Part shown: one piece after another, positions 1 through 64,000 of the stretch
How positions within the stretch are numbered: position 1 is the first letter of the stretch
Layout: each line of letters starts with the position of its first letter
Origin: Paludisphaera soli
Lineage (GTDB): Bacteria; Planctomycetota; Planctomycetia; Isosphaerales; Isosphaeraceae
Assembly: GCF_011064595.1 (NCBI RefSeq)
Contig: NZ_JAALJI010000018.1
Span: 1-64,000 of the forward strand
DNA: 64,000 bases
Direction: 5' to 3'
Made by a program: the position numbers and the translations under genes
The notes under the pieces: generated by a model
Database searches by the model: none
Told to the model about the DNA's origin: nothing
The model's input: the letters and a program-made list of their open reading frames with translations, nothing else

Positions 1-141
1 GTCGTGGAGCGGACGCATAGCTGGATGAATCGCTTCCGCCGATTGCTGATCCGGTGGGAGAAGAAGGCGGAGAATTACGAGGCGATGCTGCACTTCGCAT
101 GCGCGTACATCACCCACCGCGCCGCCGGCCTAATGAGATAG
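1..141 (+). CDS. IS5-family transposase, C-terminal fragment (cut by window edge)
   Basis: The frame is open from the first base and ends with TAG at 139-141. It encodes 46 residues beginning VVERTHSWMNRFRRLLIRWE. The E-R-T-H-x-W-x-N-R-F-R-R-L pattern is the conserved DDE-domain C-terminus of IS5-type transposases and includes the last catalytic glutamate (the E of VERT). The upstream part lies outside the window, so completeness cannot be judged. It sits directly against a DUF1501 gene that has lost its N-terminal part. I read it as the right end of an insertion sequence. The family assignment comes from the motif alone. Confidence 0.85.
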   Translation, partial: VVERTHSWMNRFRRLLIRWEKKAENYEAMLHFACAYITHRAAGLMR

Positions 142-170
142 GATCTAAATAGATACCGTATGAGAAGATC
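1..170 (+). mobile_element. Right end of an IS5-type insertion sequence
   Basis: This interval spans the transposase tail plus about 30 AT-richer bases (142-170) that contrast with the GC-rich surroundings. The terminal inverted repeat probably lies there, but the left end is outside the window, so neither the repeat nor the target duplication can be confirmed. The outer boundary is placed by where DUF1501-like residues resume (about 165-180). The exact base is uncertain. Confidence 0.6.
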
Positions 171-548
171 GCTCGGGCGGTCGACTTGCCGATCGCCGGG
201 CTGCTCGCCGACCTGAAAGCACGCGGCCTGCTGGACGACACGCTGGTCTTCTGGGGCGCCGAGTTCGGGCGGACGCCCTACACCGAGGGGACGGACGGCC
301 GCGACCACAACCCCGAGGGGTACTCGGTCTGGCTCGCCGGCGGCGGCGTGAAGGGGGGGATCGCGCACGGCCGGACCGACGAGTTCGGATTCGCGGCGGT
401 CGAGGACAAGGTCCACTACCATGACCTGCACGCCACAATCCTCCACCTGCTCGGCCTGGACCACGAGCGGCTGACCTACCGCTACTCCGGCCGCTACTTC
501 CGCCTGAACGACGTCTACGGCCGGGTGGTCCGCGAGATCCTCGCGTGA
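153..548 (+). pseudogene. DUF1501-family (sulfatase-like) protein, 3' remnant truncated by the IS
   Basis: This is the C-terminal ~125 residues of a DUF1501 protein, a planctomycete family usually exported by the Tat route and paired with DUF1549/DUF1553 cytochrome-like proteins. Recognisable blocks are [31 protein letters not shown] and [18 protein letters not shown] full protein is normally around 450-500 residues, so roughly the first three quarters are missing. The frame upstream hits TAG at 150-152 inside the IS end. A TTG at 186 could act as a start but would give a fragment without a signal peptide. The function is almost certainly lost. Confidence 0.85.
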
Positions 549-671
549 CCGGAGGCGAGCCGAGGCGGGTCGGGTGAGAGGCCACCGGTGGCTCAAACCA
601 TCTCAATCGCCTCGGGGACGGCCCTTGTCGCGTCGAACGACTCCTCGAAAGGGGGAAGGCCCGCGGGGCAA

Positions 672-695
672 CGAGGGGCGGACGAGCGCCCCTCG
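672..695. terminator. Hairpin between convergent genes
   Basis: A perfect 9-bp stem CGAGGGGCG / CGCCCCTCG has a 6-base loop (GACGAG). It lies between the DUF1501 remnant (plus) and the symporter gene (minus). No T-run follows on either side, so it is a candidate bidirectional terminator based on position and stem only. A second short palindrome, GCCACCGGTGGC, lies near 582. Confidence 0.5.
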
Positions 696-707
696 CCGGC
701 GATCGGC

Positions 708-2489
708 TCAACGGGTGAAGTACAGGTAGGCGATCAAGATGGCCGCCAGCACGCCGACCGACGCGACCACGTCGACCCAGTTCCAGCTGCTCCGCGACCG
801 GCGCCGGTCCTCCACATTGACCGTGGCGTAAGTCAACCCTTCGATCCGCGACGAGTCCGGCGGGGCGGTGGCGTAGCTGACGACGACCAGGACGGCGGCG
901 CTGATCAGGAAGATCAGGAGGCTGTAGTACTGGAAGTAGATGTTGTTGACGATCCAGAGGAACGAGCCTTCGGTATACCCTTGCTCGTAGCCGGACAGCT
1001 TCAGCGAGATCGGCGTGTCGACCAGCAGGCGGAACATCCCCAGGGCGAACCCGGTCAGCAGCGCGGCCAGGCACCCCTTGTGGTTCAGCCGCGGGAGGAA
1101 CACCCCCAGGAAGAAGACGACGAAGATCGGCGGGGCGAGGTAGCCCTGGACGCCCTGGAGATAGTCGTACAGCCCGCGGGCACCCTGGATCACCGGCACC
1201 CAGGCCAGGCCGATCAGGACCATCCCGCCCGTCGCCAGCCGGCCGACCCACACCAGCTCGGCCTGGGTGACGCGCGGCCGGAACTTCTGGTAGAGGTCCA
1301 TCGTGAAGAGGGTCGAAGAGGCGTTGAACACGCCCGCCAGCGAGCTCATCAAGGCCGCCAGCAACCCGGCGACGACGATCCCCCGCACCCCGACCGGCAG
1401 CACGTGCTGCACCATCAGCGGGAAGGCCGCCTGGCTCTGCTCGCGGATGAGTTCGCCGTCGCGGAACATCGCCTGCTGGAGCGCCGCGTTCTGGCCGCTC
1501 GCCGCCAGGGCGAAGCAGATGATCCCCGGGATGATGAAGATGAAGACCGGCAGCAGCTTCAGGAACGCGGCGAAGATGCTCCCTCGCCGCGCCTGCTGCT
1601 CGTTGCGGGCGCCCAGGGTACGCTGGACGATGTACTGGTCGGTGCACCAGTACCACAGGCCGGTGATCGGGGCGCAGAAGAGCATGCCGAGCCAGGGGTA
1701 GTTGCCGTTGAAGTACCAGGCCTGGCGGACGACCTGCCCGTCGGCGGCCCGCTCGAGGACCGGCCGCCACGTGCCCTCCACGCCGGCCGGCACCAGCGGC
1801 TTCCAGAGGTTGAACATCTCCGGTCCGGCGATCTCCCGCAACTCCCCCCAGCCGCCCAGCGCACGCAGGCCGAAGAACGTCACCAGCACCGAGCCGAGCA
1901 CGAGGATGATCGTCTGCAGCGCCTCGGTGTAGGCGACCGCCCGCAGGCCGCCGAGGGTCGTGTAGACGCCCGTCAGCACGATCACCCCGACCGAGCCGAC
2001 CCAGAAGCTGTTGAGCGTCAACCCGCCGAGGCGGACCTCCAACTCGGGCGTCAGCGTGGCGAAGACGACGCCCCCGGCGAAGATCCCCACGGCGATCTTC
2101 GTCAGGATGTAGGCGATCAGCGACACCGCCGAGAGCAGGTAGCGCGACGACGCCGAGAACCGCCTCTCCAGGAACTCCGGCATCGTGTAGACCATCGACC
2201 GCATGTAGAACGGCACCATCACCCAGCCCAGCACCAGCAGGCACCAGGCGTGCAGTTCGTAGTGGGCCATCGCCACGCCGTCGGTGAACCCCGAGCCGGC
2301 CAGCCCGACGACGTGCTCGCTGCCGATGTTCGAGGCGAAGATCGACGTCCCGACGACGAACCAGCCGAGGTCCCGCCCGGCGAGGAAGTAGTCGTCGGCC
2401 GTGTCGCGCCCCTGGCGGATCACCCACCAGGCCACCCCGAGCAGCAGGGCGAAGTAGCCGCCGATCATGATCCAGTCGAGCGTTTCCAT
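708..2489 (-). CDS. Sodium:solute symporter (SSS family, SGLT-like)
   Basis: This 593-residue polytopic membrane protein belongs to the SSS family (sodium-driven uptake of sugars and other solutes). The start METLDWIMIGGYFALL places TM1 at the N-terminus; an in-frame ATG 48 bases upstream would add a basic, non-membrane leader. Visible blocks are TADDYFLAGRDLGWFVVGTS, ASNIGSEHVVGLAGSG and YWCTDQYIVQRTLGA, typical of SGLT/galactose-type members, with a dozen or more hydrophobic segments. It is the last gene of a minus-strand run after uridylyltransferase, sugar kinase and phosphohexomutase, which argues for a sugar substrate, probably galactose or L-arabinose. The exact substrate cannot be read from sequence. 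Confidence 0.9.
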   Translation of the reverse strand: METLDWIMIGGYFALLLGVAWWVIRQGRDTADDYFLAGRDLGWFVVGTSIFASNIGSEHVVGLAGSGFTDGVAMAHYELHAWCLLVLGWVMVPFYMRSMVYTMPEFLERRFSASSRYLLSAVSLIAYILTKIAVGIFAGGVVFATLTPELEVRLGGLTLNSFWVGSVGVIVLTGVYTTLGGLRAVAYTEALQTIILVLGSVLVTFFGLRALGGWGELREIAGPEMFNLWKPLVPAGVEGTWRPVLERAADGQVVRQAWYFNGNYPWLGMLFCAPITGLWYWCTDQYIVQRTLGARNEQQARRGSIFAAFLKLLPVFIFIIPGIICFALAASGQNAALQQAMFRDGELIREQSQAAFPLMVQHVLPVGVRGIVVAGLLAALMSSLAGVFNASSTLFTMDLYQKFRPRVTQAELVWVGRLATGGMVLIGLAWVPVIQGARGLYDYLQGVQGYLAPPIFVVFFLGVFLPRLNHKGCLAALLTGFALGMFRLLVDTPISLKLSGYEQGYTEGSFLWIVNNIYFQYYSLLIFLISAAVLVVVSYATAPPDSSRIEGLTYATVNVEDRRRSRSSWNWVDVVASVGVLAAILIAYLYFTR

Positions 2490-2549
2490 CGGCAGTCTCC
2501 GGTGAAGCCAGGCGGCCGCATGTCCGCGGCGCCGCAAGCCGTATCCCGA

Positions 2550-4058
2550 TCAGCCCTGGTATTCCGACCCGGCCCCGTACCCCGCGACGCCCGCGGCGAT
2601 CCGCCGCTTGACATGCGCGACCAGCTCGGGCGTCGCCCCGGAGACCTCCCACCGCGCCAGGCCGTCCTCGCTCTGCGAGATCCGCTGGCAGACCTGCAGC
2701 CAGTCGTCGGCGAGCTGCGTATGCTCGTCGACGTCCAGCGGAAGGCCCCAGCGCATGAGGGTGGCTTCGAGGTCCATGCCGTTCTTCATCCGCGAGAGCG
2801 AGCGGAAGCCCTGCCCCTCGAAGCTCTCGCGGACCGCGTCGAGGGCGGCGGCCCGGCTCGCGTCGTCGGGGAACTTGTAGCCCCACTCCCGCTCGCGCGC
2901 CGTGGTCCCCTGGATCTCGAAGAGCCGCTCGAACCGCTCCGGGGCCTCTCCCCACACGCGGGCGACCCGAAGGGCGAAGGCGAGCGTATTCTCCGTGCAA
3001 TACCGGCCGCCGTCGAGGGGGAAGGCCTCATAGAAGTGCGCCGACTCCTCCACGGCCCCGAACCGGGCCGGGTCGCGGGCCAGGCTCTCCTTGATCTGCG
3101 AGTGGCCGTTGCGGATCACGTCGACGGCCACCCCGCACCGGGCCATCTCGACGATCGCCAGCGGGTTCGACTTCAAATCGGCGAAAACCCCCAGCCCCTC
3201 GCCGGGGTGCCGGCGGCGGATCTCCGGCATGATCGCCGCGTAGACGAAGCTCGACGACAGGTACGTCCCGTCGCCCCGGTAGACGTCGAGCCGATCGCCG
3301 TCGCCGTCGAAGAACATCCCGAGCAGGGCGCCGGAGGAGCGCATCGCGGCGAGGCCGGGGGCGATCACGTCCCGCTTGACCGGGTTGGGGTCGCCGAGCG
3401 GGAAGGCGCCGTCGGCGGCGAAGTGCAGCGGGGCCAGTTCGGCCCCCGCCCGGCCGAACGCGAGCATCATCTCGCGGCCGGCGGCCCCGAACAAATAGTC
3501 CTGAAACACCCGGACCCCGCCCAGGCCGCCGGGCTCGACCCCGGCCAGTTCCATGCTGAAGGCGACGTAGTCGTCGATCAGCTCGACGGCGCGGATCGAC
3601 CCGCGGCGGGGGGCGAGGGTCGAGGCGTCGTCCCGGTAAAGCTCCTGGATCCGGTCGAGGCCGCCCTCCGGGCCGATCTCGCGGGCGATCGGCAGGACGC
3701 CCGGCGCCAGGAGCTTGCGGCCGGTGTCGCCGGCCGGATTGTGCGAGGCTCCGAACATCACGGCGGCCAGGTCCGGGTGCCGCATGGCCGCGTAGTAGAA
3801 CAGCGAGGTCGACGAGACGCCCGGCAGGACGACAACCTCCAGGCCGGCGTCGCGGTAGGCGTCCGCGGCCATCGTCAGGTGGCGCGGGCCGGTGCTCCGG
3901 GCGTCGTGGGCGATCACGACCCCCGGCGCGTCGAGCACATCGCGGAAGTACCGCGCCTCGGCCCGCGCGAGCCGGCCGGACAGCTCCGGGGTCAACAGCG
4001 CGGAGGGGGTCCGGATGTCGTAGGCCCGGAACATCGAGAGGTTCAGGTCGTCGGCCAC
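2550..4058 (-). CDS. Phosphomannomutase/phosphoglucomutase family protein
   Basis: This 502-residue alpha-D-phosphohexomutase interconverts hexose 1- and 6-phosphates. The phosphoserine loop reads FGASHNPAGDTGRK (family consensus TASHNP), the metal-binding loop is DGDGDR in FFDGDGDRLDVY, and the sugar-binding EESAH motif follows. The GTG at 4058 is chosen because it lies 1 base past the kinase stop (TGA at 4062-4060). An upstream in-frame ATG at 4265 would overlap the kinase by about 200 bases and encode low-complexity residues. In this operon it would move glucose-1-phosphate released by the uridylyltransferase into glycolysis. Glucose versus mannose preference is not determinable here. Confidence 0.88.
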   Translation of the reverse strand: MADDLNLSMFRAYDIRTPSALLTPELSGRLARAEARYFRDVLDAPGVVIAHDARSTGPRHLTMAADAYRDAGLEVVVLPGVSSTSLFYYAAMRHPDLAAVMFGASHNPAGDTGRKLLAPGVLPIAREIGPEGGLDRIQELYRDDASTLAPRRGSIRAVELIDDYVAFSMELAGVEPGGLGGVRVFQDYLFGAAGREMMLAFGRAGAELAPLHFAADGAFPLGDPNPVKRDVIAPGLAAMRSSGALLGMFFDGDGDRLDVYRGDGTYLSSSFVYAAIMPEIRRRHPGEGLGVFADLKSNPLAIVEMARCGVAVDVIRNGHSQIKESLARDPARFGAVEESAHFYEAFPLDGGRYCTENTLAFALRVARVWGEAPERFERLFEIQGTTAREREWGYKFPDDASRAAALDAVRESFEGQGFRSLSRMKNGMDLEATLMRWGLPLDVDEHTQLADDWLQVCQRISQSEDGLARWEVSGATPELVAHVKRRIAAGVAGYGAGSEYQG

Positions 4059-4059
4059 G

Positions 4060-5511
4060 TCAACGCTCCTCGATCCCGCGATCGGCGAACCGCACCCGCA
4101 CCCCGACGGCGCAGGCCCCCGGCGACGAGCCGGTGAACACGTAGGCCTCGCGGCCGGTCTCCCGCTCGTACCGCCGCGCGACGCCCGCCACGGCGTCCCC
4201 GGCGTCGGCCCGGCCGAGCACGGCGACCGTCCCGCCGCTGCCGCCGCCGGTGATCTTCGCCCCATACAGCCCGGATCCCGGGCCGGCCTCGCGCACCAGC
4301 TCGACGAGCCGGTCGGTGCCGTCGGAGCCCAGGCCGCAGGCGGAATAGCTCGCGTGCGATGCGACCATCAGATCGCCCATCGCGCGGAGTTCCGCCTCCC
4401 CCGGCCCGCCCTCCAGGAGTTCGGCGAACAGGCGGACGCGGGCGTTCTCGCCGATCGGGTGGGCCGTCGGCAGGCGGACGGCGTAGGTGCGGGCCGGGTC
4501 GACGCGCGTGACCGGGTCGGTCGTCCCCCCGTAGCGAGCCAGGAACTCGGCCCCGGTGATCGACTCGGGCAGGTCCGGCTCGAACCGAGCCGCGAATTCC
4601 TCCGGCGCGAGGTTCGCCAGGTAGCCGCCCCAGCGAGGGTCCTCGATGTGCAGCACGCCGTCGTCGGCCCGCGTGATCGGCCCCAGGCCGGCGAGATCCG
4701 CGAGCATCCGATAGCCCATGAAGGCCCCGACGCGGACCGAGGAGTAATCGCTCCCGGCGACCGCGTGCCGGATGCCCGAGTCGACGCCCCAGAAGGCCAC
4801 GCCCGGCGGCGCCGCGACGAACCCTCGCACCTCGGCAGGCTGGCAGAGGAGCGCGAGCAAGCGGTCGGCCCGGCCGAGCGCGGAGGCCATCTGGTCCATG
4901 ATGCCGCAGGGGGCGCCGACGACGACGTTCTCGGCCACCTGACAGAGCCGCGCCAGCTCCGCGCCGTCGATCTCGACGCCGAACAGCCCCGCGACGGCCC
5001 GCATCACCGACACCTCCAGCGCCGCCGACGAGCTGACCCCCTTCCCCTCCGGCACGTCCGACCGCACGGCCACCCGCAGGCCGCCCGACCGATCGGGGAG
5101 CAGCCCCGGACGCTCGCGGAGCAGCACGGCGATCGGGCCGACGACGTAGGCGGCCCAGTGGTCGGCCGGGTTGCGCTCGAACCGCAGGCGGGCCGCATCG
5201 AGGCTCTCGTAGTCGCCCAGGCCCAGGATGATCTCGGCCGGCAGTTCGATCGAGCGAGCCGGGCCGCCCGCCGATCCGGGAAGGCTGGTGATGCGCAGCG
5301 TCCCGTCTCCGGCCTGCTGGGCCGCGGCCAGGGCCGCCTCGCGGATGGGCCACTGGAGGACGAGCGAGCCGGAGTAGTCGGCGATCCCGCCCATCACGTC
5401 GAGCCGGCCCGGCGCCCGGGCAAGGGCCAGGGGGCGGGAGGGGTCGAACAGGCCGCTTCCGGCGATCCGAGCGTCGAAGTCGTCGAGATCGTGCCGGGCC
5501 GGGTCAGGCAT
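4060..5511 (-). CDS. GHMP sugar kinase, L-arabinokinase (ARA1)-like, annotated classically as galactokinase
   Basis: This 483-residue kinase phosphorylates a sugar at C1. GHMP motif 1 is [17 protein letters not shown] (about 33-49), motif 2 [11 protein letters not shown] (about 154-164), and motif 3 [12 protein letters not shown] near the C-terminus. Classical galactokinases carry a GEHTDYN signature in motif 1. Here [28 protein letters not shown] and [11 protein letters not shown] instead match the C-terminal kinase domain of plant L-arabinokinase ARA1 as I know it. L-arabinose and D-galactose share C2-C4 stereochemistry, so either could be the substrate. The gene overlaps the GalT-like gene by 8 bases and precedes the mutase by 1 base. 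Kinase identity is certain; the substrate is inferred. Confidence 0.85.
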
Positions 5512-6556
5512 CGGGGCCGCCTCCGTCGGCGTGGGCGTGGGCGTAATGAACGGCCGGCACCGCCCGCAGCTCGGCCGCCTTCTCCTCGGGCGCGGTGTCG
5601 CTCAGGAAGCTGCCGCCGCCGATCTCCGGGCCGGCCAGATATTTCAGCAGGTTCGGCTTGCGCAGCGGCGGGTGGAACTCGATGTGGAAGTGGAACCCCT
5701 CGTGGCGCCGGCCGTCGGTGGGCGCCTGATGCAGGGCCATCACGTAGGGGAACGGCATCCGCCAGAGGTTGTCGAAGCGGATCTGCACCTCGTGGAGCAC
5801 GGCGGCCAGGTCGCGGACCTCCTCGGGAGACAGGTCGGCGAGGCTCTGGTGGGCCTGCTTCGGCACGACGAACGTCTCGTAGGCGTAGCGGGCGAAGTAC
5901 GGGAGGAAGGCGATGGCCGTGTCGTTCTCCGCGAGGATGCGCCGACCGTCGGCGCGCTCGGCGGCGATGACGTCCTCCATCAGCACGCGGCGGTGCTCCC
6001 GCCAGTGGCGAAGGCAGGTGGCGGCCTCGTTCTCGATCGTCTTGAACACGAAGTTCGTGGCGTAGATCTGGCAGTGCGGGTGCGGGTTCGAGACGCCGAC
6101 GACCTCTCCCTTGTTCTCGAACATCAGCACATGATTGACCTCCGGCCGGTCGCCCAGCTCGCGGTACTGGACCTGCCAGGTCCTCAGCAGGTCGGCGACG
6201 TGGGCGGTGTCCAGCTCGGCGAGGCTCAGGTCGTGGCGAGGCGTGTAGCAGACGACTCGCGCCAGCCCGGTGGCCGGGCGGTTGCGGTAAGGCGGCGGCG
6301 GCGACGGGAGTTCGCCCGGCGCGGCCGGCCCGACGCAGGGCAGGTCGTTGTCGAAGACGAAGACCCCCTCGTACGCCTCGTTCCTCGCCCCGCCGACCCG
6401 CGCGTTGCCGGGGCAGAGCGGGCAGCTCGGGTCGTACTCGGGCGCCTGCCGCGCCCCGCCGCCGACCGTCTCGCCGGTCCACGGCCGGTTGTTGCGGTGC
6501 GCGGCGACGATCACCCATTCCTCGCGCAGGGGATGCCAGCGCTGTTCCCACGTCAT
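5504..6556 (-). CDS. galT: Galactose-1-phosphate uridylyltransferase (GalT-like, HIT superfamily)
   Basis: This 350-residue enzyme transfers UMP between UDP-glucose and a sugar 1-phosphate via a uridylyl-histidine intermediate. The active-site motif [10 protein letters not shown] is intact, the N-terminal CPLCPG resembles the zinc CxxC, and HFHIEFHPP lies in the C-terminal half. The start [15 protein letters not shown] gives the normal family length. It is the first gene of the minus-strand operon; its stop overlaps the next start by 8 bases. The promoter region is shared with a divergent XylR-like regulator and contains a repeated operator-like element 85 bases upstream of the ATG. No galE epimerase is present in the window. 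The natural substrate may be galactose-1-P or L-arabinose-1-P. Confidence 0.9.
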
Positions 6557-6640
6557 GGCGACGACCCCACTCCAGGCTCTCGGCTCGGACGACCCACCGG
6601 ATACGATACGGGGCGTGGCGCGGCCGTCCAAGCCGCATTC

Positions 6641-6670
6641 GCGCAAAAAAACGCGACGATCGCGCAGCCC
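6641..6670. promoter_or_regulatory. Candidate operator, copy 1 (galT / regulator divergent region)
   Basis: This 30-base element has direct GCGCA half-sites at 6641-6645 and 6662-6666 (21-bp period) and an A7 tract after the first. It matches a second copy at 10163-10192 at 26 of 30 positions and in the same orientation relative to the minus-strand target gene. A 21-bp direct-repeat period is typical of AraC-family binding sites. It lies 39 bases before the regulator ATG and 85 before the galT ATG. Confidence 0.6.
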
Positions 6671-6709
6671 CCCGCCGGGTCGCGTACGATGGGCCGGGAG
6701 GTTCGCTTG

Positions 6710-7900
6710 ATGGCCGAGACGCCCCGAGTCGCCCTGCTGGTCGAGACGTCGCGCGGCTTCGGACGCGACCTGCTGCGGGGCATCATCCGTTATGCGCGGC
6801 TGCACGGACCCTGGGGCTGCTACGTGACCCCCGGCGACTTCGAGCAGATGCTGCCGAGGATGAAGGACTGGGGCGGCACCGGGATCATCGCCCGCGTCGA
6901 GACGCCCCGCGTGGCGCGGGCGATCCTCCGTTCCGGGCTGCCGACCATCGTGCTCGACCTCTCCGACGAGCAGCTCCGGCCCGAGAACCCGCTCTCGCGG
7001 CTCAGCGAGGTGGCGTCCGACTCCCGCGCGGCGGCCCGGATGGCCGCCGAGCACCTGCTCGACCGGGGTTTCCGGAACCTGGCTTACGTCGGCGTCACGG
7101 GCCGCGTCTGGTCGCGCCGGCGGCGGGAGGCCTTCTGCGCGCGGGTGCGGGAGGCCGGGCTCGAACCCCTGGTCTATTCCCCGCCCGCCCCCCGGGGGGG
7201 CCGGTCGAGCGGGGGCGAGCAGACGGCCCTGGCCCGCTGGCTGCGCGCCCTGCCGAGGCCCGCCGGCATCATGGCCTGCAACGACGACCGGGGCCGCGAG
7301 GTGCTGGAGGCCTGCCGCGACGCCGGTCTGCACGTCCCCGAGGAGCTGGCCGTCATCGGGGTCGACGACGACGAGCTGCTTTGCGAGCTGGCCGACCCGC
7401 CGCTCTCCAGCGTGGCCCTGAACGCCGAGCCGGGCGGCTACCGCGTGGCGGCCCTGCTCGACGCCATGATGCGCGGCCGGGTCCGCCGCCCGCGCCGCCT
7501 GCTCGTCGAGCCGTTGCACGTCGTGACCCGCCGTTCGAGCGACATCGAGGCCCAGGGCGACCCGGAGGTCGCCGCCGCCCTGCACTTCATCCACGACCGC
7601 GCCGCCGAGCCGATCGGCGTCGCCGACGTGGTCGACGACCTGATGATCTCCCGCCGGGCCCTGGAGATCCGCTTCCGCAAGTCCGTCGGCCGGACGATCC
7701 ACGCCGAGATCCAACGAGTCCGCCTGGAGAGGGTCCTGCGGCTCCTGCATGAGACGGACCTGCCGATCCCTCAGGTGGCGGAGGCCTCCGGCTTCACGAG
7801 CGCCAGCTACCTGTCGCAGGTCTTCCGCGAGGCGCTCGGCACCACCCCGGCGCGATACCGCCGCCGGATGCGGAGCGACCCGACCGACGGGCGTTCCTGA
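6710..7900 (+). CDS. XylR-like transcriptional regulator (LacI-type sensor + AraC HTH)
   Basis: This 396-residue DNA-binding regulator is close in length to E. coli XylR (392). The N-terminal two thirds resemble a periplasmic-binding-protein-like sensor ([19 protein letters not shown]; later [38 protein letters not shown]). The last ~100 residues form an AraC double helix-turn-helix ending [20 protein letters not shown] and TTPARYRRR. The ATG at 6710 is chosen for a GGGAGG box at 6696-6701 with 8-base spacing; an ATG at 6689 is also in frame. It is divergent from the sugar operon and convergent with the GH51 gene. It probably senses a pentose or galactose and activates both. Confidence 0.9.
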
Positions 7901-7927
7901 CGCCGGGAGGCGCGCCGAAGGCCGACG

Positions 7928-7968
7928 TGCGACGACGCCGCGGGCGCGCGGCCCGAGGCGTCGTCGCA
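7928..7968. terminator. Strong hairpin between convergent regulator and GH51 genes
   Basis: A perfect 12-bp stem, TGCGACGACGCC (7928-7939) pairing with GGCGTCGTCGCA (7957-7968), encloses a GC-rich 17-base loop. It sits in the 94-base gap between two converging genes. No U-run follows, so it is called from stem strength and position. Confidence 0.6.
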
Positions 7969-7994
7969 TGCGGTCGAGCGATCCTCGTCACTTT

Positions 7995-9959
7995 TCAGCG
8001 GAGCGGCAGCCGCACCACGGTGATGCTCAGAGGCGGGGCCTCCAGGCTGCCGTCGAAGCGTAGGGGACGCTCGACGATCTCCAGGCGGGCCTCGCCTGGG
8101 TCGTTGCGCAGGGACGGCGAGTCGCCCGAGACGGCCCAGGCGGTCCCCTCCTCGGCCGGCGTCACGCCCTCGACCGACAGCCGGACCGTGCGGGCCTTGT
8201 CCGTCGGGTTGACCAGGCCGACGGTCAGCGCCTTGCGGTCGGCCGTCAGGGCGGCGGTGAGGTCGAGGCCGCCCGGCTCGGCGGCCGTGGTCAGCTCGAC
8301 GGGGATCGTCCCGTAGTGGTGGCGGTGCATCATCAGCGGCAGAGCGGTCGATTCGAAGAAGGCGGCGGTCTTCGTCGTCTTGATGCAGCCGATGACGTTG
8401 ACCGTCTGGGCGTAGTGGGCCATGGAAATGACGTCCGAGTTGCGGAAGAACTCGTGCAGGCCGGTGGCCACGCCCAGGGCGTCGGCCAGGTCGTAGACGC
8501 AGCCCAGCTCGCCGTAGACGTACGGGCGATGCCAGTAGTTCCACTCGTCCATGGCGATGGGGACCGGCCGGCGGCCCGTCAGCCCCAGCTCCTTCTGGAG
8601 CTTGCGGTGCCCCTCGGCCTTGCCTCGGATCGCGTCGGCGAGCTGGCGGGCGTGCGCGGGGGTGTCGCCCTTGGCCTTGTCGTCGCGGTAGAAGTGCTCG
8701 GAGATCAGGTTCATGAACTTGGCGCACTCCTCGAGCATGCCGCGCGACCAGCCGCGGCGCTCGTCCGGGTCGTGGCGGCGGTTGATCGTGTCGAGGTCGC
8801 CCACGCCGATGAGCTGGAGCGAGGGGTCGACGGCCCTCATCGCCTCGGCGAACCCGTTGTGCTTGATCGTGTAGTGCTTCAGCTGCATGAAGCCGAGCTG
8901 CCAGGGGCCGAACATCTCGTTGCCGACGCACCAGTACTTGACGCCGTACGGCTCGGCGCGGCCGTTGGCCGCCCGCATGCCGCCGCCGATCGTCTCGGCC
9001 GGGCCGTTGCAGTACTCGACCTCCCGGGCGGCGGAGTCGGCGTCGCCGAAGCCGGTGTTGACGGCGACGACCGGCTCGGCGCCGATCTCGCGGCAGAAGT
9101 CGAGGAACTCGTCGAGCCCGAAGTCGTTGTGCTCCACGCCGGTCCAGGCGGGGTTGCGGCGGGGCGGGCGGCGGTCGCGCGGGCCGATGCCGTCGCGCCA
9201 CTCATACCCGCTGACGAAGTTGCCGCCCGGCCAGCGGTACATCGTGCCGCCGAGCTGTTTCAGCAGCGTCAGGGTGTCGGCCCGCATGCCGCGGACGTTG
9301 TCGGCCGGCATCAACGAGGCGGTGCCGATCAGGGCCGGGCCGCCCTCGATGCGGATCTCCAGCTTCGCCTTCTCGGTGTCGGCCCCGGCGGTGAAGGCCA
9401 GCTCGTGCCGCGTGAACTCGGGGCCGAGCCCGTCGATGCGGACGGCCTGCCGCTGATCGTCGCCGTCGCCCCAGGCCAGCGCGACCTCGGCGCGGGCGGC
9501 TCCCTCGGGGGCCTTCAGCCAGATGTAACCCGTGTACCCCTTGCCCTTCACGACCCCCAGGTCGTGCTGACGAATCGCGGCGCCCGGGGCGATCCGCGGG
9601 GTGTGTCGGCCGACGAAGGAGCCTTCGCCGACCATCGTCACCGCGTCGGCCGCGCCGACGATCTCCCAGGGCGAGGCGCCGACGACCGGGAACGCCGTGT
9701 CCCGCAGCGACCGGTACGGGTCGTACTTGGCGGTGACGGGGAAGTAGAACTTGCGGTCCTCCAGCATCTCGGCCCAGATCCCACCGTAGATGCAACGGCC
9801 GAGATGCTCGATGAACTGGCCGTAGGTGTAGGGGTTGATCTCCGGGGCGGCGCGGTCGGCGTGCACCGTCACGGTCACGGCCGGCTGGTCCTTGGCCTGG
9901 GCCGCCGCGGTCAACAGCGTGCATCCCAGCCACGCCATCATGCCTGTAGACTTCTTCAT
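7995..9959 (-). CDS. Alpha-L-arabinofuranosidase, GH51
   Basis: This 654-residue secreted enzyme removes L-arabinofuranosyl side chains from arabinoxylan or arabinan. An N-terminal signal peptide (residues 1-22, ending AAAQA) precedes INPYTYGQFIEHLGRCIYGG, an inserted beta-rich carbohydrate-binding-like segment (about 95-215), the TIM barrel and a C-terminal beta domain. The acid/base glutamate is in CVGNEMFG (about residue 348) and the nucleophile in AMDEWNYW (about 472). The start at 9959 is the ATG that gives the signal peptide. A 30-base operator-like element shared with the galT operon lies 204 bases upstream, suggesting common control by the XylR-like regulator. Confidence 0.93.
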   Translation of the reverse strand: MKKSTGMMAWLGCTLLTAAAQAKDQPAVTVTVHADRAAPEINPYTYGQFIEHLGRCIYGGIWAEMLEDRKFYFPVTAKYDPYRSLRDTAFPVVGASPWEIVGAADAVTMVGEGSFVGRHTPRIAPGAAIRQHDLGVVKGKGYTGYIWLKAPEGAARAEVALAWGDGDDQRQAVRIDGLGPEFTRHELAFTAGADTEKAKLEIRIEGGPALIGTASLMPADNVRGMRADTLTLLKQLGGTMYRWPGGNFVSGYEWRDGIGPRDRRPPRRNPAWTGVEHNDFGLDEFLDFCREIGAEPVVAVNTGFGDADSAAREVEYCNGPAETIGGGMRAANGRAEPYGVKYWCVGNEMFGPWQLGFMQLKHYTIKHNGFAEAMRAVDPSLQLIGVGDLDTINRRHDPDERRGWSRGMLEECAKFMNLISEHFYRDDKAKGDTPAHARQLADAIRGKAEGHRKLQKELGLTGRRPVPIAMDEWNYWHRPYVYGELGCVYDLADALGVATGLHEFFRNSDVISMAHYAQTVNVIGCIKTTKTAAFFESTALPLMMHRHHYGTIPVELTTAAEPGGLDLTAALTADRKALTVGLVNPTDKARTVRLSVEGVTPAEEGTAWAVSGDSPSLRNDPGEARLEIVERPLRFDGSLEAPPLSITVVRLPLR

Positions 9960-10350
9960 GACTGGACCTACGCCTTTTGTCGGTAGGGAGGGGCCTCGCC
10001 AGGGACAGGGCCGACGGCGCGGGGCGGGCGCCTCGCGGTGACGGAACGATCTGCACGACTCGATCTGCGAAGCTCGGACCCGCGGCTTTCCCCATCGCAC
10101 GACCGCAGCCGCGGCTTTCTCGCACGATAGGCCCCGACCGGGTCGATCACAAGACCGCGACCGCGCAAAAAAATGCCACGATTGCGCAACCCCTCCCTCC
10201 GCCCTTCCCCGGCCTTCTTCGGCTGGGTTTGGCCCTTGCGCGAAGCCCCGCATATGCTCCCCGTGCAGCACCCCGGATCCGGCCGTGCCGGCAGCCCGAG
10301 CGACCGAGCGGTTGTGCGGCGACATGTCGGCTCGGACCGAATCAGGCCGG
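9960..10350. other. Intergenic promoter region of GH51
   Basis: This 391-base gene-free stretch separates the GH51 start from the GH43 stop. It holds the operator-like repeat copy 2 (10163-10192). Short frames here lack coding character. No clear -35/-10 pair was recognised. Confidence 0.5.
10163..10192. promoter_or_regulatory. Candidate operator, copy 2 (upstream of GH51)
   Basis: Second copy of the 30-base element: GCGCA half-sites at 10163-10167 and 10184-10188, A7 tract after the first, 26/30 identical to copy 1. The second half-site lies inside the palindrome TTGCGCAA. Conservation between two otherwise unrelated intergenic regions next to functionally linked genes supports a regulon. 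Confidence 0.6.
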
Positions 10351-11946
10351 TCACTCGGGGGAGTCGATCCGGTCGCTGATGCGGAAATCGTCGAAATCGA
10401 CGAACCCGCCCGGCGTCCTCGTCGCGAACTGGAACAGGGCGAAGCGGTAACCCATGAAATGCGGCAGGGTGTAGGTCATGCGGAGCGGCTTGCCGATCTC
10501 GGACCAGCTCGCGCCGTCGAGGCTATAGGCGAAGCGGGCCGTGTCCTTCCGACCCCGGAAGTCGCACTCCAGCCGCAGGAAGACGGTGTCCTGCGCAAGC
10601 GGCGCGACCTCGACCTCCGTCGGTGAGTCGGCCTCCGCGATTACCATGACGAGGGACCTCGCATCCCCCGTCGCCCTGACGCCGACGAAGCCGTATCGCC
10701 TCTGGAGCGCGGCCAGGCCGGCGACGTCGCCGTCGTTCATGTGGGCCACGTCGAGGGTCACGACGGCCGAACTGGTCGGGCCGAAGGTCCGCTGGGTCAG
10801 CGTATTGCGTGCGGCGAGGAGATCGGCGTCGACCCGCCCGGTCGTCAGCCGCAGGAACCCGGGGCGCTGGGTGAGCGACCAGTGCTCGTCCTCGGGGTTG
10901 TGATTCCACTGCCACGCGAGCGGGAGCGGCGGATCTCCGGGGCCTCGATCGAAATCGTCGGAGCCGACGATCCCCCGCACGCCGAGGGTGCTCGCGGGGA
11001 GATTCAGCGCCGCGGGGACCTTGCCGTCGACCCCCATGACGGGCCAGCCGTCCTCCCACGTCACCGGCACGAGGAAGGGGATGCGGCCGACCGCGCCGTG
11101 ATCCTGGAAGAGCAGCGCGTACCACTCGCCGTCGGGCGTGTCGACAAGGCCGCCCTGGGCGACGCCCTGGTCCTGCAGCGCGACCCGGCCCTCGTAGGGG
11201 CCGGTCAGCGAGTCGGCGCGGAAGGTGAGCTGGGTGCGCATGCCGCCGCGGGGCCAGGTGATGAGCGAGAGGTAGTACCTCCCGTCGATCTTGCGGAGCT
11301 GCGAGCCCTCGGCGGGCAGGCCGATGTTGCGGCCGGCCGTGGCGCTGGCATTGGGGACGATGATCCGGTCCACCCCGCCGGGCTTGATCCCCGAGAGGTC
11401 GGAGTTCAGCTCGGTGAGGCGGATGTTGCCGGCGCCGTGGACCATGTACGCACGACCGTCGTCCTCGAAGAACAGGGAGTGGTCGTGCAGCGAGGGCCGG
11501 AAGGACGTCTTCTCCCAAGGACCCGCCTCGGGGTCCTTGGTCCGGTAGATGTACGTCTTGCCGGTGGTGCCGGAGAAGGTCGTGACGTAGAACGTGCCGT
11601 CGTGGTGTCGCAGGCTGCTCGCCCACGAGCCTCCCCCGTACGCGTTCCTCCCATTCCGGAGCGCCAACGCGTCTTCGTCGTCGAGGACGTCGTAGGCGTA
11701 GCCGACGAGCCGCCAGTTCACGAGGTCGTTCGACTTCATGATCGGCAGCCCCGGGCTCACGAGCATCGTGGTGCTGCTCATGTAGTAGCTGTCGCCGACA
11801 CGGATGTCGGCGAGGTCCGGCACGTCGGACCAGAGGATCGGGTTGACGGCCCGGTCCCCGACCTCCTGCGCGTGGGCGAGCGGGCGGTCCGCCGCGCCGG
11901 GCCCGATCAGCAACGAGAGCACGGCGGCCGCGACCCTGGGGCGCAT
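10351..11946 (-). CDS. GH43-family glycoside hydrolase (beta-xylosidase / arabinofuranosidase type)
   Basis: This 531-residue secreted enzyme has a signal peptide (about 1-28, ending AHAQ). The five-bladed propeller begins NPILWSDVPDLADIRVGDSY, whose aspartate is the usual catalytic base position; blocks WASSLRHHDGTFYVTTFSGT and SLHDHSLFFEDDGRAYM follow. The C-terminal ~200 residues form a concanavalin-like domain (SDDFDRGPGDPPLPLAWQWN) as in large GH43 xylosidases. The start at 11946 is chosen because AGGAGG (11953-11958) is 6 bases upstream; the ATG at 11952 directly abuts that box. It is the second of four arabinoxylan-degrading genes on this strand. Exact specificity (xylosidase versus arabinofuranosidase) is open. 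Confidence 0.9.
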   Translation of the reverse strand: MRPRVAAAVLSLLIGPGAADRPLAHAQEVGDRAVNPILWSDVPDLADIRVGDSYYMSSTTMLVSPGLPIMKSNDLVNWRLVGYAYDVLDDEDALALRNGRNAYGGGSWASSLRHHDGTFYVTTFSGTTGKTYIYRTKDPEAGPWEKTSFRPSLHDHSLFFEDDGRAYMVHGAGNIRLTELNSDLSGIKPGGVDRIIVPNASATAGRNIGLPAEGSQLRKIDGRYYLSLITWPRGGMRTQLTFRADSLTGPYEGRVALQDQGVAQGGLVDTPDGEWYALLFQDHGAVGRIPFLVPVTWEDGWPVMGVDGKVPAALNLPASTLGVRGIVGSDDFDRGPGDPPLPLAWQWNHNPEDEHWSLTQRPGFLRLTTGRVDADLLAARNTLTQRTFGPTSSAVVTLDVAHMNDGDVAGLAALQRRYGFVGVRATGDARSLVMVIAEADSPTEVEVAPLAQDTVFLRLECDFRGRKDTARFAYSLDGASWSEIGKPLRMTYTLPHFMGYRFALFQFATRTPGGFVDFDDFRISDRIDSPE

Positions 11947-12018
11947 CTTCATCCTCCTGTTCCAACTCGACGTATCACGCATACCCGCGGGCTCATGCCT
12001 GGAGCCCTGTTATGCCCC

Positions 12019-13275
<1,257 letters not shown>

Positions 13276-13337
13276 GGGAGCACCTCCGGTTGGGAAAACC
13301 CCTGAATTGCGGCCGCGGTTTGGATGTCCAGGCCCAG

Positions 13338-14549
13338 TCAGGGCGTGCGCAAGGCTTCGAGGACGGCTTCGAACGCGGGCTTGGGCTGAAGTTGCCGGTC
13401 CCAGAGGAGCGGGTGGTTGGTCCGGCGGGGCACCGGGAAGTTGTTCAGCCAGGATGCACCGTCGTGCGCGCCCCAGAAGGTGACGCGCGTCACGATATCG
13501 GGGTGCTTCAGCACGACCCGAAAGATCCGGCCGTAGAATCGGGCCTGCTCCTCGGCGACTCCCGCGGGCAGCCCGTTCGTGTAGGGGTCGGCCCCGCCCT
13601 GCTCGCGGATGGCGACGTCCGCGCCCCGGGTTCGGCGCGGGAGGACGTCGACGTCGACCTCCGTCAGCATGACGTTCACCCCCTCGGCGGCGTAGGCCTC
13701 GATCGCGCGGTCCAGCCGATCGGCCGAGTCCGGGTCGTCGAGCCGCAGGTGGGCCTGCATCCCGACGGCGTCGAGCCGCACCCCCGCGGCCTTGAGCTCG
13801 CGGATGAGCCGGATCGTCCTCTCGAGCTTGCCGGGGTTCTCGTTGCCGTAGTCGTTGTAATACAGCTCGGCCTTCGGGTCGGCCGCTTGGGCGAACTCGA
13901 ACGCCTTGACGATGTAGTCGTCGCCGATCGCGCGGCGGGCCGGCGTGTCGCGCAGGTATTCCCCCGGGCGGTCGCTGATCGCCTCGTTGACCACGTCCCA
14001 GCCGAGGACCTTGCCCCGGAAGTGGCCCGCGACCGCGGCGATGTGGGCCTTGAGGTTCTCCAGGGCTTCCTCGCGCGGGAGCGGTTTGCCGTCCTGGGAC
14101 TGGAACAGCCATCGCGGCGCCTGGCTGTGCCAGCAGAGGGTGTGTCCGACCACCTTCATTCCGTTCTTCTGGGCGAACTCGACGAGCCGGTCGGCGCCCT
14201 CGAAGCGGAACTCCCCCGGCCGCGGTTGGAGGGACATCGGCTTGAACTCGTTCTCGGCGGTCAGCGAATCGAACTGCTCCGCAACCAGCATCGACAGTTT
14301 GGGGTCGCCGAGCTGTCGGGACGAGACGGCCGCGCCCAGGAGGAAACGCTCCTTCACGGCCTGGCGCAAGGTCTCACCCTCGGGGTCGGCCGCCGTGACG
14401 GCGGCCGGCTCGTCGGAGCCGCCGAGGCGTCCTTCGGTCAGTCCGGCGCCCTCGGCGGCCACTGCGGCGGCCCACAGGATCACGAGCGTCAGGGGCGACC
14501 ACTCTCGGACGCCAGGGCGCTGACACGGGCCGGGGTTGCGAGCGAGCAT
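13338..14549 (-). CDS. Endo-1,4-beta-xylanase, GH10
   Basis: This 403-residue secreted enzyme cleaves the xylan backbone. A hydrophobic leader (about 17-35, LTLVILWAAAVAAEGA) acts as signal peptide. The TIM barrel shows the GH10 hallmarks FDSLTAENEFKPMSLQP, VVGHTLCWHSQAPRW, the acid/base glutamate in WDVVNEAIS (about 189) and the nucleophile in MLTEVDVDVLP (about 297). The ATG at 14549 has GGAGG eight bases upstream; a start at 14606 would place charged residues ahead of the leader. It is the most upstream member of the four-gene hydrolase set and probably acts with the GH43, GH51 and CE1 products. Confidence 0.93.
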   Translation of the reverse strand: MLARNPGPCQRPGVREWSPLTLVILWAAAVAAEGAGLTEGRLGGSDEPAAVTAADPEGETLRQAVKERFLLGAAVSSRQLGDPKLSMLVAEQFDSLTAENEFKPMSLQPRPGEFRFEGADRLVEFAQKNGMKVVGHTLCWHSQAPRWLFQSQDGKPLPREEALENLKAHIAAVAGHFRGKVLGWDVVNEAISDRPGEYLRDTPARRAIGDDYIVKAFEFAQAADPKAELYYNDYGNENPGKLERTIRLIRELKAAGVRLDAVGMQAHLRLDDPDSADRLDRAIEAYAAEGVNVMLTEVDVDVLPRRTRGADVAIREQGGADPYTNGLPAGVAEEQARFYGRIFRVVLKHPDIVTRVTFWGAHDGASWLNNFPVPRRTNHPLLWDRQLQPKPAFEAVLEALRTP

Positions 14550-14887
14550 CGGTGTTTCCTCCGCCGTTCTTGGAACCAAGGAAGCCGGACAATCGGTTGC
14601 CCGCATGTGTTGAACTCGACCGTGCGGTCAATCTTCGCTCAACCTGTCGTGCAAACGAAGGGGGGAGTCGGACCTTGAGCTGTCTCGGCTTCGCTGTGGT
14701 GATCGTGCCTGGCCGGGTTCAGGGACCGTCGTCGGGAGCGATCGCCAGGGCGCGGCGCTGTGCTCCGACGACATGGTCCGGGGCAGGGACGGATCGATGT
14801 CGGCCGGGACGCGGCGGCCGTTCTCCGCACAACTCGGGAGAAATCAGGTCAACCGGAGGCGGATGTTGATCTTGGCCAGGGTCGTAT

Positions 14888-15160
14888 TCATCGGCGATAC
14901 GCCCAGACCTCGAGCTGCTCGCAATCCTCCGTGTCGCTGGCCGCGAGGTTCGAGCCGCGCCGCGGGCGGACGCGCCGCGGCTCGGGTAAGGCGCGAAGTC
15001 CCTCGATCGCGGGCGGGTGGCTGCAATCCCCCTTCCAGGAGCCGTCCTGCCGGCGCCGTTCGTCGATCTCCCGCCGCAGGTCGAGAACCTCGCGACAAGG
15101 TTGCCGCACCAGGTCGGACGCATCAGCCGGCTCGGCGGCCGGAAGGGACTCGACAAGCAC
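14888..15160 (-). CDS. Possible small hypothetical protein (90 aa)
   Basis: The frame MLVESLPAAEPADASDLVRQ... ends ...CEQLEVWAYRR. It has mostly G/C third positions and a reasonable acidic/basic balance. I do not recognise a family. No good ribosome-binding site is evident. It may be a chance frame in gene-poor DNA or part of a decayed gene. Confidence 0.25.
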   Translation of the reverse strand: MLVESLPAAEPADASDLVRQPCREVLDLRREIDERRRQDGSWKGDCSHPPAIEGLRALPEPRRVRPRRGSNLAASDTEDCEQLEVWAYRR

Positions 15161-15232
15161 TCTGTCCCAAACAAGAACGCTAGTAACGCGGGCCCAACCT
15201 CAAAGGAAGGACCGAACGGCTTGGGCGAAGCT

Positions 15233-15433
15233 CTACCCCGAGAGGCAGTCGCCTGTTACGGCGCATGATCCGCCTACCAGGCCCGTTTCGACAGCTCCCG
15301 GAACCGCGCTCAGCTTGACCCGGCTGCGGATGTTCAGCCGGCCGTGCGAGGAGCGGCGGAGCAGCACGATCCGTGGGAACAGCGTCCGCCAGGCCTGATG
15401 CGTCGAGGCCCCACCGTCGACGCTCGCCGTCCG
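15233..15433 (-). pseudogene. Possible transposase remnant
   Basis: In one minus-strand frame the residues SVDGGASTHQAWRTLFPRIV followed by LNIRSRVKLSAV resemble the DDE-transposase pattern 'TDG..S...AW..LFP..' that precedes a histidine/arginine-rich block in some planctomycete transposases. There is no start codon and flanking catalytic regions are missing. This rests on pattern memory only and is weak. Confidence 0.25.
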
Positions 15434-15568
15434 GGGCGCATACTCCGCCTCGGCACGTCGGCCGACGCCAGGACATCGGGTCGCGGCCGAAGCCCCGGGC
15501 CGTCATGTGGGGCGTGAGCAACGAGGGCCGGACGCGAGGCAGGCCCCGGCCGGCGGTCCGCCGCGACG

Positions 15569-16678
15569 TCAGGAAGGACCGGCTACCCCGAACGCCGCGG
15601 GCCTCATGGATTCGCTGGTCGGCGTCCCGTCGTAATCGAGCCACCGCCGCCGCTCGTAGTCGTAGAGCCGGCACGTCCGGAAGAGCCAGAGCGTGTATCC
15701 CAGGGTCAGGTGCTCGACGTGGATGTCCTCGGGATAGGCGGCCTGGAGGCAACCCTGGGCCTCCGAGAGGTTGTGCAGCGGCACGCGCGGATCGACGTGG
15801 TGGGCGTTGTGCTCCAGGATGTTGTTCGCCAGCCAGTGGAGGCCGAACGGCAGGATCACGTGAACCGTGCTTTTCACGGTGGCGTCGTAGTAGTCCCACT
15901 CAGACGAGTCGGCGAAGCATATGGACCGCGGGTGCGTGTGGTGCACCAGGTCGATCAGGCCCACCAGCCACGTCCAGCAGAGGTAAGGCGCGACGAGGCC
16001 GAGGAGCAACACTCCCGCGGGCCCCACCGGCTCGGCCCAGGGCCAGGCCTGGGCGGCCTGGGCCAGCAGGCTCAGGGCGGCGAAGAGGACGCCGGCGAAG
16101 CCGAGGACCAGGATCCGATCCAGGTGGAACTGCTTCAGCCGGGGGCCGAGCGCGGCACCGGGCGGGAACAGCAGGTAGGGGAACCAGTTGCCCACGGTCC
16201 AGTAGAAGGACAGGCCCGGCAACGTCCGCAGGAATCGATACCAGCCCCGCCTCCAGATAGACGCCGCCTGGTAATCGTCGAGCGACCAGGGCATCCACAC
16301 CATGTCCTTGCCGCGCACGCGGAGGAAGTTATGGTGCAGGAACACATGGGCGCGGTGCCACGAGGCGAGCGGGGCGTAGGCGGGGAGGAAGGCCAGGCGC
16401 GCGAGCCATCGGTTCAGTCGGTAGCCCGGGACCAGGCTGCCGTGGCCCGCGTCATGGCCGAGGACGTAGAGGCCCGCGATGGCGAGCGACGCGGCCGCGA
16501 CGCAGAAAGCCTTGACCGGCCACCCCGGCAAGACGACGGCCCCGGCGACGAGCGCCAGGTAGGCGGCGTAGTAGCCGAGGAACTTGCTCAAGCCTGGCAG
16601 ATAGCGGCGTCGCCGCGCGACGCATGGGATCTGCTTGATTGTCTCGGTCGGTGAGGGGCTGGCCGTCTCGGCGCTCAT
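15569..16678 (-). CDS. Membrane fatty-acid desaturase (FADS family)
   Basis: This 369-residue integral membrane di-iron desaturase introduces a double bond into fatty-acyl chains. The three histidine boxes are present: HDAGHGS (about 75), HVFLHHNF (about 110) and HNAHH (about 290), with hydrophobic hairpins between them (LGYYAAYLALVAGAVVL; ILVLGFAGVLFAALSLL; LLLGLVAPYLCWTWLVGL). Length and spacing fit omega-6/omega-3-type desaturases. It is a single gene without an evident operon partner. Electron donor and regiospecificity cannot be inferred. It may tune membrane fluidity. Confidence 0.9.
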   Translation of the reverse strand: MSAETASPSPTETIKQIPCVARRRRYLPGLSKFLGYYAAYLALVAGAVVLPGWPVKAFCVAAASLAIAGLYVLGHDAGHGSLVPGYRLNRWLARLAFLPAYAPLASWHRAHVFLHHNFLRVRGKDMVWMPWSLDDYQAASIWRRGWYRFLRTLPGLSFYWTVGNWFPYLLFPPGAALGPRLKQFHLDRILVLGFAGVLFAALSLLAQAAQAWPWAEPVGPAGVLLLGLVAPYLCWTWLVGLIDLVHHTHPRSICFADSSEWDYYDATVKSTVHVILPFGLHWLANNILEHNAHHVDPRVPLHNLSEAQGCLQAAYPEDIHVEHLTLGYTLWLFRTCRLYDYERRRWLDYDGTPTSESMRPAAFGVAGPS

Positions 16679-17077
16679 GTCGCATATCCATCGGGGACGC
16701 GTTGCGCGGAGCGACCCCCGCGATTCGTCCGATCCAGGTCTTGAAAGGAGATGGGAACCGGCGCGCGCCGGCCTTTTCCCCAGATTGCGAGGCCTGGAGA
16801 TGGGTTAATGCAAAAGCGCAGCCAACCGCCCGGGATTCCGAAACCGCCGGGGCGACGGCGCGAATCGTCTTCGACGGTTCGAAGTCGGTTCGCGTATCCA
16901 CGGGCGAAGTCCGGCGCCCGCCGCAAGAGTGGCCCCGCCGGGACGCGAACCCCCGCCCCGCTCGTCGGACGCCCCGAAGCCTCGGACGAGTTCGTCCGGA
17001 GGAATCGGAGGGCGGGCCGCCTCATGCGTCCGGCCTCGCTCTCGTCGGGCCTCGCCGGGGCGGTCCGGGCGGGCGTC
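16679..17077. other. About 400-base gene-free stretch with a palindrome
   Basis: This lies between the desaturase start and the DUF3365 gene stop. The main feature is a perfect 14-base palindrome CCGGCGCGCGCCGG at 16758-16771 followed by CCTTTT, which could terminate plus-strand transcripts. No plus-strand gene feeding it is evident. The desaturase promoter should also lie in its left part. Confidence 0.4.
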
Positions 17078-17605
17078 TCATCGCTCGCCGACCGGGATCG
17101 TGATCAGGAGCCCGGCCGTGCGAGGCCTGTTGCTGCTGCGGCTCGGCATGTGGCATTTCAGGCATTCGGCCTTCAGCATGATCGGGCCGGCGAAGCGGTA
17201 GAGGCCGTCTTCGGCGGCCTCGTGCCCGGCTTCGCCCGCCGCGAGGGCCTCGGCCGCGGCCTTCTCGAAGTCGTCGCGCGGTTCGTGGTCGATGTTCATC
17301 GCCTTGCCGTCGACGACCAGCCAGCGGAGCCGGACGCCGTCGCGCTCCTCCATCTCCCGGAACACGTCCTTGAGCGCCGCCGCCGGGATCATGAGCCTTT
17401 CGCCCTCTCTGAAGTAGCGGGCATGCACGACCTGGAGCGTATCGTGGATCAGGCCGTGGAGCAGCTTCGCCCTCTGCCGGGCCTCGGCCGCTGTGGCGGT
17501 CGGGGCGGCTTCCCTGGTCGGCTCGTCGGGCGGGGCGCCCGGGGCGACGGCCAGAGTGGCGGCGAACACGCCTGCGATCAGGCCGGCGAGCGGCTTTCCG
17601 GTCAT
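17078..17605 (-). CDS. DUF3365 (Tll0287-like) haem-binding exported protein
   Basis: This 175-residue protein has a signal peptide (about 1-25, GLIAGVFAATLAVAPGA). A helical/PAS-like region (LLHGLIHDTLQVVHARYFRE) is followed by a C-terminal CLKCH motif, the CxxCH site for covalent c-type haem, and a short ITIPVGER end. This layout matches DUF3365 proteins, thought to act as periplasmic redox or signal sensors. GGAG precedes the start by 7 bases. It is a free-standing gene; the next gene downstream is the desaturase about 400 bases away. The partner protein is unknown. Confidence 0.85.
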   Translation of the reverse strand: MTGKPLAGLIAGVFAATLAVAPGAPPDEPTREAAPTATAAEARQRAKLLHGLIHDTLQVVHARYFREGERLMIPAAALKDVFREMEERDGVRLRWLVVDGKAMNIDHEPRDDFEKAAAEALAAGEAGHEAAEDGLYRFAGPIMLKAECLKCHMPSRSSNRPRTAGLLITIPVGER

Positions 17606-17691
17606 GGGAATCTCCGGGAGAGGGGGGCGAAACCCGGATCATCGCCGAAGCGGTCGCTTTCCGGAAGGGGTGCGGTCGTCGGCTCGTCGCG

Positions 17692-19080
17692 TCAGCCCGG
17701 CAGCCACGCCGCCGACAGGGCCAGGAAGAAGACCACGGCAGTCTTGATGATCGTGATCGCGAAGATGTCCGGGTACGATTGGCGATGGGTCAGGCCCGCG
17801 ACGGCCAGGAGCGTGATCACCGCCCCGTTGTGCGGCAGCGTGTCCATGCCGCCGGAGGCCATCGACGCGATCCGGTGCAGCAGCTCCGGGCTGATCCCCT
17901 GCCGTTGGGCCGCCTCCAGGTAGTGCCCGCCCATCACCTCCAGCGCGATCGACAGGCCCCCGGAGGCCGATCCCGTGATCCCGGCCAGCACGTTCACGGC
18001 GACGGCCTCGGAGACGAGCACGTTGCCGCTGACGTCGAGCACCCAGCTCCGGACCGCGCCGAAGCCCGGCAACGACTTGACGACCGTGCCGAACCCGACC
18101 TCGGAGGCCGTGTTGAAGACCGCCGGCAGGGCCCCCGCCGTCGCCGTCGAGAGCAAGGCCGGCAGGGAGACCCGCATCCGCCGTGCGTGCAAGGCCAGCG
18201 TGGTCGCGATCCCGACCGACAGGGCGACGATGACGGCCCATGTCGGCGCCGCTTCCCGAGGGTTGGTCGCCGGGAAGTCCTTTCGGAGCGAAGCCTCGGG
18301 ATACCACGCGTCGATCGACCAGGCCGTCCGGCTCAGGGTGAAGTTGACCGCGAGCACCAGCAGCAAGGGCAGGACCGCCGCGAAGAGCGACGGGAGGTCG
18401 CCCCTGGCTCGGGCCTCGGGCTCGTGGATATGGCCGGCGCCGTAGCCCTCGCCCGCGACTTCCGCCCAGGCCCGACGCCGATCCAGCCAGGTCAGGCCGC
18501 CGATCAGCACCAGGGTCCCTCCGGTCAGGCCCACGAGCGGGGCCGCGTAGGCGTCGGTCTCGAAGAACCGCGTAGGGATGATGTTCTGGATCTGTGGCGT
18601 GCCGGGGAACGCATCCATCGTGAACGTGAAAGTCCCCAAGGCGATCGCCGCCGGGAGCAGCCGCTTGGGGATCCCCGCGTCCCGGAAGAGCGCCGCGCCG
18701 AGCGGGTAGACCGCGAACACGACGACGAACAGCGAGACGCCTCCGTAGGTCAGCACGGCCCCGGCGAGGACCACCGCCGGGATCGCGTGACGCGTCCCCA
18801 GCGCCCGGATCGTCGCGGCGGCGATGGCGGCCGCGGAGCCGCTGCCGTCGATGAGCTTGCCGAAGACGGCCCCCAGCAGGAAGAGCGGGAAGAACGACCG
18901 GACGAATCCGGCCACGCCCGTCATGAACAGGTCGGTGTAGCTGGGCAGGAGCGGCAGGCCGGACAGCGCCGCGGCCAGCAGGGCGCACAGGGGCGCGAAG
19001 AGGATCACAGGCAGGCCGCGATAGGCGACGAACATCAACAAGCCCAGGGCCAGGGCGATGGCGCCGACCTCGATCGCCAT
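17692..19080 (-). CDS. GntP-family permease, probably for short-chain hydroxy/keto acids
   Basis: This 462-residue membrane transporter has GntP/CitMHS-type topology with many hydrophobic segments. Recognisable blocks are PLFLLGAVFGKLIDGSGSA, VLTYGGVSLFVVVFAVYPL, TFTMDAFPGTPQIQNIIP and ASGGMDTLPHNGAVITLLAV. The start at 19080 has GGAG seven bases upstream; an ATG at 19095 would leave no spacing. It is the last gene of an operon with thiolase, CoA-transferase, SDR dehydrogenase and LarA-like protein. Context points to 3-hydroxybutyrate or acetoacetate rather than gluconate. Gluconate-type substrates remain possible from sequence alone. Confidence 0.85.
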   Translation of the reverse strand: MAIEVGAIALALGLLMFVAYRGLPVILFAPLCALLAAALSGLPLLPSYTDLFMTGVAGFVRSFFPLFLLGAVFGKLIDGSGSAAAIAAATIRALGTRHAIPAVVLAGAVLTYGGVSLFVVVFAVYPLGAALFRDAGIPKRLLPAAIALGTFTFTMDAFPGTPQIQNIIPTRFFETDAYAAPLVGLTGGTLVLIGGLTWLDRRRAWAEVAGEGYGAGHIHEPEARARGDLPSLFAAVLPLLLVLAVNFTLSRTAWSIDAWYPEASLRKDFPATNPREAAPTWAVIVALSVGIATTLALHARRMRVSLPALLSTATAGALPAVFNTASEVGFGTVVKSLPGFGAVRSWVLDVSGNVLVSEAVAVNVLAGITGSASGGLSIALEVMGGHYLEAAQRQGISPELLHRIASMASGGMDTLPHNGAVITLLAVAGLTHRQSYPDIFAITIIKTAVVFFLALSAAWLPG

Positions 19081-19110
19081 GGGCGCTCCTTCCAATACGG
19101 GGTTCGAGGA

Positions 19111-20262
19111 TCAGTCCGGATGGCGCAAAAGGGCGGCGACGCCCATGCCGCCACCGACGCAGAGGCTGACGGCCGCCTGCCGCGCCGCCCCCCGGTGGAT
19201 CTGGTGGGCGGCGTGGACGACCAACCTCGCCCCGCTGGCCCCGATCGGATGTCCCAGCGCGATCGCCCCGCCGCAGCGGTTCACCGACCCTTCGTCGACT
19301 TGGAGATCGTCCAGGCACGCGAGGACCTGCGCCGCGAAGGCCTCGTTGATCTCGATCGCGTCGCACTCCGCGAGCGTCAGGCGCGTCCGCTCGCAGAGCC
19401 GCCGCAGGGCGTACACCGGGCCGAGGCCCATCGAGGCCGGCTCGCACCCGACCAGGGCGGAATCGACCCATTCGCAGAGGATGGGCCAGGATTCGCGCTC
19501 CGCGAACTCGCGATCGGCCAGGAGCAGCATGGCCGCGCCGTCGTTGATGCCGCTGGCGTTCCCGGCCGTCACGGAGCCGTCCGTCGCGAAGGCCCCGCCC
19601 AGCTTCGCGAGCGCGTCGAGCGTCGCTCCGGGCCGGGGATGCTCGTCGGCGTCCAGGCCTCGCAGCGGGACCCGCTCGTCGGCGAAGGCGCCGGAGGCCT
19701 CGGCGGCGGCGTAGCGAGCCTGGCTTCGGACCGCCCACTCGTCCTGCCGACGACGGCCGATGCTGCGGGATGCGGCCATGTCCTCGACCAGCAGGCCCAT
19801 GTGGCGGCCGTCGAAGGCGTCGACCAGCCCGTCGCGGAGGATCGAGTCGACCAGCGCGGCGTCGCCCAGCTTCAGGCCCTGACGGGCCCTCGGGACCAGA
19901 TAAGGCGAGCCCGACATGGATTCGGTCCCGCCGCAGAGGATCGCCCTCGCCTCCCCGCCCTGGATCGCCTGGGCCGCCAGACGCACGGCCTGCAGGCCCG
20001 AGCCGCACATCATGTTGACGGTGAACGCCGGGACCTCCGACGGGAGCCCCGACCGGACGCCGACCTGGCGCGCGACGTTCATCCCCTGGCCCGCGCCCAG
20101 GACGTTGCCCACGATCACCTGGTCGACGCTCGCGGGGTCGACCCCCTCCAGGACCGGCCGGGCCGCCGCGCAGGCCAGGTCGACCGGGGATGCATCCTTG
20201 AGCTTCCCGAGGAAGCGTCCCAGGACGGTCCGACGCGCCGCGACGATGCAGACTCCCGCCAT
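19111..20262 (-). CDS. Acetyl-CoA acetyltransferase (thiolase)
   Basis: This 383-residue thiolase cleaves acetoacetyl-CoA to two acetyl-CoA (or condenses them). The acyl-accepting cysteine is in NMMCGSGLQA (about 85); the C-terminal motifs EINEAFAAQVLAC, GGAIALGHPIGASGARL and LCVGGGMG carry the catalytic histidine and second cysteine. The ATG at 20262 lies 6 bases after GGAGG; the adjacent ATG at 20265 overlaps the CoA-transferase stop. Tight coupling to the CoA-transferase gene supports ketone-body breakdown: acetoacetate to acetoacetyl-CoA to acetyl-CoA. Confidence 0.92.
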   Translation of the reverse strand: MAGVCIVAARRTVLGRFLGKLKDASPVDLACAAARPVLEGVDPASVDQVIVGNVLGAGQGMNVARQVGVRSGLPSEVPAFTVNMMCGSGLQAVRLAAQAIQGGEARAILCGGTESMSGSPYLVPRARQGLKLGDAALVDSILRDGLVDAFDGRHMGLLVEDMAASRSIGRRRQDEWAVRSQARYAAAEASGAFADERVPLRGLDADEHPRPGATLDALAKLGGAFATDGSVTAGNASGINDGAAMLLLADREFAERESWPILCEWVDSALVGCEPASMGLGPVYALRRLCERTRLTLAECDAIEINEAFAAQVLACLDDLQVDEGSVNRCGGAIALGHPIGASGARLVVHAAHQIHRGAARQAAVSLCVGGGMGVAALLRHPD

Positions 20263-20264
20263 CA

Positions 20265-21815
20265 TCAGCCTCCGGTGTCCCGGTCGAACGAGGAAGCCGG
20301 CATGAGCCTCGGCTGTCGGACGATCGGACGGAATTCCATCTGGTCGAGCACGTCGCGAGCGAGGTCGATCCCCGGCGCGACCTCGATCAATGCGAGGCCC
20401 TCGTCCGCGAGTCGGAACACGGCCCGCTCGGTGACGTAGAGCGCCTCCTGGCCCTTGCGCCGGGCGACGTCGGCGGCGTACGAGAGCTGCGCCACGTCGG
20501 CGACGAACTTGCGGGACCGGCCCTCGCGGACGATCCGCAAGCGGCCCCGCGCGACCTCGATCTCGAGCCCGCCGGACGTCAGCGTGCCGCAGAAGACCAC
20601 ACGTCGCGCGTTCTGGGAGATGTTGACGAAGCCCCCCACGCCCGCGAGCCGGTCGCCGAACCGCGAGACGTTCACGTTCCCCCGACGGTCGATCTCGGCG
20701 GCGCCGAGGGCGGCGAAGTCGAGGCCGCCGCCGTCGTAGAAATCGAACTGCGCCGGCTGGTCGATGATCGCCTGGGGGTGGGACGACGCGCCGAAGCTCA
20801 GCCCCCCGGCCGGGACGCCGCCGATGGGCCCGCTCTCGACGGTGAGGGTCACCTCGCCGAGGAGCCCGCGCTCGGCCGCGATCAGCGCGACGCCTTCCGG
20901 CGTCCCGATCCCCAGGTTGGCGATCGCGCCCGGCCTCAGCTCGTCGCAGGCTCGCGACGCGATGATGCGCCGGGCGCCCGCGGGCAGCTCTGGTCGCCGC
21001 ACCGGGCCGTCCTCCTCGGCCGCGCGGTAGTACGCGGGATTGTCCCGCTCGGCGAAGGTCTGGTCGTGCTGCTCGGCGGCCGCCACGACCACGCGGTCGA
21101 TCAGGACCCCGGGGACCCGCACCGACATCGGCGGCGCCGCGTGGGGGAGCAGCCGCCGGACCTGGGCGATCACCGTGCCGCCGCAGTTGTGGACGGCCTG
21201 GGCGATCGCCAGGACCTCGCCGACGATCGCCTCCTCGTCCATCAGGAGGTTGCCGTGGATGTCCGCGGCCGAGCCTCGGATCAGGCCCACGTGGACCGGC
21301 ATGGCGCGATAGAAGAGCCAGTCGCGGCCGTCGATCTGGATGCGGCTGACCATCTCGGCCGTGGACCGCGCATTGAGCCGCCCGCCCTGATGGATCGGGT
21401 CGATGAAGGTCCCCAGCCCTACGGCGGTGATGCACCCCGGCCGGCCGGCGGCGATGTCGCGCAGCAGGTGGCAGATGACCCCCTGGGGGAAGTTGTAGGC
21501 CTCGATCTCGTTCGCGAGGGCGAGCCGGCCGATCCGGGGGGCGAGCCCCCAGTGCCCGCCGATCACGCGAGCCAGGAGCCCCCGATGTCCCAGGTGATTC
21601 AGCCCCCGGCCGACGCCGTCGCCCTGGCCCGCGGCGTAGAGCAGCGTCAAGCCGCGGGGACGGCCGGAGCCGAGGAAACGGGCCTCGATCGCCTCGGTGA
21701 GGGCCTCCGGGTGCGCCGCGCCGACGAAGCCGCCGCTCACGACGGTCTGGCCGTCCTCGATGACTTCGGCCGCCTCGGAAGCCGAGCAGAGCAGCCGCCC
21801 GATGCGGCTGCTCAC
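20265..21815 (-). CDS. Fused-subunit 3-oxoacid / acyl CoA-transferase (family I)
   Basis: This 516-residue enzyme moves CoA between acyl groups. The alpha-like half runs to about residue 255 ([20 protein letters not shown]) and the beta-like half follows ([20 protein letters not shown]). The catalytic glutamate is in [10 protein letters not shown]. Both subunits in one chain resembles YdiF/OXCT-type proteins. The GTG at 21815 overlaps the SDR stop by 4 bases (GTGA), indicating translational coupling; another GTG two codons upstream is possible. With the thiolase directly downstream, the likely reaction is acetoacetate activation. The preferred acid is not determined. Confidence 0.9.
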
Positions 21816-22564
21816 GACCACCAGCCCCCGTTGACGTGGACGGTCTGGCCGGTGACGTAGGACGCCAGGTCGCTGGCGAGGAACAGGATTGCGTCGGCGA
21901 TCTCCTCGGGCTCGCCGAAGCGGCCGAGCGGGATCTCGGCCAGCATCCGGGCGCGGACCTCCTCGGGGATCGTCTTCCCCATGTCGGTCAGCACCACCCC
22001 GGGGGCCACGGCGTTGACCGTGATCCGCCGCGAGGCCAGCTCCTTGCTCAGGACCTTGGTCAGGGCGATGACGCCGGCCTTGGCCGCCGCGTAGTTGGCC
22101 TGGCCGAAGAAGCCCACCACGCCCGAGATCGAGGCGAGGTTCACGATCCGCCCGCCGTCCGACAGGATCGCGGCCGCCGCGCGACACACGTGGAAGACTC
22201 CGGTGAGGTCCGTCTCGATGACGGCCCGCCAGTCCTCGTCGGTCATCTTCTTGACGGTCCGGTCGCGGATGACGGCCGCGTTGTTCACGACCACGTCGAG
22301 CCGGCCGAATCGGTCGCGGATCGCCGCCGTCAGGTCGTCGACCTGCGCGGGGTCGCGCACGTCGGCGGGCAGCGCGACGGCCCGGTCGCCGAAGCTGGCG
22401 GCGACCTCCCGGGCCAGCTCCGCGTTCCGGCCGCTCTCGTCCGGCGGGTAATTGACGACGACGCTCGCCCCGGCGGCATGCAGGCGAGCCGCGGTGGCCC
22501 GCCCGAGCCCCTGCCCCGCGCCGGTCACGAGCGCCACCTTGCCGCCGAGGTCGATCCCGATCAC
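21812..22564 (-). CDS. SDR dehydrogenase (3-hydroxybutyrate dehydrogenase or FabG-like)
   Basis: This 250-residue Rossmann-fold NAD(P)H oxidoreductase has TGAGQGLG (nucleotide binding), NNAAVIRD, the active-site serine in VNLASISG and the YAAAK catalytic pair. The GTG at 22564, nine bases after GGAG, gives the usual family length; an ATG at 22684 would add 40 residues of non-family sequence. It is coupled by a 4-base overlap to the CoA-transferase. Context suggests oxidation of 3-hydroxybutyrate to acetoacetate; a FabG/PhaB-like reductase role is the alternative. Confidence 0.88.
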
Positions 22565-22729
22565 TGTGACGAACTCCGGAGTGTTCCCGATGTCGGCGAC
22601 GTGCTGCGGAGCCTCGTCCGCGGTCCGCCGCCATGCGGCGCCGATTTCGAAAGCGAGGTTATCCGCCGCCGGCCCGCCCCACAAGCGACCGGTCTCCGGA
22701 CCCCTCGCGCGGCCGTCCGGCGGATCCGC

Positions 22730-24076
22730 CTAATCGCTGTCGCCCCAGTATCGGTCGAGTTCCAGATAACCCCCTGCGTCGAAGCGGAGCGGCTCCGGGG
22801 CGGCGACCACCCGGGCGCGCGATCCGCCAGGGAGGTCGGCGATCGCCGCGGGCGTGAGGAGCAGCCGCGTCATCTCGAGCGTGCTGTGGATCAGGGCCGC
22901 GCGGACGCCTCGGGGGCCTGAGGGGCAGACGGCGAGGGCCAGCCTGAGGGCGTCGAGATCGTTCTCGCAGACGATCGGCCGCATGGCCTGGTTGGGCGTC
23001 AGCGCCGAGAGGCAGTTCACGGCCGTCCGCTCCCAGTCCACGGCCTCGTCGAATCGCCGCGTGATGAACTGGCAGAGGCCGACGCCGATCGCGTTGCCGT
23101 GGCTCCCCTCGGTGAGCCGCCCGCCGATGATCGTGTGGATCCGCGGCATCGACGACTTCCACGCCCGCCCCTGGACGTACCCGTAAGGCGACCGGCCGAT
23201 CGTCTTCGTGTGCATGCCCTGGCCCGACTTGTCCTTGCCGAGATAGGCGCAGTAGAGAAGGTCGAGGTCCATGACGGGCAGCGAGGGCATCCGCGCCTTC
23301 GAACGCTCGAGTGCGGCGGCCTCGATCGCGAAGAAGCGGTCGACCGTGTCGACGGGGGCGCCGACGATCTCGGCCGTCTCGTCGAAGCCGTTCTCGACCA
23401 CGCCCAGGCCGCCGGCGATCCTCAGCTCCGTGCCGCCGAGCGTGCGGCGCGCCGAGATCTCGATGGCGGCGCCCAGCCCGATGCCGGGGATATGCTTGTG
23501 CATCTCGATCGCCCGCATCTTCGAGAGCCCCAGCGCCAGGATCTTCGCGAAGCCGGACTCCAAGCCGTAGCACCCTTCCGGGAGCAGCGTGGGCCAGTCG
23601 ATGTCCGTATGTTCCTTGATCCGGTTGACCAGGACCACCAGGTCGCACGCCAGCGCATCCTCCGAGACGTGGACCTCGACATCCCCCACCGTGGCGATGT
23701 GGCGCGTCGCCATGCTCGAGAAGATCCGCGCGCCGACCTCGGCGTCGGTCACCCCTCGCGAGGCCGCCATCTCCAGCTCGCCCTCGGCCGTCCCGCCGCC
23801 GTGCGTGCCCATCGCCGTGAGGATCCGGACCTCCCGGCAATGCGGCTTGAGGAAGGCGACGGCCGTCCGGACGACCGCCTGGATGTCGCGGATCCCCCGG
23901 CTGGGCATCGTGAGCCCGACGACCTTCCCGGCCAGCGCCTGTCGGTCTGAGAAGAGCCTCGCCAGCTCCCGGACCACCGCCGCGGGCACGTCCGCCTCGC
24001 GCGGCCTGTCGAATTCCTGATCGACCACGGCGAAGGGCGGCAGGTCCGTCACGCGCGGGCAGAGTTCCAGCTTCAT
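22730..24076 (-). CDS. DUF2088 lactate racemase (LarA)-like protein
   Basis: This 448-residue protein resembles the nickel-pincer-dependent LarA family, which racemises or epimerises hydroxy acids by hydride transfer. Visible features are an N-terminal Rossmann-like part with LTAMGTHGGGT, the central VVLVNRIKEHTDI block, and a C-terminal domain with LPVMDLDLLYCAYLGKDKSG. GTHGGG replaces the more usual GTHR, so this is a divergent subgroup. It lies 165 bases upstream of the SDR gene on the same strand as the first gene of the ketone-body operon. The cofactor genes larB, larC and larE are not in the window. A hydroxybutyrate-type substrate is inferred from context only. Confidence 0.75.
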   Translation of the reverse strand: MKLELCPRVTDLPPFAVVDQEFDRPREADVPAAVVRELARLFSDRQALAGKVVGLTMPSRGIRDIQAVVRTAVAFLKPHCREVRILTAMGTHGGGTAEGELEMAASRGVTDAEVGARIFSSMATRHIATVGDVEVHVSEDALACDLVVLVNRIKEHTDIDWPTLLPEGCYGLESGFAKILALGLSKMRAIEMHKHIPGIGLGAAIEISARRTLGGTELRIAGGLGVVENGFDETAEIVGAPVDTVDRFFAIEAAALERSKARMPSLPVMDLDLLYCAYLGKDKSGQGMHTKTIGRSPYGYVQGRAWKSSMPRIHTIIGGRLTEGSHGNAIGVGLCQFITRRFDEAVDWERTAVNCLSALTPNQAMRPIVCENDLDALRLALAVCPSGPRGVRAALIHSTLEMTRLLLTPAAIADLPGGSRARVVAAPEPLRFDAGGYLELDRYWGDSD

Positions 24077-24725
24077 CGTCTCACTCCCGGTCCAGCTCGG
24101 CCGCGGGCGGCCCAATCGCCCGACCCGCCGGCCCCTCCAGCGTCGAGGGCCTCTCGATTCTACCCGGGCGCGGGCCCCTTCCGCCTCGCCGTGGCCCCGC
24201 CGACCGCGCGCTTGGGCTCGGCGAGGCCCGCTTCCGGGTCGCGGCGAGCCCTTTCGACCCCCCGGAAACCGATACGGCCGGGTTCCGTCGCCGGGGGGCG
24301 GGCCGTGCGACAAGCCGTCCCTCGATGGGCGTTCCGTCGTCGGTCTCAGGGGTTCCTGTGTCGGAAATGATTGCCGAGAAGTTGGTTGCGCGGTCTGCGG
24401 CGGCCGGTTCTCGTTGCGGAGCGGCCCAATCCCGGCGGTGCGGCAAAGAGGTTGGACTCGCGGGGCGGGGCAGGCCGACATGAAGGGATGTGCGGACGGG
24501 GACGAGGGGCATCCGGGGGTGAGGCCGGGCCGGGCGACGCGAGGTCGCCGGGGCGGGCATTCCGGGGCCTTCGGCTTCCCACCCGGGGGGTTTTGTTGTA
24601 GCCTCCGGGCCTTGATTCGCGGTCGTCGAGAACTGACGCCGCCGGGGGGTCCGGGCGACTCGCCTCGCCGGAGGCCTCCCGAGAGCAGTCCGCCTTCCAT
24701 TCGTCGTCTTGAGCGAGGTGCATGG
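24077..24725. other. About 650-base divergent intergenic region
   Basis: This lies between the LarA-like start (minus) and the acyltransferase start (plus), so it must carry promoters in both directions. It is GC-rich with many short frames and no family motifs. I see no convincing hairpin or operator. A GAGG box at about 24714-24717 serves the acyltransferase ATG at 24726. Confidence 0.4.
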
Positions 24726-25571
24726 ATGCACGAGCCGAAGGGACGATACCTGTCGCCGACCGGACCGCGGGGGTTCATCGGGGACCTGGTTCATTTCGCC
24801 CACAAGATCCCCTCGGCGCCGGTGAGCCGGGCGTTCGACGTCTCGGCGCTGGCCGGGCCTCGGGCCGCGCACCCGATGCGGCCGTCGTGGTCGTGCCTGT
24901 TCATGAAGGCGTACGCGCTGGTGGGGGCGGAGCACTCGCCGCTGCGTCGGTCGTACCTGGAGTTCCCCTGGCCGCGGATCTATGAGCATCCCTGGATGAA
25001 CTGCGCCGTGGCGATCGAGCGCCAGTACGACGGCGAGGACGGGGTGTTCGTGGGGCTCTTCCGGGCGCCGGAGCGGCAGTCGTTGGTGCAGCTCCAGGGG
25101 GCCTTGCTGGAGTACAAGAATCGTCCGCTGGAGGAAGTGGGCTTCTTCCGCCAGGCGCTGCGGTTCAGCCGGGTGCCGCGGCCGGTGCGGCGGTTCCTGT
25201 GGTGGAGCACGCTGAACATCTCGGGCTTCAAGCGTTGCAAGCGGTTCGGGACGTTCGGCCTGAGCAGCTACGGGGCCCTGGGGGCGGAGCAGATCCACCC
25301 GATCTCGCCCCTGACCACGACCCTGACCTTCGGGCCGATCGACCCCCAGGCGGGCCGGGTCATGGTGAAGCTGATCTACGACCACCGGGTGCTCGACGGC
25401 GCCTTCGTGGCCCGCCGGCTCCGGGACATCGAGGACGTGCTGAATGGCGCGATCCTGAAGGAGCTTCTGGAGGATCCGGTGGAGGCCCCGCTCGCCGCGG
25501 CCCCCGAGGCCCTCTGGCGGCCCCACCTGACGGCCGCCAACGCCGCCGCCCGTGCCTCCCGGCCCGACTGA
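24726..25571 (+). CDS. Stand-alone E2-type acyltransferase (2-oxoacid dehydrogenase catalytic-domain family)
   Basis: This 281-residue protein has the chloramphenicol-acetyltransferase/E2 catalytic fold. The active-site motif DHRVLDGA near residue 220 matches the E2 consensus DHRxxDG, and SPLTTTLTFGPID precedes it as in E2 domains. There is no lipoyl domain or E1-binding domain, and no dehydrogenase E1/E3 genes are nearby, so it is not an ordinary pyruvate dehydrogenase component. The N-terminal part contains FDVSALAGPR and WSCLFMKAYA, typical of a planctomycete E2-like group. Acyl donor and acceptor are unknown. The neighbour on the opposite strand is a membrane protein. Confidence 0.8.
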   Translation: MHEPKGRYLSPTGPRGFIGDLVHFAHKIPSAPVSRAFDVSALAGPRAAHPMRPSWSCLFMKAYALVGAEHSPLRRSYLEFPWPRIYEHPWMNCAVAIERQYDGEDGVFVGLFRAPERQSLVQLQGALLEYKNRPLEEVGFFRQALRFSRVPRPVRRFLWWSTLNISGFKRCKRFGTFGLSSYGALGAEQIHPISPLTTTLTFGPIDPQAGRVMVKLIYDHRVLDGAFVARRLRDIEDVLNGAILKELLEDPVEAPLAAAPEALWRPHLTAANAAARASRPD

Positions 25572-25618
25572 TAGGCGAGGCCGATCGGGCCGGGGCGGGA
25601 CGACGCGGGGCGTGCGGG

Positions 25619-26506
25619 TTAGACCAGGGGGGTCTCCTGGTCGGTGGTGATCCGGACGTCGAGCCGGCTCATCAGCCGCTTCAGGGCCTCCTCCTTGGAG
25701 TTGATGAACAGCACGTTCTCCAGGATGATCTCGCGCTGGACGTTGGGGACCCGGAGGACCAGCCGGCCCGAGCCGAGCATCAGGTACTCCAGCACGTCGG
25801 GGATCTCCTTGTCGAACTTCAGGTTCAAGGTCGGGAACCGTTCGAGGTCGCTGAGCGGGCCGTGGTGGTGGAGGATCTCGTTGGGGAGGATCTCCCAGTA
25901 GTCGAGCCAACGAGTGGTGTAGACCACCAACATCACCCCGAAGACCATCAGCGCGTAGGCCAGGTAGAAGCCGGCGTTGGCGAAGGTGTAGATCGACCCC
26001 AGCAGGGTGTTGATCGGCCGCATCAGGTCGAGGTCGAAGAACGCCCCCAGCCAGAGCACGAAGAAGATCGCGAAGAGGATCGCCAGGATGAGCCCCACCA
26101 GCTCGAACCGGGGGAAGTCCAGCCCCATGACCACCAGGTTGAACGCCAGGATGGACAGGAACAGGATGCCCAGCAGGTTCTGGGGCGTGTTGAACCGCTC
26201 GCGGCGGGTCATCGGCGGGCCGGCCACGACGTTGGCGGTGGGTGCCGGGGCGTTCGGGTCCAGGACCGCGGGCGTGGCGTTTGCATTGGCCTTCGCGGTC
26301 GCGTCGTCGACGATCACCGGCGTCGGCGGCACGCTGGCGTCGTAGGTCTTGTTCGGCAGCCAGTACATCCCCACCGCGCAGATCAAGGCGACGATGGCCG
26401 ACGGGAAGATGTAGATCACCTTCGGCCACATGAAAATCTTGATCCCCTTCTCGCGACGACGGGGCGCGGGCGTGGGGACTTCGGTGGTCTTGACGTCGGT
26501 GGACAT
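25619..26506 (-). CDS. Conserved multi-spanning membrane protein of unknown function
   Basis: This 295-residue protein has a cytoplasmic, proline-rich N-terminus (PTPAPRRREKG), TM1 (VIYIFPSAIVALICAVGMYWL), a long non-cytoplasmic linker rich in Ala/Pro/Asn (about 55-100), three further hydrophobic segments (LLGILFLSILAFNLVVMGL, LVGLILAILFAIFFVLWL, FYLAYALMVFGVMLVVYT) and a soluble C-terminal ~100 residues (EILPNEILHHHGPLSDLERF). I recognise no named domain. It converges with the acyltransferase gene with 47 bases between stops. The start has weak ribosome-binding context. Confidence 0.8.
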   Translation of the reverse strand: MSTDVKTTEVPTPAPRRREKGIKIFMWPKVIYIFPSAIVALICAVGMYWLPNKTYDASVPPTPVIVDDATAKANANATPAVLDPNAPAPTANVVAGPPMTRRERFNTPQNLLGILFLSILAFNLVVMGLDFPRFELVGLILAILFAIFFVLWLGAFFDLDLMRPINTLLGSIYTFANAGFYLAYALMVFGVMLVVYTTRWLDYWEILPNEILHHHGPLSDLERFPTLNLKFDKEIPDVLEYLMLGSGRLVLRVPNVQREIILENVLFINSKEEALKRLMSRLDVRITTDQETPLV

Positions 26507-26916
26507 GTCGGGAAATTCTCCAATGCGGCGAGATGCTGGGGACGACGACCCGGCGGCGCGTGGGCCCGGGGCCGACCTGCCGAAGATCGTAACGCCCGGC
26601 CAGATCAGGGTAAAGCCTCAGCCCCCCCGCCTCGGGAGGGCGTCCGGACGGACACCGTCGACCCCACTCGGGTCGATCCGCGGGGCCGGATAGCTGTTCG
26701 TCGCGGACGGCCCGGATCTTGGCGGCGACGCCTCGACGCCGATCGGCTGTCGTCCAGCACCCTAGCGAATCGCGTGCCTTGTTGAGAAATCGCCGCAATC
26801 AATCAAGATTGCGGGCTCCGGGATTGCGACGGCGAAGGCCCATGAACTAGCCTTTGGGAAAGGGTCGGCACTTGACGCCCGTCCCCTACCCTCGTACTCC
26901 CGGAGAGGTCGGTCCC
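26507..26916. other. Divergent intergenic region with inverted repeat
   Basis: This gene-free 410 bases separates the membrane protein and the Spy-like gene. An 8-bp inverted repeat CCGCAATC-N6-GATTGCGG lies at 26793-26814. It has no T-run and sits about 100 bases before the Spy-like ATG, so an operator is more likely than a terminator. Lower-GC bases follow (about 26760-26860), where a promoter is expected. Confidence 0.4.
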
Positions 26917-27468
26917 ATGACGAGCCTGGTTCGGAAGACGACGGCCTCGGCCGCCGTCGCGACGCTGATGTCCTTCGCCCTGGCGGGCATGGTCCCGCCG
27001 ACGATCGCCCAGGAGGAGGCCCCTCGCAAGGCCCCGACGGCCAAGGCGAAGACCGCCAAGAAGGCCGCGCCGGCCGCCGACGAGGACGAAGCCCCCGCGC
27101 CAAAGGCCAAATCCGCCCGCTCCGCTCCCGACCCCACCCACCGGGTCCCCATGTACTTCGGCGGCCTGAGCCTGACCGCCGAGCAGAAGGAGTCGATCTA
27201 CAAGCTGGAGGCCCGCTATCAGCCCCAGATCCAGGAGGCCGAGAAGAAGGCCGACGACCTGCGCGAACGCCTGATGGCCGACTGCGAGGACGTGCTGACC
27301 CCCGCTCAGAAACGCGCCCTGGCCGAGGCCCGCCAGACCGCCGCCGACCGCCGCAAGGCCGCCGCCGACCGCCGCAAGGCGGCTTCCGAGGGCGACGCCG
27401 AGGACGAGGAGAAGCCCGAGCCCCGCAAGGCCGAGGCCTCCGCCCGCAAGCCCGCCACGATCGACTGA
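26917..27468 (+). CDS. Spy/LTXXQ-like exported protein
   Basis: This 183-residue protein has a signal peptide (about 1-31, ending PTIAQ), then an Ala/Lys/Pro-rich linker and a helical region containing SLTAEQKESIYKLEARYQPQ and ADCEDVLTPAQKRALAE. This duplicated LTxxQ-like helical hairpin is characteristic of Spy/CpxP-type periplasmic proteins. The C-terminus is a charged coiled-coil-like tail with a near-perfect RKAAADRRKAA repeat. The ATG follows GGAGAGG. It may act as a periplasmic chaperone or stress sensor, but many planctomycete LTXXQ-like proteins are uncharacterised. Confidence 0.8.
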   Translation: MTSLVRKTTASAAVATLMSFALAGMVPPTIAQEEAPRKAPTAKAKTAKKAAPAADEDEAPAPKAKSARSAPDPTHRVPMYFGGLSLTAEQKESIYKLEARYQPQIQEAEKKADDLRERLMADCEDVLTPAQKRALAEARQTAADRRKAAADRRKAASEGDAEDEEKPEPRKAEASARKPATID

Positions 27469-27496
27469 ATCCCAACCGTCCGGGATCGCCGCCATT

Positions 27497-27523
27497 CCCC
27501 GCTCCCGAGGTTTTGGCGCGGGG
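27497..27523 (+). terminator. Candidate intrinsic terminator after the Spy-like gene
   Basis: A 6-bp stem CCCCGC/GCGGGG with a 15-base loop is followed by TTTGCGTTCTT. It starts 29 bases after the Spy-like stop. The stem is short and the T-run interrupted, so the call is moderate. Confidence 0.4.
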
Positions 27524-27629
27524 TTTGCGTTCTTCAAACACCATGAAAACGCATGTTCCCTCGTCCGTGACCGACCCGGTCGGCCGCGTCGGGGGGCAGG
27601 TCCCCAATTCCTGACGGGAGGCGAATCCG

Positions 27630-27758
27630 ATGCATATTCTCACGCAAATCCCCGTGTTCCACGCCGCGATCGAATACTCGATGCTGTACATGCTGTTCGG
27701 CGGAGGGATCGTCGGTGCGGTGGTGGTCTACGGCATCGCCAAGGCCTTCAACCGCTGA
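27630..27758 (+). CDS. Small single-span membrane protein (42 aa)
   Basis: ATG at 27630 follows GGGAGG (27616-27621) with good spacing and reads to TGA at 27756-27758. The product begins MHILTQIPVFHAAIEYSMLY and continues with one hydrophobic, glycine/valine-rich helix (LFGGGIVGAVVVYGIAKAF) and ends NR. It is flanked by hairpins on both sides (27497-27523, 27788-27830), so it looks like a monocistronic unit. No family is recognised. It is below most gene-caller cut-offs. Confidence 0.7.
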   Translation: MHILTQIPVFHAAIEYSMLYMLFGGGIVGAVVVYGIAKAFNR

Positions 27759-27787
27759 GCCGCGCTCCAATCGACTCGGCCTTTCGC

Positions 27788-27830
27788 GAAGACGCCCGCC
27801 CCCGGCCTCGGCCCGGCGCGAGGCGTCTTC
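27788..27830. terminator. Hairpin after the small membrane protein
   Basis: A perfect 9-bp stem GAAGACGCC / GGCGTCTTC lies 30 bases after the small ORF and just before the converging zinc-ribbon gene. The loop is 25 GC-rich bases. It probably serves both converging genes. Confidence 0.55.
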
Positions 27831-27853
27831 CTCGTTCGAAGCCGAGGGGCCGC

Positions 27854-28078
27854 TCAGGCCCCGTCGGGCTTCGCGTAGGACTCCAGGTGCCCGCACCGGG
27901 AGCAGCAGAACGAGACGATGGGCCGCACCTCCCGCCCCCGGATCTTCAGGCCCATCCACCAGGTGCGTTGAGGCGGCCCCGCGACCCACTGGGCCTGGAG
28001 ATAGCCCCCTTGGGTATGCTCCAGGATGAAGCCCTCGTCCATCGCGTGTGAGCACTTGGAACATCGCGGCGTGGTCAT
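27854..28078 (-). CDS. Small zinc-ribbon protein (PF20097/DUF6487-like)
   Basis: This 74-residue protein has an N-terminal CSKC pair and a C-terminal CSRC pair (with an extra adjacent Cys), spaced to bind one zinc. Between them lies the family pattern MDEGFILEHTQGG, W-x-x-G and LKIRGREVRPIVSFCCSRCG. It is very common in planctomycetes and of unknown function. It is divergent from the DNA polymerase IV gene. Confidence 0.85.
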   Translation of the reverse strand: MTTPRCSKCSHAMDEGFILEHTQGGYLQAQWVAGPPQRTWWMGLKIRGREVRPIVSFCCSRCGHLESYAKPDGA

Positions 28079-28308
28079 GTCGCCTCCCGAGATGGATGCC
28101 GACCTCGTCGACGAGGCCTCACCCCGCGATTCGTCCGTCGGGCCACGATCTTGGGCCGGGCCTTCGGACGGCCCGGAATTCCCGGTGGCACCCCGACGTA
28201 CTTTTTGTACACTCCTTGGCGTCGCTTGTGGTAGACTCCCGGAGTCCCCCTCTCGGATGCGGAGGAGGCTGGCCTCGGCGAGCGATCAGCGGGAACGAGG
28301 GCGTGAAC

Positions 28309-29436
28309 GTGGTTCGCCCGGAACGGCAACAGAAAATCATCCATATCGACATGGACGCCTTCTACGCTTCCGTCGAGCAGCGCGACCGCCCGGAACTTCG
28401 CGGCCAGCCGGTGGCCGTCGGCGGATCGCGCGAGCGGGGCGTCGTGGCGGCCGCCAGCTACGAGGCCCGCCGATTCGGGGTCCGTTCCGCGATGTCCTCG
28501 ATCAGCGCGAAGCGGAAGTGCCCCGGGCTGATCTTCGTGAAGCCGCGGTTCGACGTCTATCGGTCGGTCTCGCACCAGATTCGCGCGATCTTCGCCGAGT
28601 ACACGCCCCTGGTCGAGCCGCTCTCGCTCGACGAGGCCTATCTCGACGTCACCGAGAACCTCAAGGCGAGCCCCTCGGCCACCGCGATCGCCGAGGAGAT
28701 CCGGGCGAGGATCCGCGGCGAGACCGGCCTGACCGCGTCGGCCGGCGTCTCCTACAACAAGTTCCTCGCCAAGATCGCGTCCGACGAGCGGAAGCCCGAC
28801 GGCCTGTTCGTCATCACCCCGAAGCGGGGGCCGGCCTTTGTGGAGGGCCTCCCCGTGGGGAAGTTCCACGGGATCGGCCCCGTGACCCGGGCGAAGATGG
28901 AGGCGCTCGGGATCCACACGGGGGGGGACCTGAGGGCCCGGTCACTGGCGTTTCTTCAGGAGCACTTCGGAAAGGCCGGCCCGTATTACTACTCGCTGGC
29001 GAGGGGCGTCGATGAACGGCCCGTCCGCCCCGATCGCGTCCGCAAGTCGATCGGCGCCGAGACGACGTTCGGGGCCGACCTCTTCACCGCCGAGGAAGCC
29101 CGCGCCGCCCTGGAGCCGCTCATCGCCAAGGTGTGGTCCTGCTGCGAAGCGTCCGGCGTCAGCGGACGGACGGCGACGCTCAAGGCCAAGTACTCCGACT
29201 TCCGGCAGATCACCCGCAGTCGGACCAGCGACGCGCCGATCACGTCGCGTCCCGCGTTCGAGGGCCTCGTGTCCGCCCTCCTGGAGCCGCTCTTCCCGGT
29301 CGGCAAGGGGATCAGGCTGCTCGGCGTGACGCTCTCCTCGCTCGACGTCGACGCGGAGCCGCACGAGGGCCGGCAGCTCCGCCTCCCGCTGGAAGCGGAC
29401 GCGGCCCTCCCCTCGCGGGGCGATCGCGAAGGATGA
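28309..29436 (+). CDS. dinB: DNA polymerase IV (Y-family translesion polymerase)
   Basis: This 375-residue protein copies past DNA lesions. The palm motifs IHIDMDAFYASVEQ and PLSLDEAYLDV carry the catalytic acidic residues; SYNKFLAKIASD, the helix-hairpin-helix FHGIGPVTRAKMEALGI and the little-finger region (RKSIGAETTF) are all present. GTG at 28309 is preferred because GAGG lies 8 bases upstream; GTG at 28303 is too close to it. The C-terminus ends RQLRLPLEADAALPS, where the QLRLPL segment fits a beta-clamp-binding peptide. A J-domain gene follows 45 bases downstream. Confidence 0.95.
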   Translation: MVRPERQQKIIHIDMDAFYASVEQRDRPELRGQPVAVGGSRERGVVAAASYEARRFGVRSAMSSISAKRKCPGLIFVKPRFDVYRSVSHQIRAIFAEYTPLVEPLSLDEAYLDVTENLKASPSATAIAEEIRARIRGETGLTASAGVSYNKFLAKIASDERKPDGLFVITPKRGPAFVEGLPVGKFHGIGPVTRAKMEALGIHTGGDLRARSLAFLQEHFGKAGPYYYSLARGVDERPVRPDRVRKSIGAETTFGADLFTAEEARAALEPLIAKVWSCCEASGVSGRTATLKAKYSDFRQITRSRTSDAPITSRPAFEGLVSALLEPLFPVGKGIRLLGVTLSSLDVDAEPHEGRQLRLPLEADAALPSRGDREG

Positions 29437-29481
29437 CCGGCCTCGTCTTCCCCATTCAGGATTCAGGAACGGAGCGGTTCG

Positions 29482-30297
29482 GTGGACAGGATTCAGGACG
29501 AAGAAGCGGCCTACGCCTGCTGCTCGGTCGGGATCGGGCGCTGGTGCTGGATCGTCTGGGCCTCGGAGTCCGACGCCAGGGAGGCCGCCAAGCCCCTGGC
29601 GACCGGGTATGAGAAGTCGGCGCAGGCGGCCGAGAGCCGGGCCGTCGAATCGGCCGGCGCGGGAGCGAAGCGGCTGCCGTCGAAGTGGGCGTCGGCCTTC
29701 AAGCGCGGCGGGCCGGCCCGAACCGAGGAAGGCGCGGCCCGGGAGAAGCCGAAGAGCCGGCTCAGTCGCCGCGCCCCGGCGAAGGCGGACGCCCCAGCCC
29801 GCCTGGCCTTCCTGTACGCCGCGTCCGAGAGCGAGCAGGCCGGTTCCCGCGGCGAGGTCGAGATCGTCAAGCACCGGATCGTCCGACAGACCGCCGGGAA
29901 GCTCTACATCGACCGGGAGCCCTTCCGCGAGGAGGAGTGGCACGGCAGGGAAGCCGGCGGCCCGGAGGCGCCGAAGCCGCGGACGCTGGCCGTCGACCGC
30001 GATATGCTGAGGCGCGAGGGGCGGGTGCCGCACCGCGGTTCGTACTTCTACGCCAGCGAGGAGAAGGGCATCCAGGGCGTCCATGCGGACCTGACCTCTC
30101 GGCACCCCTGGTGCGCGGTGCTCGACGTCGGTTTTCCTTGCTCGACCGAGTCGATCAAGGCCGCCTACCGACGACTCGCCCGGGAGAAGCACCCCGATGC
30201 GGGCGGGAACCCGGCCGAGTTCCAGGCCGTGGAGCGGGCGTATCGCGAAGCCGTCGCCTACTTCTCCTCGCCCGACGACCCGGCGAAGCCCGCCTGA
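29482..30297 (+). CDS. J-domain (DnaJ-like) protein with basic N-terminal region
   Basis: This 271-residue protein starts with a short structured region (ACCSVGIGRWCWIVWASESD). A basic, Ala/Arg/Lys-rich low-complexity stretch follows (about 40-115), then a conserved middle with KHRIVRQTAGKLYIDREPFR and a C-terminal J-domain (about 210-262). The HPD motif that stimulates DnaK-type ATPases is intact in LAREKHPDAGGN (about 237-239). There is no G/F, zinc-finger or DnaJ C-terminal domain, so it is a specialised type III J-protein whose client is unknown. It is 45 bases downstream of dinB and may be co-transcribed. Confidence 0.85.
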   Translation: MDRIQDEEAAYACCSVGIGRWCWIVWASESDAREAAKPLATGYEKSAQAAESRAVESAGAGAKRLPSKWASAFKRGGPARTEEGAAREKPKSRLSRRAPAKADAPARLAFLYAASESEQAGSRGEVEIVKHRIVRQTAGKLYIDREPFREEEWHGREAGGPEAPKPRTLAVDRDMLRREGRVPHRGSYFYASEEKGIQGVHADLTSRHPWCAVLDVGFPCSTESIKAAYRRLAREKHPDAGGNPAEFQAVERAYREAVAYFSSPDDPAKPA

Positions 30298-30761
30298 GCT
30301 GGCGTCCGCGACGGGGTCGAGGGCGAGCGGGGGAATGGCCGGCGGCTCGCGGACGAGCCCAGCGAAACGGCGACGGCTCGATCGCCCGATCCGGCTCCGG
30401 CCGGGAGTCCTTTCGCACCATGGGTGGGACTCCTGGATGTTGGGACGCATTCAGGGATGCTCGATGACCGAACGCTGATCGATTCGGCTTCGCCGTCATC
30501 GGTTATGGCGGACGGTTCCCGGGCTCGTCCCCCGATCATCCCGCCCTTCTGTCCAGCTTCCCCCGCCATGTGGAGATGGGTGTTGGGATCTGGATCGAGG
30601 CTCCGGCGGCGCTCACCCTCGTCCACCGTCACCGTTCGGCTCCGGGGGCTTCGATTCGGCGGCCGGAGCGCCGGGGGCTCCCCAGGCGGGGGCGGCTGTG
30701 ACATAATCGCTGGTTGAAATCCGGGCGGCGGTCCGCCGGGCCGGGACGGGAGGGGGTCGGG
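30298..30761. other. 464-base intergenic region
   Basis: This lies between the J-domain gene and the ComB-like gene. Short frames occur on both strands without family character. TGTGACATAAT around 30699-30710 resembles an extended -10 box about 50 bases before the ComB-like start, with no clear -35. Nothing else is evident. Confidence 0.4.
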
Positions 30762-31538
30762 ATGGTTTCGGTGCATCTGCTTCCGTCGACGATACCGCCC
30801 GGGGCCCTGCGGGGCGGGGTGGCGGTCGTGATCGACGTCCTAAGGGCCTCGACGACGATCGTCCACGCCCTGACGCATGGCTGCGCCGCGGTCATCCCCT
30901 GCGGGGAGATCGACGAGGCTCGCACGATCGCCGCGCGGCTCCCCCGGGGGACGGCCCTGCTGGGGGGAGAGCGTCGCGGCGAGCGGATCGCGGGGTTCGA
31001 CCTGGGGAATTCGCCGGGCGACTACACGACGGACGCCTGCCGGGGCAAGACGCTGGTGATGACCACCACCAACGGCACACGCGCCTTGCTCGCCTGCCTG
31101 GAGGCCGAGACGGTCCTGATCGGCGCGTTCGTGAACTTCGCGCCGACCGTCCAGCGGCTGATCCACGAGGAGCGGCCCATCCACCTGGTCTGCGCAGGGA
31201 CCGACGGCGCGATCAGCTACGAGGACGCGCTGCTCGCCGGCGCGTTCGCCGGCCGGTTCGTCGACCTGGAGCACGAGCTGGGGAACGACGAGGCCGAGAT
31301 CGCCCGGGGGATGTGGGAGCACGTCCAGGAAATCGTCCGGTCCTACGAGGCCCTCGGCGACCGCCCCGGCGAGCAGCCCCCCCTGGTCCGCTACCTGAGG
31401 CGCGGGAAGGGCGGGCGTCGGGTGGTGGAACTCGGCCTGGGGGACGACGTGGAACTCGCCGCGACCCTCAACCGCGCCGACTGCCGGGCGGTCGTCGAGC
31501 TGGCCCGCGACCCGCTGCGGCTGGTGCTCTCGGACTAG
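30762..31538 (+). CDS. 2-phosphosulfolactate phosphatase family protein (ComB-like)
   Basis: This 258-residue protein matches the ComB family, Mg-dependent phosphatases first known from coenzyme M synthesis. Characteristic blocks are VVIDVLRASTTIVHAL, GGERRGERIAGFDLGNSP, TLVMTTTNGTRALLA and LVCAGTDGAISYEDALLAGA. ATG at 30762 follows GGGAGGGGG; an ATG at 30714 would add a basic leader. Many bacteria without coenzyme M carry this gene, so the substrate here is unclear. It lies 69 bases upstream of glycyl-tRNA synthetase on the same strand. Confidence 0.9.
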   Translation: MVSVHLLPSTIPPGALRGGVAVVIDVLRASTTIVHALTHGCAAVIPCGEIDEARTIAARLPRGTALLGGERRGERIAGFDLGNSPGDYTTDACRGKTLVMTTTNGTRALLACLEAETVLIGAFVNFAPTVQRLIHEERPIHLVCAGTDGAISYEDALLAGAFAGRFVDLEHELGNDEAEIARGMWEHVQEIVRSYEALGDRPGEQPPLVRYLRRGKGGRRVVELGLGDDVELAATLNRADCRAVVELARDPLRLVLSD

Positions 31539-31607
31539 CGAGCGAAGAAGACGAGACAAGAAGAGAAGGCGGGCGGCTTCGGCCTCCAAGGGGAAAAAGG
31601 AACGACG

Positions 31608-33155
31608 ATGGAACTGGAAATGGACAAGCTGGTCTCGCTGTGCAAGCGGCGGGGGTTCATCTTCCCTTCGAGCGAGGTCTACGGCGGGATCAACGGGTTC
31701 TGGGACTACGGCCCGCTGGGCGTGGAGCTGAAGCGGAACATCAAGGACGCCTGGTGGCGCGACAACGTCCAGATGCGCGACGACATGGTCGGGCTGGACT
31801 GCTCGATCATCATGAATCCGCGGGTCTGGGAGGCGTCGGGGCACGTCGGCGGGTTCAGCGACCCGATGGTCGACTGCCGGGCGACGAAGGAGCGGTACCG
31901 GGCCGACCAGATGTACGTCTTCGCCTACCTCTTCCCCGCGACCAACGCCAAGGGGGAGCCGACCGAGGCCTGGCTCGCCGGCCTGGGAGGCTCGCCCGAG
32001 GAGGCCGCCGGCCCGGCCGAGAAGCGCGCGGCGAAGCTCGCCAAGAAGTTCGGCAAGCCCGCCGACCCGCCGGTCGTCACGCCCTACCTGGAGATCGCCG
32101 CCGACGACCGGATCAAGGTCATCGGCCCCTCCACCGAGGAGGCCGGCACGCTCACCGAGCCGCGCTCGTTCAACCTGATGTTCAAGACGTACGTCGGGGC
32201 GCTGGAGTCGGAGTCGAACGTCGCGTACCTGCGGCCCGAGACGGCGCAGGGGATCTTCGCCAACTTCAAGAACGTGGTCGACACGGCGCGGGTGAAGCTG
32301 CCGTTCGGGATCGCGCAGGTGGGCAAGAGCTTCCGCAACGAGATCAACCCGCGCAACTTCACGTTCCGCTCGCGCGAGTTCGAGCAGATGGAGATCGAGT
32401 TCTTCTGCCGCCCCGAGGAGGCGAAGGACTGGTACAAGTACTGGCGCGACGCCCGGTTCGCCTGGTACACCGGGCTGGGCCTGAAGTCCGAGAAGCTCCG
32501 GCTCCGCGACCACGACGCCGAGGAGCTGGCGTTCTACTCGACGGCCACGGCCGACATCGAGTACGCCTTCCCGTTCGGCGTCAGCGAGCTGGAGGGGATC
32601 GCCCACCGCGGCGACTACGACCTGACCCAGCACATGAAGTTCAGCGGCAAGGACCTCTCCTACTTCGACGAGGAGAAGAAGGAGCGGTTCACCCCCCACG
32701 TCATCGAGCCCTCCGCCGGCGCCGACCGCGCCACCCTGGCCTTCCTGTGCGAGGCCTACCAGGAGGACGAGGTGGCCGGCGAGACCCGGACCGTGCTGAA
32801 GTTCCACCCCAGGATCGCGCCGGTGAAGGCCGCCGTGTTCCCGCTGGTGAAACGCGACGGCATGCCCGAGAAGGCCGAGGCGATCTACCGCGAGCTGAAG
32901 AAGAGCCATAACGTCTCGTACGACGAGAAGGGCGCCATCGGCCGTCGCTACCGTCGCCAGGACGAGGCCGGCACGCCGTTCTGCATCACCGTCGACAGCC
33001 AGACCACGACCGACGACACCGTCACGTTCCGCGATCGCGACTCCTGCCGCCAGTGGCGCGTCCCCGCCGCCGGGGCGGTGCACGCCCTGCGCGACCTGCT
33101 CGACGGCAAGCCGGTCCCGGCGGCCGAGCCCGCGGCGGAGTCGGCGCCCGAGTGA
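31608..33155 (+). CDS. glyQS: Glycyl-tRNA synthetase (class II, homodimeric type)
   Basis: This 515-residue aminoacyl-tRNA synthetase charges tRNA-Gly. The N-terminus KRRGFIFPSSEVYGGINGFW and DYGPLGVELKRNI are typical of the alpha2-type enzyme. Class II motif 2 spans VGKSFRNEINPRNFTFRSRE and motif 3 is IEPSAGADRATLAFL. The C-terminal anticodon-binding domain (HPRIAPVKAAVFPLVKRDG) ends in DSQTTTDDTVTFRDRDS. An insertion of about 60 charged residues (about 125-180) is usual in this type. A polar Ala/Glu/Pro tail follows residue 500. Confidence 0.96.
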   Translation: MELEMDKLVSLCKRRGFIFPSSEVYGGINGFWDYGPLGVELKRNIKDAWWRDNVQMRDDMVGLDCSIIMNPRVWEASGHVGGFSDPMVDCRATKERYRADQMYVFAYLFPATNAKGEPTEAWLAGLGGSPEEAAGPAEKRAAKLAKKFGKPADPPVVTPYLEIAADDRIKVIGPSTEEAGTLTEPRSFNLMFKTYVGALESESNVAYLRPETAQGIFANFKNVVDTARVKLPFGIAQVGKSFRNEINPRNFTFRSREFEQMEIEFFCRPEEAKDWYKYWRDARFAWYTGLGLKSEKLRLRDHDAEELAFYSTATADIEYAFPFGVSELEGIAHRGDYDLTQHMKFSGKDLSYFDEEKKERFTPHVIEPSAGADRATLAFLCEAYQEDEVAGETRTVLKFHPRIAPVKAAVFPLVKRDGMPEKAEAIYRELKKSHNVSYDEKGAIGRRYRRQDEAGTPFCITVDSQTTTDDTVTFRDRDSCRQWRVPAAGAVHALRDLLDGKPVPAAEPAAESAPE

Positions 33156-33219
33156 CGCGACGACCCCTCGTCGATCGCCCCCCCCACGTCCCGCCCGTCC
33201 CCGAGAGTCGGCGTCGCCC

Positions 33220-34074
33220 ATGAAGCCTTGCATCAGCCAAGCCACGACGATGAACGCCCCGCTCGAGGCCGACTTCAAGGCCTACGCCCGGGGGGGCTGG
33301 ACGCAGGTCGAGCTGTGGCTGACCAAGGTCGAGGATTACCTCCGCGACCACTCCACGGCCAACCTCAAGGCGCTCCTGGCCGAGCACGGCCTGACGCCCG
33401 CCGCCGCCGCCGGCCAGGGGGGACTCCTGCTCTCGCGTGGGGCCGAGCGCGGCGTGCACTGGGACCTCTTCCGCGGCCGCCTGGCGCTCTTGCAGGAGCT
33501 GGGAGTGCCCGTGCTAGTCGTCGCGGTCGACTTCAACCGCACGCTGAACGAGGACGACTACCCGCTGGCCGTCGCCTCGCTCGCCGAGGCCGGCGAGCTG
33601 TCGGGGAAGCACGGCGTGAAGCTGGCGCTGGAGTTCCAGAAGGGGGCCGCCTTCTGCGCCAGCCTGGACACGACCCTGGCCCTGATCGCCCAGTGCCGTT
33701 CGCCGCACGTCGGCGTCTGCCTGGACCTGTTCCACTACTACACCGGGCCCAGCAAGTTCGAGGACTTCGCCTACCTGAACCGCGAGAACCTGGCCTGGGT
33801 GCAGCTCTGCGACCTGGGGGGGACCCCGCGCGAGCTGGCCGGCGACGCCGACCGGATCTTCCCCGGCGAGGGGGACTTCCAGATCGGGCCGATCCTCGAC
33901 CACCTGGGGGCGATCGGCTACGACGGCCCGGTCTCGCTGGAGGTGCTCAACCCGTCGCTCTGGGCCTCGCCGGTCGACCGCGTCGCGGACTTCGGCCACC
34001 AGGCGACGACCCGGGCGCTGGGCCGCTGGAACGACGAGTCCGGGCCCGACGCCTCGGGGCGAGGGGGGCGTTGA
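33220..34074 (+). CDS. Sugar-phosphate isomerase/epimerase-like TIM-barrel protein
   Basis: This 284-residue protein belongs to the AP-endonuclease-2-like TIM-barrel superfamily. Family features include SQATTMN at the N-terminus, LALEFQKGAAFCASL, GVCLDLFHYYTGPSK (metal-binding Asp/His), WVQLCDLGG and GYDGPVSLEVLN. No precise substrate is recognisable. The ATG at 33220 gives the usual KPCISQATTMN start of planctomycete homologues. It is 64 bases downstream of glyQS and followed almost directly by a small membrane protein gene. Confidence 0.88.
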   Translation: MKPCISQATTMNAPLEADFKAYARGGWTQVELWLTKVEDYLRDHSTANLKALLAEHGLTPAAAAGQGGLLLSRGAERGVHWDLFRGRLALLQELGVPVLVVAVDFNRTLNEDDYPLAVASLAEAGELSGKHGVKLALEFQKGAAFCASLDTTLALIAQCRSPHVGVCLDLFHYYTGPSKFEDFAYLNRENLAWVQLCDLGGTPRELAGDADRIFPGEGDFQIGPILDHLGAIGYDGPVSLEVLNPSLWASPVDRVADFGHQATTRALGRWNDESGPDASGRGGR

Positions 34075-34075
34075 G

Positions 34076-34621
34076 TTGAGCGTGTCGAGCGTGGCGACGA
34101 TGCAACCGGCCGCGGCCGTCTTCCACGAAGAGCAATACTTCGACTGGAAGGTCTACGCCCTCATCGGCGCGCTGGAGGTCCTCTGCGGACTGGCGATCCT
34201 GGGCTGGACCCACCGGGCCGACGTGGCGGGCCTGGTCGCGCACGCCTGGTCGCTGGAGTTCGGCCTGGCCCTGGCCGCCGGGCTGGGGCTCCCCTTCCTC
34301 CTGATCGTCACGGTCCTGCACATGACCACCGAGGCCACGGCCGACCTGGTCACGGTCTGGTACGGCTGGGTCCCCATCTACCGCCGGACGATCGCCATGG
34401 CCGACGTCAAGACGTGCGAGGTCGTCGACTATCGACCCCTCGTCGACTACGGCGGCTGGGGCGTCCGCCGCCGCACCGACGGCGACCGCGCCCTCACCGC
34501 CCGCGGCGACCGAGGCGTCCGCCTGACCCTCAACGACGGCTCCCGCCTCCTCATCGGCAGCCAGCGCCCCGAGGAGCTCGCCGACCTCCTCGCCCAGTCC
34601 CCCCGCCCCGACGCCGCCTGA
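34076..34621 (+). CDS. Small membrane protein of unknown function (two spans)
   Basis: This 181-residue protein has two hydrophobic segments (about 26-43 VYALIGALEVLCGLAILGW and about 60-85 FGLALAAGLGLPFLLIVTVL). A soluble C-terminus follows that resembles a PH-like membrane-protein domain (DLVTVWYGWVPIYRRTIAM ... VRLTLNDGSRLLIGSQRPEE). The TTG at 34076 lies one base after the previous stop with a G-rich stretch upstream; an ATG at 34100 is the alternative start. It is probably co-transcribed with the isomerase-like gene. No function is assigned. Confidence 0.7.
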   Translation: MSVSSVATMQPAAAVFHEEQYFDWKVYALIGALEVLCGLAILGWTHRADVAGLVAHAWSLEFGLALAAGLGLPFLLIVTVLHMTTEATADLVTVWYGWVPIYRRTIAMADVKTCEVVDYRPLVDYGGWGVRRRTDGDRALTARGDRGVRLTLNDGSRLLIGSQRPEELADLLAQSPRPDAA

Positions 34622-34677
34622 TCCGCGGCCGGGTCGACCGAGGGACGTGAAAGGCCGGATGAGGGCGATCTCAAGTC

Positions 34678-34705
34678 GGCCACCTTCCCCCACCAGGGAG
34701 GAAGG
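34678..34705. repeat. REP-like repeat, copy A
   Basis: GGCCACCTTCCCCCACCAGG followed by GAGGAAGG forms an imperfect CCTTCCC/GGGAAGG-type hairpin. It is nearly identical to the arms of the inverted-repeat element at 50414-50587. GGCCGGATGAGGG, found inverted in that element, lies 20 bases upstream here. Confidence 0.6.
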
Positions 34706-34757
34706 ACGATAGGCGCCGGCTCGCTCGCCCGATCTTCCGGACGGCTCCCGTGCTGGT

Positions 34758-34779
34758 CTTCCCCCGCCAGGGGGGAAGG
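34758..34779. repeat. REP-like repeat, copy B
   Basis: CTTCCCCC-GCCAG-GGGGGAAG is a short near-perfect palindrome of the same family as copy A and the 50.4-kb element. Together copies A and B occupy the 285-base gap between the membrane protein gene and the BlaI promoter. Confidence 0.6.
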
Positions 34780-34835
34780 ATTTTCACGGTCGACCTCCCC
34801 GAATCGAGAAATCCCGATCCCACGGCCCCTCGCGC

Positions 34836-34864
34836 TTGACACGGCTACACATTGTAGCCATTCT
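34836..34864 (+). promoter_or_regulatory. blaI-type promoter with embedded TACA/TGTA operator
   Basis: A -35 box TTGACA (34836-34841) and a weak -10 CATTCT (34859-34864) are 17 bases apart. Between and overlapping them is a perfect 7-3-7 palindrome GGCTACA-CAT-TGTAGCC at 34843-34859, matching the TACA/TGTA core bound by BlaI/MecI repressors. A further half-site TTGTAGTC lies near 34884-34891. The repressor encoded just downstream would block its own promoter. Confidence 0.75.
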
Positions 34865-34906
34865 GGAGCCGCGTGTGGCGACGAGTTGTAGTCGAAGGAG
34901 CGTGGG

Positions 34907-35317
34907 ATGGCCGAATCGGCGCGGGGGCCGGCCGAGTTGACGCCGGCGGAGGGGGAGATCATGGAGATCGTCTGGGACCATGAGGAGGTCTCGGCCTCCG
35001 AGGTGAGGCGGATCCTCTCGGCGACGCGGGAGGTCGCGCGGAACACCGTGCGGACGCTCCTGGAGCGGATGGAGGAGAAGGGCTGGGTGCGGCATCGCGA
35101 GGAGGGGCGGACGTTCCTCTACTCGGCGATCCAGCCCCGGACGGCGGCCGTCGGCTGGAAGGTCCGCGAAATCGTCGAGACGGTCTGCGGCGGCTCGCCC
35201 GAGGCCCTCGTCGCGGCCCTCCTGGACTATCGGGGGCTGAACGCCGACGAGCTGGAGCGGATCCGCCGGATGCTTTCCGAAGCTCGCGCCCGGCGCGGGA
35301 AGGGGAGGGACGCGTGA
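34907..35317 (+). CDS. BlaI/MecI-family transcriptional repressor
   Basis: This 136-residue winged-helix repressor begins ELTPAEGEIMEIVWDHEEVS. The recognition region ATREVARNTVRTLLERMEEK and the wing GWVRHREEGRTFLYSA are typical of BlaI. The C-terminal half is a helical dimerisation region, which in the family is the site of proteolytic inactivation. Its stop overlaps the M56 peptidase start (TGATG), the standard BlaI-BlaR1 arrangement. The operator above supports autoregulation. No beta-lactamase is nearby, so the regulated process may be something else. Confidence 0.93.
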   Translation: MAESARGPAELTPAEGEIMEIVWDHEEVSASEVRRILSATREVARNTVRTLLERMEEKGWVRHREEGRTFLYSAIQPRTAAVGWKVREIVETVCGGSPEALVAALLDYRGLNADELERIRRMLSEARARRGKGRDA

Positions 35318-37842
35318 TGAGTGAACTCCTCGGCGGACTCGGCGTCTTCGACTTCGCCCGGATCGTCGCCGTCGGCGTCGCGGCCCTCTCGGCGTCGGCC
35401 TGGCTGGCCGCCCGCGCGATGAAACGACCGCCGGCGCGACACCTGGTCCTCACCTCGGCCCTGGGGTGCTGCCTGGCCATGCCGGCGCTGGCGGCGGCCT
35501 TCCTCGGTTCTGGCCGGAGCCTGATCGCGGTCCCCCTCCTCCCCGAGATGCCGGCGACCGCGATCCTCCCCCGCGCCGGAGTCGCCCCGGTCGCGCCGCC
35601 TCCCCCCCTGCCCTCGCCCCCGCCCTCGCCCCGTGGCGAACCCCTCGCCGCGTCGACCGGCCCCCGACCCGTCGTCACGGCGGCCCCTGCAACCTCCGTC
35701 CCGGACGCGGGCTCGTCGCGGCCCGCCGACCGGCCGCGGCGGCGGCTCGCGTCGGCGGCGATCGTCGCGTGGGGCCTCGGCTCGGCCTTCCTGCTCCTGC
35801 GTCTGGCGCGGAGCTTCCGCGAGGTCCGGCGGATCCGCCGCGAGGCCAGGCCCGTCGACGAGCCGGCGCTCCGGCTGCTGCTGGGCGAGGTCTGCCGCGA
35901 CCTGGGGCTGGCCCGGCTTCCGGCGCTGGTCGCCTCGGCCGAGGCGGCGGCCCCGTTCGCGGCCGGGCTGGGGCGGCCCGTCGTCGTCCTACCCGAGCGG
36001 CTCGTCGGCGCGATCGGCCGCGAGGCGATGCGCGACGTGCTGGCCCATGAAGCGGCCCACATCCTCAAGAACGATCACCTGTCGATCCTCGCCCAGGAGC
36101 TGGCCCGCGCCCTCTACTGGCCGATCCCGACGATCCACGCCCTGGCCCGCGACTTCGCCCGGGCCCGCGAGGCGCTCAGCGACAACCACGTCTTGAAGGG
36201 CCGCGACCCGCTCGATTACGGCGAGACCCTGCTCCACCTGGCGGAGTTCTCGATCGACGCGAAGGCCCCCCGCGTCGCGGTCGGCATCCTGCCCCGCCAG
36301 GGGGAGCTGGAGCGCCGGATCGCGGCCATTTTGGACCCCAGGAGGAAGACCATGACGAAGAACAGCCGGTCGCTGGCGTGCCTCGTGGTCCTCGCATTCC
36401 TCGCCCTCGGCGCGGTCGCCTCGGGCACTCGGTTCGTCGCCGCGAAGGTCGCCGGGGAGGAGCCCGAGAAGAAGGAGGATCGCTCGATGCTCGTCCGCGT
36501 GCTCGGCCCGGACGGAAGGCCGATGCGCGGCGTCGTCGTCCGACGGTCGGTCTGGCTCAAGGACCCGAAACAGGCCGCGCCGAAGTTCCGCGAGGCGACC
36601 GACGAGGCCGGCGAGATCCGGATCCCCGTCCTCGAGGGCGTCGAGATCTTCCGCATGTGGGCCTGGGCCGGCGGCCACGTCCCGCTCTTCGCCCACTGGG
36701 AGAAACACGACGACCCGGACGGGTCGCTGCCCGCCGAGTTCATCTTCCGGATGGAGCGAGGGACTGCGATGGGCGGGATCGTGCGGGACGAGTCCGGCGC
36801 GCCGATCCCGGGGGCCGCCGTGAAGGTCATGCTGGACCGCCCGCCGGGCTCGGACCGCGCCCGCGTGGGCCCGGACATGTGGCTCTCGGAGAGCGCGACC
36901 GGGTCGGTCGAAGCCGCCATGATCACCGACGCCCAGGGTCGTTGGGCGCTCGACAACGCCCCGCCCGGAGACGACGTGAAGGTCCTGCTGTTCGTCAGCC
37001 ATCCGGGCTACCAGTCCGACGACGGGTGGGGCGGCTTGCAGAAGCTCAACGGCGTGGACATGACGTCGCTCCGCGACCAGACCGCGACGATCACGATGCG
37101 GGGCGGCGTGCGGGCGGCCGGGACGGTGACGGACCCCGACGGCAAGCCGGTCGCCGGCGCGGTGGTGGTTTGGGGGGATCACCCCTACTTCGACGAGGGG
37201 AGCCAGGAAGTGCTCACCGACGCGGCCGGCTCGTTCCGACTCCCCGCGCTGGCGGCCGGTTCGACCCGCCTGACCGTCGTGGCCGAGGGCTGGATGCCGG
37301 AGACCCGCACCGTCGCGCTCGGGCCCGACATGGCGTCGGTCAACTTTCAACTCCGGCCCGGCAAGGAGCTTCGCGTCCGCTTCGTCGACCGCGCGGGATC
37401 GCCCGTCCCGGACGTCCACGTCGGCATCCGGAGATGGCGGGGAAGCGAGGCCCTGTACAATCACCGCCACCCGAACGTCGTCGACACGAAGATCCCCGAG
37501 AAGGCCGACGGCGAGGGCGTCTACCGATGGACCTGGGCCCCCGACGACTCGGTGACGTATCAGTTCTCGAAACCGGGCGAGTTCTCGCAGGAGGTCGCGC
37601 TGACCGCCGATGGTTCCGAGAAGGTCGTCGTCGTGGGCGGACGTCGCATCGCCGGATCCGCCGTCGACGCCTCCACGGGGAAGCCCGTCGCGGGGCTCGT
37701 CGCGATGCCCGTCCTGGAGTTCCGGCCGGGCTTCCTGCACGTCGTGCGTCGGGACGCGAAGGGCTTCCCCGACGGCTCGTATACGATCCGGCGCGACCGC
37801 GCCGACGTCGCCTTCCGCGTGCGGGTCGAGGCCCCGGGATAG
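35317..37842 (+). CDS. M56 (BlaR1-like) metallopeptidase with carboxypeptidase-regulatory-like repeats
   Basis: This 841-residue membrane peptidase has N-terminal membrane spans and a Pro-rich linker (about 92-115). The zinc motif HEAAH is at about 244-248 in VLAHEAAHILKNDH, with a downstream Glu in AREALSDNH. A further span follows (about 352-372, SLACLVVLAFLALGAVASGT). The rest is an extracytoplasmic series of carboxypeptidase-regulatory-like beta domains (VRVLGPDGRPMRGVVVRRS; GTVTDPDGKPVAGAVVVWGD). In the pathway, ligand sensing triggers cleavage of BlaI. The frame ends at TAG 37840-37842 after VRVEAPG, but family-like sequence continues in the same frame. The natural protein may therefore be longer. 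Confidence 0.85.
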   Translation: MSELLGGLGVFDFARIVAVGVAALSASAWLAARAMKRPPARHLVLTSALGCCLAMPALAAAFLGSGRSLIAVPLLPEMPATAILPRAGVAPVAPPPPLPSPPPSPRGEPLAASTGPRPVVTAAPATSVPDAGSSRPADRPRRRLASAAIVAWGLGSAFLLLRLARSFREVRRIRREARPVDEPALRLLLGEVCRDLGLARLPALVASAEAAAPFAAGLGRPVVVLPERLVGAIGREAMRDVLAHEAAHILKNDHLSILAQELARALYWPIPTIHALARDFARAREALSDNHVLKGRDPLDYGETLLHLAEFSIDAKAPRVAVGILPRQGELERRIAAILDPRRKTMTKNSRSLACLVVLAFLALGAVASGTRFVAAKVAGEEPEKKEDRSMLVRVLGPDGRPMRGVVVRRSVWLKDPKQAAPKFREATDEAGEIRIPVLEGVEIFRMWAWAGGHVPLFAHWEKHDDPDGSLPAEFIFRMERGTAMGGIVRDESGAPIPGAAVKVMLDRPPGSDRARVGPDMWLSESATGSVEAAMITDAQGRWALDNAPPGDDVKVLLFVSHPGYQSDDGWGGLQKLNGVDMTSLRDQTATITMRGGVRAAGTVTDPDGKPVAGAVVVWGDHPYFDEGSQEVLTDAAGSFRLPALAAGSTRLTVVAEGWMPETRTVALGPDMASVNFQLRPGKELRVRFVDRAGSPVPDVHVGIRRWRGSEALYNHRHPNVVDTKIPEKADGEGVYRWTWAPDDSVTYQFSKPGEFSQEVALTADGSEKVVVVGGRRIAGSAVDASTGKPVAGLVAMPVLEFRPGFLHVVRRDAKGFPDGSYTIRRDRADVAFRVRVEAPG

Positions 37843-37851
37843 CGATCGGCG

Positions 37852-39279
37852 ATGAGCCCGGCCGTCACGGCGGACGAGCCCGACCCCACCTTCGACTTCC
37901 GCCTCGACCCCGCGCCGCCCTTTCGGGGCCGCGTGCTGCTGGACGGCCGGCCCGTCGAGGGCGCCGAGGTCCTGATGGCGACGCCTTCGCAGGCGTTGAT
38001 CTACCAGACGCAGACCGGCGAGGCCGAAGACGCGCTGGGCGCCCGCACCGACGCCGACGGCCGTTTCCAGTTCGCGGCGGGGTTCGAGCGGTACACACTC
38101 GTCGCCCGGCACCCCAAGGGGTACGCCGAGGGGGCCTACGAGGCCAAGGTGCGGCCCGGCGACCTGACGCTGCGCCCCTGGGCGCGGGTCGAGGGCCGGC
38201 TGATGCAGGCGGGGCGGCCGATCGCGACGACCTGGGTCGGCGTCGAGCCGACCCGCGTCTCGGTGCTCGGACGGCCTCGCATCCAGGAACGCTACGACGT
38301 GGAGACGGATCAGGAGGGCCGATTCGCGTTCGCGAAGCTGCCGCCGATCCCGTCGAGCGTGAGGCCGCAATTCTCCGTCTGGCGCGATTCGCCGCTCACC
38401 TCGGGCCGGTCCCTGCCGCTGGACCTCCAGCCCGGCGGGCGCGTGGAGGTGGAGATCGGCGGCGCGGGCGCGACGGTCGTCGGCCGCGTCTTGCCGCAGG
38501 GGGACGGGCGCGTCGAGCTGCCCAAGGCGCTCAATTACCTGGTCCGCAGGGGGGCCGGGGTCGAGCCCACGCCCGAGGTTCGTGCCATCGGCTTCGACGC
38601 GGGGAAGGGCTGGGACGAGGCCTGGGCGAGCACGCCCGAAGGGATGGCGTATCTGGCGACGCGGGACCACGCGCTCGTGAAGCTCGACGCCGACGGCCGG
38701 TTCCGCGTCGACGGCCTGCCTGCCGGCGATTACGACCTGGCGCTCCGCCTCTTCGAGCCCCCCGACGGCGGCTGCCTCGTCAGCCCCGTCGGGCGGAGGG
38801 TCGTCTCGTTCCGGATTGAGGGGGACGGGACGGTCGACCTGGGGGACCTCGCGGTCGACACCGTGCCGGCCCCCCGCGTCGGCGAGCCCGCGCCCGACCT
38901 GGCGTTCAACTCGTTCGACGGCCGGGCGGCGAGGCTGGCCGACCTGCGCGGGCGATACGTCCTGGTGGACTTCTGGGCCTCCTGGTGCGCCCCCTGCGCG
39001 GCGAGCCTGCCGGTGCTGCGCAGGATCCACGAAAACCACGGCGATGGCCGACTGGCGATCCTCGGCCTGAGCGTGGACGAGGACGCCGACGCGGCCCGGC
39101 GGTTCGCGGAAACGAACAAGGGGGCCTGGATGCAAGGGGCCGCCGACGCCGACGTCCGCGCCCGCTACGCGGTGGGGGCCGTCCCCGCCTTCTTCCTGAT
39201 CGGGCCCGACGGGAGGCTGGTCCACGTCGGGCTCGGCGTCGAGGAGGTGGAGGGGGTCCTGGAGAAGCTCCTGAAATAA
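37852..39279 (+). CDS. Carboxypeptidase-regulatory-like + TlpA-type redoxin domain protein (probable 3' part of the M56 gene)
   Basis: The 475-residue frame starts mid-domain (DEPDPTFDFRLDPAPPFRGR) and continues through more regulatory-like repeats. It ends with a thioredoxin fold (about 345-475) with active site FWASWCAPCAAS and GAVPAFFLIGPDG. It has no signal peptide, although the WCAPC domain needs an extracytoplasmic location, and the ATG at 37852 lacks a clear ribosome-binding site. It is in the same frame as the M56 ORF, separated by TAG and two or three codons. EAPG-[TAG]-RSAMSP is best read as EAPGYRSAMSP, a common motif end. I infer one gene split by a nonsense codon. Confidence 0.75.
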   Translation: MSPAVTADEPDPTFDFRLDPAPPFRGRVLLDGRPVEGAEVLMATPSQALIYQTQTGEAEDALGARTDADGRFQFAAGFERYTLVARHPKGYAEGAYEAKVRPGDLTLRPWARVEGRLMQAGRPIATTWVGVEPTRVSVLGRPRIQERYDVETDQEGRFAFAKLPPIPSSVRPQFSVWRDSPLTSGRSLPLDLQPGGRVEVEIGGAGATVVGRVLPQGDGRVELPKALNYLVRRGAGVEPTPEVRAIGFDAGKGWDEAWASTPEGMAYLATRDHALVKLDADGRFRVDGLPAGDYDLALRLFEPPDGGCLVSPVGRRVVSFRIEGDGTVDLGDLAVDTVPAPRVGEPAPDLAFNSFDGRAARLADLRGRYVLVDFWASWCAPCAASLPVLRRIHENHGDGRLAILGLSVDEDADAARRFAETNKGAWMQGAADADVRARYAVGAVPAFFLIGPDGRLVHVGLGVEEVEGVLEKLLK

Positions 39280-39408
39280 CGCGGGCGGCTCGCGGGATAC
39301 GACGCTTTGAACCGGCGGCGCGGTCGACTACACTGGTCGCCGTGCCGCCGGGTCGTCGAGGGACGACGCGGGGCGACGAGGCTCGATCCCGGGCGAGGAG
39401 GCCCCGCG

Positions 39409-40182
39409 ATGCGGTTGCAGGACCTGAAGTGGCCGGAGGTGAAAGCGCTCTCGCGCGACGTGCCGATCGTCGCGCCGATCGCGGCCGTCGAGCAGCACGG
39501 CCACCACCTGCCGGTGTTCACCGACAGCATGCTCCTCGGCGAGGTCGTCCGCCGCGCGTCCGAGGCGATGGGGGACCGGGTCGTCTGGGCCCCCCTGCTC
39601 TGGCTCGGCAACTCGCATCATCATATGGACTTCCCCGGGACCCTTTCGGCCGAGCCCCGGACCTACCTCGACCTGCTCGGCGGGCTGATCGAGAACTTCC
39701 TGGCCCACGGCTTCCGCCGGATCGTCTTCCTGAACGGCCACGGCGGCAACATCGTGCCGTCGAGCCAGGCCGTGTTCGAGGCCCGCCAGCGACACCGCGA
39801 CCGCAAGGACCTGCTGCTCCTCTCGGCCACCTACTGGTCGGTCGGCCCGCAGCCGCCGAACCTCGGCCCGGGGTTCGTGCAGGACCACATGGAACACGCC
39901 TGCGAGTGGGAGACCTCCATGATCCTCCGGCTCGCGCCCCACCTCGTGGGGCCGATCGAGGGGCTGGCGAGGGTCTCCGGCGCCGACGGCTTCGCCCCCG
40001 CCGCTCACGGCTGGACCACGAAGGACCGCAGCGCGACGGGGCACATCGGCGACCCCCGCCACGCCTCGGCCGAGAAGGGCGAACGCCTCTTCGAACGGTT
40101 CTCGGCCGACGTGGCCGCGTTCCTGGACCGGGTGATCGCATGGGACGGCCGGACCTGGTCCGGGATCGAGGGCTCCGCATGA
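39409..40182 (+). CDS. Creatininase-family amidohydrolase
   Basis: This 257-residue metal-dependent hydrolase family includes creatininase and cofactor-synthesis amidases. Metal-binding motifs are PIAAVEQHGHHLPVFTD, LGNSHHHMDFPGT, IVFLNGHGGN and HACEWETSM. The ATG at 39409 follows GAGGAGG. It overlaps the MFS transporter start by 4 bases (ATGA), so the two form a uptake-and-hydrolysis unit. The substrate is unknown; a small cyclic amide is likely from the family. Confidence 0.9.
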   Translation: MRLQDLKWPEVKALSRDVPIVAPIAAVEQHGHHLPVFTDSMLLGEVVRRASEAMGDRVVWAPLLWLGNSHHHMDFPGTLSAEPRTYLDLLGGLIENFLAHGFRRIVFLNGHGGNIVPSSQAVFEARQRHRDRKDLLLLSATYWSVGPQPPNLGPGFVQDHMEHACEWETSMILRLAPHLVGPIEGLARVSGADGFAPAAHGWTTKDRSATGHIGDPRHASAEKGERLFERFSADVAAFLDRVIAWDGRTWSGIEGSA

Positions 40183-41483
40183 ATCGCGACGAGACGACCA
40201 TCCCCGTGCTCCCGGACCCGACCCCGACGACCAAGGCCGACGGCTCTCTCTCGTGGCGGACCTGGGCGGCGTGCGTCCTGATGCTGCTGGCGACGGCGCT
40301 CAACTACATGGACCGCCAGGCGCTGGCGCAGCAGGCGGGCGACGTCCAGAAGGAATTGCGGCTGACCAACGAGGACTACGGCAACCTGGAGTTCTGGTTC
40401 GGCATCGCCTTCGCGACGGGGGGAGTCGCCACCGGGTTCCTGGTCGACTGGCTGAGCCTGCGCTGGCTCTACCCGGCGATCCTGCTGGCGTGGTCGGTGG
40501 TCGGCTTCCTGACCGGGTACGCGACGACCTATGGGGAATTGTTGACGTATCGGATCCTCCTCGGGTTCTTCGAGGCGGGACAGTGGCCGTGCGCGCTGGC
40601 GGCCTCGCAACGGCTGCTCTCGCGGGGGAACCGGGCGCTGGGGAACAGCGTCCTGCAGAGCGGGGCCTCGATCGGGGCGATCGCGACCCCCTTGATCGTT
40701 CTGGTCTTGAACTCCGGAGGGATGGGGGGCTGGCGGACGCCGTTCCGGGTGATCGGCGCCCTGGGGGTCGTCTGGGTCGCCGCCTGGCTGATCCTGATCC
40801 GCCCGCGCGATCTGGAGGCCCCCGCCGACGAGCCCGCGCCGAGCGAGGCGGGCGACGTCCCCACGGCCGACTCCGGGACGGCCGTCCGGCGGATCGCCGT
40901 GCTGATCGTGGTGGTGGTGGCGATCAACCTCACCTGGCAGTACTTCCGGGCCTGGATGCCGAAGCTACTGGAGGAGGAGCACGGCTACGGCAAGCAGGCG
41001 GTGCAGCTCTTCTCTTCGGCCTACTACCTGGCGGCGGGGGTGGGCTGCATCGCGGCGGGCGTGCTCTCGCGTCGGCTGGCGACGGGGGGCGTGTCGGTGC
41101 ACGGGGCGCGGATGGCGACCTTCGCGATCTGCATCATCCTGACCGCGCTGGGGTGCATCGCGGCGTACCTGCCGGCGTCCGGCGTGCTGCTGGCGATCCT
41201 GCTGGCGGTCGGCTTCGGCTCGCTCGGGCAGTTCCCTATGTATTACGCCTTCACGCAGGAGATCTCGGTCCGCTACATGGGGCGGGTGACGGGGCTCCTG
41301 AGCTTCACGGCCTGGATCGCCGTGGGGTGGATGCAGAAGGGGATCGGCCGCTGGATCGACCAGACCGGCTCGTATGCGGCACCCACCTGCCTCGCCGGGC
41401 TCGTCCCGATCGTCGCCCTGGTCATCATGGTCCTCCTGTGGAACCCGCCGCGGCGCGCGGTCGGGTCGACGCCCCGTCCGTAG
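40179..41483 (+). CDS. MFS transporter (ACS-like, organic-anion type)
   Basis: This 434-residue major-facilitator protein has about 12 hydrophobic spans. The first span ends LNYMDRQALAQ, a hallmark of the anion:cation symporter group (hexuronate/glucarate transporters), and FFEAGQWPCALAAS, LQSGASIGAIATP and YYLAAGVGCIAAG are also typical. It is translationally coupled to the creatininase-like hydrolase, suggesting it imports that enzyme's substrate. It converges with the EEP-family gene with 19 bases between stops. Confidence 0.9.
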   Translation: MNRDETTIPVLPDPTPTTKADGSLSWRTWAACVLMLLATALNYMDRQALAQQAGDVQKELRLTNEDYGNLEFWFGIAFATGGVATGFLVDWLSLRWLYPAILLAWSVVGFLTGYATTYGELLTYRILLGFFEAGQWPCALAASQRLLSRGNRALGNSVLQSGASIGAIATPLIVLVLNSGGMGGWRTPFRVIGALGVVWVAAWLILIRPRDLEAPADEPAPSEAGDVPTADSGTAVRRIAVLIVVVVAINLTWQYFRAWMPKLLEEEHGYGKQAVQLFSSAYYLAAGVGCIAAGVLSRRLATGGVSVHGARMATFAICIILTALGCIAAYLPASGVLLAILLAVGFGSLGQFPMYYAFTQEISVRYMGRVTGLLSFTAWIAVGWMQKGIGRWIDQTGSYAAPTCLAGLVPIVALVIMVLLWNPPRRAVGSTPRP

Positions 41484-41502
41484 GGCCTCGGGGCGGGCCG
41501 GG

Positions 41503-42246
41503 TCAGTGGCCCGGCGTCGGCCCGGCGTGGGGTTCGAGGTGGAAGTCGATCACGAGGGGGAGGTGGTCGGAGGCGTCGCGGCCGAGGCGGGTGCGGGCGA
41601 TCCGGGCGTGCCGGACGGCGACGGGGCCGCGGGTGTAGGCCTTGTCGAGGGCCGTCATGGGGAGGTAGGCGGGGAACGAGCGGAACCGGGAGCGGGGGGC
41701 GGTGACCTGGTGGAAGCCCTCGCGGCCGAGGGCCCCCTTGTGGCCCAGGGTGTTGCGCCAGTCGTTGAAGTCGCCGATGATCAGGGTGGGGAGCTGGCCG
41801 CACTCGCGGAACAGCGCGTGCTGCAGGAGGTGCTCGGCCTGCCAGTGCCGCTCCTTCTCGGCCAGCCCCAGGTGCCAGTGGACCAGGTGCAAGGGCCCTT
41901 CAGGCGTCTCCACGACGCACATCTGCGCGCCCCGGGGCTTGCGCTTCTGAAGGCGGATCGAGACCTGGTGGTGCGACCGCAGGGGCCATCGCGAGAGCAC
42001 GAGGTTGCCGTAGCCCCCCTCCTTCAGCTTGACGTTGAGCTGGTAGAGGTGCGCGGCCGGGCGGAAGGCCTCGACGAGCAGTCGGGGCTGGTCGTCGTGG
42101 CGGGTCCGGCGGACGGAGCGGTCGACCTCCTGGAGGCAGATCAGGTCCGGGTTCTCGTGCTCGACGACCTGGATCACGCGGTCGAGCCGGTAGCGGCGGT
42201 CGCGGCCGCCGATCCCTTTGTGGATGTTGTAGCTGAGGATTCTCAT
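41503..42246 (-). CDS. Endonuclease/exonuclease/phosphatase (EEP) family hydrolase
   Basis: This 247-residue protein has the DNase-I-like fold. Catalytic motifs are NIHKGIGG, LICLQEVD, HWHLGL, IIGDFNDW and the C-terminal DASDHLPLV with the His. The family covers phosphodiesterases, sphingomyelinases and nucleases. The start IHKGIGG type is often found in stand-alone or phospholipid-linked enzymes. It is encoded about 60 bases downstream of a K+/H+-exchange-related protein gene on the same strand. The exact substrate is unknown. Confidence 0.9.
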   Translation of the reverse strand: MRILSYNIHKGIGGRDRRYRLDRVIQVVEHENPDLICLQEVDRSVRRTRHDDQPRLLVEAFRPAAHLYQLNVKLKEGGYGNLVLSRWPLRSHHQVSIRLQKRKPRGAQMCVVETPEGPLHLVHWHLGLAEKERHWQAEHLLQHALFRECGQLPTLIIGDFNDWRNTLGHKGALGREGFHQVTAPRSRFRSFPAYLPMTALDKAYTRGPVAVRHARIARTRLGRDASDHLPLVIDFHLEPHAGPTPGH

Positions 42247-42303
42247 GGCTTCGCGGCGGGCTCCGGACGGTCGATCGGGGGATCCGGCGATTCGGCGGGC
42301 GGG

Positions 42304-43005
42304 TCAGGCCCGGCCGGCGCGCCGGACGTCCGACTCGGCGGGGTCGTCGTGCTCGTCGTGCGGCTCGGCGGCGTCGTCCTCGGGGCGGCGGCGTTCGAGG
42401 TGCTCGCGCAGGCTGCCGGCGTCCTCGACCGCGGGATGTCCGGGGGCGTCGCCGTCGCGGGCCACCGGGGCGTCGAGGGCCGGGTCGGCCTGGAACGTCG
42501 GCGGTGGGGAGTTCCAGCGCGCGCGGTGGAGCGAGCGGACGATCGTGAGGTGGTTGAAGGCCCGGTAGGTGAACCAGAAGCCGACGACGTTCGGGCCCGG
42601 GATGAGCCACAAGAGCAGGCCCGTGACCGGGGCGAGGAGGCCGTCGACGATCAGCCAGAGCAGGTGCGAGCGGGCCCGGCCGGCGAGGTAGCGTTTCCAG
42701 GCGGCGCGGGCCCTCCTCTCGGGGATTGAGGCGGGGTGGTGGACGGCGATCGCGTCGGCCGATCCGAGCCGGCCCAGCAGGGCCTCGTCGGGGCGCTTCC
42801 AGGTGTGGAGCCAGTCCCAGGCCCGTCGCGACCACCGCGCGGCGGTCCCTTCGGACTCCTTCCAGCGGGCTTCCATCTCGTCCCATTTGCGCTCGGCCCA
42901 ACCCCGGAGGCCCGTCGGCCTCGCCGATTCGTCGACGGCGAGCTCGGACGGGTCGGCGTAGAAGAAGGGGCGGCCGTGCTCCGGCTTCAGGTAGAGGATT
43001 TTCAC
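42304..43005 (-). CDS. Mitochondrial K+-H+ exchange-related (Mit_KHE1-like) protein
   Basis: This 233-residue protein begins VKILYLKPEHGRPFFYADPS. It has a charged helical middle and two hydrophobic segments (about 115-150) containing LLLWLIPGPNVVGFWFTYRA. The IPGPN-x6-(Y/F)RA(F/Y) motif resembles the family named for yeast mitochondrial K+/H+ exchange. The C-terminus is an acidic His/Asp/Glu-rich tail. The GTG at 43005 is chosen because the product then starts at the conserved region; an ATG at 43032 adds nine basic residues. Ion-exchange function is by family name only. Confidence 0.7.
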   Translation of the reverse strand: MKILYLKPEHGRPFFYADPSELAVDESARPTGLRGWAERKWDEMEARWKESEGTAARWSRRAWDWLHTWKRPDEALLGRLGSADAIAVHHPASIPERRARAAWKRYLAGRARSHLLWLIVDGLLAPVTGLLLWLIPGPNVVGFWFTYRAFNHLTIVRSLHRARWNSPPPTFQADPALDAPVARDGDAPGHPAVEDAGSLREHLERRRPEDDAAEPHDEHDDPAESDVRRAGRA

Positions 43006-43133
43006 GGTGGGACGCGGGCTCCAGCGGGCCAAACGGGGCGTCGGCGGTCGTCATCGAAGATAGGACGGCCGCCGACACCAGGATAGCCGGATCGCCTCCC
43101 GGACGGGAAGACGCGCGAGCCCCGGGGCGGGCC

Positions 43134-45038
43134 TCAGGGCGTGGCGGTCGAGGAGGCCGCCGACCTGGGGATCAGGCCGAGGCGGTGCTCGACGCGGGAG
43201 CGCGGGACGTCGACCCGGCCGGCGAGATAGGCGGCGTCGAAGAGGCGGGCGAGGCCGAGAACCTGATCGATCTCGGGCGCCACGTCGGCTTCGGGACGGC
43301 CCTGGCGGCGGGCGGTCGCCGCGACGAGGCTGTCCTTGTGCCGCGCCGCGACCTCGACGAGGGCGGCCAGGTCGAGAGAGGCGAAGGCCTCGCAGTCGGG
43401 GAAGGCGGCGGCCTGGATCGATCGGAAGCGGGCCCCGGCCCGGGCGTCGGCGCCGGCCTCCAGGTAGCGCGAGACGGCCTCCGCGGAGTTTCCCACGATC
43501 AGCCGGCGCGCCTGGGAGTCGATCGCGAAGGCGAACGGATAGGGGACGTCGAGCGCGGTGACGCCGTCGCGGGTGACGACCCGGGCCGTCGCCGGCGCCC
43601 GGCTCTCGTCGAGCGACAGGGCCGCCAGCGCCCCCTTCATCGCGTTGTCGAGGGCCGCGGCCGTCGAGGGCCGCGGCCCGCCGACGGCCAGGTCGCGCGC
43701 GACCCCCTCGTTGATCTCGATCGCGGCGACCGCCGGGAACCGGGGGGAGTTCGGGCCGGCCGGCGTCGCCGACCTGTTCGCGTCCGACTCGATGTAGGCG
43801 ACCATCCGGGGGCCGAGGGCGGGCAGCACCCGCTCGCGGAGGTCCAGGCCCAGCAGCAGCGCGCCCGCGATCGACTCCAGCTTGGCGATCTTGGGCTGCT
43901 CCTTCTCGGGCGCCAGGCCGACGAAGAACCGATAGAGGCCCGGGACGTCCACGCGGAACGAGGCCGCGGCCACGGCCGAGGGGGGGAGGTCGAGCAGCCG
44001 GGGGCCGGGGCCGATCCCCTCGGTCCCGGTGCGGAACGGGGCGAAGACCGAGCTACCCAGGCGGCGGAACGGCTCGGGCTGGAACGCCTGGACCACGCGG
44101 AGCTGGACCCGGGAGTCCTCGACCGTCAGCGCCGCGCCGGCGCGGCTCATCGCCCCCAGATAGTTGCGGGCGGCCTCGACCACCCGTCGGGCGTCCGGGT
44201 CGCCCCCCTGCGGCAGCCCCTCGAAGACGCGGGAGAGGAACTCGGGCGCGACGAACGCGCGGGCCAGCGGCCGGCCCGAGAGGCCGTCGGCCGCCTCGCG
44301 GAAGCCGGGGGCGTCGACGAACGACGGTCCGCCGCGGGCCGCGTCCGCCTTGCGGTCGATCACCTCGTGGATCAACGCCTCGGAGTTCGAGAACGCGAAG
44401 ACGCCGTCCGGGAACAGGACGTACGACTCGGGGAGCTGCCCGGAGCCTTCGGGATAGCGGCGGGTCGCGTAGGCGGTCCCCCCCCGCCCCGCCTCGACGA
44501 CCTCGGCCAGCTCGCCGCCGCCCCGCTGGGCCTCGTTGATCCGGTCGATCAGCCTCCGCACGAGGGCCGGGTCGCGGGCTTTCAGCGCCAGCAGGCCCCG
44601 CGCGTGCGAGGGGTCGAGCGAGCGGTCCTCGGGGAGGAAGATCGCCAGGACCACCGCGTCGCCCAGGATGTCGTCCCGGACCTGCCGGTGCGTGACCTGC
44701 AGGAAGCCGAGGATGTGGTCGCGGGCCCGGAAGAAGTCGCCGGCGGTCGGCGATTCGAGCCAGGCCTGGAAGGCGGGCAGGCCCCGGACCTCGCGGGCCA
44801 GGTCGGAGCCGGCGATCTCCCCCCATCGGCCCCTCATGTCGTCCAGCGCGAGGACCGCGCCGGCCTCGGCCGGGACCAGCCGGAGCAGCTCGTCGGCTGC
44901 CGGCGCGGGGGCGTCGCCCCGCGCGGTCGAGGCCGTGGTCGCGACCACGGCCGCGGCGAGCGCGAGGAAGATCCCGGCGACGGCGCGGCGGACGCCGCGA
45001 CGGCCCGGTTCGGCGGGGGGGGAAGGGATGTTCGGCAT
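43134..45038 (-). CDS. Large exported DUF3352-like protein
   Basis: This 634-residue protein has an N-terminal hydrophobic signal/anchor (about 16-43, VAGIFLALAAAVVATTASTA). The body resembles planctomycete DUF3352-type proteins: LLRLVPAEAGAVLALDDMRG at the start, ESYVLFPDGVFAFSNSEA in the middle and AFASLDLAALVEVAARHKD near the end. It probably works outside the cytoplasm; the function is unknown. It follows the anti-sigma gene by 4 bases and forms a sigma/anti-sigma/effector unit. Confidence 0.78.
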   Translation of the reverse strand: MPNIPSPPAEPGRRGVRRAVAGIFLALAAAVVATTASTARGDAPAPAADELLRLVPAEAGAVLALDDMRGRWGEIAGSDLAREVRGLPAFQAWLESPTAGDFFRARDHILGFLQVTHRQVRDDILGDAVVLAIFLPEDRSLDPSHARGLLALKARDPALVRRLIDRINEAQRGGGELAEVVEAGRGGTAYATRRYPEGSGQLPESYVLFPDGVFAFSNSEALIHEVIDRKADAARGGPSFVDAPGFREAADGLSGRPLARAFVAPEFLSRVFEGLPQGGDPDARRVVEAARNYLGAMSRAGAALTVEDSRVQLRVVQAFQPEPFRRLGSSVFAPFRTGTEGIGPGPRLLDLPPSAVAAASFRVDVPGLYRFFVGLAPEKEQPKIAKLESIAGALLLGLDLRERVLPALGPRMVAYIESDANRSATPAGPNSPRFPAVAAIEINEGVARDLAVGGPRPSTAAALDNAMKGALAALSLDESRAPATARVVTRDGVTALDVPYPFAFAIDSQARRLIVGNSAEAVSRYLEAGADARAGARFRSIQAAAFPDCEAFASLDLAALVEVAARHKDSLVAATARRQGRPEADVAPEIDQVLGLARLFDAAYLAGRVDVPRSRVEHRLGLIPRSAASSTATP

Positions 45039-45042
45039 GGCG

Positions 45043-45831
45043 TCAGGCTCCCTCGGGGACGGCGGGGGTGGCGGGGGGCGGCGGTGCCGCGGGGTTCGCG
45101 AGCGTGGGCGACCGCAGGAAGCCGAACGCCTGCCTCGCCGTATCGGAGAGCGGGCGGACGCCGGCCGCGGCGTAGTCGCCGACGTGGTCCAGCAGCGGCG
45201 GCCGAAAGCTCGAGGCGTCGAAGGCGGGGATCGGCTCGGCGAACGGCGACCCACCGCCGGACGTCGCGGCGTCGCCCGCGGCGAGCGAGGCGTCGAGCAT
45301 GGCGAGCCCCAGCCGCGCGGCCGGCTCCGAGGCCGTCCGGGCGAGCCGCCACGAGGCGTCCCGGGCGTCGGCGACCGCCGCCCGCAGCTCGCTCGACGCC
45401 GTCGCCGTCGCCGACGACGCGGGGGGGCGGCCGACGGGCCGGCCCGGGTCGGGTCGGGGGATCGCCAGGAAGGCCGCCGCGGCGGCGGCCCCGGCCCCGG
45501 CCAGGGCGAAGAGGCCCGCGCGGCGGGCGAGCCGTCCGGGCGACGACGCGCGGGACGCGGCGAGCGACGGCGGCGCGGAGGCGACGGCCTCGAGGATGCG
45601 GTCGGCGGACGCCGCCGCGTCGGCCGGCGCGGGGAGCGGCCGGGCGGACCAGGATCGCAGGGCGGCCCGCAGGGCCTCGAACTGGCGATGGCGGAGCCGG
45701 CACGACGGGCAGGCCTCGGCGTGCTCGCGGAGGCCCGCCTCGCGGTCGAGCGTCGGCACGCCCCCGAGGCGGCGGCCGGACTCGGCGTCGAGGAGCTGGT
45801 TCCACACCTGGTCGAAATCGCGGCAGTTCAT
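45043..45831 (-). CDS. Anti-sigma factor (zinc-finger ZAS type, single span)
   Basis: This 262-residue protein starts MNCRDFDQVWNQLLDAESGR and has the HAEACPSC motif (H-x3-C-x2-C) of zinc-binding anti-sigma domains near residue 40. A hydrophobic segment (about 105-125, LFALAGAGAAAAAAFLAI) crosses the membrane, followed by an Ala/Pro-rich outer region. It lies 54 bases after the sigma gene. It would hold the ECF factor inactive until an envelope signal. Confidence 0.85.
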   Translation of the reverse strand: MNCRDFDQVWNQLLDAESGRRLGGVPTLDREAGLREHAEACPSCRLRHRQFEALRAALRSWSARPLPAPADAAASADRILEAVASAPPSLAASRASSPGRLARRAGLFALAGAGAAAAAAFLAIPRPDPGRPVGRPPASSATATASSELRAAVADARDASWRLARTASEPAARLGLAMLDASLAAGDAATSGGGSPFAEPIPAFDASSFRPPLLDHVGDYAAAGVRPLSDTARQAFGFLRSPTLANPAAPPPPATPAVPEGA

Positions 45832-45885
45832 GGTCCGAGTCCGGTCCGGTTCGGGTCGAGACGAGTCATGGGCTCCGCGGGCGGC

Positions 45886-46425
45886 TCAGCAGCGGACCCC
45901 ACGGCTCGCCAGATGGCCCGCGAGTTCGGCGCGGGCGCGATGCAGCCAGGTCTTCACGGTCCCGATCGGCCGGCCGACGGCCCGGGCGACCTCCTCATAG
46001 GACAGCCCTTGCTCGTGGAAGAGCGCGAACACCTGGCGGTACTCCGGCCGCAGCCGCCCCAGCGCCAGCTCCAGCTCGCCGGCCAGGTCGTCGGGGTCGG
46101 GCGGGGCCTCGCGGGCCCCGGCCTGATCGACGATCCAGGAGGGCTCGGCCGGGGGCGGGCGTCGCGCCCGCGTGGCCAGGGAGGTGCGACAGCGGTTGGC
46201 GGCGATCTCCAGGAGCCAGGGCCGGATCGGACGGCTCGCGTCGAAGCCGAAGATCCCCCGGAGCGCCCGGACGAACGTCTCCTGCATCGCGTCCTCGGCG
46301 TCGTGCCGGTGGTTGAGCATCCGGAAGCAGAGGCCGAAGACCACCCCCTGGAACCGCGCGATCAGTTCGCGAGGGGCCTGGGGGTCGCCCGATCGGAGCG
46401 CCTCGACCAGCAAGGGGTCGTCCAT
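45886..46425 (-). CDS. ECF RNA polymerase sigma factor
   Basis: This 179-residue sigma-70-family factor has only regions 2 and 4. Region 2 contains FGLCFRMLNHRHDAEDAMQE (core-binding and -10 recognition), and region 4 has LGRLRPEYRQVFALFHEQGL, SYEEVARAVGRPIGTVKTWL with the helix-turn-helix. It is the first gene of the sigma/anti-sigma/DUF3352-like unit. ECF factors usually activate their own promoter; the 294-base gap upstream contains GGGTAACACCCC on the minus strand (about 46518), a possible -35 box. Confidence 0.93.
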   Translation of the reverse strand: MDDPLLVEALRSGDPQAPRELIARFQGVVFGLCFRMLNHRHDAEDAMQETFVRALRGIFGFDASRPIRPWLLEIAANRCRTSLATRARRPPPAEPSWIVDQAGAREAPPDPDDLAGELELALGRLRPEYRQVFALFHEQGLSYEEVARAVGRPIGTVKTWLHRARAELAGHLASRGVRC

Positions 46426-46719
46426 CGTCGATCAGCCCGCCCGGTCCATCGCCCCGCACGTCCGCCCGTCTCTGAGTCCCCAGGGGTTCGCCGACCACGC
46501 GCCGGTCGAGGGGTGTTACCCGGGGGGGCGAGGCTCCGTTTCAGCGATTCGCCCATTCTCGCCGATTCTTGGGCCGGCGCGAATCGGGAGCGGCCGATCG
46601 GGCGGGCGGGCAAGGCGGCCCCGAAACGCCGGTCGGCGGCGTCTCGATCCCCCGCGAGAGGGCCGAGACGCCGCCGACGACGACGGCGATCGGGATGGAG
46701 GAGGTCGCGCCGGGCCGGC

Positions 46720-47112
46720 TCAGGAGCCGACCGCGGCCTCGGTGTCTTCCAGGTCGAGCAGGGCGGCCAACTCGTCGGCCGAGAGGTCGATGAACTCGCG
46801 GCCCTGGCGCTCCAGGCCCTCTTCCAGCCGGAAGGCGATCTGCTGGAGTTCGGGGAGGTCGACGCGGAAGGCCAGCTCGGCCAGGTCGTCGGGGTCGAGG
46901 TCGCCCAGGCCGCACTGCATCTCCTCGAGCTCCAACTCGAGCCGGCTGACGGCCTCGCGCATCTCGGCGTGGGTCTCCGCGGAACCGCCGACGACCAGGC
47001 ACTGGGCGCTTCGCGTCAGGCGCTGCACGTCGTCGCCGCCGTCGAGCCCGAATCCGATGATGGCGGCGCGGAGGCGACGTGGTCGTGGTGTCGAGGACTG
47101 GGTCGTGATCAT
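46720..47112 (-). CDS. Hypothetical acidic helical protein
   Basis: This 130-residue protein has a basic N-terminus (TTQSSTPRPRRLRAAIIGFG) and a long leucine/glutamate-rich helical remainder (EMREAVSRLELELEEMQCGL; PDDLAELAFRVDLPELQQIA). No family is recognised and no export signal is clear. Two cysteines do not form a motif. Third-position G/C use supports coding. It stands alone between the sigma operon and a 69-residue gene. Confidence 0.6.
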   Translation of the reverse strand: MITTQSSTPRPRRLRAAIIGFGLDGGDDVQRLTRSAQCLVVGGSAETHAEMREAVSRLELELEEMQCGLGDLDPDDLAELAFRVDLPELQQIAFRLEEGLERQGREFIDLSADELAALLDLEDTEAAVGS

Positions 47113-47288
47113 CGCGGAGGGGGCCTTTCGCGTGGGGTCGCCGATGGCGAAGGGATGGCGGGCGTGGGTTGTGCCCTGCGACCGTCATCGGCCATGTTCG
47201 TCAGGCTTCTTATCGGATCCCCCCGCGCCGATCGAACAGGGCTCGGGCCCAGAATCCCGGCCCCGCACGAATGCGACCGGCATCGGTC

Positions 47289-47498
47289 TTACGATCCGCC
47301 CAGGCATTCCTTCGCGACGTTGCGGGCCACCCGATAGGCGATTTTAATGGTCAGGCCACGGCCCTCGATCTGGTCCTCGGTGAACGGCCGGCCCTCGGCG
47401 ACGTGGAGGCCCGCCAGGGCGATCGTCAGGGGCATCAAGTCCAGGAACTGGCGGTACTTCTGCTGGAGGTCGGGAGACTGGGCGGCGTTGTCGGACAC
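47289..47498 (-). CDS. Small conserved hypothetical protein (69 aa)
   Basis: The GTG at 47498 follows AAGGAG by 7 bases and gives a 69-residue product. It reads SDNAAQSPDLQQKYRQFLDL, then LMPLTIALAGLHVAEGRPFT and a C-terminal RVARNVAKECLG. A longer frame upstream to 47813 is low-complexity and lacks a ribosome-binding site. The product looks like a compact soluble helical protein. Function unknown. Confidence 0.7.
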   Translation of the reverse strand: MSDNAAQSPDLQQKYRQFLDLMPLTIALAGLHVAEGRPFTEDQIEGRGLTIKIAYRVARNVAKECLGGS

Positions 47499-47839
47499 GT
47501 CGGCTCTCCTTGTCGCGGGGTCGATCTCCCCGGCGGGGCGAGGGGACGACCGGCCGTCCCGACGACCCGCTCCGGGCCGGGGCCGGCCGAGGCCCGCCCC
47601 GGCCCCGATTGTCCATCGCCGGACGCGCCCGAGGCAAGCGCCCGGCGACGATTTCCGGACGGGGCGAGTGCCGCGTTTTCGAACCATCCCCGCGCGGCCG
47701 GCGTCTTGGCTTTGACGGGGGGGCGCCGACTTGCTAAGTTGGACCATGAAGAATTGAATCGAGAACGGCGTCGCGCGAGGCGCGGCCCTCATCACACCCT
47801 TCCCCAGAAGCATCCGCAGAGTTTTTTTCGGAGGATTGT
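47499..47839. other. Divergent intergenic region with helicase promoter and leader
   Basis: 341 bases lie between the 69-residue gene and the DEAD-box helicase. Besides the promoter at 47712-47740 it carries a ~90-base untranslated leader ending in T7 (47822-47828) next to the GGAGG box. A long leader is common for cold-regulated helicases, but no definite structure was recognised. Confidence 0.45.
47712..47740 (+). promoter_or_regulatory. Sigma-70-type promoter of the DEAD-box helicase gene
   Basis: TTGACG (47712-47717) and TAAGTT (47735-47740) are separated by exactly 17 bases. The predicted start near 47747 leaves about 90 bases of leader before the TTG start codon. Confidence 0.55.
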
Positions 47840-49066
47840 TTGATTCGTTCAGTCAAGGAGGCGCCCGTCGCGGGCTTCCGCTCGATGGGCCTGAGCGGCA
47901 GCATGCTCAAGGCCCTGACGCTCGCCAGGTACCACACCCCCTCCCCGATCCAGGCCGAGTTCATCCCCCACGCCCTCGACGGCTCGGACGTCCTGGGGCA
48001 GGCCAAGACGGGGACCGGCAAGACCGCCGCCTTCGGCATCCCGCTGATCGAGATGCTCGAAGCCCGGGGCCGTGGGCCGCAGGCCATCATCCTCGCGCCG
48101 ACCCGCGAGCTGACCCAGCAGATCGTCGTCGAGCTGAAGAAGCTGGCGGCCAACCGCGCCGACGTCGCGATCTGCGGGCTCTACGGCGGCGAGCCGATCG
48201 ACCGCCAGATCCGGGCCCTGAGCCGCGGCCTCGACATCGCCGTCGGCACCCCCGGCCGCGTGCTCGACCACATCGAGCGCCACACGCTATACCTCGGGGA
48301 CATCTTCCACCTGGTCCTCGACGAGGCCGACCGGATGCTCGACATCGGCTTCCGGCCCGACATCGAGCGGATCATGCGGCAGCTCCCGATCCCCCACCAG
48401 ACCCTGCTGCTCTCGGCGACGATCAGTCCCGAGATCCGCACCCTCAGCCACCGCTACATGCACGAGCCGGTCGAGCTGAACCTGTCGACCGACGAGCCTT
48501 CGGTGGAGACCATCCAGCAGTTTTACATCTCGGTCAACCACGACCGGAAGATGGAGCTGCTCGTCCACCTGCTCAAGCGCGACAAGCCCCGCCAGTGCAT
48601 CGTCTTCACCCGGACCAAGCGCGGCGCCGACCGGCTGTCCGAGCGGCTCCGGCGGACGATCCCGGGCGTCGCGGCGATCCACGGCGACCTCGCCCAGACG
48701 GCCCGCGACCGCGTGATGGCCGGCTTCCGGGCGGGCTCCATCCCGATCCTCGTCGCCACCGACGTCGTCGGCCGCGGCATCGACGTCGCCGGCATCAGCC
48801 ACGTCGTCAACTACGACATCCCCGACGACCCGGAGAACTACGTCCACCGCATCGGCCGCACCGGACGGATGGGGAAGGACGGCGTCGCCTACCTCTTCGT
48901 CGGCCCCGACCAGGGCGAACCGCTGACCGAGATCGAGACCCTCATCAACAAGGTGATCCCGGCCCACAGGGTCGAGGGCTTCGAGGTCGTCCGGCAGTCC
49001 GCCAACGCCCCCAAGGCCAAGGAACTCTTCAACACCGTCGTCAACCGCTCGTTCTCGTCTCGCTGA
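47840..49066 (+). CDS. DEAD-box ATP-dependent RNA helicase
   Basis: This 408-residue helicase unwinds RNA duplexes. Motifs in order: Q motif TPSPIQAEFIPHAL, I AKTGTGKT, Ia PTRELTQQ, Ib GTPGRVLDH, II DEAD in VLDEADRML, III SAT in LLLSATISPE, IV IVFTRTKRG, V ATDVVGRGID, VI HRIGRTGR. The C-terminal tail is short, as in RhlE-like or CshA-core proteins. The start is a TTG five bases after GGAGG. Its 3' end overlaps the converging BatD-like gene by 26 bases. It may help in ribosome assembly or cold adaptation. Confidence 0.95.
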   Translation: MIRSVKEAPVAGFRSMGLSGSMLKALTLARYHTPSPIQAEFIPHALDGSDVLGQAKTGTGKTAAFGIPLIEMLEARGRGPQAIILAPTRELTQQIVVELKKLAANRADVAICGLYGGEPIDRQIRALSRGLDIAVGTPGRVLDHIERHTLYLGDIFHLVLDEADRMLDIGFRPDIERIMRQLPIPHQTLLLSATISPEIRTLSHRYMHEPVELNLSTDEPSVETIQQFYISVNHDRKMELLVHLLKRDKPRQCIVFTRTKRGADRLSERLRRTIPGVAAIHGDLAQTARDRVMAGFRAGSIPILVATDVVGRGIDVAGISHVVNYDIPDDPENYVHRIGRTGRMGKDGVAYLFVGPDQGEPLTEIETLINKVIPAHRVEGFEVVRQSANAPKAKELFNTVVNRSFSSR

Positions 49067-50615
49067 TCCGACCGGGCGGAGGTCCCGCATCTCCGTCCCC
49101 GCCTCGCCGCGCCTCGCCTCCGGCCCGCCGACCGCCCGATCGCCCGAGAGCCTCGAAAAGGGCCAGGGCGTCCTCCTTCAGGCCGTCTCCCCCCCCCTCG
49201 CCCGGCCTCGACCCGCCGCCCGCTCCCCGGGCGGCGAACAGGATCTCATCGCAACGCGCGGCGACCTCCGCCGCGCGGCGACCCAGCCCGCCCGAGCCGC
49301 TCGCCGCCGACACGGCCCTTTCGACCTCGCCCGGCGTCAACGCCCCGGGGGGCCTGCCCGCGCCCCGTCGCGCGTACTCCACCAGCGCCTCGATCGTCCG
49401 CCGCGCCAGCTCCGTCTCGGTCCCGGCCTCGTCCAGGCCCGCGCCCGCCGCGCGCGCGTAACGTCTCGCGGACCGGCCGGCGTCCGGGAACCATCGCCGC
49501 CAGCGTTCGGCGACTCGCCTGCGGGACGCGAACAGCCCGGCCGCGACGATCGCCGCCGCCCCCAGCGCGGCCCCGGCGGCGATCCGCCTCGGCGACGGCC
49601 CCGACGCGGGCGGACGGTAGTCGAGAGCGCCGGCGTCGAACGTCGGCGCGGCCACGACCTTGAGCGGGACGCCGTTCGCCGCGCGGGTGGTGTAGACGCC
49701 GAGGCGGGGGTCGAACGCGGCGATGGGCACCGGCGGCAGCACGACCTCGCCCGGCTTCATCGGCCGGACCCGGTAGACGAACGCCCGCTCCGGGGGCTCG
49801 TCGCTCGTCTCGTCCGCGAGCCGATCGACCCGGGGCTCGATCTCCTTCCGGCGCAGCCGGGACAGGTCGGGCCCGACCGCCATCCCCCACGCTCCCGGGC
49901 CGCGGACCCGGATCCGATAAGTCGCCTCTTGACCGACGCGGACCTGGGGAGGGTCGACCTCGGCCGTCGCGGTGAACTCGCCGACGCCCCCGAGGAACCC
50001 GGGTGGTCGGCCCGCGACCGGCGGATTCTCGACCGTGAACCGCAACGGCCGACTCCGGCCCGATCGCTCGCCGAGGGTGGCGACGACGGGGGGGACTTCG
50101 AGCCGACCGGGGGCCGTCGCCACCAGCCGGAACCGCGTCGAGAACGCGTTGTCGCTGGAGACGCTGCCGCCGATTGCGGTCATCCCCAGCGGCCGGAACG
50201 CCTCCTCGACCTTCCACATCCGGGCGTCCTTGAGCGCGGGCAGCGTCAGCTTCGGCCGCTGCTCCCGCGCCGCGACGTCGACGAAGACCTCCACCCCCTG
50301 CCCCACGAACATCCGCTCCACCCTCGACCTGGCGCGCACCGTCAGGTCCTCCGCGCGCAAGTTCGGGCCGAGCATGAGGAGGGCCGAGATCACGGCGAAG
50401 GACAGGAATCCAACCCCTTCCCCCCTGGCGGGGGAAGGTGGCCCGCAGGGCCGGATAAGGGGGGGACGAGCACGAATGCCGCCGGAGAAACAGGTGGGTC
50501 GAGACGCCGTCGCTTCCTCGCGCGGTGCGCCTTGATGGTCCCCCTCATCCGGCCTTCGGCCACCTTCCCCCACCAGGAGGGAAGGGGATGAACATGGGAA
50601 CAAGGTTCGCGTCAT
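49041..50615 (-). CDS. BatD-like (oxygen tolerance) protein, start disrupted by a repeat element
   Basis: This exported protein (524 residues from ATG 50615) has the BatD pattern: beta-sandwich repeats with VRARSRVERMFVGQGVEVFV, FTATAEVDPPQVRVGQEATY, and VYRVRPMKPGEVVLPPVPIA. A C-terminal membrane span follows (about 330, IAAGAALGAAAIVAAGLFA), then a cytoplasmic tail. An inverted-repeat element (50414-50587) sits in frame after the first five residues (MTRTL) and before the apparent rest of the signal peptide (FLSFAVISALLMLGPNLRA). The true start is therefore uncertain; a start after the element is possible. It is the last gene of a Bat operon and overlaps the helicase gene tail-to-tail. Confidence 0.75.
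   Translation of the reverse strand: MTRTLFPCSSPSLLVGEGGRRPDEGDHQGAPREEATASRPTCFSGGIRARPPLIRPCGPPSPARGEGVGFLSFAVISALLMLGPNLRAEDLTVRARSRVERMFVGQGVEVFVDVAAREQRPKLTLPALKDARMWKVEEAFRPLGMTAIGGSVSSDNAFSTRFRLVATAPGRLEVPPVVATLGERSGRSRPLRFTVENPPVAGRPPGFLGGVGEFTATAEVDPPQVRVGQEATYRIRVRGPGAWGMAVGPDLSRLRRKEIEPRVDRLADETSDEPPERAFVYRVRPMKPGEVVLPPVPIAAFDPRLGVYTTRAANGVPLKVVAAPTFDAGALDYRPPASGPSPRRIAAGAALGAAAIVAAGLFASRRRVAERWRRWFPDAGRSARRYARAAGAGLDEAGTETELARRTIEALVEYARRGAGRPPGALTPGEVERAVSAASGSGGLGRRAAEVAARCDEILFAARGAGGGSRPGEGGGDGLKEDALALFEALGRSGGRRAGGEARRGGDGDAGPPPGRISETRTSG
50414..50587. repeat. REP/BIME-like element with inverted arms
   Basis: Two arms of about 48-51 bases (50414-50464 and 50540-50587) are imperfect inverted copies around a 75-base middle. 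Each arm contains CCGG(A/C)T..GGGG and a CCTTCCCCC/GGGGGAAGG hairpin. Single units of the same family occur at 34678-34705 and 34758-34779. It behaves like a paired REP sequence or a small non-autonomous element. Confidence 0.7.
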
Positions 50616-50623
50616 GATCCGCC

Positions 50624-52393
50624 TCACCAGTCCTTGCCGCCCGCGCGAGTCTCGTCGGGCGGTTGCTCGTCGGGGAGGCGTCGCTTGCGGGCGTCGCGGA
50701 TCTGGTCGAGGGCCGCGTCGAGGCGTTCCTCGGGAGACGCGCCGGGCGGTGCGGGGGCGTCGCCGCCGGCGCCGCCCCCCTGGCGAGGGCTCGGGCGATC
50801 GCTCCCCTGCGGGTCCGCTGCCTCGTCGTCGCGAGAGTCGCCGTCGGGGTCGTCGCCCGGCCCCTCGTCCTGCTGGGCGTCGCTCGCCCGGGGCGCCGCG
50901 TCGGGGGGGGCGTCCGGGCTGGGGGCGTCCTCGTCGGGCCGGGAGAGGGCGGCGCGGAGCTGTTCGAGGGCGAAGCGGCGGTTCTCGGCGGCGTCGCGGC
51001 GGACGACGTCGAGGGCTTCGCCCGGGGCCCTGGACGCCAGGCACGAATCATAATGGCGGATCGCGCCCGGGAGGTCGCCGAGGCCGACCGCGACGTTGCC
51101 CAGCGCGTAGTCGATGCGGGTCCGCAGGGCGACGTCGGCCGGCTCGCGGGCCGCCTCATAGCGGGCGAGGGCTTCGGGGAGCCGGCCCAGCTGGTAGAGC
51201 GCCGCGGCGGCGTCGTAGGCGGGGACGGGGCTGGCGGGGACCTTCGCGGCGGCCTCGTCGAACGCGGCGAGGGCCTCGGCGAAACGGCCGGCGTCGTACT
51301 CGGCCCGGCCCCGAGCGACCAGCTCGGCGACGCCCCCCGGCGCGGGGCCGCCGGCCCCGAACTGCGTCATCGCGACCAGGCCGAAAACGGCGGCCCGCGC
51401 GGCGTTGCGGGGGGCGCTTCGAGGGCGTCCGCCGCGATCGCCGGGCCGGCAGGCGGCGATCAGGATCCCCACCGCGAGGGCCAGAAACAGGGGGAAGCGC
51501 TCGGGGCGTTCCCCGGCCCGCGACGCCCGTCGATGCGCCATGGCCACCGGCGCGATGCGTTCTCGATACAGCAGCCCCAGGTCGGCCGTGGCGAGTCCGA
51601 GCCTCACCGCCGCCCCACCGCTCCGCTCGGCGATCGCCCCCAGCGCCGCGTCGTCCCGCTTCGAGACCACCGTCTCGCCCTGATGGATCAGCGGCCCGTC
51701 GGGCTTCCCGGAGGGGACCGGGGCTCCGGACTCCGCGTCTCCCAGGGCGATCGTGTGGACGACGACCCCCTTCGCGATCGCCCGATCCAAGGGGCGTTCC
51801 CAGCGGCCCTCGTGGTCCTCGCCGTCGGAGAAGAGGACGACGGTCCGGCCCTCGTCGGGCTCGGCCGGGTCGAACGCCTCGACGGCCGCGTCGAGCGCCG
51901 CGCCGAGGTCGGTGCCGCCGGGCCTCGCATCGCCAGGGCGGAGCCGGTCCATCGCATCGACGACCGCGCCCATGTTCTGGGTGAGCGGGCAGCGCAAAAC
52001 GCCCCGGCCGGCGAACGCCACGACCGCCGAGCGGTTCGCGGAATCCCGCGCCAGGACCCCGATCAGCCCCTTCGCCGTCTCGACGGCCAGGCCCAGGCGG
52101 TTCGGCGTCGCGTCCTCGGCGGCCATGCTCCGGCTCACGTCGAAGGCAAGAACCACGTCGTGCCCAGGGCCGACGGCGTCCTCCGGCGCGAACCCGATCC
52201 GCGGCCGCGCCAGCGCCAGCACGGCGAGGCTCGCGGCGATCAGGATCCCGATCGAGCGGTCCCCCGGCGCGGAGCCCCAGCGGCCGAGCGTCCGCCACCC
52301 TCGTTCGCGGAGCCGGGCCGACCGCCAGGCCCAGAGGATCAAGGGGGGGAGGCCGAGCAGCAGCCACAGGCGCTCGGGGTTCTGGAAGTCCAT
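50624..52393 (-). CDS. Von Willebrand + TPR membrane protein (BatB/BatC fusion type)
   Basis: This 589-residue protein has an N-terminal span pair (LWLLLGLPPLILWAW; IGILIAASLAVLALARP) and a VWA domain with the metal-site motif DVSRSM (about 88-93), TDLG and SDGEDHEG. A second membrane segment (about 310-330) and a TPR-like region (GRAEYDAGRFAEALAAFDEA; YQLGRLPEALARYEAAREP) follow. The C-terminus is a long acidic/proline-rich disordered tail. This combines BatB and BatC roles. It lies between batA-like and batD-like genes with 9- and 30-base gaps. The operon is thought to act in envelope or oxidative-stress tolerance. Confidence 0.88.
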   Translation of the reverse strand: MDFQNPERLWLLLGLPPLILWAWRSARLRERGWRTLGRWGSAPGDRSIGILIAASLAVLALARPRIGFAPEDAVGPGHDVVLAFDVSRSMAAEDATPNRLGLAVETAKGLIGVLARDSANRSAVVAFAGRGVLRCPLTQNMGAVVDAMDRLRPGDARPGGTDLGAALDAAVEAFDPAEPDEGRTVVLFSDGEDHEGRWERPLDRAIAKGVVVHTIALGDAESGAPVPSGKPDGPLIHQGETVVSKRDDAALGAIAERSGGAAVRLGLATADLGLLYRERIAPVAMAHRRASRAGERPERFPLFLALAVGILIAACRPGDRGGRPRSAPRNAARAAVFGLVAMTQFGAGGPAPGGVAELVARGRAEYDAGRFAEALAAFDEAAAKVPASPVPAYDAAAALYQLGRLPEALARYEAAREPADVALRTRIDYALGNVAVGLGDLPGAIRHYDSCLASRAPGEALDVVRRDAAENRRFALEQLRAALSRPDEDAPSPDAPPDAAPRASDAQQDEGPGDDPDGDSRDDEAADPQGSDRPSPRQGGGAGGDAPAPPGASPEERLDAALDQIRDARKRRLPDEQPPDETRAGGKDW

Positions 52394-52423
52394 GACGCGG
52401 GGCCTCGGTTCGATCGGGGGTCG

Positions 52424-53428
52424 TCAGGGGAGCCGTCGCAGCCGGCCGCAGGTCAGCAGCCGGTCGAGCGCGAGCAGGCCGACGGCGGCGAACGCCCACG
52501 GGGCGAACTGTTCATCGTACCGCGTGCGGACCTCGTCGCGGATCTGGCTCTTTTCCAGGGCGTCGATCGTGCGGAAGACGTTGTCGAGGGCGTCGGCGTC
52601 GGTCGCGCGGAAGGATCGGCCGCCGGTGGTTTCCGCCAAGCGGTCGAGCAGCTCGACGTTCGGCCCCTCGCGCTCGGCGATCGTGGGCCGCCCGGCCGCG
52701 TCGACGCCGTGGACGACGCCCCCCTCGCGGCCGATCGCGATCGTGTGCAGCGTCACGCCGAGGTCGCGCGCCAGCTCCGCGGCGCGTTCGGGGGCCAGCG
52801 GCTTCGGCACGGCCGGCGCGTTGTTGCCGTCGGTTAACAGGATGAGCACCTTCCGGGCCGGCGAGGATTGCTGCAGGGCCTCCAGCGACCAGGCGATGGC
52901 GTCGCCGATGTTCGTGCCGTCGTCGCCCGGCCGGGCGGGTCGCACGGTTGCCGCCGTCTCGATCAGGAACCGGTGGTCGAGCGTCGGCGGGCAGGCGAGG
53001 TCGGGATAGTTGGCGAACGTCGTCAGCCCGATCAGGTCTTCGGGGCGGCCCTCCACGAACCGGGCGAAGGTCTCGCGCGCGGCCTCCAGTCGGGCGATCC
53101 GGCGGGTGTCGCGGTCGGCCGGGAAGTCGGCCGTGTTCATGCTGGAGCTTTGATCCATCGCCACGACGATCGCGACCCCCTTCGCCGCGATCCGCACCAC
53201 CCCGCCCACCGTCTGCGGCCGCGCCATCGCCACCGCCAAGGTCCCGATCGCCAGCCCCCTGAGCACCGCCGGGAGCCATGCCACCCAGACCCAAGGCGAG
53301 ACTCCCGCCCCGCCCCCCGCGAACCCCGACAGCCCCGGCCACGCCACCCGCCCGCGCATCCGCTCGCGAGCCAGCGGCAGGACCGCGAAGCCCAGGAGGA
53401 TGAGCCAGTACGGCTGGGCGAGTCGCAT
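52424..53428 (-). CDS. BatA-like von Willebrand domain membrane protein
   Basis: This 334-residue protein has two N-terminal spans (LAQPYWLILLGFAVLPLA; WVAWLPAVLRGLAIGTLAVA). Its VWA domain carries the MIDAS motif DQSSSM (about 107-112), GTNIGDAIAWSL and LTDGNNAPA, and a C-terminal span follows (PWAFAAVGLLALDRLL). The ATG at 53428 has GGGGAG 7 bases upstream; the ATG at 53476 adds a basic leader. The usual upstream partners (MoxR ATPase and DUF58 protein) are not in the window. A DUF3883 gene of different composition lies 79 bases upstream. Confidence 0.88.
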   Translation of the reverse strand: MRLAQPYWLILLGFAVLPLARERMRGRVAWPGLSGFAGGGAGVSPWVWVAWLPAVLRGLAIGTLAVAMARPQTVGGVVRIAAKGVAIVVAMDQSSSMNTADFPADRDTRRIARLEAARETFARFVEGRPEDLIGLTTFANYPDLACPPTLDHRFLIETAATVRPARPGDDGTNIGDAIAWSLEALQQSSPARKVLILLTDGNNAPAVPKPLAPERAAELARDLGVTLHTIAIGREGGVVHGVDAAGRPTIAEREGPNVELLDRLAETTGGRSFRATDADALDNVFRTIDALEKSQIRDEVRTRYDEQFAPWAFAAVGLLALDRLLTCGRLRRLP

Positions 53429-53507
53429 GATTTGTCTCCCCGCTTTTCGCTCCCTGCGGGTCGCTGTCGATCTCATGACGATTGCGGAAAACCGCTGTCA
53501 AGGTTCG

Positions 53508-54545
53508 CTATTCGAGGACTGAACATCTCGCCGCAACGGACTCTACGACGTTCAACGTTCTTCCCGATGTGCCCTTCCAGCACCCTGCTTCGTTCGAGTA
53601 AGAGAAAATCTCCAACGAAGGTTTGTCAAGGGCGTTGGTGACGATGCACAAGCGGTATGTCTGAGCATTTTGCGACATCGCCTGGTATTCGTTCGGGGTC
53701 AACTCGACTCGAGTTTCCCCCCCGCATAGGCCCTTTACTTCCAGCTTCAAGTCTCTGCCGTCCCGGCTCGCTTCGAGATCCCAGCCGACGTTATCTCGCT
53801 CGACCGAGCGAATCCGATAGTGGAGTTGGGCGTAGTGTGAAATTGTCAGGTCTATGGCCGCTTGCTCGACCCTCCGTCGAAGCAGCGGATCCGTTTGACG
53901 GTAACCTTGCTCCAAAATATCGGATGATGCGGTCGATTCTCTCGTTGCGATGTAGCGTAATAGGTCGATTCGGAATTGGCGGTTGAGTTCGTGGTCGTCT
54001 GCGTACCAGATATTGGCTTGGCCGAATCCGCCCCTCACTTGTTGCGGAACCGAGAAGACGCGCTCGTCCGGCGGGATCAGTATGGCGTCCTTTTCGTCGC
54101 ACGTGACGTAAAACCCCAGGTCCGCTCCTTCGTGAATCCGTGCCGAATCAAGAGGCGGCTGCTGCCACGATCGAAATATCGTCGCATTGTTATACCAGCC
54201 GAGGACGAACGCCCCTTGGCCCTGGAGCGTCGCCACCCAAACCGCTGTGACACCGGATATCGACTCGTCGTCGGGCTTTGCTCCAAGGCGCGTCAGGTTG
54301 ATTTGCGCATCGGTCCATTTGTCTCTTTTGCCCGGAGGCTGCACATAGCCGTACAAGTGGCCCCTGATAGGCAGGAAGTTGAATATCTCGTGGCCGAACC
54401 CATGGTCGGCGATGTACGAGCCGCCGCTCGAAATGGCGTCTCCACTGGTGATGCCCTGGTATCGTTCCATCCAGCCGACTCGGAACAAGATCAGTGGAAC
54501 ACCGAATGGATCCGCTGGCTCTGCTTCGGTGTGGGATGATGTCAT
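53508..54545 (-). CDS. DUF3883 (restriction-endonuclease-like) protein, lower-GC island
   Basis: This 345-residue protein has an N-terminal region of unknown fold (FGVPLILFRVGWMERYQGIT, FVLGWYNNATIFRSWQQPPL). Its C-terminal DUF3883 nuclease-like domain includes NVGWDLEASRDGRDLKLEVK, with an E-x-K core (KLEVKG) as in PD-(D/E)xK enzymes. Codon and base use are visibly more AT-rich than the surrounding genes, suggesting recent transfer. The ATG at 54545 is chosen for the GAGGG box; ATG at 54626 adds 27 residues. DUF3883 domains are often parts of defence or restriction systems. No partner gene is present here. Confidence 0.8.
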   Translation of the reverse strand: MTSSHTEAEPADPFGVPLILFRVGWMERYQGITSGDAISSGGSYIADHGFGHEIFNFLPIRGHLYGYVQPPGKRDKWTDAQINLTRLGAKPDDESISGVTAVWVATLQGQGAFVLGWYNNATIFRSWQQPPLDSARIHEGADLGFYVTCDEKDAILIPPDERVFSVPQQVRGGFGQANIWYADDHELNRQFRIDLLRYIATRESTASSDILEQGYRQTDPLLRRRVEQAAIDLTISHYAQLHYRIRSVERDNVGWDLEASRDGRDLKLEVKGLCGGETRVELTPNEYQAMSQNAQTYRLCIVTNALDKPSLEIFSYSNEAGCWKGTSGRTLNVVESVAARCSVLE

Positions 54546-54696
54546 GGCGGCCTGCCCTCTTCGGGTCGCATGGAAGTCGGCGGTCAATTGGACGGTGCCA
54601 ACAGGTTCTCGGGCCTCTGTCGTCACTTTGTCGATGATTGCCTCAATCGGGCTGAACCATAGCGTTCGCCGCCGCTGACCCCCGCTTGAAACGGCT

Positions 54697-55860
54697 TCAA
54701 CTCCGCTCCATCAGCCCCCGCTTGGCGGCCAGGGCGCGGGCGAGGGCCTGCTCGGGGCTGGGGTCGAGGACGGTGATGTGGCCCATCTTGCGGCCGGGCT
54801 TGGCGGTGCGCTTGCCGTAGAGGTGGAGCTTCACGCCGGGGTCGGACAGGGCGCGGGACCAGTTGGGCTCGCCGTCGGCCCAGACGTCGCCGAGGAGGTT
54901 GACCATCGCGGCCGGGGAGGCCAGGTCGCACGAGCCCAGGGGGAGGCCGCAGAGGGCCCGCACCTGCTGCTCGAACTGGCTGGTGTACGCGGCTTCCATC
55001 GTCAGGTGGCCCGAGTTGTGGGGGCGGGGGGCGATCTCGTTGACGAGGAGCCGGCCGGCCGCGGTCAGGAAGAACTCGACGCAGAGGACGCCCACGGCGT
55101 CGAGCGCCTGGGCCACGGCCAGGGCGGTCTCGCGGGCTTCCTGGGCGACGATCGGGCCCACGGGCGCGGGGGCCGTCGTGGTGGCCAGGATGTGCTTCTC
55201 ATGGTGGTTCAGGCCCACCGGGAAGGCGGCGGCCTGGCCGTCGCGGCCGCGGGCGACGACGACGGACGCCTCGGCTGCGAACTCGACCCAGCCCTCGGCC
55301 ACGCACGAGGTCTCGCCCAGGCTTCCCCAGGCGGACGCGGCGTCGGCCTCGCGCTCGACGAGGACCTGCCCCTTGCCGTCGTAGCCGGAGTCGGACGTCT
55401 TGAGGATCAGGGGCGTCCCCAGCTCGCGGACGGCCGTCGCCAGCTCGTCAGGCGTGCGGACCGGCCGCCAGGGGGCGTGGGGGATGCCGTGGCGGGCGAG
55501 GAACGTCTTCTCGCGGAGCCGGTTCTGGCTCACCCAGAGCGTCCGCCAGCCGGGCCGGACGATCCGACGCCGCGCCAGCCAGCGCAGCGCGGGGGCCGAG
55601 ACGTTCTCGAACTCGACCGTCACGGCCTCGGCCCGATCGGCCAGCGCGCGGAGCGCGGGCAGGTGGTCGGGGGGGCCGAGCACGGTCCAGTTGGCGACCT
55701 GCGCGGCGGGGGTCTCGGCCGTGGCGCTGAGCACGCCGGCCTCGTAGCCCATGCGCTGGGCGGCCTGGATGAACATCCGCCCGAGCTGGCCGCTGCCGAT
55801 CACCGCGATCGACGCGGGGGGATGCAGGACGCCGTCGCTCGCGTCGTTTCCGGCGCTCAT
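54697..55860 (-). CDS. purK: N5-carboxyaminoimidazole ribonucleotide synthase
   Basis: This 387-residue ATP-grasp enzyme converts AIR, ATP and bicarbonate to N5-CAIR in purine synthesis. The N-terminal [20 protein letters not shown], the ATP-grasp [18 protein letters not shown] and the C-terminal [18 protein letters not shown], then [18 protein letters not shown] are all present. Its start overlaps the purE stop by 4 bases, so the pair is translationally coupled. Length is normal and no anomalies were seen. Confidence 0.96.
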
Positions 55861-56354
55861 CGGGGCGATTCTCCCACGGCGTCGGTCTGGGCCTGGCGGA
55901 ACGCGGCGAGGGCCTCGCGGACCGCCGGGTGCTTGCGGGCGAGGATCGCCGCCGCGAAGAGCGCCGCATTGGCCGCGCCCGAGGCCCCGATGGCCAGCGT
56001 GCCGACCGGCACCCCGCGCGGCATCTGGACGATCGACAGGAGCGAGTCGATCCCCTTGAGGGTCTTGCTCTCCACCGGCACGCCGAGCACGGGCAGGATC
56101 GTGATGGCCGCCAGCATGCCCGGCAGGTGCGCGGCGCCGCCGGCCCCGGCGATGATGAGTTCCAGGCCGCGGCCCTCGGCCTCGCGGCCGTAGGCGAACA
56201 GGCGGTCGGGCGTGCGGTGGGCGGAGACCACGCGGGCCTCGTGGGGGATCTTCAGCTCGTCCAGCAGCTCGGACGCGTGCCGCATCGTCTCCCAGTCGGA
56301 CTTGCTCCCCATCACCACGCCGACGAGGGGGGGTTCGCTCGGTTGCTCGGTCAT
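55857..56354 (-). CDS. purE: N5-carboxyaminoimidazole ribonucleotide mutase
   Basis: This 165-residue protein converts N5-CAIR to CAIR. Family motifs are [26 protein letters not shown] (catalytic His/Arg region), [20 protein letters not shown] and [20 protein letters not shown]. The length is typical of class I PurE. It is the first gene of the purE-purK pair and is followed by purK with a 4-base overlap. It is about 45 bases downstream of the MOSC gene on the same strand. Confidence 0.96.
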
Positions 56355-56399
56355 GACCCTCTCTTCAACTGCGGCCTTCGTCGTCGCGATTTCCCGAAG

Positions 56400-56879
56400 T
56401 CACTCCGCCGTCGCGATCGGATCGCCGACGCGGATGACGCCCCCTTCGATCACCTGCGCCCGCAGCCCGCCCCGGTTCGATAAGGCCTTCAGGACGCCCG
56501 GCCGGGTGAGTGATTCCAGGTGGTCGCACGGGTCGCAGAGCCGGAGCCCCTTGAGCCGCACGGCGCCGACGCGGAACTCGCGACCGACGAGCGGGTTCAG
56601 GGCGACGCCCCGGGTCAGGATGTTCCGACGCGATTCCAGGGGAGTCAGCTCGATCCCGTCCTGGTTCACGCCCGCTACGGCCTCGGATTCGATCAGGGTC
56701 ACCTCGCGGTCGGGGCCGTTCTTCCGCGCGGGGCGGCCCTCGCGACGGTACTTGCGATCGCCTTGCAGCCCGTGCTCGACGACCGCTACGACCTCGTCGA
56801 CGGCCTGCATGGGCTCGCCCGTCTCCGGGCCGATGAACAGGGCGGTCACCGAACCGGCCCCGGCTGTCGTCTCCGTCAT
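56400..56879 (-). CDS. MOSC-domain protein
   Basis: This 159-residue MOSC (molybdenum cofactor sulfurase C-terminal type) protein shows VTALFIGPETGEPMQAVDEV, GLQGDRKYRREG, EVTLIESEAV and the conserved C-terminal CDPCDHLE with cysteine. Stand-alone MOSC proteins may carry sulfur or bind molybdenum cofactor-related ligands. The ATG at 56879 follows GAGGAG; the ATG at 56927 adds a basic stretch. It is probably co-transcribed with purE and purK. Confidence 0.88.
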   Translation of the reverse strand: MTETTAGAGSVTALFIGPETGEPMQAVDEVVAVVEHGLQGDRKYRREGRPARKNGPDREVTLIESEAVAGVNQDGIELTPLESRRNILTRGVALNPLVGREFRVGAVRLKGLRLCDPCDHLESLTRPGVLKALSNRGGLRAQVIEGGVIRVGDPIATAE

Positions 56880-57020
56880 GGCGCGGCGTCTCCTCGGTCG
56901 ATTCGCGGCGGGGGACTTGACACTCATTCGGACGTCCGCCGCCGCCTCTTCAACCTATTATCCGCCTCGCGGGCGGGTCTGCCCACCTCGTTTCGGGATG
57001 CGCCGGGGCTTTCGGGCGAA

Positions 57021-57049
57021 TTGACCGGGCCGGTCGTCGGGGTCACAAT
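57021..57049 (+). promoter_or_regulatory. Sigma-70-type promoter of the oxidoreductase gene
   Basis: TTGACC (57021-57026) and CACAAT (57044-57049) are exactly 17 bases apart. GGGAGG follows at 57079-57084 and the ATG at 57092. Confidence 0.55.
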
Positions 57050-57091
57050 GAGGCCCGTTCGCGGGGCACACGCCAAAGGGAGGTCGGGCGG

Positions 57092-58219
57092 ATGACGGAA
57101 GAGCAGGAAGTTCGGATCGGGGTGGTCGGCTGCGGGGGCTTCGGGCTCTACGCGCTGCAGCAGTACGAGCAGGTCCCCGGCGTCCGGCCGGTGGCGATGG
57201 CCGGCACGGCGCGCGAGGCGTCCATCGCCGCGGCCAGGCGCTACGGCATCCCGGACGTGCAATCGGTCGAGTCGCTCCTGGCCCGCGAGGACGTCGACCT
57301 GGTGTACATCGCCACGCCGCCGTTTTTGCACCACGAGCAGGCGATCCAGGCCCTGCGCGCCGGCAAGCACGTCGTCTGCGAGAAGCCGCTGGCGATGTCG
57401 GTCGAGCAGGCCGACGAGATGATCGCCGAGGCCCGCCGCGCCGACCGCCTGCTGACGGCCAACCTGATGCAGCGCTACAACCCGGTGTACGACGCCGTCT
57501 CGCGGCTCATCGCCGACAAGGTCCTGGGCGAGCCGATCCACGGCTTCTTCGAGAACTACGCCTCCGACGAGAATCTCGGCCCCGAGCACTGGTTCTGGGA
57601 CCGCGAGAAGAGCGGCGGGATCTTCGTCGAGCACGGCGTCCATTTCTTCGACCTCTTCGCCGGCTGGCTCGGCCAGGGTCGGGTCGTCGCCGCCCAGCGC
57701 GGGCTCCGGCCCGGCTCGGCGAAGCCGATCGAGGAGCAGGTCCAGTGCTCGGTCCGCTATCCGAACGACGTGCTCATCAACTTCTACCACGGCTTCCACC
57801 AGCCCGGCCGGATGGACCGCCAGGAGATGCGGATCGTCTTCGAACGCGGCGACGTGACTCTCTACGGCTGGATCCCGACCGTCGTGAAGGTCCACGCCGT
57901 CGCCGACGAGGCCCAGACCCGCGCCCTCCGCGAGATCTTCCCCGGCGCCCGGCTGGACTGCACCGCGAGCTACGCCCCCAAGGACCGCGCCTGCGCCGCC
58001 CGTCACAAGACGCTTGACGTGTACCAGAACCTGGATTTGACCTGGGGCGAGGGCGTGATCAAGTCGCATCGCTACGGCGAGCTGCTGCGGGCGGTGATGA
58101 CCGACCAGGTCGCCTGGATCCGCGACCGCTCTCACCGCCGCAAGATCACCGAGATGAACGGCCGCGACTCCCTGGCCCTCGCCTGCGAGGCCGACCGGCT
58201 GGCGCAGGCCTCGGCGTGA
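57092..58219 (+). CDS. Gfo/Idh/MocA-family oxidoreductase
   Basis: This 375-residue NAD(P)-dependent sugar/cyclitol oxidoreductase has the Rossmann start IGVVGCGGFGLYALQQYEQV. The central CEKPLAMSVEQADEM motif (catalytic Lys) and the C-terminal dinucleotide-sugar part FVEHGVHFFDLFAGWLG follow. The substrate is unknown. It stands alone with its own promoter; the next gene downstream is a 143-residue hypothetical about 100 bases away. Confidence 0.93.
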   Translation: MTEEQEVRIGVVGCGGFGLYALQQYEQVPGVRPVAMAGTAREASIAAARRYGIPDVQSVESLLAREDVDLVYIATPPFLHHEQAIQALRAGKHVVCEKPLAMSVEQADEMIAEARRADRLLTANLMQRYNPVYDAVSRLIADKVLGEPIHGFFENYASDENLGPEHWFWDREKSGGIFVEHGVHFFDLFAGWLGQGRVVAAQRGLRPGSAKPIEEQVQCSVRYPNDVLINFYHGFHQPGRMDRQEMRIVFERGDVTLYGWIPTVVKVHAVADEAQTRALREIFPGARLDCTASYAPKDRACAARHKTLDVYQNLDLTWGEGVIKSHRYGELLRAVMTDQVAWIRDRSHRRKITEMNGRDSLALACEADRLAQASA

Positions 58220-58320
58220 TGGTGCACCTTCACCCCAGGCGAGGGGATGGACGACTGGAGGGCCGCCGGACTCGCCCCTTCGCCCCATGGGCGAGGCCGG
58301 TTCCTGGGATGGTGAGGCCG

Positions 58321-58752
58321 ATGTTCATCAAATATATGTATGTCGAGGACAGGCGCAGAGGATCGAACGTCTACGACGGCGAGGAGATCGGCTCGTTCTC
58401 GACGGTCCTGGAGGCGCTCGACAGCCTGGACAGGGGTCGTCGTCCCCTCCTGTTGGTTTCCGAGGCGGCGCCGGAACCAGGGTCGGGATACCCCTATTCT
58501 GGGAAGGCCATGGAAGTCGCAAGCGGCCCCGACGGTTATACGTGCACGGTGTATGCGCACGAGGGCGGCGAAACGTTCGTCATGTCGTCGGGCGGCGAGG
58601 GGGCCGGTGGTTTCAGGATGATCAACCGTCCGTATCCGGACGAAGTCCCCGCCGATCAGGTCGTCAGCAAGAGTCAGGCGATCGAATCGCTCGAGCGATT
58701 CGCGAAAGACGGCGGCATGGCTGGCGGCTTCCGGTGGATAAAGTATCCCTAG
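58321..58752 (+). CDS. Hypothetical protein (143 aa)
   Basis: This soluble protein begins MFIKYMYVEDRRRGSNVYDG, contains SSGGEGAGGFRMINRPYP and ends MAGGFRWIKYP. I do not recognise a family; it faintly resembles small immunity-type proteins with a beta-rich core, but nothing decisive is seen. The ATG at 58321 is preferred; a longer frame to 58216 is low-complexity. Codon use is slightly less GC-biased than in neighbours. Confidence 0.55.
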   Translation: MFIKYMYVEDRRRGSNVYDGEEIGSFSTVLEALDSLDRGRRPLLLVSEAAPEPGSGYPYSGKAMEVASGPDGYTCTVYAHEGGETFVMSSGGEGAGGFRMINRPYPDEVPADQVVSKSQAIESLERFAKDGGMAGGFRWIKYP

Positions 58753-58923
58753 ACGTTTACGCCGCCGCCGGCCTGGACGGCCGGGATCTGGACGCCCACC
58801 CGGTCGCGCGATCGTCGACGGTGGATTTCGATCGCGACGTGCGGCCTTTCGAAATAGCTGGAGCCGGCCGGCGGGTCGGTTCCATAGCCGGCCCTACGCC
58901 GACAGACACCGATGGAGCGATCC

Positions 58924-59988
58924 ATGATCCTGCCGCGACGATTCGAGAAGCTGCTGCTGACCCCGGCCGACGTGAAGCCTTCGCGCGAGGACTTCGAGGT
59001 CGTCGGCGTCTTCAATCCCGGCGTGATCCGCGCGGGGGGCGAGGTCATGATGCTCGTCCGGGTGGCCGAGCGTCCGCGCGAGGTGCGGCCGGGGTTCACC
59101 CCCCTGCCCCGCTGGGACGCCGACGCGGGGCTGACGGTCGACTGGACGCCGGACGACGAGCTGCGCCCGATCGACCCCCGCGTGGTCGAGCGCAAGGCCG
59201 ACGGGCTGGTCCGGCTGACGTTCACGTCGCACCTGCAGGTCGTCCGCCTGGGGGACGGCCGCTCCGTCCGCGAGGCGACCGGCGTCCGGTTCGTCCCGGA
59301 GGGGGAGATCGAGGAGTTCGGCGTCGAGGACCCGCGGCTCACCGAGCTGGACGGGCGCTACTATTTCACTTATGTGTCGGTGTCGCGCCACGGGGCCTGC
59401 ACGTCGCTGGCGTCGACGGTCGACTTCCGGAGCTTCGAGCGGCACGGCGTGATCTTCTGCTCCGAGAACAAGGACGTGGTGCTCTTCCCCGAGCGGATCG
59501 GCGGCGCGTTCGCGGCGATCCACCGGCCGAACCCGGCGACGCCGTTCAACCGCCCCGAGATGTGGGTGGCTTCCTCGCCCGACCTGAAGCACTGGGGACG
59601 CCACGCCTGCCTCCACGGCGGCGGCGGCTCGTGGGAGTCCGGCCGCGTCGGCGCGGGCACGCCCCCCGTCCGGGTGGAAGAAGGTTGGCTGGAGATCTAC
59701 CACGGCAACCGCCGGCCGACGAAGCCGGGCGAGGTCGGTGCCTACTCCACCGGCGTCCTCCTGCTCGACCGCGACGACCCCTCGCGCGTGCTCGCCCGCA
59801 CCCCCGGCTCGATCTTCGAGCCCACCGCCGACTTCGAGCGCCGGGGATTCGTGGACGACGTGGTTTTCCCCACCGGGATCGTCGAGTCCCCGGACGGCTG
59901 GCTCGTCTACTACGGCGCGGCCGATTCGTCCACCGCCGTCGTCGAGTTCGGGCGGGACGACCTGATGGGGACGCTGGCGGCGGTCTGA
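58924..59988 (+). CDS. GH130-family glycoside phosphorylase/hydrolase (short form)
   Basis: This 354-residue five-bladed propeller enzyme is of the GH130 type, typically an inverting phosphorylase of beta-mannosides. Hallmarks are NPGVIRAGGEVMMLVRVAER, FGVEDPRLTELDGRYYFTYV (catalytic Asp region), HRPNPATPFNRPEMWVASSP and VDDVVFPTGIVESPDGWLVY. The ATG at 58924 has GGAG 6 bases upstream; ATG at 58912 is an alternative start. It is encoded toward a second GH130 and a GT4 gene on the other strand. The exact donor cannot be determined. Confidence 0.9.
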   Translation: MILPRRFEKLLLTPADVKPSREDFEVVGVFNPGVIRAGGEVMMLVRVAERPREVRPGFTPLPRWDADAGLTVDWTPDDELRPIDPRVVERKADGLVRLTFTSHLQVVRLGDGRSVREATGVRFVPEGEIEEFGVEDPRLTELDGRYYFTYVSVSRHGACTSLASTVDFRSFERHGVIFCSENKDVVLFPERIGGAFAAIHRPNPATPFNRPEMWVASSPDLKHWGRHACLHGGGGSWESGRVGAGTPPVRVEEGWLEIYHGNRRPTKPGEVGAYSTGVLLLDRDDPSRVLARTPGSIFEPTADFERRGFVDDVVFPTGIVESPDGWLVYYGAADSSTAVVEFGRDDLMGTLAAV

Positions 59989-60007
59989 CGGCCCGGCCGA
60001 GCCCGCA

Positions 60008-60229
60008 TCAGGTCCGCGACCTCGGGTCCCGGCCGATGGTCCGCCGGGCGGCGTCGGCCAGGCCGTCGGCGACGGTCCGGTGGGCCTCGTCGCGTTCGGC
60101 GTCGGTCTGGTTCTCGGCGTCCCAGAGGGCGAGGACCTCGTCGAGGGTCAGGTCGTTGCCGGGGTCGACGAGCTTGGCGTCGAGGAACGCCCGGAAGGCG
60201 GCGAGGTTGTTGTAGCGGTCGGTGGGCAT
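60008..60229 (-). CDS. Small conserved hypothetical protein (73 aa)
   Basis: The product MPTDRYNNLAAFRAFLDAKL continues with LTLDEVLALWDAENQTDAER and ends in an arginine-rich tail. It looks like a small helical protein. It sits between two GH130 genes, converging with the short GH130 and following the long GH130 on its strand (44 bases). No family is recognised. Confidence 0.7.
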   Translation of the reverse strand: MPTDRYNNLAAFRAFLDAKLVDPGNDLTLDEVLALWDAENQTDAERDEAHRTVADGLADAARRTIGRDPRSRT

Positions 60230-60273
60230 GGGGCCCTTCTCTCCCTCCCGAATCCTGGCACGCGAAGCCGGGC

Positions 60274-61770
60274 TCAGACCATGGCCTTGAGGACGTCGTC
60301 GACGGGGATGGTGGCGAAGGTGCTGGCGTAGTCGGACATGGCGTAGGGGATGATCAGGACGCCGTCGTGGACCGCCGCGCCGCAGGAGTAGACGACGTTG
60401 GGGACGTAGCCCTCGCGCTCGTTGGCGTTGGGCTCCAGCAGGGGCTCCTCCAGCCGGCCGATGAGGCGGGAGGGGTCGTCCTTGTCGAGCAGGAACGCCC
60501 CCATGGCGTACTTCCGCATGGCGCCGACGCCGTGGGTGAGGACGAGCCAGCCGGCGTCGGTCTCAATGGGGGAGCCGCAGTTGCCGAGCTGGACGAACTC
60601 CCACGCGTAGGTGGGCTTGGCGATGGGGACCTTGGTGTACCAGAAGTGGAGCATATCCGAGTACATCAGGAAGATGTTCTCGTTGTCCTGCCGCGAGAGC
60701 ATGGCGTAGAGGCCGTTGACCTTGCGCGGGAAGAGGGCGAGCCCCTTGTTGCGGACCTCCGGGCCGTTGAGCGTGCTGGCCTTGAAGTGCAGAAAGTCCT
60801 GGGTCTCCAGGAGCTGGGGGAGGACGACCTTGCCGTCGTACGCGGTGTAGGTGGCGTAGTAGCTGGTGGAGCCGTCGTCCTCGCGGAACTCGACGAAGCG
60901 GGCGTCCTCGATGCCGTTGGTCTCGGTCGGGGAGCTGGGGAAGATGATCCGCTCGGAGACGTTCAGGTCGGGCTCGAAGGCGACCTCGTAGTTGGCCCGG
61001 ACGAGGGTGCGCATCCCCTGCGCCAGCGGCTCCACCTCGTGGTGCCGGGGGCGGCTCTGGTGGAGGGCTCGGGCGATCGCGGCCTCGAGCTGCTGGTAGG
61101 TGAAGCGGTCGCCCAGGGTGTCCAGGACCTGCTCGGCGAACGCGCCGTCGATCCGCAGCTCGATCAGCTTGCGGAGGAACAGCACCTTGTCGTACATCGT
61201 GTTGGGGACCTGGTCGGGCGCGGTGACGAACCGGGTGGGCTCGTCCAGGCGGATCTTCCGATCCGCGTCGACCGTGCCGGAGCGGAAGGTGATCGACGAG
61301 ATGTGGCCCTCGCCGGTCGCCCGCAGGCTGATGATGAACCGTCTGGCGCCGTCGGGCAGGCCCGACTGGTCGGGCGCCCAGACCATCGAGGGGTTGAAGA
61401 GCGCCGCGGACTCCAGGGCGTACTCCTGGGTGAAGTAGGCCCCGATCAGGAGCCGGCGGGCCTCGCTGATCGGCTGGTCGGTCAGCATCAGGCGGCGGAC
61501 GTCGTTGAAGCGTTCGAGGAAGAACCGGCGGATCTTCTGGTGGCGGTCGTGGAACTCCTGCATCACGTCGTCGAGCTGGGCCTCCACCTGCGGCTCGGAG
61601 AGGGCGCAGACCCGGCCGATGATGCGCTCGACGCGACGGTCGTCGGCCGGCTGGAAGGGGCGGATCACCACGCGGCTGTTGTTGGGCCGCAGGACGATCC
61701 CCGTGCGTTCCACTCTGAGCTGATGGCGGCCGACGGCGTCGGGGCTTGCCGTGGTCATGGCGACGTCCAT
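60274..61770 (-). CDS. GH130-family protein (long form)
   Basis: This 498-residue protein has an N-terminal helical extension of about 130 residues (VERIIGRVCALSEPQVEAQL) before a GH130-type propeller. Features are FNPSMVWAPDQSG, NGIEDARFVEFREDDGSTSY (EDxR catalytic region), YAMLSRQDNENIFLMYSDML and YVPNVVYSCGAAVHDGVLII. Members of this type are usually mannoside phosphorylases, but this subgroup is uncharacterised. The next gene upstream on the same strand is a GT4 protein 87 bases away, suggesting a make-and-recycle pair for one glycan. Confidence 0.87.
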   Translation of the reverse strand: MDVAMTTASPDAVGRHQLRVERTGIVLRPNNSRVVIRPFQPADDRRVERIIGRVCALSEPQVEAQLDDVMQEFHDRHQKIRRFFLERFNDVRRLMLTDQPISEARRLLIGAYFTQEYALESAALFNPSMVWAPDQSGLPDGARRFIISLRATGEGHISSITFRSGTVDADRKIRLDEPTRFVTAPDQVPNTMYDKVLFLRKLIELRIDGAFAEQVLDTLGDRFTYQQLEAAIARALHQSRPRHHEVEPLAQGMRTLVRANYEVAFEPDLNVSERIIFPSSPTETNGIEDARFVEFREDDGSTSYYATYTAYDGKVVLPQLLETQDFLHFKASTLNGPEVRNKGLALFPRKVNGLYAMLSRQDNENIFLMYSDMLHFWYTKVPIAKPTYAWEFVQLGNCGSPIETDAGWLVLTHGVGAMRKYAMGAFLLDKDDPSRLIGRLEEPLLEPNANEREGYVPNVVYSCGAAVHDGVLIIPYAMSDYASTFATIPVDDVLKAMV

Positions 61771-61857
61771 GCGGGAGGATCCTGAATCGGGGTTGGCGGT
61801 TCGAGGGGGGGTGTCAAGGGACGGGACGGGCGAGGGGGATCGGGCGACCGGGGCGGA

Positions 61858-64000
61858 TCAGGTGGCCTGGACGTGGACCTGCCGCTGGTGCGAGAGGGCG
61901 CTCTCGATCAGCTTCATCTCGGCGAGGGAGAGGAGGAAGGCCAGGGTCGACTCGGCGCCCTGGTTCTGGTTGATCCGGTCTTCCTGGAGGCCGTCGCGGC
62001 AGCCGCCGGACTTGGCGTCGTACAACTCCAGGCCCAGGTCGTTGCCCCCCAGGAACCATTCGAAGGCGCGGCGGGCCTCGGCGAGCCAGGCGGGGTCCTC
62101 GGTGGCCTGGTAGGCCTCCAGGCAGGCGGCGACCATGGCCTGGGCCTCGACCGGCTGCTGGTCGAACTGGGCTCGCTCCCCGTCGCGGACGTAGAAGCCG
62201 TTGCAGCCGATGGGGCGGAAGCAGCCCGAGGGGGCCTTGTGGTGGCCGGCCAGCCAGGCCAGCGAATCCAGGCCGGCCTTCAGGGCCTCCGGCGGGCCGC
62301 CGTTGCGGGCGCTGGCGATCAGGCCCTGGGAGAGCCGCGCGTTGTCGTAGGTCAGGCTGTTCTCGAACCAGCGCCAGCCGTCGTTGGCGACGGCCTCGTA
62401 CAGGTGGAGCAGCTTCTGGGTCAGCAGGTCGCGGGCCTGGCTGGCGGGCCGGGCCCCGGCGAGCCGTTGCAGATAGTGGCAGACCCCCAGGAGTCCGAAG
62501 GCCCAGGCGCGGGGCGAGGTCGTCTCCAGCAGACCGGGGAGGGCCCGGTCGAACAGGTGCGAGGCCCAGAACTGGAGGTCGTGCCGCTGCGAACGGTGGA
62601 CGCACGCCCCCAGGACCCAGATCGTCCGGCCGTGGCTGTCGTCCGAGCCGACGTCCTCCAGCCATCGGCGGTCGAAGCTCATGAAGTTGCGGAACCGCCC
62701 CCGCGGCGGGTCGAACGCGTAGTTCAGGAACGCCGCGTAGGTCGACGCCAGCCGCGCGGTCTGGGACGAGTTCTGGCCGAGCTGCTCCAGCAGCACCGTC
62801 AGCAGGAGGGCTCGGGCGTTGTCGTCGGTGCAGTAGCCCTCGGCGAAGTTGGGGATGGTGAACGTGGCGTGCTGGATCATCCCGGCCGAATCGCTCATCC
62901 GCGCCAGGTGGTCGAGCCGCCAGCCGGGGAGGTCCAGGGGCTGCTCGGCCAGCGTCCGCACGGCCAGGGGCTTGATCGGCACGTCCAGCCGGCTCCGCCG
63001 CGCCTGCTGGAAGGACTCGACGAACTGGTGGGCGACCCGGCTCCAGATCATCTCGCGGCCCATCAGGTAGCCGCGCTTCCGCATCGCGTGCCGCCGCGAG
63101 TCGTCGCGGAGCAGGTCGCGGATGGCGGTCGAGAGCGCCTGCGAGTCGGCGAACGGCACCAGCACGCCGCGGCCGTCGGCCAGCAGCTCCTCGGCGTGCC
63201 AGTAGGGGGTCGAGACCACGGACTTGCCGCAGCCGAAGGCGTAGGCCAGCGTCCCCGAGGTGATCTGCGCCGGGTTCAGGTAGGGCGTGACGTAGATGTC
63301 GGCCACGCCGATGAACTCGATCAGCTCGGGAAGCTCGACGAACCGGTTGTAGAAGCTGACGTTCTCGCGGATGCCCAGCTTCCGGGCCAGCCGCTCCAGG
63401 CTGATCCGGTAGCGTTCCCCCTGCTCGCGGACGAGGTTGGGGTGGGTCGCCCCCAGGACGATGTAGACGAAGTCCGGGAACTCCTCCAGGATCGCCGGCA
63501 TCGCCTCCAGCATGTACTCGATGCCCTTATTGGGCGAGAGCAGGCCGAAGGTCAAGGCGACGTGCTTCCCCTCGACGCCGAACTGGTCCTTGTAGAACGC
63601 CGGGTCCACGAACGGCATGTCGGGGATGCCGTGGGGGATCAGGTCGATCTTCGATTCGGGCGTCTTCCAGACGTCCAGCAGGAACGCCTTGGCCCGCTCC
63701 GACATCACGATCACCCGCGCCGACAGGTCGAGGATCTCGTCCATCACCCGCCGTTGGGTGGCGTCGGGCTCCTTGAGGACGGTGTGGAGCGTGGTGACGA
63801 TCGGCATCCGGAGGTTGCGGAGCAGCCGGACGACGTGGCTGCCCGCCGGGCCGCCGAAGATGCCGTACTCGTGCTGGAGGCAGACGACGTCGGCGTTGCT
63901 GAAATTGAGGAAGTCGGCCGCGCGAAGGTAGGAGTCCAGCTCCTGCTCCTCGATCTCGAACCGGACCTCGGGGGGGTAGTCGTACCCCTCGGGAAGGTCG
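61858..64000 (-). CDS. GT4 glycosyltransferase fused to a helical (alpha/alpha) domain, 5' end outside window
   Basis: The frame is open through the right edge; at least 713 residues are present. An N-terminal GT-B part shows CLQHEYGIFGGPAGSHV, TFGLLSPNKGIEYMLEAMPA, VYIVLGATHPNLVRE and DIYVTPYLNPAQITSGTLAY, with an E-x7-E-like AEELLADGRG nearby. The C-terminal ~320 residues form a helical barrel-like domain (YAAFLNYAFDPPRGRFRNFM; WAFGLLGVCHYLQRLAGARP). The ATG at 63807 is internal. It probably transfers a hexose, perhaps mannose, in glycan synthesis. The donor sugar is unknown. Confidence 0.88.
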   Translation of the reverse strand, partial: DLPEGYDYPPEVRFEIEEQELDSYLRAADFLNFSNADVVCLQHEYGIFGGPAGSHVVRLLRNLRMPIVTTLHTVLKEPDATQRRVMDEILDLSARVIVMSERAKAFLLDVWKTPESKIDLIPHGIPDMPFVDPAFYKDQFGVEGKHVALTFGLLSPNKGIEYMLEAMPAILEEFPDFVYIVLGATHPNLVREQGERYRISLERLARKLGIRENVSFYNRFVELPELIEFIGVADIYVTPYLNPAQITSGTLAYAFGCGKSVVSTPYWHAEELLADGRGVLVPFADSQALSTAIRDLLRDDSRRHAMRKRGYLMGREMIWSRVAHQFVESFQQARRSRLDVPIKPLAVRTLAEQPLDLPGWRLDHLARMSDSAGMIQHATFTIPNFAEGYCTDDNARALLLTVLLEQLGQNSSQTARLASTYAAFLNYAFDPPRGRFRNFMSFDRRWLEDVGSDDSHGRTIWVLGACVHRSQRHDLQFWASHLFDRALPGLLETTSPRAWAFGLLGVCHYLQRLAGARPASQARDLLTQKLLHLYEAVANDGWRWFENSLTYDNARLSQGLIASARNGGPPEALKAGLDSLAWLAGHHKAPSGCFRPIGCNGFYVRDGERAQFDQQPVEAQAMVAACLEAYQATEDPAWLAEARRAFEWFLGGNDLGLELYDAKSGGCRDGLQEDRINQNQGAESTLAFLLSLAEMKLIESALSHQRQVHVQAT

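Follow-up and report, generated by a model that had tools for sequence, protein, structure and literature searches.

Predicted operators of a XylR-like regulator, built as 21-bp direct repeats, in front of galactose and arabinofuranosidase genes of Paludisphaera soli

Introduction

Two nearly identical short elements in one bacterial genome, one in front of a galactose-1-phosphate uridylyltransferase gene and the other in front of an alpha-L-arabinofuranosidase gene, raise the question of whether they are landing sites for the sugar-responsive regulator that is encoded between them. This is the situation in a 64,000-bp stretch of the Paludisphaera soli genome (positions 1 to 64,000 of contig NZ_JAALJI010000018.1, hereafter the window), for which a sequence-only reading had proposed operators of the AraC type. 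The regulator gene (6710–7900, + strand) encodes a protein with a LacI-type sugar-sensing domain and an AraC-type double helix-turn-helix (HTH) and is a homologue of Escherichia coli XylR. The N-terminal LacI/periplasmic-binding-protein sugar domain is recognized by PF13377 (E = 2.6e-40) and by PF22177, PBP1_XylR (27.8 bits against a cut-off of 27), and the C-terminal AraC/XylS double HTH by PF12833 (E = 2.2e-19) and PF00165 (E = 4.2e-12), while the match to E. coli XylR (4fe4/4fe7) covers the full length of the protein (phmmer E ∼1e-59, residues 5–384 of 396).

To the left of the regulator, galT (5504–6556, − strand; TIGR00209 above cut-off) is the first of four genes that apparently form one leftward operon, the others being a galactokinase-like GHMP kinase gene that overlaps galT (4060–5511, −), a gene for a phosphoglucomutase/phosphomannomutase-like enzyme (2550–4265, −, as the open reading frame is listed, with the true start probably nearer 4061) and a sodium:solute symporter gene (708–2537, −) whose nearest solved relatives are SGLT sugar cotransporters. 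To the right, and convergent with the regulator gene, lies the gene for a family GH51 alpha-L-arabinofuranosidase (7995–9959, −). Directly upstream of GH51, the genes for GH43, CE1-like esterase and GH10 enzymes (10351–14606) make up an arabinoxylan-type cluster that carries no copy of the element.

Results

The 30-base elements at 6641–6670 (GCGCAAAAAAACGCGACGATCGCGCAGCCC) and 10163–10192 (GCGCAAAAAAATGCCACGATTGCGCAACCC) are identical at 26 of 30 positions, and in both of them GCGCA is repeated at exactly 21 bp together with an A7 tract, as the sequence-only reading had described. Its core repeat stands, but the limits that it set do not, as an alignment of twelve conserved sites from six genomes (see below) shows that the conserved unit begins about 8 bp before the 30-base element, and the A tract is therefore a spacer between two half-sites. 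The element is better framed as two copies of the 13-bp CCnnGATCGCGCA separated by an 8-bp A-rich spacer (6633–6666 and 10155–10188). Predicted operator 1 (6633–6666, +), which is located between the galT start at 6556 (−) and the regulator start at 6710 (+), has its half-sites at 6633–6645 (CCGCATTCGCGCA) and 6654–6666 (CGACGATCGCGCA) around the 8-bp spacer AAAAAACG. Predicted operator 2 (10155–10188, +) lies 195 bp before the point where GH51 starts (9959) and has its half-sites at 10155–10167 (CCGCGACCGCGCA) and 10176–10188 (CCACGATTGCGCA) around the spacer AAAAAATG. The register of 21 bp is the same in all twelve conserved sites. The two elements had also been said to share one orientation relative to their genes, a description that fits galT and GH51, both on the − strand, and does not fit the regulator gene, which is on the + strand. 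Similarity between the two copies is largely limited to the element itself.

The element is rare. When three mismatches are allowed, a degenerate pattern of 29 bases still matches only the two elements in the window, where shuffled sequence predicts none, and no pair of 30-mers agreeing at 26 of 30 positions occurred in five Markov-shuffled windows. The real window does hold three other pairs of 30-mers at or above 26/30 (34674/50554, 19333/43698, and 4298/14176), one of them at 28/30. In the whole 7.97-Mb genome GCGCAAAAAA-N8-14-GCGCA is found in these two places only, and a looser motif, again allowing as many as three mismatches, yields one further match, at three mismatches. The scattering of the element through the genome, which the sequence-only reading had named as evidence against its proposal, was not seen, since there are two copies in 7.97 Mb. 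While the whole genome was scanned with patterns, a matrix trained on the other five genomes was run on the window and on the individual loci, and it gives 45.7 bits for operator 1 and 48.9 bits for operator 2, the next position in the window scoring 6.7.

Both elements lie next to promoter-like sequences. On the galT side, a −10-like TATCGT (6603–6608, −) is 33 bp from the first GCGCA and a putative −35 hexamer, TTGGAC (6626–6631), adjoins operator 1, and on the GH51 side a −10-like TATCGT (10124–10129, −) is 34 bp from the first GCGCA and a putative −35 hexamer, TTGTGA (10147–10152), adjoins operator 2. The −10 hexamer matches the consensus at four of six positions and the −35 hexamers are weaker. 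Read in the direction of galT/galE or GH51, nine of the twelve flanks of the conserved sites have a TATCGT that begins 33–36 bp beyond the edge of the first GCGCA, and these nine include every GH51 flank of the six genomes. One more flank has TATCTT, and on the galT side of two genomes (G001 and G002) a TAGGCT-like sequence stands in its place; the background for TATCGT is nine occurrences on both strands of the 64-kb window (9 per 128 kb). An operator that adjoins a −35-like hexamer, with TATCGT 33–36 bp away, would be in the position of an activator. An automatic promoter scan returned no sigma-70 promoter at its threshold, and this result and the weak −35-like hexamers may be what is expected of an activator-dependent promoter, but they are also compatible with over-reading of the hexamers. 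For the regulator itself there is a weak −10-like TACGAT (6685–6690, +), the position of which is not conserved between genera and the −35 of which would overlap the second half-site, and the placement of the operator relative to the regulator's own promoter likewise differs between genera.

The distribution of the element follows that of the regulator. Among 45 genomes of the order, six spanning three genera have a regulator orthologue (69–81% identity; at least 69% in five genomes, this one included, with the sixth, G020, represented by an 81% fragment at a contig end). In all six orthologue-bearing genomes the 21-bp GCGCA repeat precedes the regulator gene, from which galT or galE diverges, and one site is upstream of a GH51 gene in all six as well, with no mismatch in five (G000, G016, G020, G032, and G001) and one mismatch in G002. 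Across the 45 genomes, those that have sites before both the regulator and a GH51 gene are exactly the six with the orthologue, a co-occurrence with a probability of 1.2e-7 if the genomes were independent, which they are not. Given the shared ancestry of the orthologues, part of this conservation could be inherited, and the twelve sites do not represent twelve independent events. In G001 the GH51 site (10,275,483) and the regulator site (5,723,568) are 4.55 Mb apart on one contig, and linkage alone therefore cannot explain the pair. A further one-mismatch site in G002, GCGCAGAAGAACGTCAAATTTGCGCA (C113:25880, L052), is near a methylmalonyl-CoA-mutase-like gene and represents either chance or an extra member of the regulon.

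The GH51 genes that follow the element differ more than the element does. The window GH51 shares about 25% identity with its counterparts in G016, G032, and G001 (compare also loci L048, L007, and L009), and a search for the G001-type GH51 at 1e-80 found it in G002 and G032 and not in G000, G016, or G020. This suggests that the GH51 enzymes under the operator represent three lineages, the third being less certain as the G016 and G020 contigs are cut. Because the GH51 genes belong to different lineages, the wiring from regulator to GH51 appears to have outlived the GH51 enzyme itself, with the operator and the regulator conserved over different GH51 lineages. G001-type GH51 orthologues are also present in two genomes of the same genus as this one, G029 and G030, that have no regulator orthologue; there is no site at them, and the matrix stays at or below 5 throughout both loci. 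A site is also missing at the G002 gene (C281) whose product is 65% identical to the window GH51.

Genomes without the regulator have few matches to the motif and these are mostly in coding sequence, as in G022 and G024, where they are inside rlmN-like coding sequence (G025 has near-identical sequence), and in G015, where another coding sequence is matched; G008 has one intergenic match and no regulator. Extending the search to 392 genomes of the phylum gave matches in 22 genomes, this one included. At the new loci no regulator relative, galT, or GH51 is next to the site, and the exact motif therefore belongs to this orthologue group. One of these loci, L066, has a weak galactokinase match (32%).

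The planctomycete genomes that were searched carry many XylR-like regulators, and the 21-bp period is also found in front of relatives of the regulator studied here. A 59%-identical regulator from a Pirellulales metagenome-assembled genome (MAG) has TCGCGTA-N14-TCGCGCA, with the 21-bp period, just upstream (matrix score 14.1). At the same locus (L120:4889–4922), a second and weaker GCGCA-type repeat (2.2) is in the next intergenic region downstream of the regulator, before a LamG-like gene, and its relative orientation is the same as at GH51. Regions upstream of 102 related regulators, drawn from planctomycetes, verrucomicrobia, Bacteroidota, and other groups with the GCGCA orthologues excluded, have near-perfect 9-mer repeats at period 21 in 25 cases, compared with a mean of 3.9 at other periods; some of these regions are mutual orthologues and a few matches are low-complexity or coding, such that the computed Poisson value overstates the significance. 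The period-21 repeats carry different half-sites in different groups of regulators. The recognition-helix regions of the GCGCA orthologues are mutually alike (SRR-A/S-LE-x-RFR and S-YL-A/S-Q-x-FR) and unlike those of paralogues with other half-sites. Individual XylR-type regulators (e.g., at L017, L034, L039, L085, L097, L126, L127, and L154) have 21-bp direct repeats of their own upstream, and the repeats seen among them are TTTCGGTCA, ATTGCGTCA, TTGAGATCC, TTCGCGACA, ACGCCAATTTGCG, CACCATTTTT, and ATCCATTTTGCG. We consider it reasonably likely that LacI-sensor/AraC-HTH regulators of several phyla share a 21-bp tandem direct repeat, usually before their own gene, with half-site letters that diverge by paralogue (GCGCA, CGGTCA, TTGCGTCA, GAGATCC, and CCATTTTG), that sequence could serve to predict operators and regulons for many uncharacterised regulators of planctomycetes, and that the regulator-GH51 wiring has here been kept across GH51 lineages.

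Discussion

We propose that the XylR-like regulator encoded between the two elements very probably uses them as its operators, with direct repeats as binding sites and sugar-responsive activation as the predicted outcome. The repeat, its position, its uniqueness, its conservation, and its co-occurrence with the regulator are properties of the genomes as they stand, and because all six species with the regulator carry one signal in the same two places, the elements are predicted to be landing sites for it. The proposal of AraC-type operators made in the sequence-only reading is supported by the genome-wide uniqueness of the element, its co-occurrence with the regulator orthologue, its fixed placement in six genomes, the unlinked target in G001, and its absence at the GH51 genes of G029 and G030. 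As 21 bp correspond to two helical turns, a regulator dimer would place its two AraC-type DNA-binding domains one behind the other on the same side of the helix. With sugar bound in its LacI-type domain the regulator would sit on the operators and bring RNA polymerase both to the operon of galT, galK, mutase, and symporter genes and to the gene for the arabinofuranosidase, and operator 1 could also allow it to adjust its own expression. As the targets are Leloir genes, an SGLT-like symporter, and an arabinofuranosidase, they suggest D-galactose and/or L-arabinose, which have the same configuration at C1–C4, as the inducer more than xylose, although xylose may yet fill this role.

Some of the same evidence can be read in other ways. 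The regulator might bind these sites mainly as a repressor that is released by sugar in the manner of LacI, as its LacI-type sensor domain would allow and as would fit autorepression in G000 and G032, where the operator and the −35 of the regulator gene's promoter would overlap. We consider this unlikely, since at galT, galE, and GH51 the operator is upstream of the −35 rather than over the −10 or the start, with the distance of 33–36 bp conserved, and the relatives that have been studied by experiment, XylR of E. coli and XylRA of Vibrio, act as activators (PMC12125979). It is less probable still that the element is bound by a different transcription factor to which the regulator is merely linked. 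A literature search found no paper with binding data for any planctomycete member of this group, which leaves room for such a factor, but within the three genera the site and the regulator have the same distribution, species with the regulator having the site and those that lack the regulator lacking the site too, GH51 orthologues in genomes without the regulator have no site, and 21-bp repeats precede the genes of related regulators themselves.

The remaining explanations do not involve a regulatory protein. A terminator scan picks out the two sites, read on the − strand, as a hairpin followed by T7, yet it is very improbable that the element is an intrinsic terminator, as operator 1 is between divergent genes with no leftward transcript to end, and the folding of ten conserved elements gave no common hairpin, the structures being different and mostly no better than those of shuffled sequences. 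Two copies only 3.5 kb apart in one genome could also be a dispersed repeat, the remnant of a mobile element or a recent duplication of one promoter. This can practically be set aside: the similarity is largely limited to the element, genome scans give two copies only, and the two placements are seen again across three genera with different GH51 genes.

Phylogenetic footprinting supports one regulator-operator-target set, with a matrix, a short list of targets, and one unlinked target, and the rule of a 21-bp register could help to predict operators for the many paralogues of this regulator. Our literature search found no paper on a planctomycete XylR operator, nor on a sugar regulon of the Planctomycetes with a DNA-binding motif. 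Among known systems, E. coli AraC at araI1-I2 recognizes tandem half-sites 21 bp apart that are immediately upstream of the −35, and the elements described here resemble it in having 21-bp tandem half-sites, which here adjoin putative −35 hexamers, although AraC differs in having an unrelated cupin-type sensor and DNA-looping sites. E. coli XylR shares with the present regulator its full-length homology, the combination of LacI-type sensor and AraC-type domain, and direct-repeat operators at divergent sugar promoters. Its operators at xylA/xylF are, however, AT-rich repeats in contrast to the GC-rich half-site GATCGCGCA, and it controls genes for xylose isomerase and an ABC transporter rather than the predicted targets galT, galK, a symporter, and GH51; control of xylA, xylB, or xylose transport was not seen here, the sites being only before galT/galE, the regulator, and GH51. 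The XylR homologue XylRA of Vibrio, from a beta-1,3-xylan locus, is likewise an XylR-type regulator with a direct-repeat motif, found by cross-genome comparison and tested by gel shift, and it recognizes AT-rich direct repeats and is an activator whose effector is xylose (PMC12125979). It differs in its xylose effector, its xylan genes, its AT-rich motif, and its gammaproteobacterial host (PMC12125979). Hence the predicted set of operators and targets described herein is well supported as a new regulon of a known regulatory kind.
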